From positions 1-33,354 of the forward strand of contig JAILOK010000052.1 in the NCBI GenBank assembly GCA_024690825.1: a stretch of DNA of 33,354 bases. The letters are read 5' to 3'. The position numbers and the translations under genes are program-made. Shown here one piece after another: positions 1-33,354 of the stretch; positions within the stretch are counted from its first letter, which is position 1, and each line of letters begins with the position of its first letter. Below the pieces are notes generated by a model. It ran no database searches and was not told where the DNA came from. It worked only from the letters and a program-made list of their open reading frames with translations. The DNA comes from Lachnospiraceae bacterium (lineage in GTDB: Bacteria; Bacillota; Clostridia; Lachnospirales; Lachnospiraceae).

Positions 1-1471
1 CATCGATACAAGCGAGATCCCTCATGTGGAAAGCCTTTGGTACGAGCTTGATTATGCGGCGTTTAAAGATGAAAAAAAGGAGATCATCCCCTGTCTGTTT
101 GCAAATATCTCCCGGGATGAGGACGGAAGCTATAATAAAACCCGCGATGAGACACTTCCCGCAATGATGGGGGAGCACCGGACGATGCTTTTGAAAAAGG
201 CTTTCGATGATGTGGTATCAAGGCTTCCGAAGGGTGCGTATATCAAGCAGGTCGGCTCCATGTCAAGCCGCGGAGAGCTTGATATCATGAGGCTTGTCAT
301 TGCCTTTCCCTCGTGGGATCTGATCCCGGAGGGGCTGTCGGATATCGGCTGGCAGGGAGATACAAAGGCATTGCGGGAAGCCCTCGCGCCCTGGAAGGAA
401 ACCGGCATGTCGGCCGTCAATATAGACCTTGGCGAAAACGGCGTTTTGTCAAAGATCGGCATGGAGACATCCTCCCGCTGGAGGCAGCCCATCCTCGTTG
501 ACAAATTCATCGACCGCCTCGAAGCTGCGGGTCTTTGCATCCCTTCAAAGGGGCAGGCGCTGAAGCACTGGATACGCCTGCGCCCTCAGGGTGACCCCTT
601 CATCCAGACTCTCGTCGCTTATTTCAAACTTGCATACAGGGACGGCAGGATCTCCGAGGCAAAGGCCTATCTGGAGCAGTCGCCCTACATCCATCACCAC
701 TATTTTGAAGGCTACGAATCCCCTGTAAGGCTTGATGTGAAGCTTATCGACGGCACGAAAGAGATGCCGTACGAAAAAGCCGCCTCCCTCATAAAAAATG
801 CGGCGGAAAACGGCGTTACGACCCTGCATCTGTACGGCCTGCATAATAAAAACCTCCTGCAAAAGGTCATGCGGCTTTGCGATGATAATAAGATCCTGCC
901 AAAGATCGTGATATCTGATCTTAAGGACGCAGACCCTCTGTATAATAAAAACACCCTGCTTAAATGGATACCGGAAAAGGGAAATCTTCCGGAGCTTTCT
1001 GATACCGCAAAAAAGGCGGAAGAACTCGGTATAAGGGAATTTATCGTAAGCACAGGCACACCCTGCAGCAGGAAGGAGCTTGAAAAGGCGGCCGAATTCA
1101 TCAATAAATGGCAGGAAGATGAAAAACATGAAATGAGTGTTGCTGCAGATCCCTGCTTTTCACAGCTGAAGGCTTTCATGGGAGGAGAGGATCCAAAGCA
1201 AAATCCCAACAGGGGGATAGAAAGCGGCTGTATGGCAGGAAGGGCATTTTTTGCGGTGCGCCCGGACGGAAGCTTCACTCCCTGCCTTGAGATTTCTGAA
1301 ACCGGAAATACAGCTGAGACCGTTACCATCAAAGAATACTGGGAAGAACTGACATCAGATCTTTGTGACAGCCACACGGATTCCTGCAGGAGCTGTCATT
1401 ATAAAAGACGGTGCCGGCCCTGCCGGGCAAAAAAAGAATGGACCGAATCCTGCCCGCTTCGTATAATATAA
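1..1471 (+). CDS. SPASM-domain protein with degenerate radical SAM fold, 5' end outside window
   Basis: The reading frame is open to the left edge, so the GTG at 26 (481 codons to the stop) is only the first start visible and the gene is probably truncated by the window. The C-terminal part resembles a SPASM domain: a Cys near residue 402 (counted from 26), a PDG-x4-C segment, then a C-x2-C-x5-C-x2-C cluster and a final Cys. The middle (about 235-390) has alternating strand/helix character like a radical SAM barrel, but the CX3CX2C loop that binds the catalytic 4Fe-4S/SAM cluster is absent from everything visible. It lies 49 bases upstream of a Nif11-type precursor and on the same strand as a canonical maturase. 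I infer a partner protein in RiPP maturation, perhaps binding leader or substrate. An unseen N-terminal extension with the motif is possible but unlikely, because the SPASM part normally follows the core directly. Confidence 0.7.
   Translation, partial: IDTSEIPHVESLWYELDYAAFKDEKKEIIPCLFANISRDEDGSYNKTRDETLPAMMGEHRTMLLKKAFDDVVSRLPKGAYIKQVGSMSSRGELDIMRLVIAFPSWDLIPEGLSDIGWQGDTKALREALAPWKETGMSAVNIDLGENGVLSKIGMETSSRWRQPILVDKFIDRLEAAGLCIPSKGQALKHWIRLRPQGDPFIQTLVAYFKLAYRDGRISEAKAYLEQSPYIHHHYFEGYESPVRLDVKLIDGTKEMPYEKAASLIKNAAENGVTTLHLYGLHNKNLLQKVMRLCDDNKILPKIVISDLKDADPLYNKNTLLKWIPEKGNLPELSDTAKKAEELGIREFIVSTGTPCSRKELEKAAEFINKWQEDEKHEMSVAADPCFSQLKAFMGGEDPKQNPNRGIESGCMAGRAFFAVRPDGSFTPCLEISETGNTAETVTIKEYWEELTSDLCDSHTDSCRSCHYKRRCRPCRAKKEWTESCPLRII
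1439..1467 (+). promoter_or_regulatory. Putative internal promoter for the RiPP precursor
   Basis: A perfect TATAAT lies at 1462-1467, with TGGACC (four of six matches to TTGACA) at 1439-1444 and a 17-base spacer. It sits inside the last codons of the upstream SPASM gene. Transcription would begin near 1474, just before a small hairpin and the precursor ribosome site. It would let the peptide be made in excess over its enzymes. Confidence 0.5.
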
Positions 1472-1476
1472 CAAAG

Positions 1477-1495
1477 ACACTTTTCCGATAAGTGT
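1477..1495 (+). other. Small hairpin in the precursor mRNA leader
   Basis: ACACTT (1477-1482) pairs with AAGTGT (1490-1495) across a 7-base loop. There is no T-tract after it, so it is not an intrinsic terminator. If the promoter at 1439-1467 is real, the hairpin lies at the very 5' end of the transcript, where such structures commonly stabilise mRNA. Confidence 0.45.
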
Positions 1496-1520
1496 TCAGA
1501 AATGAAAAAGGAGGAAAAAA

Positions 1521-1757
1521 ATGGGAATCAATAAAAATGAACTGACTGCAGAACAGATCAGAAAAGCGATGGAATGCAAAGATGCAGCTGAACTGATGGA
1601 GTTTGCAAAGGCCGAAGGCTTTGAGATCACAAAGGAAGAGGCACAAGGTTATCTTGAGGAACTGTCCGACATCGAGCTTGATAAAGAAAACCTGGGCAAG
1701 ATTGCAGGAGGAGGATGCTACCCGGACTGCAAGAATGATTTTTGTTTTGAAAATTAA
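1521..1757 (+). CDS. Nif11-type RiPP precursor peptide with a three-cysteine core
   Basis: The product is a 78-aa precursor peptide. Residues 1-65 fit the Nif11-like leader family (TIGR03798 type): helical acidic segments, FAKAEGFEIT near residues 28-37, then YLEELSD and a final IAGGG (61-65), the double-Gly site cut by C39 exporter peptidases. The predicted core is residues 66-78, CYPDCKNDFCFEN. Its three Cys (66, 70, 75) are each followed at +3 by Asp, Asp and Asn. A strong ribosome site (AAGGAGG, 1508-1514) sits 6 bases before the ATG. The gene is directly followed by a radical SAM/SPASM maturase (15-base gap) and then a C39 exporter, so a thioether or related radical modification of the core is the obvious inference. 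The mature product is unknown. Confidence 0.92.
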   Translation: MGINKNELTAEQIRKAMECKDAAELMEFAKAEGFEITKEEAQGYLEELSDIELDKENLGKIAGGGCYPDCKNDFCFEN

Positions 1758-1772
1758 AGAGAACAGATACGG

Positions 1773-3314
1773 ATGAGAACCAGTACATATGAGATCATAA
1801 TTCCCCTCACAGGAAGCGATAAAAAGGAGATACAGGGAAAAAAACTCCTGATGAACGGTCTTTACGGCGCCATGGATGTTGTGGATGATAAGACCGCAGC
1901 AGCAATCGAAAAGGATGAGACAGATGACCTTCCGGCAGATATTCGTGAACGACTGGCATCAAGGGGTCATATCACGCGAAGGAGTGTGGAGTGGGAACTG
2001 AAGGATGTGGAGCTTCTCGGGAGGATCCATGCCCGGACGGAGGCGCGGGTGTCTGTGGCTCCGGTGATCCTTCCCACCTACAACTGCAATTTCCGCTGTC
2101 CCTACTGCTTTGAAAGACACAGACTCTCAAGGGGCGAGGAATGGCTTAAAGCCGGCATGAAGCCGGAGATGGTGGATGCCGTCTTTTCGGCGCTTAAAAA
2201 GCAGAGGGAAAAGGGAAGGGTCATAAAAGGCTGCTCTCTCTACGGCGGTGAGCCCTTTTTGAAGGAAAACAAAGAGACGGTGCGAAACATCTGCGAGCAT
2301 GCAAAAGAGATGGGACTGACCATGAGCGCCATCACAAACGGCTATGACCTGGATCATTACATCGATCTTTTAAAGGAGTATGATTTCAAAAAACTCCAGA
2401 TCACAGTGGACGGAGTGGGGAGCACAAATGACAGCAGGCGCCTTCACCGCGACGGTGTGCCTACCTATGAAAAGATAATGTCAAACATCGCCCTTGCTTT
2501 GGAAAACGGTATTTCCATAAGCCTCCGGGTAAATGTAAACGGCGGAAACATAGGCGGCATCAGTGACCTGATCGGGGATATAGAAAAGCGCGGTCTGAAT
2601 GATCACGAAAAATTCAGCTTCTATTTCAAGGCCGTCTCCGAGGATGAATCCTCTCCGGACCATGTAACGGAAAGGATGGTCATGGACGAGCTTTTGAAGA
2701 CCGGCATGTCCGTTACGGAAGCCATAAAAAAACAGAGCATGTACAGCATGCATCTTTCCGTGATAGAGGGTCTCCTGAAAAAAGAGTCCCTTCCCGGATA
2801 TTCCACATCATTCTGCGGCGCCGAAAAGGGAATGATGTGCATAGCACCTGACGGAAAGCTCTATCCCTGCTGGGACATCGTGGGCATGGATGAAGACACG
2901 GTGGGGCATACCGACATCGAAAGCGGGAATTTCATTTATTATTTTAATAAGGTCAAATGGAAGCTGCGTACCTCGGACAGAATGGAACCCTGCAGGACCT
3001 GCCCCTACATCTTTGTATGCAGGGGAGGATGTGTTTCCGAGGCAAAAAAGAAGCACGGGAGCTATTTCAGGGAAGCCTGCTCGGAGAATCGCGAAAACTT
3101 CTGTTTTGTGGCATCCTGCGCTGCCGGAAGGAAATATGAGGAGACAGGGCAGACGGAGCTTTCCCTGTCGCAGTTCGGCCCGCTTTCAAGACTTACCGAA
3201 GACGAGCGCAAATATCTCATGGAGGAAAAGGATCCCAACGAGATCTACAGGCTCATAAAGGAATACGGACTGGTAAGCCCGGCAGAGGAAAAGCAGGACG
3301 ATCCGGATCTTTGA
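1773..3314 (+). CDS. Radical SAM/SPASM peptide maturase
   Basis: The product has 513 aa. Residues 1-90 form an N-terminal region typical of RiPP maturases that may bind the leader. The radical SAM motif CX3CX2C is complete at C105, C109 and C112 (NCNFRCPYCFE), followed by a YGGEP segment that contacts SAM. The C-terminal SPASM domain is well formed: C348, a G-x4-C at C366, the C407-x2-C410-x5-C416-x3-C420 run, and C436, enough for one or two auxiliary 4Fe-4S clusters. Family members install thioether, C-C or other radical-derived crosslinks in ribosomal peptides. The position directly after the Nif11 precursor makes that peptide the likely substrate. Which bond is made cannot be read from sequence. 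The start ATG has only a weak ribosome site, suggesting translational coupling to the precursor. Confidence 0.93.
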   Translation: MRTSTYEIIIPLTGSDKKEIQGKKLLMNGLYGAMDVVDDKTAAAIEKDETDDLPADIRERLASRGHITRRSVEWELKDVELLGRIHARTEARVSVAPVILPTYNCNFRCPYCFERHRLSRGEEWLKAGMKPEMVDAVFSALKKQREKGRVIKGCSLYGGEPFLKENKETVRNICEHAKEMGLTMSAITNGYDLDHYIDLLKEYDFKKLQITVDGVGSTNDSRRLHRDGVPTYEKIMSNIALALENGISISLRVNVNGGNIGGISDLIGDIEKRGLNDHEKFSFYFKAVSEDESSPDHVTERMVMDELLKTGMSVTEAIKKQSMYSMHLSVIEGLLKKESLPGYSTSFCGAEKGMMCIAPDGKLYPCWDIVGMDEDTVGHTDIESGNFIYYFNKVKWKLRTSDRMEPCRTCPYIFVCRGGCVSEAKKKHGSYFREACSENRENFCFVASCAAGRKYEETGQTELSLSQFGPLSRLTEDERKYLMEEKDPNEIYRLIKEYGLVSPAEEKQDDPDL

Positions 3315-3340
3315 CCAAAGAATCCGTCAAAAGAGGATGA

Positions 3341-3838
3341 ATGGGAAAAAATGACAAAAACGAGGCTGCATCTGCTGTGCGCAGCCTTGACGAACTTGAC
3401 AGAGCCGTAAAGATCACCACCCCCGGGATATGGATGGTGCTTTTGGCGTGTTTTGCCCTGCTGGCAGGGATCCTTGCCTGGGGTTTTTTCGGTACGGTTT
3501 CCGCCGGTGTCAGTGCAAGCGGCATCATGGAAAACGGAAAGCTCGTCTGTATCCTTGACCCTGATGAGGCGGAACTCATCAAAAAGGGGGATACTGCCGT
3601 TATAGACGGAAAGAACTTCAGCATTGAAAAGATCGGAAGTGTACCGTTATCGAGAACAGAGGCAAAAGAACTCCTCGGAAGTGATTATCTGGTCAGTGAA
3701 AACATGAACGGCGACTGGGCATTGCCCGTCACACTTGTTCCCGAAGATAACGGTGTTTTTCCCGACGGCTCCCTCCTGTCCTTTAAAATCGTGACCGGGA
3801 GGATCTCACCTGTGTCCATGATCTGGAAGGATATCTGA
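3341..3838 (+). CDS. Short HlyD-like membrane protein of the NHLM export system
   Basis: The product has 165 aa, with one predicted transmembrane helix at about residues 29-51 and an extracytoplasmic small beta-rich segment behind it. The N-terminal layout (a short LDELDRAVKIT segment, then a helix with PGIWMVLLACF and a GFFGTV turn) resembles the NHLM secretion proteins (TIGR03794 type, HlyD/membrane-fusion family). Those are usually several hundred residues and contain a long coiled coil, which is missing here. It lies between the maturase and the C39 exporter, with 26-base and 4-base gaps, so it most likely assists export. AAGAGG at 3331-3336 supports the start at 3341. The functional assignment relies on context and on the N-terminal resemblance. 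Confidence 0.7.
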   Translation: MGKNDKNEAASAVRSLDELDRAVKITTPGIWMVLLACFALLAGILAWGFFGTVSAGVSASGIMENGKLVCILDPDEAELIKKGDTAVIDGKNFSIEKIGSVPLSRTEAKELLGSDYLVSENMNGDWALPVTLVPEDNGVFPDGSLLSFKIVTGRISPVSMIWKDI

Positions 3839-3842
3839 AGTT

Positions 3843-6008
3843 ATGAGCATATTCCGGAAAAAAACCAGAGTCCCTCAGGTGATGCAGATGGAGGCTACGG
3901 AATGCGGAGCCGCCTGTCTTTGCATGATCCTGGCCTGTTACGGCAGATGGGAACCGCTTGAAAAACTCCGTGAAACCTGCGGTGTGAGCAGGGACGGCTC
4001 CAATGCGTCAAGCATAATAAAAGCCGCGCGCTCCTTCGGACTTGAGGGAAAGGGACGTGCCATGCGGCTTTCCGCCATTCAGAAAAAGAAGCCCTTTCCC
4101 TGCATAGCATTCTGGGATTATTCCCATTTTGTCGTCATCAGGGATATGAAAAAGAAGAGTGTTTTCATAAACGACCCTGCAGGCGGCGATTTAAAGATCT
4201 CCATCGATGATTTCAACAAACATTATTCGGGGATCGTTCTGACCTTTGAAAAGACCGATGAATTCAAGCCCGGCGGGAGCAGACCCGATGTACTGGGGTA
4301 TGTGATCAAACGCCTCAAAGGGCTTTCTTCCTCAATTCTTTTTGTGATGCTCACATCGGCGGCAGTGTCTCTTGCACTTATTATGAATACGGGAGTCAGC
4401 AGGATATTTTTGGACGGTATCCTGACAGAAGGGCACAGGGAGTGGTGTTTCCCGCTTTGTCTCTTTATGCTTTTGTTTGCCCTCATCATCTCGGTGGCAT
4501 CCATGATCAATGCCGTTTATTTCCTCCGCATACAGGGAAAGGCGGCGATGCTTGCCTCATCCCGCTTTTTTGAGCATCTGCTGCATCTGCCGCTGGGATT
4601 TTTTGCCCAGCGTTCCATCGGCGATCTGCAGGTGAGGCAGAGCGAAAATGAAAATGTGGTCACCACCTTTTTAGGCCAGTTTGCGCCTGTTCTCATAGAC
4701 TGCATCATGCTCATTCTCTATCTTGTCATAATGCTCCGCTATTCCGTGGTCCTCACCGTGGTAGGAGTCTTCACTGTTCTCATGAATGCCTTTGTTTCTG
4801 CTTATATCGCAAAAAAAAGGATCAATATCTCCCGGGCAATGTTTGCCGATACGGGAAAGTATTTCGGTGCCACGGTCAGCGGCATAGAGATGATAGAGAC
4901 CATCAAAGCCTCCGGTGTTGAAAATGAATTTTTCAGCTCCTGGGGCGGTTATCAGGCTGCCGTAAATGATGCGGATGTACGCATGAGACGCATAGATGCG
5001 TATCTCGGGATGATACCTGAGGCTTTGACACAGGCTGCAGGTATTATAGTGCTGTGCCTGGGGATCCGTCTCATAGTCAATGGGGAGATGACTCCCGGTA
5101 CGCTGCTTGCCTTCACCGGATTTATGACGGCCTTTCTCACTCCCGTCATGGAGATCATACGTCTGGGGCAGACGGTCCAGGAGGCCAGGACCCAGATGGA
5201 GCGGCTGGAGGATGTGATGAATTATCCCGCGGATACATCGGAGGATAATAAAAACGATGCCGGGGAGGATATGCTTAATAAATCCAAGCTGTCCGGCAGG
5301 ATAGATCTGGAGGATGTGACCTTTGGCTACGCGCCCCTTGAGCCTCCTCTCATAGAGGATTTTTCCCTTCATGTAAAGCCCGGACAGTGGGTGGCTTTAG
5401 TGGGGGAAAGCGGCTGCGGCAAATCCACCATAGGAAAGCTCGTAACCGGACTCTACAGGCCTTGGTCAGGAAAGGTGAAATTTGACGGCTGCCCTGTCGA
5501 AAAGATCCCGAACGGGCTTTTGCGAAGTTCCCTTGCCGTAGTTGATCAGGATATTTCGGTCTTTGATGATACGATAGCCGACAATGTGAGGCTCTGGGAC
5601 GGATCCATAGAGGATTTTGAGGTGATACTTGCCTGCCGGGATGCGGAGATACACAGTGACATCATGGAGCGTCCAGAGGGCTATGAGGACATGATCGTGC
5701 CTCAGGGAAAGAACTTTTCCGGAGGACAGCTCCAGCGTCTGGAGATAGCAAGGACACTGGCTCTGGATCCTTCCATCATCATCCTTGACGAGGCAACGAG
5801 TGCTCTGGATGCAGAGACGGAAGCAGCCATTTTAAATAATATCAGGGAACGCGGGATCACCTGTATCATAGCTGCCCACAGGCTAAGCACAGTGAGAAAC
5901 TGTGATGAGATCATAGTGCTTGAAAAGGGCAGGATCAAAGAGCGGGGTACACATGAAGAGCTCATGGCAGCAGACGGTAAATATGCAAAACTCATAAGGA
6001 GTGACTGA
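3843..6008 (+). CDS. C39 peptidase-containing ABC exporter (NHLM bacteriocin type)
   Basis: The product is a 721-aa bifunctional exporter. The N-terminal C39 peptidase has its catalytic Cys in TECGAAC (C21), His at H95 (YSHFVV) and Asp at D111 (NDPAGG). It should cut the leader after the double Gly. A six-helix transmembrane region covers about residues 155-440. The C-terminal ATPase has Walker A GESGCGKST (near residue 521), signature FSGGQLQR, Walker B IIILDEATSALD and the switch His in AAHRLS. The arrangement matches the PCAT family and the NHLM peptidase/ATP-binding exporters (TIGR03796 type). The gene is 4 bases after the HlyD-like gene and its stop lies 2 bases before the next start, so the export genes are tightly coupled. 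The substrate is inferred to be the modified peptide encoded at 1521. Confidence 0.95.
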   Translation: MSIFRKKTRVPQVMQMEATECGAACLCMILACYGRWEPLEKLRETCGVSRDGSNASSIIKAARSFGLEGKGRAMRLSAIQKKKPFPCIAFWDYSHFVVIRDMKKKSVFINDPAGGDLKISIDDFNKHYSGIVLTFEKTDEFKPGGSRPDVLGYVIKRLKGLSSSILFVMLTSAAVSLALIMNTGVSRIFLDGILTEGHREWCFPLCLFMLLFALIISVASMINAVYFLRIQGKAAMLASSRFFEHLLHLPLGFFAQRSIGDLQVRQSENENVVTTFLGQFAPVLIDCIMLILYLVIMLRYSVVLTVVGVFTVLMNAFVSAYIAKKRINISRAMFADTGKYFGATVSGIEMIETIKASGVENEFFSSWGGYQAAVNDADVRMRRIDAYLGMIPEALTQAAGIIVLCLGIRLIVNGEMTPGTLLAFTGFMTAFLTPVMEIIRLGQTVQEARTQMERLEDVMNYPADTSEDNKNDAGEDMLNKSKLSGRIDLEDVTFGYAPLEPPLIEDFSLHVKPGQWVALVGESGCGKSTIGKLVTGLYRPWSGKVKFDGCPVEKIPNGLLRSSLAVVDQDISVFDDTIADNVRLWDGSIEDFEVILACRDAEIHSDIMERPEGYEDMIVPQGKNFSGGQLQRLEIARTLALDPSIIILDEATSALDAETEAAILNNIRERGITCIIAAHRLSTVRNCDEIIVLEKGRIKERGTHEELMAADGKYAKLIRSD

Positions 6009-6010
6009 TC

Positions 6011-8203
6011 TTGTCAGACAGGGATTTTTTTGAATCGCAGATTGATATACGGAGCCGTCTGGATGAAAAGCAAAAAAGACGGGCCTTTGAAAAGCTTGCC
6101 GCCGGTATCGGAGCGGCAGGTGTTTTTGGCACGGGTCCGGATGAGGGAGGAGAGCTTTTAGACCGTGCGGTCAGGCTGTGCCTGAAATACTACGGACACA
6201 GTACGGGGAAGGCTCCGGGGGGTGTGACGCAGCCTGAGGAAAGGCTTGAGTATCTTTGCCGTCCCTGCTCCGTCATGCACAGAAGCGTGACCTTAAAGGA
6301 TGACTGGGAAAAAAACGCCTTCGGACCGATGATGGGAAAGCTTAAAAGCGGGGAATATGCCGCGATCATCCCGGGAGGTCTGGGAGGTTATTATTATACT
6401 GATCCCCGTGACGGGAAAAGGAAGAGGATAACGAAAAAGAACAGGGAGCTTTTTGAAGAGGAAGCGGTGTTTTTTTACCGTTCGCTGCCTGCCGGCAGGC
6501 TTGGAAAAAATGATCTGCTTTTCTTCATGCTGGGATCCCTTGATGCGGGTGATTTCATCCTGGTCTTTCTGGCTGCGCTTGCTGCCGCACTGACCGGTCT
6601 TTTGCCGCCCTGGGCAAACAAGCTGGGCTTCAGTCTGGTTGTGCCCTCCGGCAACAGCAGCCTCGTCGCGCCCATAGCGGCACTGCTTTTCGGGGTGGCG
6701 GTTTCGGCACTTCTCATAAATGCCTGCAGAAATCTCCTGATGGGCAGGGTTTCCATCAAGATGGGGATATATGCGGAGTCGGCGGGCTACGCCAGGCTGA
6801 TGAACCTGCCCGTGACTTTTTTCAGGAAGTACAATTCCGGTGATCTTGCGGTGAGGATCACATCATTGCGGGAGCTTGCCGAGGTTTTGACTCTGGTTGC
6901 CGCAGGTTCCGGACTGACCTGTCTTTTGTCCCTGATATATCTGTTTCAGATCGCAAGATACGCTCATGGTCTGGTGGTCCCGGCATTTCTGACCGTTCTG
7001 GCACAGGGGCTGTTCACCGTCATAGCCTTTGCCGTCACTTTGCGTTTTGAAAAGAAAAAGACGGAGGCAAATGCCGGGCTTTCGGGAACGGTGACTTCAA
7101 TGCTTGCCGGGATACAAAAGATCAAGCTTGCCGGAGCGGAAAACCGGGCCTTTGCAAAATGGGCCAACAAATATTCCGCCTATTCCGGCCCTGCCTACAA
7201 CCGTCCGGCGCTGCTTCAGGCGCTTCCTTCGATCATCACGGTGACCGGGATAGTGGGAACGGTTTTTATCTATCATCTGGCTTCAAAAAGCGGTATCCGT
7301 TATGACGATTATATGGCCTTTAATGTTGCCTACGGCCAGATGAGTGCAGCCATCCTTGCCGCAGCGGGGATCGCACAGAGTGTTGTGCGCGTCGGACCTT
7401 TGTTTGATCTGGTATCGCCCCTGCTTTCGGAGATTCCGGAGGATTCCTCGGACATGCCCATCGTTGAAAATCTTAGAGGTTCGGTGGAGATTTCAAACAT
7501 ATACTTCCGCTACAGTGAAAAGAGTGCCTATGTGCTGGAGGACATTTCGTTCAAGGTCCGTCCCGGAGAGTATGTGGCCATAACGGGTCATTCAGGATGC
7601 GGGAAATCCACTCTGGTCAGGCTCCTTCTGGGATTTGAAAAGCCGGAAAAGGGCAGTATCTTTTATGATTCAAACAATCTGGCATCCGTTGATGCAGGTT
7701 CCGTGAGGCGCCATATAGGTACGGTGATGCAAAACAGCAGGCTTTTTGTGGGAAATATCCTCTATAACATAATCATTTCTTCGCCTGAGGCCTCACTTGA
7801 TGATGCCTGGGAGGCAGCAAAGCTTGCGGGGATCGCGGAGGACATCGGGCAGATGCCAATGGGAATGAAGACCCTCATATCCGAGGGTGGCAGCGGGCTC
7901 TCGGGAGGACAGCGCCAGCGTCTCATGATAGCGCGTGCCATCTGCAAGAAACCGGAGATCCTCATATTTGACGAGGCCACGAGCGCTCTTGATAATATTA
8001 CCCAAAAACATGTCTCCGATTCCCTCGATGCCCTCAAATGCACCAGGATAGTGGTGGCGCACAGGCTTTCAACCATCAAAAACTGCGACAGGATCCTCTG
8101 TCTTGACAGGGGAAGGATAGTCGAAGAAGGTACCTATGATGAGCTGATGGCAAAAAACGGTTTTTTTGCGGAGCTTGTTTCAAAGCAGCAGCTTGATAAG
8201 TAG
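6011..8203 (+). CDS. NHLM-type ABC exporter, second subunit without peptidase
   Basis: The product has 730 aa and starts with TTG at 6011, supported by AGGAG (5998-6002) overlapping the end of the C39 gene. Residues 1-175 form a soluble domain of the kind found in the second NHLM exporter protein (TIGR03797 type). It contains no C39 catalytic triad. The transmembrane region lies at about 178-460. The ATPase domain has Walker A GHSGCGKST (near 526), signature LSGGQRQR, Walker B ILIFDEATSALD and switch His in AHRLS. Systems with Nif11 or NHLP leaders commonly pair this protein with the C39 exporter. The two may form a heterodimer, or act as separate transporters. Both ATPases look catalytically complete, so nothing marks either as a degenerate half-site. 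Confidence 0.92.
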   Translation: MSDRDFFESQIDIRSRLDEKQKRRAFEKLAAGIGAAGVFGTGPDEGGELLDRAVRLCLKYYGHSTGKAPGGVTQPEERLEYLCRPCSVMHRSVTLKDDWEKNAFGPMMGKLKSGEYAAIIPGGLGGYYYTDPRDGKRKRITKKNRELFEEEAVFFYRSLPAGRLGKNDLLFFMLGSLDAGDFILVFLAALAAALTGLLPPWANKLGFSLVVPSGNSSLVAPIAALLFGVAVSALLINACRNLLMGRVSIKMGIYAESAGYARLMNLPVTFFRKYNSGDLAVRITSLRELAEVLTLVAAGSGLTCLLSLIYLFQIARYAHGLVVPAFLTVLAQGLFTVIAFAVTLRFEKKKTEANAGLSGTVTSMLAGIQKIKLAGAENRAFAKWANKYSAYSGPAYNRPALLQALPSIITVTGIVGTVFIYHLASKSGIRYDDYMAFNVAYGQMSAAILAAAGIAQSVVRVGPLFDLVSPLLSEIPEDSSDMPIVENLRGSVEISNIYFRYSEKSAYVLEDISFKVRPGEYVAITGHSGCGKSTLVRLLLGFEKPEKGSIFYDSNNLASVDAGSVRRHIGTVMQNSRLFVGNILYNIIISSPEASLDDAWEAAKLAGIAEDIGQMPMGMKTLISEGGSGLSGGQRQRLMIARAICKKPEILIFDEATSALDNITQKHVSDSLDALKCTRIVVAHRLSTIKNCDRILCLDRGRIVEEGTYDELMAKNGFFAELVSKQQLDK

Positions 8204-8215
8204 AGTTTTTGGACA

Positions 8216-8229
8216 GTTTATGGTATCAT
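8216..8229 (+). promoter_or_regulatory. Possible extended -10 promoter before the Hpt gene
   Basis: TGG-TATCAT (8221-8229) reads as an extended -10 element about 25 bases before the ATG at 8254. No good -35 is visible at the right distance. It may separate the signalling pair from the export operon, but no terminator is visible between them, so read-through is also possible. Confidence 0.3.
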
Positions 8230-8253
8230 CGAAAGATAGAGGAGACGGAGATC

Positions 8254-8595
8254 ATGATAACTTTAGATGCTTTGAAAGAATACGGCGCGGATACCGAAAC
8301 GGGACTTAAAAGATGCATGGGAAACGAAGCCCTGTACTTAAGGCTTGTGGGATCTGTCAAGGATGAACCCGGATTTGACGCGCTTAAAGATGCAATAGAA
8401 AAAAAGGATCTGGATAAAGCTTTTGATGCGGCTCATGCGTTAAAGGGGGTTTTGGGAAATCTTTCGCTGACACCGCTTTATGATGCGGTATCCGGGATCA
8501 CCGAAATGCTGCGCGCGCGGACTGACACGGATTATTCGGAACTTCTTGCAAAACTTCAGGAGGCAAGGGATGAGCTTGCAGGACTCTGCGGATAA
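8254..8595 (+). CDS. Hpt-domain phosphotransfer protein
   Basis: The product is 113 aa. I chose the ATG at 8254 because AGAGGAGA lies just upstream; an in-frame upstream ATG at 8209 would add 15 residues with no family resemblance. The segment AHALKGVLGNLSL matches the Hpt signature, in which the His accepts phosphate from a receiver domain. The flanking sequence is predicted helical, as in a four-helix bundle. The start of the hybrid kinase overlaps the last 26 bases of this gene, which implies translational coupling and a shared phosphorelay. Such a relay normally passes phosphate to a further response regulator, but none lies in this window. Confidence 0.88.
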   Translation: MITLDALKEYGADTETGLKRCMGNEALYLRLVGSVKDEPGFDALKDAIEKKDLDKAFDAAHALKGVLGNLSLTPLYDAVSGITEMLRARTDTDYSELLAKLQEARDELAGLCG

Positions 8596-11500
8596 AAAGA
8601 AACAATCCTTCGGGGAAAGAAGGACAGGCGTGATACAGGCGGCAGTTGCCGGCTGTATCATTGTTGCGGCAATTCTTATAATAGGAACAATCTGGACCGG
8701 AAAGAGCGCAAGCCGGGATGCCGAAAAGGCGGTCAGGAATGTCAGCCTTTTGTATTTGGATGAGCTTGCCGGCAGACGCGAGCAGGTAGTTGCCTCAACT
8801 CTCGAAGATTATGCCAAGGATATGGATGTTGCCATAGGACTCATAGACAAGAGCGATCTTGAAAGCGTGGAAGCCCTCCGGGAATATCAGGCAAGGATGA
8901 AGCAGCTGTACGGTCTTGAAAAATTTGCCTTTGTGGATGAGAACGGACTTATCTATACCTCACGCGGGACCAGGACCGATATCGACAGGTATGACTTTGA
9001 CTATAAAGAGATATCCGGACCGGAGATCTCGATCATGGATGCCGGCGAAAATGAGAGGAAGGTTGTCGTCGCCGAACCCGTGGACCGTCTCGATCTTTGC
9101 GGTCATAACCTGGTGGCTGCCTTCATGGAAATGGACATGGGAAACTTCCTTGATGCAGCGTCGCTTCAGACGGGGAACAACAAGACCACCTTCTGCAACA
9201 TATACAGGCATGACGGCATGTCATTTACGGGACTGGTGCTCGGAGGACTTTCCGACGAGGACAATCTTTTAAAGGCCCTGGAACATGCCGAATACGATGA
9301 AGGCTATGATTATGAGACCGTAAAAGATGAGTTTGAGCATAATAAAAGCGGAATTGTGTCCTTCACCTACGACGGTATCAGAGAAACCCTGAGCTATGTT
9401 CCGATCCACGGGACTGACTGGATGCTGACCTATCTCATACGCGAGAGCGTGATAAGCGATCAGATAGATGCCATTTCCGAAGGGATAATAGAAAGAAGCC
9501 TGATCCTTTCGGTCATCACTGCCCTGATCCTGCTTGCCATTTCCGCGGTGATGATCTTTCAGACGAGGAAGGCAGTATGTCTCATCTCTGAAAGAGAGAC
9601 GGCCGAAATGCTGCAGCAGGAGCTCGAAGAGAGGATCGCGCTTCAGGACGAGCTTTTAGAGCAGGAAAAAATGCGGACGCAGCAGGACAACATGATCACG
9701 GCAATGGCCTCCGATTACAGGAGTGTTTATTATGTGGATCTTGATACCGGGAGAGGCATCTGCTACAGGCGGGAGGATAACAGATACGATAATATCGGTC
9801 CCGGTGATGAATTTGACTACATGGAAAAGTTCAGCGAGTATGCACAAAACTATGTGGCTGAGGAGAACAGAGATGCTTTCCTTGAGTTTATCCGGCCCGA
9901 TTCGATACGCGAAGCCCTCAAGACCAATACGCTGATCACCTTAAGGTACCTTGTCAGAAAGGACGGAGAGGAAACCTATGAGATGCTGCGCATGGCGGGC
10001 GTCAGACACCCCGAGGACAGGGCTGATCATATCGTGCACGCTGTCGGCGCAGGCTTTACCGATATAGATTCGGAAATGAGAGATTCGCTTGCAAAGAACC
10101 AGGCGCTTTCGGACGCTCTTGCGGCAGCCGAGCAGGCAAGCAAGGCAAAGACAGCGTTCCTGTCAAATATGAGCCATGAGATAAGGACGCCCATGAATGC
10201 CATCATAGGACTTGATTCACTGGCGCTTCGAAGGGAGGATATTTCGGATGAGACGAGGGGATATCTTGAAAAGATCGGTGACAGCGCCAGGCATCTGCTG
10301 GGGCTTATCAATGATATCCTTGACATGAGCCGCATAGAATCCGGGCGGATAGTCCTGCGCAAGGAGGAATTTTCCTTCCGCGCGATGCTTGAACAGATAA
10401 ATACCATGGTGATGTCCCAGTGCAGCGAAAAAGGACTTAAGTATGAATGCAGGGTTACTGGCGGTGTCGCCGATTTCTATATAGGCGACGACATGAAGCT
10501 CAAGCAGGTTCTCATCAACATCCTCAGCAATGCCATAAAGTTCACCGATGCGCCGGGCGATGTCACTTTGGAGGTTGAAAGGACCAATGTCTTTGACGAT
10601 CAGACCACGATCAGATTCGTAATAAAGGATACCGGCGTGGGGATCAGCAGCCAGTTCCTCCCGATGATATTCGATTCCTTCACCCAGGAGGACAGCAGCC
10701 GGGTAAATAAATACGGATCCACGGGCCTGGGTATGGCCATCACAAAGAATATCGTGGAACTGATGAACGGCACGATATCCGTTGAATCCGAAAAAGGCGC
10801 GGGCACTCAGTTTACGGTGGTCATTACCCTGAGGAACTGTGATCATGCCGGTATAGACAGCAACTTTATCAATGTGAACGATCTGCGCATCCTTGTGGTG
10901 GATGATGAGGATGTGGCAGCGGAGCATGCGCGCCTGGTGCTTGATGAGGCGGGGATCAAGGCGGATGTGGCCTTAAGCGGTCCCGAAGCATTGAACATGC
11001 TTGAGGTTGCGCATACCAAGCAGGAGCATTACAACCTGGTGCTCCTTGACTGGAAGATGCCGGAAATGGACGGGATCGAGGTGGCCAGGGAGATCAGAAA
11101 GAGATATGACAACGAGACTACGGTCATCATCCTCACATCCTTTAACTGGGATGAGATAATGGACGAGGAGCTTCACATCGGTGTGGACAGCTTCCTCGCA
11201 AAGCCTTTATTTGCGTCAAATGTCGTGGATGAATTTGAAAGGATAGCGCACAGGAACAACATAAGCCTCATCAGGAAAAAGAAGAGGGCCGATCTTGCCG
11301 GAAAGAGGGTACTCCTTGCCGAGGATATGGAGATAAATGCCGAGATCATGAAGGAAGTGCTTGCGGTAAAGGAGATCGTCACCGAACATGCCGCAAACGG
11401 CATGGAAGCGCTTGAGATGTTCAAAAAGAGTGATGAGTTTTATTATGATGCCGTGCTCATGGATGTACGGATGCCGAAAATGGACGGACTTGAGGCGACT

Positions 11501-11701
11501 GAGGCGATCAGAAAGCTTGACAGAAAAGATGCCGGCATTACCCCGATCATCGCCATGACGGCAAATGCTTTTGATGAAGATGTTCAAAGATCTCTTCAGG
11601 TCGGAATGAACGCACACCTTTCAAAGCCCGTTGAGCCTGACAGACTTTATCAGTCCCTGGAGGAACTGATCTGGGAAGCGGGCGAAAAAATAAAAAGTTA
11701 A
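8570..11701 (+). CDS. Membrane hybrid histidine kinase with two receiver domains
   Basis: The product has 1043 aa from the ATG at 8570, which is preceded by CAGGAGG at the correct distance; the frame is open further upstream but without a ribosome site. In order: transmembrane helix 1 (about 21-43), an extracytoplasmic sensor of about 260 residues, transmembrane helix 2 (about 308-332), a coiled coil (340-375), a PAS-like region, HisKA with the phosphorylated H536 in SHEIRTPMNAI, and an ATPase with N-box SNAIKF, DTGVGIS and GSTGLGM. The first receiver has its Asp at D827 (LLDWKMPEMDG) and the second at D965 (LMDVRMPKMDG). Both look active. The gene overlaps the Hpt gene. The signal is unknown. 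Its position after a RiPP export operon allows, but does not prove, a role in sensing the peptide. Confidence 0.93.
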   Translation: MSLQDSADKKKQSFGERRTGVIQAAVAGCIIVAAILIIGTIWTGKSASRDAEKAVRNVSLLYLDELAGRREQVVASTLEDYAKDMDVAIGLIDKSDLESVEALREYQARMKQLYGLEKFAFVDENGLIYTSRGTRTDIDRYDFDYKEISGPEISIMDAGENERKVVVAEPVDRLDLCGHNLVAAFMEMDMGNFLDAASLQTGNNKTTFCNIYRHDGMSFTGLVLGGLSDEDNLLKALEHAEYDEGYDYETVKDEFEHNKSGIVSFTYDGIRETLSYVPIHGTDWMLTYLIRESVISDQIDAISEGIIERSLILSVITALILLAISAVMIFQTRKAVCLISERETAEMLQQELEERIALQDELLEQEKMRTQQDNMITAMASDYRSVYYVDLDTGRGICYRREDNRYDNIGPGDEFDYMEKFSEYAQNYVAEENRDAFLEFIRPDSIREALKTNTLITLRYLVRKDGEETYEMLRMAGVRHPEDRADHIVHAVGAGFTDIDSEMRDSLAKNQALSDALAAAEQASKAKTAFLSNMSHEIRTPMNAIIGLDSLALRREDISDETRGYLEKIGDSARHLLGLINDILDMSRIESGRIVLRKEEFSFRAMLEQINTMVMSQCSEKGLKYECRVTGGVADFYIGDDMKLKQVLINILSNAIKFTDAPGDVTLEVERTNVFDDQTTIRFVIKDTGVGISSQFLPMIFDSFTQEDSSRVNKYGSTGLGMAITKNIVELMNGTISVESEKGAGTQFTVVITLRNCDHAGIDSNFINVNDLRILVVDDEDVAAEHARLVLDEAGIKADVALSGPEALNMLEVAHTKQEHYNLVLLDWKMPEMDGIEVAREIRKRYDNETTVIILTSFNWDEIMDEELHIGVDSFLAKPLFASNVVDEFERIAHRNNISLIRKKKRADLAGKRVLLAEDMEINAEIMKEVLAVKEIVTEHAANGMEALEMFKKSDEFYYDAVLMDVRMPKMDGLEATEAIRKLDRKDAGITPIIAMTANAFDEDVQRSLQVGMNAHLSKPVEPDRLYQSLEELIWEAGEKIKS

Positions 11702-11727
11702 GCTGAAATCATCAAACGGAGGGAAAA

Positions 11728-12906
11728 ATGAACAAAAAAAATTTCAAGATCATCACATGCTTACTCGTTGTTATCTGTCTCATGACAGGTATTGTGGGAT
11801 GTTCGGTAACCATCGATCCCGACTCTTCCGATAAGGAAAGGTCCGGGGTCAGGGTGAATGTTTCAGAGTCCGGAGAGGATGTTTCGTCAGAGGATGAAGC
11901 AAAACTTGAATTCTGGAGTGAGGATTCAAAGGCGGCCGCATCCATCAGGGATTATGTGGAAAGAGTGACCGACAGTTCTTCGGATTCCTTCATTCCGGTT
12001 GAAGACCGTATCGCGGTATTCGATATGGACGGAACGATAATAGGAGAGCTGTATCCGTCATATTTTGAGTATTTGATGCTCATTCACAGGGCGCTCCACG
12101 ATGACACCTATGATGCGCCGGATGATATGAAGGAATTTGCCGAAGCGCTTGAGAAGGGCATCTACGACGGGAATATGCCGGATAACCACGAAAGGCTCCA
12201 TGCAAAATACACAGGGATCGCCTATGCGGGGATGACGCCCGATGAGCTCCGGGCCTATACGAAGGAATATATGAAGACCGCGGCTGACGGATTTACGAAC
12301 CTGACAAAGGGTGAAGCTTTCTACAAGCCCATGGTATCTCTGGTAAAATATCTGACCGCAAATGATTTCACCGTATATATCGTGAGCGGATCAAACAGGG
12401 AGATCGTCCGCACGATGGCCAAAGATCAGCTCGGAGTACCCGAGAACAGGGTGATCGGCATGAGCTATACAATGGTCGCCGAGAATCAGGACGGAGAGGA
12501 CGGTCTTGAATATGTCTATACAAAGGATGACAAGGTGGTCATGGGTGAGGATCTTGTGATCAAGACGATAAAGATGAACAAGGTCAGCGTCATTGCCCGG
12601 GAGATAGGAAAGGTTCCCGTTCTTTCGTTCGGAAATTCTTCAGGTGACCAGTCCATGGCCCAGTATATCGTTAACAACGATCAGTATGAGACAAAGGCAT
12701 TTATGCTCATGTGCGACGATCTGGAGCGTGAGCACGGCAACATGAAAAAGGCCGGTGACATGAAACAGATGTGTGAAGACTGCGGCTTCGAGCCGATCTC
12801 CATGAGAGATGATTTCGCCACGATCTACGGCGATGATGTCGAGGCAGTGCCTTACGAACAGCTCGAGGTGGACGAGCCGGACGAAGCTCTCGATCCGGCA
12901 GCATAA
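11728..12906 (+). CDS. HAD-superfamily phosphatase lipoprotein
   Basis: The product has 392 aa. The N-terminus is a lipoprotein signal ending in I-V-G-C (C25), so the enzyme is probably anchored on the outer face of the membrane. A Ser/Asp/Glu-rich linker follows (about 28-75). The HAD motif I is FDMDGT with nucleophile D99 and acid D101. Motif II is the Ser in YIVSGS, and a GNSSGDQSM segment supplies the motif IV acid. The long insert between motifs I and II is helical and would be a C1-type cap, as in phosphoserine-phosphatase-like enzymes (PF12710 type). GGAGGG sits 8 bases before the ATG, and the gap to the kinase gene is 26 bases, so co-transcription is likely. The substrate is unknown. 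The acidic tail (VDEPDEALDPAA) is unremarkable. Confidence 0.85.
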   Translation: MNKKNFKIITCLLVVICLMTGIVGCSVTIDPDSSDKERSGVRVNVSESGEDVSSEDEAKLEFWSEDSKAAASIRDYVERVTDSSSDSFIPVEDRIAVFDMDGTIIGELYPSYFEYLMLIHRALHDDTYDAPDDMKEFAEALEKGIYDGNMPDNHERLHAKYTGIAYAGMTPDELRAYTKEYMKTAADGFTNLTKGEAFYKPMVSLVKYLTANDFTVYIVSGSNREIVRTMAKDQLGVPENRVIGMSYTMVAENQDGEDGLEYVYTKDDKVVMGEDLVIKTIKMNKVSVIAREIGKVPVLSFGNSSGDQSMAQYIVNNDQYETKAFMLMCDDLEREHGNMKKAGDMKQMCEDCGFEPISMRDDFATIYGDDVEAVPYEQLEVDEPDEALDPAA

Positions 12907-12915
12907 TGGTGACAT

Positions 12916-12951
12916 AGGTGACAGAGGGACGGTCCCTCTGTCACCTTTTTT
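12916..12951 (+). terminator. Palindromic terminator, copy 1 of a repeat family
   Basis: Two perfect 15-base arms (12916-12930 and 12932-12946, beginning AGGTGACAGAGGGAC) flank a single base, and a run of five or more T follows on the plus strand. It should end the Hpt/kinase/phosphatase transcript. It is placed between convergent genes, 9 bases after the phosphatase stop, and the minus-strand gene stops at 12955. The minus side lacks a T-tract, so termination of the opposite transcript would be weaker. The same core recurs at 14577-14601 and 22540-22630. Confidence 0.85.
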
Positions 12952-12954
12952 ATT

Positions 12955-14520
12955 TTATCTGTCGTACCATTTCTCGGCATCCTTACGGAATTTGTCGAAT
13001 GCCTCGTGATTCATGTAGATCATGTGTCCCGAAGGATAATAAGTAAAGGACAGATTATCCTCCCTGTTTTCGGGTATGAATGCATGATTGTATGCCCATT
13101 CGGCCGAATAGAACGGAGTCGCGCCATCGTAATATCCGCAGAGAACCCAGATCTTTAAGAAGGAATTCTTTCCGAGACATCCGGCAATGATATCCTGCTG
13201 GTTAAGATACTCGCCCTCGGGAAATGTCCATTTTGTGTTCACTTCAAGAGAAAGAGGAATGAAGGGAGTGTCCGTATCATATCCGAGTTCACTCGTGAGG
13301 TATTCCAGATAGGAATTTGTGTAAGCGATATCCGTGGAAAAGCCGGAAGGGTCACCTGATCCGTCATCAAGGGAGCCTCCGGTGTTCGGCCCCGTGATCC
13401 TGCCGTCATATCTGCCTACCATCAGTCCTTCATCTTTAAGAAGATTGGAAGAGAAGACATCCAGGTCGATTCTTAAATTGTTTTCGAGGATCAGATCTTT
13501 GGGCAGACCTATGTAGCCGGACATCTTTTCAGCCAGATCATCCTTTTTTGCTTTTGGCAGCCTCCTGCCGATAAAAAGCGCGGGAACATATTCCGTCTCC
13601 ACAAATTCACGGACTTCTTCCAGATAATCCTCAAGCTCCATGTCCAGATATTCTTCGGAGAGTTTTTTGTGATACCAGGCGTCTGCCGCATATGTGGGGA
13701 TATAGACCGTGTAGGGTGTATCGTTGCCGCCGCCGGCCATCAGCGCGGAATAATCGTTGACAGTTGAAATGAGCATCAGGCCGTTTATATATACCGCGTA
13801 ACGGTTTACCAGATAATCGCACACGCCGACCGCGCGTACGGTCCCGTAGGATTCGCCTGCGATATACTTCTTCGATCCCCATCTTTTCTTGCGGTTGGTA
13901 TACTGGCGGATGAAATCCCCCACCGACTGGATATCCTTATCGTATCCGAGGAAATAGTCCTCGTCCTCCTCGTTGGATGCATGTGAATAGCCTGTTCCCA
14001 CGGGATCGATGAAGACAAGATCCGTCATGTCAAGAACGGAATTCTCATTGTCGATGATCTTTGTGGGCAGAGAAACGGCACAGCCCGTTTCATCAAGCTC
14101 GGCAGTGCGGGGTCCGAGACATCCGAACTGTATGCAGTAACTGCTGGCGCCGGGGCCGCCGTTGAAGGCAAAGGTGACAGGACGGTCTGTCTTATCTTCG
14201 ATATCGTCTCTTGTATATGCGGTATAAAACATTTCGCATGTTTTTCCGCCGCTTTCAAGGACCATTGTGCCGGCCTCCGCCGTGTAGGAGATATCTTCTC
14301 CCTTGATAGAAACCGTATGCTTTGTCGTGACTATGTTGTCATCAGGCCGCTCGCTTTTGCCGCCTTCTTCGTCCTCGTCCCTGCCCGTTTCGGGTTCTTC
14401 CGCTTCTTCCTTCATCTCCTCGATGACCCCATCGGAAGCAGCGGGTTCCGCAAACGCCGATGTCGGAAAAGCGCAGACGAAAAGACCGGTGATCGTGATC
14501 CATGCCAGTGTTTTTTTCAT
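12955..14520 (-). CDS. Secreted S10-family serine carboxypeptidase-like protein
   Basis: The product has 521 aa. A Sec signal peptide of about 24 residues (cut after SAFA) precedes a very acidic low-complexity linker (about 33-60). The catalytic domain shows the S10 hallmarks: NGGPGASS for the oxyanion hole (120-127), FIDPVGTGYSH (170-180), the nucleophile Ser224 in GESYG, Asp465 in CGYYDGATPF, and His499 in SGHMIY. All three triad residues are in expected order and spacing, so the enzyme should be active outside the cell, trimming C-terminal residues of peptides or hydrolysing esters. The start is supported by AGGAGGG on the minus strand and by an extended -10 promoter about 40 bases upstream. 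It is transcribed convergently with the phosphatase and divergently from the MATE pump, apparently as a single gene. Confidence 0.9.
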   Translation of the reverse strand: MKKTLAWITITGLFVCAFPTSAFAEPAASDGVIEEMKEEAEEPETGRDEDEEGGKSERPDDNIVTTKHTVSIKGEDISYTAEAGTMVLESGGKTCEMFYTAYTRDDIEDKTDRPVTFAFNGGPGASSYCIQFGCLGPRTAELDETGCAVSLPTKIIDNENSVLDMTDLVFIDPVGTGYSHASNEEDEDYFLGYDKDIQSVGDFIRQYTNRKKRWGSKKYIAGESYGTVRAVGVCDYLVNRYAVYINGLMLISTVNDYSALMAGGGNDTPYTVYIPTYAADAWYHKKLSEEYLDMELEDYLEEVREFVETEYVPALFIGRRLPKAKKDDLAEKMSGYIGLPKDLILENNLRIDLDVFSSNLLKDEGLMVGRYDGRITGPNTGGSLDDGSGDPSGFSTDIAYTNSYLEYLTSELGYDTDTPFIPLSLEVNTKWTFPEGEYLNQQDIIAGCLGKNSFLKIWVLCGYYDGATPFYSAEWAYNHAFIPENREDNLSFTYYPSGHMIYMNHEAFDKFRKDAEKWYDR

Positions 14521-14561
14521 ACCATCCCTCCTATCGTTTGTATAATAAAAATCTATCTGCT

Positions 14562-14570
14562 ATTATACCA
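14562..14570 (-). promoter_or_regulatory. Extended -10 promoter of the S10 peptidase gene
   Basis: Read on the minus strand, TGG-TATAAT gives a perfect -10 hexamer (14562-14567) with an upstream TG. The -35 region is poor, which extended -10 promoters tolerate. The leader to the start codon at 14520 would be about 35 bases. Confidence 0.55.
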
Positions 14571-14576
14571 TACATG

Positions 14577-14601
14577 TGTGACAGAAGGACGGTTTTTGAC
14601 A
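14577..14601 (+). repeat. Degenerate copy 2 of the TGACAG/GGACGG repeat
   Basis: TGTGACAGAAGGACGGTTTT followed by TGACA keeps the left arm and the GGACGGT centre of the palindromes at 12916 and 22540, but the right arm has decayed. It therefore cannot form the perfect hairpin. Its last bases supply a TTGACA hexamer (14596-14601) that could act as a -35 for the MATE gene, but no good -10 follows at 17 bases. Confidence 0.5.
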
Positions 14602-14611
14602 TATCTATTAT

Positions 14612-14732
14612 CGGATGATACACATAATTTGCCCCTATGCGTGCATCCTTGCACGGATTTGCTGCGCGGTGAACATTCGCTAAGATAATAACAGCATCCT
14701 CACAGAGCACAATATTATATGTGCATCATCCG
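14612..14732 (+). other. Imperfect long-range inverted repeat enclosing a hairpin, upstream of MATE gene
   Basis: CGGATGAT (14612-14619) pairs with ATCATCCG (14725-14732). After one mismatch, CACATA (14621-14626) pairs with TATGTG (14718-14723), giving 14 closing pairs. Inside lies a hairpin, CGTGCA (14640-14645) with TGCACG (14650-14655). The element fills the space before the MATE gene and its right arm overlaps the alternative ATG at 14719. It may be a folded RNA leader or a very small mobile element. I do not recognise a known riboswitch class. Confidence 0.45.
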
Positions 14733-14751
14733 GGAAAAACAGTATGAAAAA

Positions 14752-16107
14752 ATGAAGCAGAAAAATTTCATCAATGCAAACTATATAAAGAAAATACTCG
14801 TGATCGCGGTTCCGATAATGCTCTCGAACCTCATCTCGCAGCTGCAGATGCTCATCGACAAGATCTTCATCGGAAGGCTGTCTTTGGAGGCCATGAGCGC
14901 GGTGGGAAATGCATCCACCCCGATGTGGACTACCATGAGCCTTATGTTTTCGCTGACCACGGGAGCAACGATCGTTGTCAGCCAGGCATATGGCGCGAAT
15001 GAAACGGATAAGGCAAAGAATACGCTTGCATCGCTTTTCAAATACAACAATGTGATGGGGGTGCTTTTATTCCTGTTCTGGTTTTTCATCCCGCAGACAG
15101 CATTTCATCTGATGGGCGTGGATGAGAGCATCATGGGGATGTGTACCGATTACGCGGTATATTTTGCACCGATCTTTATCATGAACGGGATAGGAACCTC
15201 GGTCAGCTGCCTTCTGCAGGTCAGTCAGAAGACTCAGATAATGATAGCGTACGGAGTATCAAGATCTGTCGCAAACGTGATACTCGACTATATAATGATC
15301 TTCGGACATTTCGGATTTCCGGCCATGGGCGTGAAGGGAGCGGCTCTGGCCACGACACTTGCAGAGGTTTTAGGAGACCTGATCGTACTGATATATGTCC
15401 TGGCTTCAAAGAAACTGAAGCTGCGTCCCTCATTTAAGCAGATAATGGCATCGGCTTTCAGACCGTACGCGGATACGATAAAAATGGGGGCGCCGGCAGC
15501 CTGCGAGGATTTTGCATGGAATCTCGGAAATCTGTATCTGATCGTCATGCTCAACAGGATATCGGTGGAAGCCGCTGGGATACATTCCATTGTCTTCAGC
15601 GTCGAGCTTATAGCAGTGGTGCTTGTCGGTTCGATAGGAACAGCCACTCTGACACTCTCGGGATATGAGACGGGAAAAAAGAATCCCGGGGGAGTATGGG
15701 AGGTTGTGAAAAATTCGGCCATATTAAGCTGGAGCATCTGCCTTGTCAATCTGGTCCTGTTTTTATTATGTCCGAAACAGATACTGGGACTGTTCACAAA
15801 GGATGCGGCAGTCATCAAAGCGGCCGGATTATATCTCCTTGTTGTGGGTGTGGATCTTTTCCCGAAGAGCGGAAATATCATTTTCGGCTCAGGCATAAAG
15901 GGCTTCGGACGGCCGGGCTGGATGTTAAAGACACAGATTTTGGGGACCGTGTTTATCATCACCTTCAGCACGGTCATGGTCCTGGTTTTTCACATGGGGA
16001 TCATCGAGATATTCTGTCTGGTGGTGGTCGACGAGACGCTGCGGTTCCTCCTCAACAACTGGAAACTGAAGAGCATCAGAAAAACGAAAGAGGAGATCAT
16101 GAAATGA
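14752..16107 (+). CDS. MATE-family multidrug/cation efflux protein
   Basis: The product has about 451 aa and about twelve hydrophobic helices, in two six-helix halves typical of MATE transporters. It starts with KKILVIAVPIMLSNLISQ, and PIMLSN and the IGRL turn after helix 1 are characteristic, as is the GATIVVSQAYGA segment in helix 2. MATE pumps exchange drugs or metabolites for Na+ or H+ across the membrane. Neither start has a strong ribosome site. I prefer the ATG at 14752, because MATE proteins usually begin a few residues before the first helix, but ATG 14719 would add 11 residues and overlaps the inverted repeat. It is a single-gene unit closed by a terminator just after its stop. The substrate cannot be told. 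Confidence 0.9.
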   Translation: MKQKNFINANYIKKILVIAVPIMLSNLISQLQMLIDKIFIGRLSLEAMSAVGNASTPMWTTMSLMFSLTTGATIVVSQAYGANETDKAKNTLASLFKYNNVMGVLLFLFWFFIPQTAFHLMGVDESIMGMCTDYAVYFAPIFIMNGIGTSVSCLLQVSQKTQIMIAYGVSRSVANVILDYIMIFGHFGFPAMGVKGAALATTLAEVLGDLIVLIYVLASKKLKLRPSFKQIMASAFRPYADTIKMGAPAACEDFAWNLGNLYLIVMLNRISVEAAGIHSIVFSVELIAVVLVGSIGTATLTLSGYETGKKNPGGVWEVVKNSAILSWSICLVNLVLFLLCPKQILGLFTKDAAVIKAAGLYLLVVGVDLFPKSGNIIFGSGIKGFGRPGWMLKTQILGTVFIITFSTVMVLVFHMGIIEIFCLVVVDETLRFLLNNWKLKSIRKTKEEIMK

Positions 16108-16114
16108 ACCGGAA

Positions 16115-16157
16115 AAAGAAACCGTTACAGCCCGCCTGTAACGGTTTCTTTATTTTA
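16115..16157 (+). terminator. Intrinsic terminator of the MATE gene
   Basis: Sixteen-base arms (16115-16130 and 16136-16151, core AAACCGTTACAG) enclose a CCCGC loop. They are followed by TTATTTT. The hairpin starts 8 bases after the MATE stop codon. Confidence 0.85.
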
Positions 16158-16171
16158 ATGGAGGTTTGCAA

Positions 16172-16210
16172 ATGAGAAAAAGAGTTTTTTTATCCGCTTG
16201 TTTTATCTGA
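16172..16210 (+). other. Twelve-codon ORF with a good ribosome site, possible remnant
   Basis: GGAGG (16160-16164) precedes an ATG at 16172 that encodes MRKRVFLSACFI before a stop. The residues look like the beginning of a signal peptide. It lies after the MATE terminator and before the propeller gene promoter. It may be the stump of a lost secreted-protein gene, or a chance ORF. The rest of 16211-16295 is AT-rich and shows nothing else I can support. Confidence 0.2.
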
Positions 16211-16295
16211 TTTTTATATCGTCCGAAAACCGCATTTTCTGAAGGGTTTTTACGATTTTTTTTGAAAGAAGCCCGTATTTTGGGCAGATTGCATC

Positions 16296-16324
16296 TTTAT
16301 ATGAAGCCGGATCTGTGTTATATT
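16296..16324 (+). promoter_or_regulatory. Promoter of the propeller/HD-GYP gene
   Basis: TTTATA (16296-16301) and TATATT (16319-16324) are 17 bases apart, with a TG one base before the -10. Transcription from about 16331 rules out the GTG at 16315 as the start and leaves a leader of about 35 bases to the ATG at 16366. Confidence 0.5.
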
Positions 16325-16365
16325 ACACAATATATGGTATGAAGTCGCCAAAAGGATCTCTTATT

Positions 16366-19300
16366 ATGTGCAAAATAAAAAATCTGAAAAAAATTCTTTT
16401 TTTAACATTTTTCTTTCTCGGGCTGTCTGTTCTGACTTGTTTTGCGGCGGAGGAGAAACCGGTATTAAATGTATCGGGAGTTGTAAACAGGGGTGTTTCT
16501 GTGGACCCCGTCGAGCAAAAGGATGGCTACAGTGCGGTCCTGTATACCAATACGAACGGCCTGCCGACATCTGAGGCAAATGCCATTACCCAGACGAGTG
16601 ATGGCTTCATATGGATAGGCTCCTATGCGGGACTCATACGCTATGACGGCGAATCCTTTGAGCGTATGGACTCCACCACGGGAGTGTCGAACGTCAGATC
16701 ACTCTATGTGGATGACAAAGACAGGCTGTGGGTAGGCACCAATGATTCCGGTGTATTCATGATGCACCGGGACGAGCTGAAGAACTGGAACAGGTCGGAC
16801 GGACTTGATTCAGCAAGCATCCGGTCGATTTCGCAGGATGTAGACGGGTACATTTACGTTGGCACCACAGAGGGAATTGCCGCAATAGACTCCGAACTGA
16901 ACATTCACATCCTGTCGGACGGAAGGGTTTCCGAAAGCACGATCCATGAGATGAGACCCGCCCCTGACGGCATGGTATACGGACTTTCAACCTCGGGAGA
17001 TATCTTTACCTTAAAGGACGGGGAGATCAAAAACTTCATAGGATCGGACGCATATACCGCCCAGGGTGTGAACAGCATACTGCCCGACCCCGAAAAGCCC
17101 GGATATGTGTATTTGGGTGCCGAGGGTTCGCAGGTTTATTACGGAAATCTCACTTCGGATAATCTGAGATCATTGACCGTGAGGGATATTTCTCCGCTTT
17201 CCGAACTGCAGAGTCTCGAATACCTTGACGGCCAGATATGGCTGTGCGCCCGCGGCGGCATAGGGAAACTTTCGGGAAACGGCGTAAAGGTGCTGACGGA
17301 TGTTCCCATGGACAATTCGGTGGGACATGTGATGACGGATTATGAAGGCAATCTCTGGTTTACATCCATGAGACAGGGTGTCATGAAGATCGTGCCAAAC
17401 CAGTTTGCCGATCTTTTTGCCCGTTATGGTTTAAAAGATGAGGTGGTCAATTCGACCTGCATGTGCGGCGATATGATGTTTGTCGGGACCGATGACGGAC
17501 TGATGGTCATCAAAGACGGGGAGGCGCTGACAAGCCTTCCGCTTAAAGAGGCCGTTACGGCCAGCGGCAGGGACCTGAAAACGAACAATCTCATTGATTA
17601 TCTAAACGGCATCCGTATCCGCTCCATAATCAGCGACAGCAAAGGCAGACTCTGGATATCCACCTGGCGTGACAGGGGACTGGTGCGTTACGATGACGGA
17701 AAGGTTATGACCTTCACTCCGGACAACGGCATGATATCCGACAGGGTCCGTATGGTCCATGAACTTTCCGACGGAACGATAGTTGTGGCAAATACCGGCG
17801 GTGTGAGCCTGATCAACGAAGATAAGGTGATAGGAAGCTATACGGAAAAATCCGGCATCGAGGTCGCAGAGATCCTTACCATAGCCGAAGGGTACAACCA
17901 TGAGCTGCTCCTAGGCTCCGACGGCGGCGGTATATATGTCATAGGAAACGGAAAAATACGTCACATCGGAACGGATGACGGTCTTGATTCGGAGGTCATC
18001 CTGCGCATAAAACGCAGCAGATACAAGGACCTTTTCTGGATCGTCACGAGCAATTCAATTGCCTATATGACACCGGATCTGAAGGTTACGACCGTAAAGG
18101 AATTTCCGTATCCGAACAATTATGATCTGATAGAGAACAGCAAGGGGGACGCATGGATCCTGGCAAGTGACGGAATTTACAGGATATCCGCGGATGAACT
18201 CATCGCAAACAAAGAGATCACTCCCGTGCACTACGGCATGGCAAGCGGCATACCCTATGTGGCTACGGCAAATTCATACAGTGAACTGACGGAGGAGGGC
18301 GATCTTTATATCGCAAGCTCGTCGGGAATAGTGGAGGTCAATATCGAAAAGCCTTTTGAGGATGTGAATGAATTAAAGATGTCGGTTCCGTTTGTGGATG
18401 CGGATTCATCAAGGATCTATCCCGACGCCGAGGGTACATTTACGGTTCCTTCGGACACACACAAACTAACGGTCAACTGTTTTGTTTATAATTATTCATT
18501 GACGGATCCCCAGGTTTCCTATCACCTCGATGGCTTTGACAAGGAAGTAACAACAGTCAGACGCAGCGATCTGGGTCCGATAGATTACACAAACCTGCGC
18601 GGCGGAAGTTATGATTTCGTCGTACAGCTTAAAGATTCCATGGGACGGGGAAGCAGGGAGAAAACCATACACATCGTGAAGGAGAGAGCCTTTTACGAGG
18701 AAACGTGGTTTTATCTCCTGTCGGCACTGAGCCTGATGCTCATCATCTTCCTAATCGTAAGGCTGATCCTGAACAGAAGGATCACGATGCTGACAAGGAG
18801 AGCAGAGGAACAGGGACGCCTCTTTGACCAGACAGCAACAGCTCTGGTAAACGCAATAGATGCAAAGGACAGATATACACACGGACATTCCGCAAGAGTG
18901 GCGGAGTATTCAAAAAAACTTGCATGGCTTTTAGGCAAGAGTGAGCAGGAATGCAAAGAGGTTTATTACGCGGGCCTGCTCCATGACGTCGGAAAGATCG
19001 GCATACCCTTAAACATCATCAACAAAGAAGGAAAACTGACGGACGAGGAATATGAGATAATAAAACAGCACCCGGCTCTGGGCGCGCAGATCTTAAAGAG
19101 CATAAAGGAATATCCTTTCCTGAGCATCGGAGCAAATTATCATCATGAACGCTTCGACGGCAGAGGATATCCCGAGGGGCTTAAGGGTGAAGACATCCCC
19201 GAGATCGCAAGGATAGTAGCCGTTGCGGATGCCTATGATGCCATGACCTCAAGGAGAAGCTACCGTGATCCCATCCCCCAGCAGAAGGTGAGGGAGGAGC

Positions 19301-20445
19301 TCATCAAGGGCTCGGGAACACAGTTCGATCCGGATATCGCAAGACAGATGCAGCATCTCATCGATCTGGATACCGAATATGACATGCAGGAAAAGGAGGA
19401 GATGAAGGAGCTTCACGGAGAGTCCGCGGCGGATAATGAAAACGGGGGAAGTCCTTCCGAGGGTATATTGATCAACGATCACATGGTTGTGATAAGACTG
19501 AAGGTAAGCTATCTTCCCGGCAGGAGGGCCACGGATCCCCTGCCTTCCATGGTGCTCTTTGATTCATTGGATGCAAAGCTTCATACAGATGAGCGCAATA
19601 TAAGGGAACTTCTGTATTTTGAATACGGCAGAATAAGATTTGACGGGGAAACGGAGGTGTCCGGCGCCAGAAAGATGCAGACGAAAAAGGAAACAGGCGT
19701 GGATACAGGTATAGCTTCCGATGATGAATACAGGATCGAGGCTGTCAGGATCAAGGATCATGTGCTTATAAAGACCTTCAGCAAAAAGCAGACAAACGAG
19801 GTCATCATAGCCCTCCCCGACAGCGTCAGGTTTTCCTATATCGGATTTTCATCAATGGACTGCCGCATAAGCAATGTTATGATAGACAGGGCGGAGGAAA
19901 AGACGGAAGCGGGATATATCCCGAGGATCGCCGAGGAGATCAGCTATATAGACGGACCCGAAGGAGATCTGCCCAATGTTCAGATCGACGGATACCGTGC
20001 CGATTCCACGGACGGCATTCTCATAAAGGAAAGCATGAAGATCTCGTTCCACACGATGAGCCTGCCTACGGCTAGACTTGTATGGCATTGCGCATACCTT
20101 GTCATCTTTACCTCCGATAACGGAAAGGTCGACGGGGAGAACTACAGGGAGTATGCCCTCATCAGACCCGACGGAGAATCATGGGAGGACAAGGTTCCCG
20201 CAAAAAATACCCTGACTGTTGAAAAACTGAACAGCTTTAAGGGGTGGGATGCATGGAAGGAAAAGAATAAGGAAGGCTATGACAGTACCGCCAAGATTAC
20301 GAAAAAAGGCGATACGATCACGGTCACGACCGAAAACCTGGGCATATACATCAAAAATGTCACCGAGATTCTCGATGACGCAAAGGATATCTATGTCGCC
20401 ATCACCGGAGACCAGTGCGCGGTAACAAATATCCGGATAGAATGA
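16366..20445 (+). CDS. Propeller sensor fused to HD-GYP domain and an unfamiliar C-terminal domain
   Basis: The product has 1359 aa from ATG 16366, chosen for AAAGGA upstream and because a Sec signal peptide (to about residue 28) then starts properly. Residues about 50-680 hold beta-propeller repeats of the two-component-regulator type (DGFIWIGSYAGLIRYDG, DRLWVGT, GRLWIST). A Y_Y_Y-type beta domain follows (about 695-775), then a transmembrane helix (about 784-804). The cytosolic HD-GYP domain (about 815-1010) has HD at 873-874 and GYP at 934-936 with HHERFDG upstream, so it should hydrolyse cyclic di-GMP. The last 330 residues form a beta-rich domain that I do not recognise. It is shared with the protein at 30980, most visibly in FHTMSLPTARL. 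Propeller/Y_Y_Y sensors usually drive histidine kinases, so the HD-GYP output is unusual. The external ligand is probably a glycan, by analogy only. Confidence 0.9.
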   Translation: MCKIKNLKKILFLTFFFLGLSVLTCFAAEEKPVLNVSGVVNRGVSVDPVEQKDGYSAVLYTNTNGLPTSEANAITQTSDGFIWIGSYAGLIRYDGESFERMDSTTGVSNVRSLYVDDKDRLWVGTNDSGVFMMHRDELKNWNRSDGLDSASIRSISQDVDGYIYVGTTEGIAAIDSELNIHILSDGRVSESTIHEMRPAPDGMVYGLSTSGDIFTLKDGEIKNFIGSDAYTAQGVNSILPDPEKPGYVYLGAEGSQVYYGNLTSDNLRSLTVRDISPLSELQSLEYLDGQIWLCARGGIGKLSGNGVKVLTDVPMDNSVGHVMTDYEGNLWFTSMRQGVMKIVPNQFADLFARYGLKDEVVNSTCMCGDMMFVGTDDGLMVIKDGEALTSLPLKEAVTASGRDLKTNNLIDYLNGIRIRSIISDSKGRLWISTWRDRGLVRYDDGKVMTFTPDNGMISDRVRMVHELSDGTIVVANTGGVSLINEDKVIGSYTEKSGIEVAEILTIAEGYNHELLLGSDGGGIYVIGNGKIRHIGTDDGLDSEVILRIKRSRYKDLFWIVTSNSIAYMTPDLKVTTVKEFPYPNNYDLIENSKGDAWILASDGIYRISADELIANKEITPVHYGMASGIPYVATANSYSELTEEGDLYIASSSGIVEVNIEKPFEDVNELKMSVPFVDADSSRIYPDAEGTFTVPSDTHKLTVNCFVYNYSLTDPQVSYHLDGFDKEVTTVRRSDLGPIDYTNLRGGSYDFVVQLKDSMGRGSREKTIHIVKERAFYEETWFYLLSALSLMLIIFLIVRLILNRRITMLTRRAEEQGRLFDQTATALVNAIDAKDRYTHGHSARVAEYSKKLAWLLGKSEQECKEVYYAGLLHDVGKIGIPLNIINKEGKLTDEEYEIIKQHPALGAQILKSIKEYPFLSIGANYHHERFDGRGYPEGLKGEDIPEIARIVAVADAYDAMTSRRSYRDPIPQQKVREELIKGSGTQFDPDIARQMQHLIDLDTEYDMQEKEEMKELHGESAADNENGGSPSEGILINDHMVVIRLKVSYLPGRRATDPLPSMVLFDSLDAKLHTDERNIRELLYFEYGRIRFDGETEVSGARKMQTKKETGVDTGIASDDEYRIEAVRIKDHVLIKTFSKKQTNEVIIALPDSVRFSYIGFSSMDCRISNVMIDRAEEKTEAGYIPRIAEEISYIDGPEGDLPNVQIDGYRADSTDGILIKESMKISFHTMSLPTARLVWHCAYLVIFTSDNGKVDGENYREYALIRPDGESWEDKVPAKNTLTVEKLNSFKGWDAWKEKNKEGYDSTAKITKKGDTITVTTENLGIYIKNVTEILDDAKDIYVAITGDQCAVTNIRIE

Positions 20446-20455
20446 TAAAAAATAC

Positions 20456-20486
20456 TTGAACAACTACAGGGAAGTTGTGGTAAAAT
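20456..20486 (+). promoter_or_regulatory. Probable promoter of the first chemotaxis receptor
   Basis: TGG-TAAAAT places an extended -10 at 20481-20486. TTGAAC at 20456-20461 could be the -35, although the spacer would be 19 bases. An inverted repeat, ACAACT/AGTTGT (20460-20477), lies between the two hexamers and could be an operator. Confidence 0.45.
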
Positions 20487-20527
20487 CAGAATACACAGGT
20501 GTGATAAATGTGTATTCTGTCTTTTTT
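20487..20527 (+). terminator. Terminator-like hairpin between promoter and start of the chemotaxis receptor gene
   Basis: CAGAATACACA (20487-20497) pairs perfectly with TGTGTATTCTG (20509-20519), followed by TCTTTTTT. It can end the upstream HD-GYP transcript. Because the putative -10 ends at 20486, the hairpin would also open the receptor mRNA leader, 22 bases ahead of the ATG at 20542, so an attenuator or 5' stabiliser role is also possible. Confidence 0.65.
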
Positions 20528-20541
20528 AGGAGGTTTTTATT

Positions 20542-22536
20542 ATGAAACTCAGATCGATCAAGGGGCGGCTGACGCTGGCGGTCGTGATCATCGTCACTGT
20601 GGCGATATTCGTATCGGCAGCCATTATCATTTCACTTATGGGGAAAAATCTGATAAGTGAGGAAAGGACCACCCTTCAGCTTCAGGCTGACAAATATGCC
20701 AATTCCATAAACAGCTGGATAGAGATGGAAAAGGGTTTAAATGACGGAACAGGAAAAAGCATCGAGGCTCTGCCCGATGACGGCATGGATATCGAACATC
20801 TTCAGCCCATCATCACATCCCACGGCAGCGGCCGCGGAGAGCTGCTCAATCTCTACTACGGTACGGAGGACAAGCTTTTCATCCAGCAGGATCCCGAGGC
20901 GGAAACACCTGAAGGATACGATCCGACGGCGCGCGGCTGGTACAAGGCGGCAAAGAGCGCAGGAGGGACCGTGGTCACCGATCCCTACATGGATGTCCTC
21001 ATAGGCGGTATGTGTATCACCATCTCAACTCCGGTATACAGGAACGGACAGCTTCTGGGCGTTGTGGGTGCCGACTTTACGCTTGATACCATTTCGGGAA
21101 TAGTAAACAGCATTCCTTATGAACAGGGTGAGTACGGATTTCTCGTCGATGCGTCCGAAAACTATGTAATGCACCAGAATGAAGCGTTCATGCCCGGAGA
21201 AGATACTGCCACTTCGGTCACATCCGTTCTTCCGGCTTTAGGGTCGCTTGTTACGGATCCCGGAAAGGAAGTGGTTGAGGCAAAGGACTATGACGGAAGC
21301 ACGAAATATTTTGCGACTGGCGTGGTAGAGGGATGCGGCTGGCTTTTGGGTCTTGCAATGCCGAAGTCAAACATGCTCTCAAGCATCACAAAGACCATAC
21401 TGGTCTCAATAATTCTTGTGGTCGTGGCTTTGATACTTTCCACCGTCGTGATGACAACCCTTATCGGAAAGCAGCTCAAACCCCTTGAAAGTATGAAGAC
21501 CTTTATCCGTGAGAATATAGTAAATGAGGGCAGTGAAAAGAAGTATACTTCCGAGGTTCAGGAGATCAACTTCCTCATGGAGGAACTTGAGACCCAGCTC
21601 ATTGATACCATCCACAAGACGAGGGATGAATCCGGCAACATCAGAGAAAAGATGACCGATACGAGCAGCCGTATCCTTGATATCAATAATAACATCGCGG
21701 ATATCACTCTTGCCATGCAGGATACCGGAAGCAATATCGAATCGCAGACGGATAATATCAAGAATATCGACGGCACCTGTGATGTCCTTACATCTGCCGT
21801 TTCCGACCTGACACAGAATACGACGGAAATGAACGAAAGGGCCAAAGAGATAATCGGCCGTGTCGAAGCCATGGTGCCCGAGATCCTTGCCAACAAAAAC
21901 CATGCCGTATCAGTCACAAATGAGTCAAAGCAGAGGCTTGAAAAAGCCATTGAAGGCGCCAAGGTCATCGAGCAGATCGTTGATGTATCAAATGCCATAA
22001 GCAATATAGCGGGACAGACGAACCTCCTTGCGCTCAATGCATCCATAGAGGCTGCAAGGGCAGGCGAGGCAGGCCGCGGATTTGCGGTTGTTGCTGACGA
22101 GATCAACAGTCTCAGCAGCACGACGGCAAATGAGATCACAAAGGTCAATGAGCTCACGGGCAAGGTTACCGAAAGCGTCAGGGATCTTTCCAATGCAAGC
22201 AACGAGATAATCGGATTCCTCAATGATGTGGTATTAAAGGATTATGACAATCTCGAGACGCTGGCCAATAATTACATGGATGATGCCGCCTACTACGGCA
22301 ATGTCAGCGATACCCTCGGAAAGAGCGCAAAGGATCTCGATTCATCGGTAGGTGAGATCACCGGAGTGCTCGAATCCATCAGCAATTCGCAGGAGGTTTT
22401 AAATGATTCGATCCATTCGATAAACGAAAACCTTCAGAATATCACATCGACCAGCGACAATGTATCAAGCCAGACAAAGGAAGTGCTTGAAAGCATTGAA
22501 AGCCTTCAGGATACCATAGGTAATTTCAGGATCTGA
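20542..22536 (+). CDS. Methyl-accepting chemotaxis protein with dCache sensor
   Basis: The product has 664 aa. Transmembrane helix 1 is at about residues 11-33. A periplasmic-type dCache sensor follows, with [13 protein letters not shown] and VVTDPYMD, the usual ligand-pocket landmarks of amino-acid-type dCache domains. Helix 2 is at about 285-309, followed by a short degenerate HAMP-like linker. The long helical signalling domain has its hairpin tip near residue 491 ([20 protein letters not shown]), which contacts CheA and CheW. No C-terminal CheR-binding pentapeptide is present. AGGAGG lies 9 bases before the ATG. The gene is downstream of an HD-GYP gene and closed by two terminator structures. 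The ligand is unknown. Confidence 0.95.
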
Positions 22537-22539
22537 AAC

Positions 22540-22630
22540 AAAAAGGTGACAGAGGGTGATGGACAGGCAGTGCCTGTCCGCTCAGCACCGACCGGAGCGA
22601 AGCGGAGACCGGTTCTTCTGTCACCTTTTT
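22540..22630 (+). repeat. Composite three-stem repeat, copy 3 of the family, terminator-like
   Basis: The outer arms AAAAAGGTGACAG (22540-22552) and CTGTCACCTTTTT (22618-22630) pair perfectly and match the palindrome at 12916. Between them lie a hairpin of GGACAGGC (22561-22568) with GCCTGTCC (22572-22579) and a second stem, ACCGG (22591-22595) with CCGGT (22609-22613). The whole can fold like a cloverleaf. It begins 4 bases after the receptor stop codon and ends in a T-tract, with a matching A-tract on the left, so it could terminate in either direction. Confidence 0.75.
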
Positions 22631-22639
22631 TTGATTTAT

Positions 22640-22675
22640 GGGCGGACGCATGTTATGTATTGCGACGCCCTTTTT
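22640..22675 (+). terminator. Second intrinsic terminator after the chemotaxis receptor
   Basis: GGGCG (22640-22644) with CGCCC (22666-22670), continued by CGCA (22647-22650) with TGCG (22661-22664), forms an interrupted hairpin followed by TTTTT. It lies in tandem behind the composite repeat. Confidence 0.7.
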
Positions 22676-22692
22676 CGTGGCGTATATGATAC

Positions 22693-22848
22693 TTGAAAGT
22701 GCTCATAGAGACCGGAGCCGTGAGGGCATCCCTGTTCAAGGATATCGTGGCTCAGCTTGAAGATATCTACAAAAAGAACGATCTTGACGATGAAAGAGTC
22801 CTGGCCTACTGTCAGCCCGTATTCAATATCAGAATTCGAAGAGGCTAA
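22693..22848 (+). pseudogene. Gene remnant, possibly the start of an EAL domain
   Basis: An open stretch of 51 codons (TTG at 22693 or GTG at 22699) has normal coding character in a region between genes. Its end reads RVLAYCQPVFNI, which resembles the first strand of EAL phosphodiesterase domains (usually a V/Y-x-x-QP-V/I pattern). The preceding helix, KDIVAQLEDIYKKND, fits the linker before such domains. The frame then breaks; another frame continues with SEFEEAKKR. No ribosome site is present. I infer a decayed fragment of a cyclic-di-GMP enzyme gene. Assignment from such a short piece is uncertain. Confidence 0.4.
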
Positions 22849-22865
22849 AAAAAGGTAATCGGCAA

Positions 22866-22894
22866 TTGAATAAAGTGTATATTTTTGCTATAAT
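22866..22894 (+). promoter_or_regulatory. Near-consensus sigma-A promoter of the second chemotaxis receptor
   Basis: TTGAAT (22866-22871) and TATAAT (22889-22894) are separated by exactly 17 bases, with TG one base before the -10. The leader to the ATG at 22931 would be about 30 bases and ends in AAGGAGG. This housekeeping-type promoter suggests constitutive expression rather than flagellar sigma control. Confidence 0.8.
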
Positions 22895-22930
22895 TATGTT
22901 AGTATCTTTTTTTGTTACAAGGAGGGCGAA

Positions 22931-25000
22931 ATGGCTAAAAAGGGTAAGAAAACTAACGGTAAAAAAGGCGGACTGAACATGCGTATCACGCTGTTGCTTT
23001 TTGCGCTGATACCCATGCTCATAACTGCGGTTACGGTGGGTGTCGTATCTTTGCAGAAGAGTAAGAGCGAGATCAAGGGGTACACCCACGATTCACTTGT
23101 TCAGGTCGTAACGGATGTAGGAAATTCATTTGATACGATAGCGGCAAACAATAAAGAAATTCTGAAAGGTTATGCGACTGCACCGGTCTTAAAGGATGCG
23201 CTCCTTGATCCGGGCAATGAGGAAAAGGCGGCCAAAGCCCAGGAGTTCACACTGGACTATTTCGGGCAGCTTGAGGGCTGGGAAGGTCTTTATCTTGCCG
23301 ACTGGAATTCACAGGTTTTGACGCATCCCAACCCGCCGGTCATCGGCATGGTGCTGCGTGAAGGAGACAAGCTCACATCATTGCAGAATTCGATGCTTTC
23401 AGCTCCCGACGGCGCATTCAATACGGGCATCATGACAAGTCCCGCTTCAGGACAGATCATCATGTCATTATATACTCCGATCATGAATGACGGCGAACCC
23501 ATCGGATTTGTCGGCGGAGCGTTCTATGTACAGAATATCGCCGAGAAGATCTCCGATGTATCAGCGCTTAACTTAAGCAGTGCATATGTTTACTTTGTTG
23601 ATTCCGAAGGCACAATGCTTCATCATCCGGATCCGGAAAAGATCGGAAATCCCGTGGAGAATGCTGCGGTCAAGGGACTGGTGGCAGAACTTGCGGCAGG
23701 AAACAAACCCGATCCTGATGTCATAGAGTACGTATACAAAGGCGCAGCCAAATATGCGGGATATTATATCGGAAATGACAGCCACTATATAGCGGTTCTT
23801 ACTGCGGATGAAAAGGATGTTCTCAAGGGTATTTCAGAACTTCAGAGATACACGCTCATCATCTGCCTCATCTGCATCGTTATCTTTGTGGTAGTTGCTC
23901 TGCTGGTCGAGAGAGTGATCTCCGTGCCTCTTATTGAGATCGCGAAGTCTCTGGATGAACTCAGCACCGGTGATGTTACCGCAGAGTGCAAGGCAAAATC
24001 ACATATCAGAGAAACCGTAAGTATCCTGAATTCATTTAAATCACTGCGTGCCGCACTTTCTAAGTCAATGAATTCAGTCAAGAGGGCAGCGGGCGAACTC
24101 AACAATTCCATCGTAAGCGTGGACGGAATGACCGGACACAATGTGGAATCCATCACCCAGATCAATACGGCCATAAACGAGGTTGCCGAGACCTCACAGA
24201 ATGTTGCGCAGGATGCGCAGATCATGGCTGAAAAGGCGGCCGATCTCGGAGAAAGCATTGACAGGCTTAATGAAAATGTGCAGAATCTTTCGGATGCTTC
24301 ACAGACCATCAAGGATGCCAACAGCGATGCGACAGACTGCATGAGTTCGGTATATAACGGAGCAAATGAATCTGTTGCAGCAATGAAGGAGATCACAGGC
24401 AAGATCAACGAAACGAACTCTGCGATCGCCGATATAGGATCAGCAATCCAGGCCATCGAATCCATCGCGGCCCAGACTAACCTCCTTTCACTCAATGCTT
24501 CGATAGAGGCGGCGCGTGCAGGAGAGGCAGGACGCGGCTTTGCGGTTGTTGCCGATGAGATCAGAAGTCTTGCAGATTCGTCAGCCGAATCGGCCAAGGA
24601 GATAAAGCAGATCATTGAAAATGTCATCGCTCTTTCGAACGGGACTGTCGGCATTTCAAACCGTGTATATGAAGTGATAAGCAAGGAACAGGCCGATATC
24701 GAACAGGCTCAGGAGAAATTCAATGTGCTCTCCGATTCCGTTGAAGCATCGATCCAGGAGATCGAGACTGTCCGTCAGATGGCAGAAAGGCTTGACAGCA
24801 TCAGAGAAGAACTGACCAATACCACGACAGACCTGGGCGCCATTTCAGAGGAACTCGGAGCATCTGCACAAGAAGTTGCGGCTTCCTGCCAGACAGTTAC
24901 GGAAGCATGCTCCGATACGCAGAATTCGACCGGAGAGATGCGCAACATCAACGAAGATATGAGCGAGGCGATCTCATTCTTCAAACTGCCTGAGGAATAA
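22931..25000 (+). CDS. Methyl-accepting chemotaxis protein with Cache sensor and HAMP
   Basis: The product has 689 aa. A Lys-rich N-terminus precedes helix 1 (about 17-41). The extracytoplasmic Cache-type sensor contains [10 protein letters not shown] and later [21 protein letters not shown], typical of the membrane-proximal Cache module. Helix 2 (about 306-330) leads to a HAMP domain ([17 protein letters not shown]). The signalling hairpin tip is near residue 514 ([20 protein letters not shown]). There is no CheR-docking pentapeptide. It differs from the receptor at 20542 in sensor, HAMP and promoter, so the two are not a recent duplication. The ribosome site is AAGGAGG, 6 bases before the start. 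The ligand is unknown. Confidence 0.95.
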
Positions 25001-25041
25001 GCAGAAAACTTAATACGATATTTTATATCATGACAACGGTA

Positions 25042-25075
25042 TAAAGAGCCTGTGTTGACCCGCACGGGCTCTTTA
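25042..25075 (+). terminator. Hairpin after the second chemotaxis receptor, weak terminator
   Basis: TAAAGAGCCTGTG (25042-25054) pairs with CACGGGCTCTTTA (25063-25075) with one G-T wobble. The T-tract is short (CTTTAAT), so termination may be partial. TTGACC in the loop and TATAAA at 25080 could form a weak promoter for the next gene, with a 19-base spacer. Confidence 0.5.
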
Positions 25076-25118
25076 ATCGTATAAAAGGAAAACGATCACT
25101 TAAAGGAGGAGACCTATT

Positions 25119-25799
25119 ATGAAAAAAAGGATCATAACCATGATGATGACGGGCGTGATGGTGTTTTCCCTGTGTGCCTGCGGTACGGCAGGTGCAGATA
25201 CAAAAACGGCAGAGCCGGTGCAGGAAAGTGAAGAAACTTCGGCCGATGAAACAAAAGAAGAGGAGAAGGTAACCCTGCCTCCCTATGAATATCCGGGGCC
25301 GGAGCTCTTTTATTCCGTTTTGTATCAGTATCTGATTGATGAACTCTCCGCAAATTACGAGAAGGCCGAAGTCAGCATACCCTGTCCTGTGATAGTTGCC
25401 GAGGATGAAAGCAATAAGGATGATATAATGGTATGGGGTAATTTCTGGATATTTAATTACAACTTAAACGGCGATACCCTCGAATGCGAATCCGGCGGTT
25501 CATATCCCGGAGTCATACATGTGAAGAGCACGGATGAAGGGTACGAGGTTACATCGATGGAAGTGACAGAGGACGGATCCGGATTTGAAAAAAGCGCAAA
25601 AAAGATTTTCGGAGAGCACTATGATGAGTTCATGGGACTCGGAGAAGATGAGGATTACCGTGAGAATATCCGCGCTCAGATCATAGCAAATTATGTGGCT
25701 GCCAATAACCTTTCCATAAAGGAGTATAAGGATTACGGATGGGATCCGGTCGCGCTGCCGGAAGAGAATATTGACAGTTTCTACAGCAAACTTGATTAA
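25119..25799 (+). CDS. Small surface lipoprotein of unknown function
   Basis: The product has 226 aa. The signal peptide ends in a lipobox, L18-C19-A20-C21, followed by an acidic Glu/Thr-rich linker to about residue 55. The remaining 170 residues are a small globular alpha/beta domain, with the pattern YPGPELFYSVLYQYLIDEL, then alternating strands (IMVWGNFWIFNYNLNGDTLE) and a closing helix. I do not recognise the family with certainty. An NTF2-like or similar cone-shaped fold is possible from the order of helices and strands. AAAGGAGGA sits 10 bases before the ATG. It is followed after 17 bases by the glycosidase gene, so it may belong to the same transcript. Confidence 0.8.
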   Translation: MKKRIITMMMTGVMVFSLCACGTAGADTKTAEPVQESEETSADETKEEEKVTLPPYEYPGPELFYSVLYQYLIDELSANYEKAEVSIPCPVIVAEDESNKDDIMVWGNFWIFNYNLNGDTLECESGGSYPGVIHVKSTDEGYEVTSMEVTEDGSGFEKSAKKIFGEHYDEFMGLGEDEDYRENIRAQIIANYVAANNLSIKEYKDYGWDPVALPEENIDSFYSKLD

Positions 25800-25816
25800 A
25801 AAATAAGGAGATGTGT

Positions 25817-27031
25817 ATGCTTGAGCACAGAAAGATAAAGAAGTCCATCAGGTTCACCGATAAAAACGGCACTCCGCTGTCCGGGAAAAAAGTGCATATC
25901 AGGCAGAAAAATCACGCATTTCTTTTTGGCTGCGGAGGATTTGACTTTATTCCCTACATAAGGGGTGAGGAGAAGGACAGTTACCTTACGGACAGCTGGC
26001 TTGATGTCTTTAATTATGCAACGCTTCCCTTCTACTGGGGAAACTACGAGTCTGAGGAAGGAAAGACGGATTTTGACCTGATGATGAAGACTGCGGAATA
26101 TCTTACGGACAGGGGAGTGAAGGTAAAGGGACATCCGCTCTGCTGGCATACCGTGTGCGCGGACTGGCTTTTAAAATATGACAACGAGACCATCATGAAA
26201 AAACAGCTTGCAAGGATCGACAGGGAAGTTACGGGCTTTAGGGGCGTCATAGACATGTGGGATGTCATCAACGAGGTCGTTATAATGCCCATATTTGACA
26301 AATATGACAACGCAGTTACAAGGATCTGCAAAGAAAAGGGGCAGATCGGTCTGGTAAAAGAGGTCTTCATGCACGCGCATGAGAGCAATCCGGATGCAGT
26401 CCTTCTGCTCAATGATTTCAACACATCTCCCGAATACGAAAAACTCATAGAAGGATGCCTTGATGCAGGCGTGCCCATAAGCGCCATAGGGATACAGTCA
26501 CATCAGCACCAGGGTTACTGGGGAAAGGAGAAGCTCCTCGATGTGCTTGAAAGATTTTCGCGTTTCGGACTGCCGATACATTTTACCGAGAACACGCTCA
26601 TTTCAGGTGACATCATGCCATCATACATAGAAGACTTAAATGACTGGCAGGTTGACAGCTGGCCGTCCACACCCGAGGGTGAGGAAAGACAGACGCGCGA
26701 GGTGGAGGAGATGTACAGGATACTCTTTGAGCATCCTCTTGTCGAAGCGATAACCACATGGGATTACAGGGACGGAGCCTGGCTTAAGGCACCGAGCGGC
26801 TTTGTAAGGGAGGACAATACCTTAAAGCCTTCTTATGACATGCTCAGGAAACTTATAAAAGAAGAGTGGTGGACAGACACGGAAGTTGTAACCGACGAAA
26901 ACGGATACGCCGAAGTGGAGGCCTTCAAAGGAGACTACACCATAAGCTGCGGCACCCTCAGCACAGATATCACTCTTGCTGATGATACAGCAGGAGACAG
27001 CTTGACACTGGCGGAGCGTGGTTTGCGTTGA
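25817..27031 (+). CDS. GH10-family endo-1,4-beta-xylanase-like enzyme, probably cytoplasmic
   Basis: The product has 404 aa. ATG 25817 is preferred over ATG 25811 because AAGGAG (25804-25809) is then at the normal distance. The catalytic barrel has the GH10 landmarks GHPLCWH (105-111), the acid/base E153 in MWDVINE and the nucleophile E258 in HFTEN. QSHQHQGYW lies between them. An N-terminal segment (about 9-40, RFTDKNGTPLSGKKVHIRQK) and a C-terminal segment (after about 350) look like small beta modules. There is no signal peptide, so the enzyme should act inside the cell on imported xylo-oligosaccharides or similar glycans. That fits the ABC importer genes that follow on the same strand. 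The exact substrate is inferred. Confidence 0.87.
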   Translation: MLEHRKIKKSIRFTDKNGTPLSGKKVHIRQKNHAFLFGCGGFDFIPYIRGEEKDSYLTDSWLDVFNYATLPFYWGNYESEEGKTDFDLMMKTAEYLTDRGVKVKGHPLCWHTVCADWLLKYDNETIMKKQLARIDREVTGFRGVIDMWDVINEVVIMPIFDKYDNAVTRICKEKGQIGLVKEVFMHAHESNPDAVLLLNDFNTSPEYEKLIEGCLDAGVPISAIGIQSHQHQGYWGKEKLLDVLERFSRFGLPIHFTENTLISGDIMPSYIEDLNDWQVDSWPSTPEGEERQTREVEEMYRILFEHPLVEAITTWDYRDGAWLKAPSGFVREDNTLKPSYDMLRKLIKEEWWTDTEVVTDENGYAEVEAFKGDYTISCGTLSTDITLADDTAGDSLTLAERGLR

Positions 27032-27063
27032 AAGAACAGTTCGTGCCGCCCGAAAATTATTAA

Positions 27064-27999
27064 ATGAATATGAACAGAAAAACAGATGACAGTAACTTAA
27101 TAAGAACCGAAACCAGCGCATACTCAAAGAAAACAAATCTTGTGATGAGCATCCTTTTTGTTATTCTTTCGATCATTGTCTTCCTTCCGATCCTGCTGGT
27201 GTTCATAGTTTCTGTCTCATCGGAAGCAAGCTTAAATGAACTCGGTTACAGCTTTTTCCCGAAAGAACTTACGCTCGACGGTTACAGGTATCTTCTGCGC
27301 ACCGGCGGATATATATTGAGATCCTTTTTCAATTCCGTACTGATAACCGCAGCCGGGACAGTGACCGGACTCCTGCTGATGTGCCCTCTGGCATATGCTC
27401 TTTCACGAAAGGAATTCAATCTTCGCAAACCGATTCTCATCTTTCTTATGATCCCGATGCTTTTTTCGGGCGGACTGGTCTCATCCTACATGGTCAACAC
27501 GCAGATCTTTCATCTGCAGAACAATTACCTTGCGCTGATCCTGCCGGGACTGTGTTCCACCTGGTTCATCATGATCTTAAGAAACTATTTTCAGACCTCG
27601 GTCCCTGATTCGCTCATAGAGGCTGCCGAGCTTGACGGGTGCGGACATTTCAGGATCCTGATGCTTATCATGGTGCCGGTTGCAAGGCCTGTCATTATGA
27701 CGGTAGCCGTGTTTCTGATGTTCTCATACTGGAGCAGCTGGTATCCTTCGCTTCTTTATCTGGACAGCAACCATACGGAACTGTATCCGCTGCAGTATGT
27801 CCTTGTTAATATGGACCGGAGCATAGAAACCATGTCACACGATGCCCAGTATATGTCGGGAATGGAAACCTATACGCCGCCTGCGGTGATGGTGCGGATG
27901 GTCATGGTAGTTATCGTCATACTGCCTGTGATAATACTGCTGCCGTTCTTTCAGAAATTCCTTAAGAACGGCCTGACTGTCGGAGCGGTCAAAGGATAG
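27064..27999 (+). CDS. Sugar ABC importer permease, LplC/MalG-like
   Basis: The product has 311 aa with six predicted membrane helices and the conserved cytoplasmic loop LIEAAELDGCGHFRILMLIMVP, the EAA motif that docks the ATPase. The sequence LPLLVF-like first helix and a C-terminal LKNGLTVGAVKG tail match the LplC-type permeases of carbohydrate uptake family 1 transporters. It lies 32 bases after the glycosidase and 27 before the binding protein. No clear ribosome site is visible before ATG 27064 or 27070, so translation may depend on coupling. The partner permease is at 29528. Confidence 0.92.
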   Translation: MNMNRKTDDSNLIRTETSAYSKKTNLVMSILFVILSIIVFLPILLVFIVSVSSEASLNELGYSFFPKELTLDGYRYLLRTGGYILRSFFNSVLITAAGTVTGLLLMCPLAYALSRKEFNLRKPILIFLMIPMLFSGGLVSSYMVNTQIFHLQNNYLALILPGLCSTWFIMILRNYFQTSVPDSLIEAAELDGCGHFRILMLIMVPVARPVIMTVAVFLMFSYWSSWYPSLLYLDSNHTELYPLQYVLVNMDRSIETMSHDAQYMSGMETYTPPAVMVRMVMVVIVILPVIILLPFFQKFLKNGLTVGAVKG

Positions 28000-28026
28000 G
28001 AAACGATCCGGACGGGAAGGAAAAGA

Positions 28027-29505
28027 ATGAAAAAGAAAATGATCATGCAGGCTGTCCTGATGATGTGCGCCGTTTTTCTTTTGCAGGGGTGCGCAAAAAA
28101 GGACTCCGGCGATACCGTCAATTTAAGATGGATCACATACCAGGCATCGGATGTTCCTCTTGATGCAAAGGAGGTCGTTGCGGCTGCAAATGCCGTTTCG
28201 AAGGAAAAGACAGGTGTTACCGTAGACCTTGAATTCCAGCCGAAGGAAAAAATGAACCTTATCATGGCATCGGGTGAATACTACGATATGATATTCACAT
28301 CCTCCTGGATCAATGATTATGACAGGAATGCCGCGGCAGGTCTTTATTATGACATAACGGACCTTGTGAAAGAGGAGACGCCCTTATTATACAGCTCCGT
28401 GGACCCCTACTGGGACTGCGCAAGTGTGAACGGCAGGATATATGCGGTTCCCGTGCTCAAGGACATGGGAGCTGAGGATATGTTCCGCCTTAACGCCGAC
28501 TATTTTGAAAAAGAAAAGGGAATGGTGATCCCGGAGAGGATGGACTTTAAGGATATAGAGCCCTTCCTTAAGGCATACAAGGAGGACTATCCGGATAAGT
28601 ATCCTTTGGATATGACAAAATCCGGGCCGGCGGGGTATATGAATTTTCTGGAAAGGATAGTGGATCCGATTATAGTCCTTCCGTTCGGTGAGGGGGACGA
28701 AGCTTCCGATGTGGTGCCTTTTTATGAATGTGAGGATCTGATCGAAAGATACAGGCTTTTTCATAAATGGTATGAGGCGGGTTATATCCATCCGGATGCC
28801 GCGACCATAGAATCCACGATCAACGACAAGTCGATACCGGTACGTTTCGGCGTAGCCTGGAAGGGTTATCAGGGATATTCAAATCCGGAGGACTGGGGAT
28901 TTGAAGTGAAGACCTCCATTTATGACGGGCCCTTCCTTTCAAGATCGAGCGAACAGGGCGCCATGTTTGCCGTATGCGCAGCCTGCAGTAAAGAGAGGGC
29001 CAAAGCATGTCTTAAATATCTGGAGCTTTTAAGCACCGACAGGGAGTTCAGGGATATCCTGGCATACGGGATCGAGGGAAAGCATTTCGAGTATCTGGAA
29101 AACGGCACGGTCATCCGTACCCGGACGGGGACGGACAGATATAATACAAAACTCTTTCAGACCGGTTCGGATGTCATTGCTTCCGTAGAGTCCGTAAGCC
29201 GTGCCATTCCGACCGATCCCGACCAGTGGAAGAAGGTGTACGAGGAGTACAGGACGGACGGGATATACAGTGAAACCGGCAGCTTTGCCTATGACCCTAA
29301 GGGGTATGAGAATGTGATCAGCGCTTTGCAGGCAATTTACAGCAATTATGCTTCCGAACTGCTGACGGGTACGAGTGATCCGGATGAGGTGATACCCGAG
29401 ATAAGAAAAAAGATGGAAGATGCGGGAATGGATGAACTCCTTTTTGATGTCAGGAGACAGCTGAAGGAATGGAGGAGCAGGGAGAAAGAGGCCGGAAGAA
29501 AATAA
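28027..29505 (+). CDS. Extracellular sugar-binding lipoprotein of the ABC importer
   Basis: The product has 492 aa. The lipobox is L19-Q20-G21-C22. The body shows family 1 solute-binding features: VNLRWITYQASDVPLDAKEV at the N-terminus, SGEYYDMIFTSSW near the hinge, and the C-terminal half common to LplA-like binding proteins (DUF3502 type). It captures an oligosaccharide outside the membrane and delivers it to the two permeases on either side of it. GGAAGG precedes the start. The neighbouring GH10 enzyme suggests a xylo-oligosaccharide, but binding residues cannot be assigned by eye. Confidence 0.9.
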   Translation: MKKKMIMQAVLMMCAVFLLQGCAKKDSGDTVNLRWITYQASDVPLDAKEVVAAANAVSKEKTGVTVDLEFQPKEKMNLIMASGEYYDMIFTSSWINDYDRNAAAGLYYDITDLVKEETPLLYSSVDPYWDCASVNGRIYAVPVLKDMGAEDMFRLNADYFEKEKGMVIPERMDFKDIEPFLKAYKEDYPDKYPLDMTKSGPAGYMNFLERIVDPIIVLPFGEGDEASDVVPFYECEDLIERYRLFHKWYEAGYIHPDAATIESTINDKSIPVRFGVAWKGYQGYSNPEDWGFEVKTSIYDGPFLSRSSEQGAMFAVCAACSKERAKACLKYLELLSTDREFRDILAYGIEGKHFEYLENGTVIRTRTGTDRYNTKLFQTGSDVIASVESVSRAIPTDPDQWKKVYEEYRTDGIYSETGSFAYDPKGYENVISALQAIYSNYASELLTGTSDPDEVIPEIRKKMEDAGMDELLFDVRRQLKEWRSREKEAGRK

Positions 29506-29527
29506 AGGAACCGGGAAGAAGGATTTT

Positions 29528-30460
29528 ATGAAAAAAGATCATTTCAGAAAAAAGAATCGTGATTTGGCGCTGATGTCGCTGCCGGCCTTAATATGGTATG
29601 TGTGCTTCTGTTATATTCCGCTTTTCGGGATATTTTTCGCATTTAAGCATTTTACGCCGGTTCCGGGAGAAGGGCTTATAAAGAACCTTTTTGTGAACAG
29701 TCCCTGGGCAGGGCTTGATAATTTTTCGTTTCTGATCCGGTCATCGGACATGCCGGGGATAATCTTCAATACCCTGTTTTATAATTCGCTGTCGATACTT
29801 TTGGGAATAGCTGTGCCTGTCTTTATTGCGGTGCTTCTGACTGAGATCCACAGCGAATCGTTCAAGGGCGCAGTCCAGATGGTCATGGTGCTCCCATATT
29901 TCCTTTCATGGGTGATAGTGGGATATCTTGTCTATGCTTTTCTGGCTACGGACGAAGGAATGGCCAATCACATCCTGCTGTTTGCGGGAAGCAGTCCCAT
30001 ACAGTGGTATCAGTCACCGCAGTACTGGAGATTCATACTTGTGATAACCGAGGTCTGGAAATCGACGGGATATGCGATGATCATATATCTCTGCTCAATA
30101 ACTTCGATAGACCGCTCTCTTTATGAAAGCGCGGTGCTGGACGGAGCGGGCTTTTGGGAGAGAGTCCGGTATATCACGCTGCCGATGCTGCAGCCTACGA
30201 TCTGTACGATCTTTATCTTGAGGATAGGCAGCATCCTGAATTCCGATTTCGGTCTGTTCTATCAGGTGCCCATGGATTCGGGATCCCTGCAGGGTGTTAC
30301 CCAGACTCTTGATGTTTATGTATATAAGGCGCTGATGCAGCAGGCCAACTTCGGTTTTTCTGGCGCGGCATCGTTTTTGCAGAGCATAGTCGGCTTCATC
30401 ATGCTCGTGACCGCAAATACGATCATACGCAGGATAGACAAAGACAGCAGTCTGATGTGA
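29528..30460 (+). CDS. Sugar ABC importer permease, LplB-like
   Basis: The product has 310 aa with six helices and the motif LYESAVLDGAGFWERVRYITLP, the EAA loop of importer permeases. The opening RDLALMSLPALIWYVCFCYIP and the closing helix before NTIIRRIDKDSSLM are typical of LplB/MsmF-like subunits. It is 22 bases after the binding protein and 22 before a conserved hypothetical. No ATP-binding subunit lies anywhere in the operon. In many Firmicutes several family 1 importers share one MsmK-type ATPase encoded elsewhere. Confidence 0.92.
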   Translation: MKKDHFRKKNRDLALMSLPALIWYVCFCYIPLFGIFFAFKHFTPVPGEGLIKNLFVNSPWAGLDNFSFLIRSSDMPGIIFNTLFYNSLSILLGIAVPVFIAVLLTEIHSESFKGAVQMVMVLPYFLSWVIVGYLVYAFLATDEGMANHILLFAGSSPIQWYQSPQYWRFILVITEVWKSTGYAMIIYLCSITSIDRSLYESAVLDGAGFWERVRYITLPMLQPTICTIFILRIGSILNSDFGLFYQVPMDSGSLQGVTQTLDVYVYKALMQQANFGFSGAASFLQSIVGFIMLVTANTIIRRIDKDSSLM

Positions 30461-30482
30461 GGATCTTAAGGGGAGGTATCTC

Positions 30483-30902
30483 ATGAAATTAAAATACTGC
30501 AGGATACAGGGAAAGGAGCTTGCCGCCAATACAGGCATCGGAAAGGGAATTTTCAGTATGCTGCACCAGATGGTCACAAACGGCGAGATGAGCGGTGAAG
30601 ACGCGGATCTTTTTCTGGAGATAGACGCGTGGTTTGCCGATGTGCTTCCCTGGCCTCCGCAGTGTAAGCGTCAGGAAAAGGTCATCTGTTATTTCAAAAT
30701 GGAAAATACCGAAATGATGATGAAGATGGTAAAGCCCATGATGTGGCTGCTTGACAGGTACGATCATCCCTACTATGTTGTCTACACAAATTCTCCCGGC
30801 GAGATCGTATATGAAGATGATTATCAGGTTGTGGTGAAGGTGGATGATAATGTGGTGATCGAAGATGTACAGGCAGGATGGGGACCGGCCGGGGAAACTT
30901 AA
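30483..30902 (+). CDS. Small conserved hypothetical protein
   Basis: The product has 139 aa, is soluble, and has no signal peptide. Visible features are KELAANTGIGKGIFSMLHQMV near the N-terminus, a motif EIDAWFADVLPWPPQC (about 48-63) and an alpha/beta C-terminal half with VVYTNSPGEIVYEDDYQVVV. I have a general impression of similar hypothetical proteins in Lachnospiraceae, but cannot name a family. AGGGGAGG sits 7 bases before the ATG, a strong site. It is placed between the importer permease and an HD-GYP gene, so it may link transport and signalling, or be unrelated. No function is proposed. Confidence 0.75.
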   Translation: MKLKYCRIQGKELAANTGIGKGIFSMLHQMVTNGEMSGEDADLFLEIDAWFADVLPWPPQCKRQEKVICYFKMENTEMMMKMVKPMMWLLDRYDHPYYVVYTNSPGEIVYEDDYQVVVKVDDNVVIEDVQAGWGPAGET

Positions 30903-30979
30903 GGTATGTGGATGACCGGCAAATGTGATAAGATATGGTTTCAGGGTCAGAATACAGATCATTTACAAGAGGGAACAAT

Positions 30980-33079
30980 ATGAAAAAAGGTCGCTCCACA
31001 ACCGATAAGGATCATTTGGTAAGGACAGGAATATCGCATGCGGGATTTCTGATGCTGTTTTTATTAAATATGACAGCGACTGCTTTCACGATGATCTCAT
31101 CCAGGACAGAGGGAATGATAATGCTTTACGGGAATTCGCTTCCGCTGTCTGCTTTTACGGGAGTTTTTTCGTCACTTGCGAACATGCTTCTGATCTTTAT
31201 GGTTGTGTTCTACGACAGACCCGGTCTGATACTCAGTATAGTGATCATTGCAATCCAGACCCCGTCGCTGGTCATAAATATCTTAACACGCCACAATCTG
31301 ACGAGCATTCCGGGACTCTTCAACGGTATATTTACCATAATTGCGATCATACTGATATACAAGGGGAATAAAAAGATAAAGCAGTATAAGGAAAGAGAGA
31401 TCGAAAACCTCACCGAAAAGCAGATGTTTTCCCAGAAGCTTTTCGAACAGACGGCTACGGCGCTGGTCAACGCGATAGACGCAAAGGATACATATTCTCA
31501 CGGACATTCACTGCGTGTCGCGGAGTATTCCAAAAAGATAGCGGAAATGATGGGAAAGAGCGATGAGGAATGTTACAAGATCTATTACGCGGCGCTTCTT
31601 CATGATGTTGGAAAGATCGGCATAGATGAGAGGATAATCAATAAAAAAGGCAGGCTTACGGATGAAGAGTATGAGGTGATCAAGCAGCATCCCGATGTGG
31701 GCAACCAGATCCTTTCGAGCATAAATGAGTATCCGTACCTCAGCATAGGCGCCCATTATCATCATGAAAGATATGACGGAAAGGGTTATCCCGATAAGCT
31801 TAAGGGTGAGGATATCCCTGAGATAGCGCGCATCATTTCGGTCGCGGACGCTTATGATGCCATGTCATCACACAGAAGCTACAGGGATGCGATACCCCAG
31901 CAGCTTGTCAGAGAGGAGATCATAAAGGGCGCCGGTTCCCAGTTCGACCCGCAGATCGCAAGCATCATGCAGCACCTCATCGACATGGATACGGAATATC
32001 ATATGAAGGAAAGAACCTCGATAAAGGAACTTGCCGGGAAAAACGAGCTCCGCTGCAGACTGTACAGGAGTGATGTTTCGGATGGGATCCTTATTACAGA
32101 GTGCACAACAAAGATCCATCTGAAGGTCACACCCGAAAAACACTATTATGAAGATGTGAGCGCTCCGGCGATGATCCTCTTTGATTCGCTTGATGAACGT
32201 GTACATGATGATGAAAAGATGATGGCCGACTTAAATTACTTTGAGTACTGCGAGATCTTTTTTGACGGCCGCACAAATATAAAGGGCGCAAGAAAGACGC
32301 AGACCGAAACATCAAGGAACGAAGTTAAAAACTATGTGAAGGATTCGCAGGGCAGCACGGAGTATGATATCGAAGCGGTAAGGTACAGGGATCATGCCCT
32401 GATATCGATCGATGACGGTGACAACACCGTGAAGGTGACGATCGCTTTGCCGGACAGCTCCAGATTTGCTTATATAGGACTTACCGGTGAGAAGTGCCTC
32501 ATAAGCGATGTGGCGATCACCAAGTCCGAAACACCGGTGGATAAGGATCATATCGGAAGGATAGCGGAGGAGATCAGTTATATTAAAGGTCCTCAGGGTG
32601 ATGTGCCCAACGTCCAGATAGATAATTACAGGACTGATGCTACTGTCGGCATTCCGGTCACAAAGTCCCTTACCCTTACCTTCCATACAATGAGCCTTCC
32701 GACGGCGAGGCTTATATGGCACTGTCCCTTCATCGATATCTTTCATTCCGCAGACAGAAAGGTGAACGGACAGGATTACAGGGAATACGCGCTTGTCAGA
32801 CTTGACGGTGAAAACTGGAATGAAGAGGGAAACTTTGCCAACAGACTCATCGTGAACCATACCGATGATTTTAATGGATGGGAAGCGTGGAAAAAGGGCA
32901 ACAAAGAGGGCTTTGACTGTACCGTAAGGATTGACCGCAAAGGTGACAGGATCTCGGTGATGACGGAAAACTTCGGAGTGTCCTTAAAGAATACCGTAAC
33001 CGTTACGGACGGGGAAAAGGACATATATGTTTCGATAACCGGCGACCAGGTTGCCATCACGAATGTCAGGGTCGGTTAA
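30980..33079 (+). CDS. Membrane HD-GYP phosphodiesterase with shared C-terminal domain
   Basis: The product has 699 aa from ATG 30980, preceded by AGAGGGA; an upstream in-frame ATG at 30935 has no ribosome site. Residues about 10-125 contain four or five membrane helices, a MASE-like sensor of a kind I cannot name. A short helical linker (KKIKQYKEREIENLTEK) leads to the HD-GYP domain (about 150-345), with HD at 208-209 and GYP at 269-271, preceded by HHERYDGK. It should degrade cyclic di-GMP. The last 335 residues match the end of the protein at 16366 almost along their whole length (RIAEEISYI, PNVQID, FHTMSLPTARL, WHC, YREYAL, GW-AW, ITGDQ). The position at the end of the sugar operon suggests coupling of second-messenger turnover to carbohydrate use. 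Confidence 0.92.
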   Translation: MKKGRSTTDKDHLVRTGISHAGFLMLFLLNMTATAFTMISSRTEGMIMLYGNSLPLSAFTGVFSSLANMLLIFMVVFYDRPGLILSIVIIAIQTPSLVINILTRHNLTSIPGLFNGIFTIIAIILIYKGNKKIKQYKEREIENLTEKQMFSQKLFEQTATALVNAIDAKDTYSHGHSLRVAEYSKKIAEMMGKSDEECYKIYYAALLHDVGKIGIDERIINKKGRLTDEEYEVIKQHPDVGNQILSSINEYPYLSIGAHYHHERYDGKGYPDKLKGEDIPEIARIISVADAYDAMSSHRSYRDAIPQQLVREEIIKGAGSQFDPQIASIMQHLIDMDTEYHMKERTSIKELAGKNELRCRLYRSDVSDGILITECTTKIHLKVTPEKHYYEDVSAPAMILFDSLDERVHDDEKMMADLNYFEYCEIFFDGRTNIKGARKTQTETSRNEVKNYVKDSQGSTEYDIEAVRYRDHALISIDDGDNTVKVTIALPDSSRFAYIGLTGEKCLISDVAITKSETPVDKDHIGRIAEEISYIKGPQGDVPNVQIDNYRTDATVGIPVTKSLTLTFHTMSLPTARLIWHCPFIDIFHSADRKVNGQDYREYALVRLDGENWNEEGNFANRLIVNHTDDFNGWEAWKKGNKEGFDCTVRIDRKGDRISVMTENFGVSLKNTVTVTDGEKDIYVSITGDQVAITNVRVG

Positions 33080-33092
33080 AGGGAGAGTTTTC

Positions 33093-33281
33093 ATGAAAAC
33101 GATAAAAAAAAACGTGTGTGTTTCGGACAGTGAGTATCTTTCGGAAGCGATGGATTTTGTCCGTGATTCTTTAAGGAGGACAAAGATCCCGTCAAAGCTG
33201 ATCATCAGCACACAGGTCAATTGGAAAACTAAATTCCAGTTGCCCTATACCTCTGACTGGAACTTACTATTGCAAGGATAA
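33093..33281 (+). pseudogene. RsbW-like anti-sigma/ATP-binding protein, truncated by a probable insertion
   Basis: The ATG at 33093 follows GGGAGAG. The first 41 codons (to Gln at 33213-33215) read like the beginning of a SpoIIAB/RsbW-type serine kinase or related ATPase: KNVCVSDSEYLSEAMDFVRD and a helix ending KLIISTQ, where the family continues into the ATP-binding N-box. After 33215 the frame encodes 21 residues without that character and stops at 33279-33281. The gene is 13 bases after the HD-GYP stop, so it probably belonged to the same operon before being interrupted. The family call rests on a short piece. Confidence 0.5.
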
Positions 33282-33354
33282 GGGGGGAAGTAACTTCTCC
33301 AAAGATCCCTGCATGGTTTGTAGATACCAGCCAATATAATTATTGTTAGTTTTT
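33216..33354. mobile_element. Probable left end of a mobile element, right end outside window
   Basis: Immediately after the point where the RsbW-like gene loses character, the sequence is rich in inverted repeats: CAATTGGAA (33218-33226) with TTCCAGTTG (33234-33242, one mismatch), and TTCCAGT (33234-33240) with ACTGGAA (33256-33262). GAAGTAACTTC (33287-33297) follows. No gene begins before the window ends. Multiple related repeats at an end recall IS21-type elements, but no transposase is visible, so the family is a guess. Confidence 0.4.

Follow-up and report, generated by a model that had tools for sequence, protein, structure and literature searches.

A ranthipeptide-like locus of a Lachnospiraceae bacterium and a position-specific Cys+3 register in the precursor cores of its relatives

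INTRODUCTION

In the prochlorosins, many unlinked precursors of the Nif11 type serve one enzyme, and the products are LanM lanthipeptides built on Ser and Thr. Three-residue cyclophanes (triceptides) are formed on aromatic-x-x units, and the streptococcal Asn-Cys beta-thioether peptides show an NxxC spacing. In the latter, an S-C beta link joins Cys to Asn (PMC11002830). The ranthipeptide maturase PapB accepts CXnD substrates with n from 0 to 6 and converts those with n of 1 to 5 to completion, CX2D included (PMC9413430). Streptosactin, a sactipeptide, carries links from Cys25 to Ser28 and from Cys31 to Gly34, in both cases to the alpha carbon (PMC8172795). Ruminal ranthipeptides were reported from antiSMASH predictions in the Hungate1000 bacteriocin study, the main text of which contains no mention of Nif11, AC3007, AD3010, or Succiniclasticum (PMC13289728). 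Among the titles and beginnings of abstracts listed, a scope outside which most subscription papers lie, we found no report of the enzyme group described below, of a Cys-X2-Asp ranthipeptide, or of a prenyltransferase/SPASM fusion. Here we analyze a window of 33,354 nucleotides (the whole stretch of DNA considered) from a Lachnospiraceae bacterium of the rumen, which holds what, from its sequence, looks like a ranthipeptide system.

RESULTS

The window locus

The features of the locus, with the evidence for each, are as follows.

2..1471 (+): accessory protein, truncated at its N terminus by the contig edge (similarity, Cys columns, AF2 model, PDB comparison)
1521..1757 (+): precursor peptide, 78 aa, ATG start (open reading frame list; leader HMM matches)
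1521..1715 (+): Nif11-like leader, residues 1 to 65, ending in Gly-Gly-Gly (TIGR03798, 27.1 bits, and PF07862, 20.4 bits, both below cut-off)
1716..1754 (+): core CYPDCKNDFCFEN, three C-x-x-D/N units (translation; conservation in relatives)
1773..3314 (+): radical SAM/SPASM maturase, 513 aa (profile matches, alignment, structure comparison)
2085..2108 (+): radical SAM motif C105-x3-C109-x2-C112 (invariant columns of maturase alignment A2, 73 sequences)
2814..3080 (+): SPASM domain with seven invariant Cys (348, 366, 407, 410, 416, 420, 436) (profile; alignment A2)
3341..3838 (+): short HlyD-like export protein, 165 aa (TIGR03794, 31.6 bits, cut-off 156.2)
3843..6008 (+): NHLP exporter with C39 leader peptidase (TIGR03796, 889.4 bits, above the cut-off of 853.3; PF03412)
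6011..8203 (+): second NHLP-type ABC exporter subunit (TIGR03797, 672.8 bits, cut-off 709.4)

The precursor ends in ...IAGGG followed by the 13-residue core, and its open reading frame and core parts, CYPD (1716-1727), CKND (1728-1739), F (1740-1742), and CFEN (1743-1754), are those given in a preliminary description of this DNA. The translation also bears out the Asp or Asn that it placed three residues after each of the three Cys. Its assignment of the leader to Nif11 is supported at the level of the family, where five of nine relatives scanned with TIGR03798 reach the cut-off of 32.3 (one exactly), three score 27.2 to 30.7, and one has no match; the window leader itself scores below it. We infer that the leader is cleaved after Gly-Gly, where, by analogy, the C39 peptidase of the exporter would cut. 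The reverse strand over the gene is also open in one frame, and reverse-strand frames of 105 and 53 aa overlap parts of it; what is conserved elsewhere is the product of the + strand. The repeat search reported no repeats around the precursor, and promoter-like and terminator-like sites numbered 4 (3.2 by chance) and 8 (3.9 by chance), respectively. A lanthipeptide was ruled out, since the core lacks Ser and Thr. Of 200000 random shuffles of the letters of the core, 1509 (0.75%) placed Asp or Asn three residues after every Cys, so that the pattern of the window core is by itself suggestive only.

Among the export proteins, the HlyD-like one covers only positions 4 to 59 of the 421 of the NHLM HlyD model, and TIGR03797 is the top match of the last one, yet below its cut-off. 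An Hpt protein and a hybrid histidine kinase with two receivers follow directly after the export genes (8209-11701) and are possible regulators. Farther along, a serine carboxypeptidase-like protein (12955-14520, - strand) and a MATE-like transporter (14719-16107, + strand) were judged by eye, the former from a GGPGASS motif that we take to mark such proteins.

Distribution of relatives

The genome of the window encodes one maturase of this family at an E value of 1e-20 or better and four further precursors with the same leader, located on three other contigs, with the cores CYMEDCQKHTMLD, HSCYMVDGCAFKCGTLKDC, DECYLDC, and CWTNCPKEAECPGHACGTVGWENLIG. The maturase has a match at 1e-20 in 10 of 48 genomes of the genus and at 1e-50 in 3 of 397 genomes of the family, two of them from the same genus as the window. 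The cluster is syntenic in three same-genus genomes, with two or three extra precursors beside the gene for the window-type core (hereafter type I). The scan of species genomes gave 168 relatives, and the best 80 of 168 correspond to 79 loci. These come from Lachnospiraceae of the rumen and gut, from Selenomonadales, Acidaminococcaceae, Spirochaetia, and Synergistales, and from a few other groups. Precursors were found at 1e-4 in 23 of the 24 whole genomes behind the chosen loci. Two of these genomes carry 31 and 32 of them, and the genome with the locus of Succiniclasticum ruminis DSM 9236 carries 24; in precursor-rich genomes they are spread over many contigs. One locus (L065:10318-15551) has three tandem maturases, 46 to 50% identical to the window enzyme, and one precursor was found between them. 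Some loci of Spirochaetia (L091, L093, L095, L096, L110, and L121) have Cys-free cores behind the same leader family, e.g., DGTTRTINAKLYG, NAYSEGYGND, and GNGYAGDY. The search of viral sequences returned no relatives of the precursor, and the maturase profile matched 15 viral loci at 24 to 31% identity over parts of the query.

The Cys+3 register

The loci from which cores were counted also served to build and iterate the leader profile, and the null model shuffled letters within each core. Once 23 open reading frames had been excluded (GG not at the expected place, cut by a contig end, or core longer than 60 aa), the first set comprised 150 distinct cores in 118 clusters at 50% similarity. 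The +3 prediction was set down before the hold-out sequences were obtained. These came from 30 loci and 60 hand-chosen stretches among the matches listed, and gave 213 open reading frames (19 dropped) and 132 distinct cores, of which 72 were less than 50% similar to the first set and formed 51 clusters. Where a locus had several maturases, its cores went into the same pool.

The first set had D/N at Cys+3 in 58/229 cases (28.3 expected; z 6.5) and D/E/N in 80/229 (38.4 expected; z 7.9), and -1 was the sole other raised offset (D/E/N, z 4.1). The 51 hold-out clusters repeated, less strongly, the excess of D/E/N at +3 (30/99 vs 18.0; z 3.3) and the scarcity of Gly/Ser (3/99 vs 12.7; z -3.1), and D/N there was about as strong at two offsets that had not been predicted, +2 (z 2.9) and -1 (z 4.2), as at +3 (z 3.2). 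Over all 169 non-redundant cores, +3 is D/E/N in 110/328 cases (56.1 expected; z 8.8) and Gly/Ser in 9/328 (49.5 expected; z -6.5). The avoidance of Gly is confined to this offset, with 5/328 (30.6 expected) against 120/984 at +1, +2, and +4 together (Fisher P = 8e-11); in the hold-out alone, the Fisher P values are 0.02 for Gly and 0.04 for D/E/N. Taken one by one, the residues in excess at +3 are Asp, Val, Arg, Glu, His, Tyr, Leu, and Asn; those in deficit there are Gly, Ser, Thr, Trp, Cys, and Met. Cys is rare at the second- and third-last places (1 and 4 cases vs about 20 each by chance). As a last residue, where it has no +3 partner, it is closer to chance (14 cases vs 20), which speaks against a +3 thioether. 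Chance was ruled out as the source of the signal by the shuffles, by looser clustering, by the hold-out, and by shuffling with the segment up to the first Cys fixed. When the first-set cores were divided by hand into three bands according to maturase identity, the register recurred in each (z 3.1, 6.0, and 4.3).

Among the other offsets, D/N is raised over all cores at -1 (79/344 vs 49.6; z 5.2), mostly, not wholly, from CxxDC runs (68/284 without a Cys at -4; z 2.2), and at +2 (64/332 vs 46.9; z 2.9), while D/E/N is flat at +4 (51/319 vs 52.6) and at -3 (52/263 vs 56.6). The weighted substitution beside conserved Cys is 0.13 at +3 vs 0.17 to 0.26 elsewhere. In a family-by-family count, the +3 residue was more conserved than +1 by 13 to 4 and than +2 by 10 to 5, and it had no advantage over +4 (substitution lower in 7, higher in 6). 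The preliminary description had proposed a defined donor/acceptor code of Cys with Asp/Asn at +3. The register is supported: it is tied to its position across a large family and does not vary among the 11 orthologous genes. The condition that would refute that description, homologs that do not keep D/N at +3, does not arise in these orthologs and does arise in the paralogs of the same genome, whose 10 Cys with a +3 residue have D/N twice, E twice, and V/K/L/H six times. A D/N-only code is ruled out by these paralogs and by the overall distribution (218/328 residues at +3 are not D/E/N, and Val, Arg, His, Tyr, and Leu are enriched): as read from the cores, D/N at +3 is a preference and not the code. 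Cys is absent from 14 of the 169 clusters, so the enzyme or a partner also does something else.

Conservation of single cores

Six variants of the type I core (CYPDCKNDFCFEN in the window, CYPDCKNDYCFEN, CYADCQNDYCFEN, CYPDCEKDYCFEN, CYPDCPKDYCFEN, and CYPDCDKDYCFEN) were found in 11 distinct genes of Lachnospiraceae, Selenomonadales, and Acidaminococcaceae and, in the case of L179, of a genome bin that also holds a Spirochaetia locus. The relatives are mostly metagenome bins, and single placements, e.g., that of L179, could be mis-binned. Positions 3, 6, 7, and 9 vary. The three +3 residues are constant, and +2 differs between variants after two of the Cys (P/A and N/K). Tyr2, Phe11, and Glu12 show the same constancy, a point against reading the +3 residues as thioether acceptors. 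An extra copy whose leader is largely missing was found in one genome (G045, L033:9672-9746, - strand, MGRIAGGGCYPDCKNDYCFEN). The maturases beside two type I genes (L103 and L126) are 47% and 41% identical to the window maturase and fall outside its supported clade.

In type I pairs with leaders at most 80% identical, the cores are 86% and the leaders 66% identical, and codons differ for 48% of the identical core residues. The core CYMVDGCAFKCGTLKDC (loci including L034, L043, L076, L080, L083, L084, L095, L099, and L109) gave 96% identity for cores and 58% for leaders, with different codons for 51% of the identical residues. This and several other cores are nearly constant across phyla, with leaders less conserved than cores; the comparisons of types III, VI, and VII comprise 3, 2, and 5 pairs only. 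Since cores are kept where leaders and codons have diverged, selection, and not a recent transfer of copies, appears to keep these peptides constant.

The maturase and the accessory protein

At the window locus, a radical SAM/SPASM maturase stands beside a Cys-containing precursor, as expected of a ranthipeptide locus. The CxxxCxxC motif is present in 73/73 sequences of alignment A2. The AF2 model of the window maturase (pLDDT 93) has its best structural match (Foldseek, VIA-align) in 5wgg/5why, which we take to be the thioether maturase CteB (thermocellin/SCIFF). The match extends over nearly the whole chain, N-terminal domain included, so that the model shows a CteB-like fold throughout; residues 1 to about 90 align with the N-terminal part of 5wgg and would, by analogy, bind the leader. 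Profile comparison also puts 5wgg first, over residues 96 to 435. Structural matches also include PqqE and the epimerase EpeE, and PADLOC matches to viperins were read as the common radical SAM core. NCBIfam yielded 74 matching models; among the best 25, the SPASM domain model is the only one to exceed its cut-off. The nearest profile is CefB (NF038107, 157.3 bits/cut-off 600), matched by 73/73 members of the alignment at 1e-10, followed by TIGR04463 (138/525), Clo7bot (122/600), PapB (NF047865, 115.5/340), and SCIFF (TIGR03974, 62.4/425). As all named family models lie below cut-off, the group is left unnamed by those listed. It stands near the known thioether maturases, a likeness of fold that leaves the attacked carbon unspecified.

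The accessory protein upstream is 81.8% identical to P0005 (a stop-to-stop frame whose first Met is residue 23) over residues 88 to 574 of the latter, and a full-length copy lies at L031:8097-9821. The AF2 model of P0005 shows, against the PDB, the PT-barrel fold of ABBA prenyltransferases. The protein is thus predicted to combine an ABBA/PT-barrel prenyltransferase-like domain, a radical-SAM-like domain, and a SPASM-like domain. The last has seven conserved Cys, and CxxxCxxC occurs in 0/19 rows of the accessory-protein alignment (A3). A hand count placed the protein at 25 of 83 distinct maturase loci (94 including 11 re-fetched copies), many of which stop at contig edges.

DISCUSSION

Proposed chemistry and its alternatives

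We think it fairly probable that the maturase, whose fold is that of a known thioether-forming enzyme, makes ranthipeptide-like bonds: the thiol of Cys(i) would be linked to a side-chain carbon of residue i+3, closing a four-residue turn. At +3, Asp is favored, a wide range of side chains is accepted, and Gly and Ser are scarce, a profile that a side-chain thioether acceptor would show. The residues between Cys and +3, Pro or Tyr first and then Thr, Ser, or Asn, suggest a turn. The smaller ring implied by the C-x-x-D/N spacing, which the preliminary description had pointed out, is chemically plausible, since PapB closes CX2D in vitro (PMC9413430). Control precursors beside PapB-type enzymes (two kinds, from the four of 28 PapB-like loci over cut-off) had D/E at +4 in 6/6 and 2/4 Cys.

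A sactipeptide would keep the register and place the sulfur on the alpha carbon, as in the i to i+3 links of streptosactin (PMC8172795), and radical SAM/SPASM enzymes of both classes have a common fold. Nevertheless, the Ser and Gly acceptors of streptosactin are the residues avoided at +3 (9/328), and the nearest profile families (CefB, TIGR04463, Clo7bot, and PapB, all far below cut-off) include a proven non-alpha enzyme; we regard this alternative as unlikely. It is also improbable that no +3 crosslink exists and that the C-x-x-D/E/H units are those of metal-binding or disulfide peptides, the enzyme doing other chemistry such as epimerization. Asp, Glu, or His at +3 in Cys-rich cores could bind metals, and PqqE and EpeE are among the structural matches; the enrichment of Val, Arg, Tyr, and Leu and the depletion of Cys at +3 are unlike those of ligands, and the rarity of Cys at the second- and third-last places also argues against this.

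In another alternative, Tyr and Phe (YPD and FEN in the window core) would be joined to the D/N two residues on as three-residue cyclophanes, with Cys as a bystander. Both units fit aromatic-x-D/N, and D/N two residues after an aromatic is weakly raised (51/274 vs 40.7, z 1.9; hold-out, 21/87 vs 15.1, z 1.6). This signal is gone where no Cys precedes the aromatic (25/195 = 0.128 vs 0.138; z -0.5), whereas Cys+3 persists without an aromatic at +1 (76/249 = 0.305 vs 0.195; z 4.7) and CKND has no aromatic residue. An aromatic-centered code is therefore unsupported, and we consider it very unlikely. A minor chance falls to a thioether peptide of mixed registers (+2, +3, and others) with the acceptor set by local structure, which overlaps with the preferred explanation, so that the likelihoods given here do not add up to one. 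The raised D/N at +2 (z 2.9 in the hold-out and overall), the CX3D units of some relatives (CYMVD and CYMED), and the acceptance of CXnD with n = 0 to 6 by PapB (PMC9413430) are in line with it; the constancy of +3 beside the variable +2 residues in type I and the avoidance of Gly at +3 only are not.

The four-residue thioether turn could be part of a wider scheme. A Cys-x-x-Z rule, Z being a suitable side chain, would specify such turns; one maturase family would serve dozens of unlinked precursors per genome; the prenyltransferase/pseudo-radical-SAM/SPASM fusion would prenylate the Tyr or Trp after Cys; and single products constant across phyla would be shared rumen signals or antagonists. 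With all parts taken together, we hold this scheme to be possible rather than likely. The link from Cys to +3 suggested by the relatives would amount to a rule, open to testing, by which a large and so far unstudied peptide family could be read. If true, ring positions would be predictable from sequence alone for many rumen peptides of this kind, and the enzyme could serve as a leader-guided means of introducing short thioether turns into varied sequences. That single cores stay so constant across phyla while their leaders drift points to a target or use in common.

Comparison with known systems

The many unlinked Nif11-type precursors recall the prochlorosins, from which the present family differs by its radical SAM enzyme, by a window core devoid of Ser and Thr, and by single cores kept across phyla. 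The streptococcal Asn-Cys peptides would have an Asn acceptor and a four-residue span in common with it, but there the acceptor precedes the Cys, and offset -3 is flat here. Streptosactin, the sactipeptide made by GggB, would be alike in its Cys to i+3 links and unnested four-residue rings, and differs in the alpha link to Ser and Gly (PMC8172795), which are avoided at +3 here. The thermocellin (SCIFF) enzyme CteB is the closest solved structure, with a different precursor and a TIGR03974 score of 62.4 bits vs 425, and the CefB family (Cys-every-fifth maturases) is the nearest profile, at 157.3 bits vs 600. Freyrasin and other PapB ranthipeptides (Cys-X3-Asp, S-C beta) resemble the system in the radical SAM/SPASM maturase and in repeats of Cys and a downstream acid; the maturase match to NF047865 (115.5 bits) is far below 340. 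The spacing is CX3 there and CX2 here: the window core has no D/E at Cys+4, and some relatives do have CX3D, e.g., CYMVD. The Nif11-like leader and NHLP export also set the present system apart from PapB, and its acceptor range looks wider.
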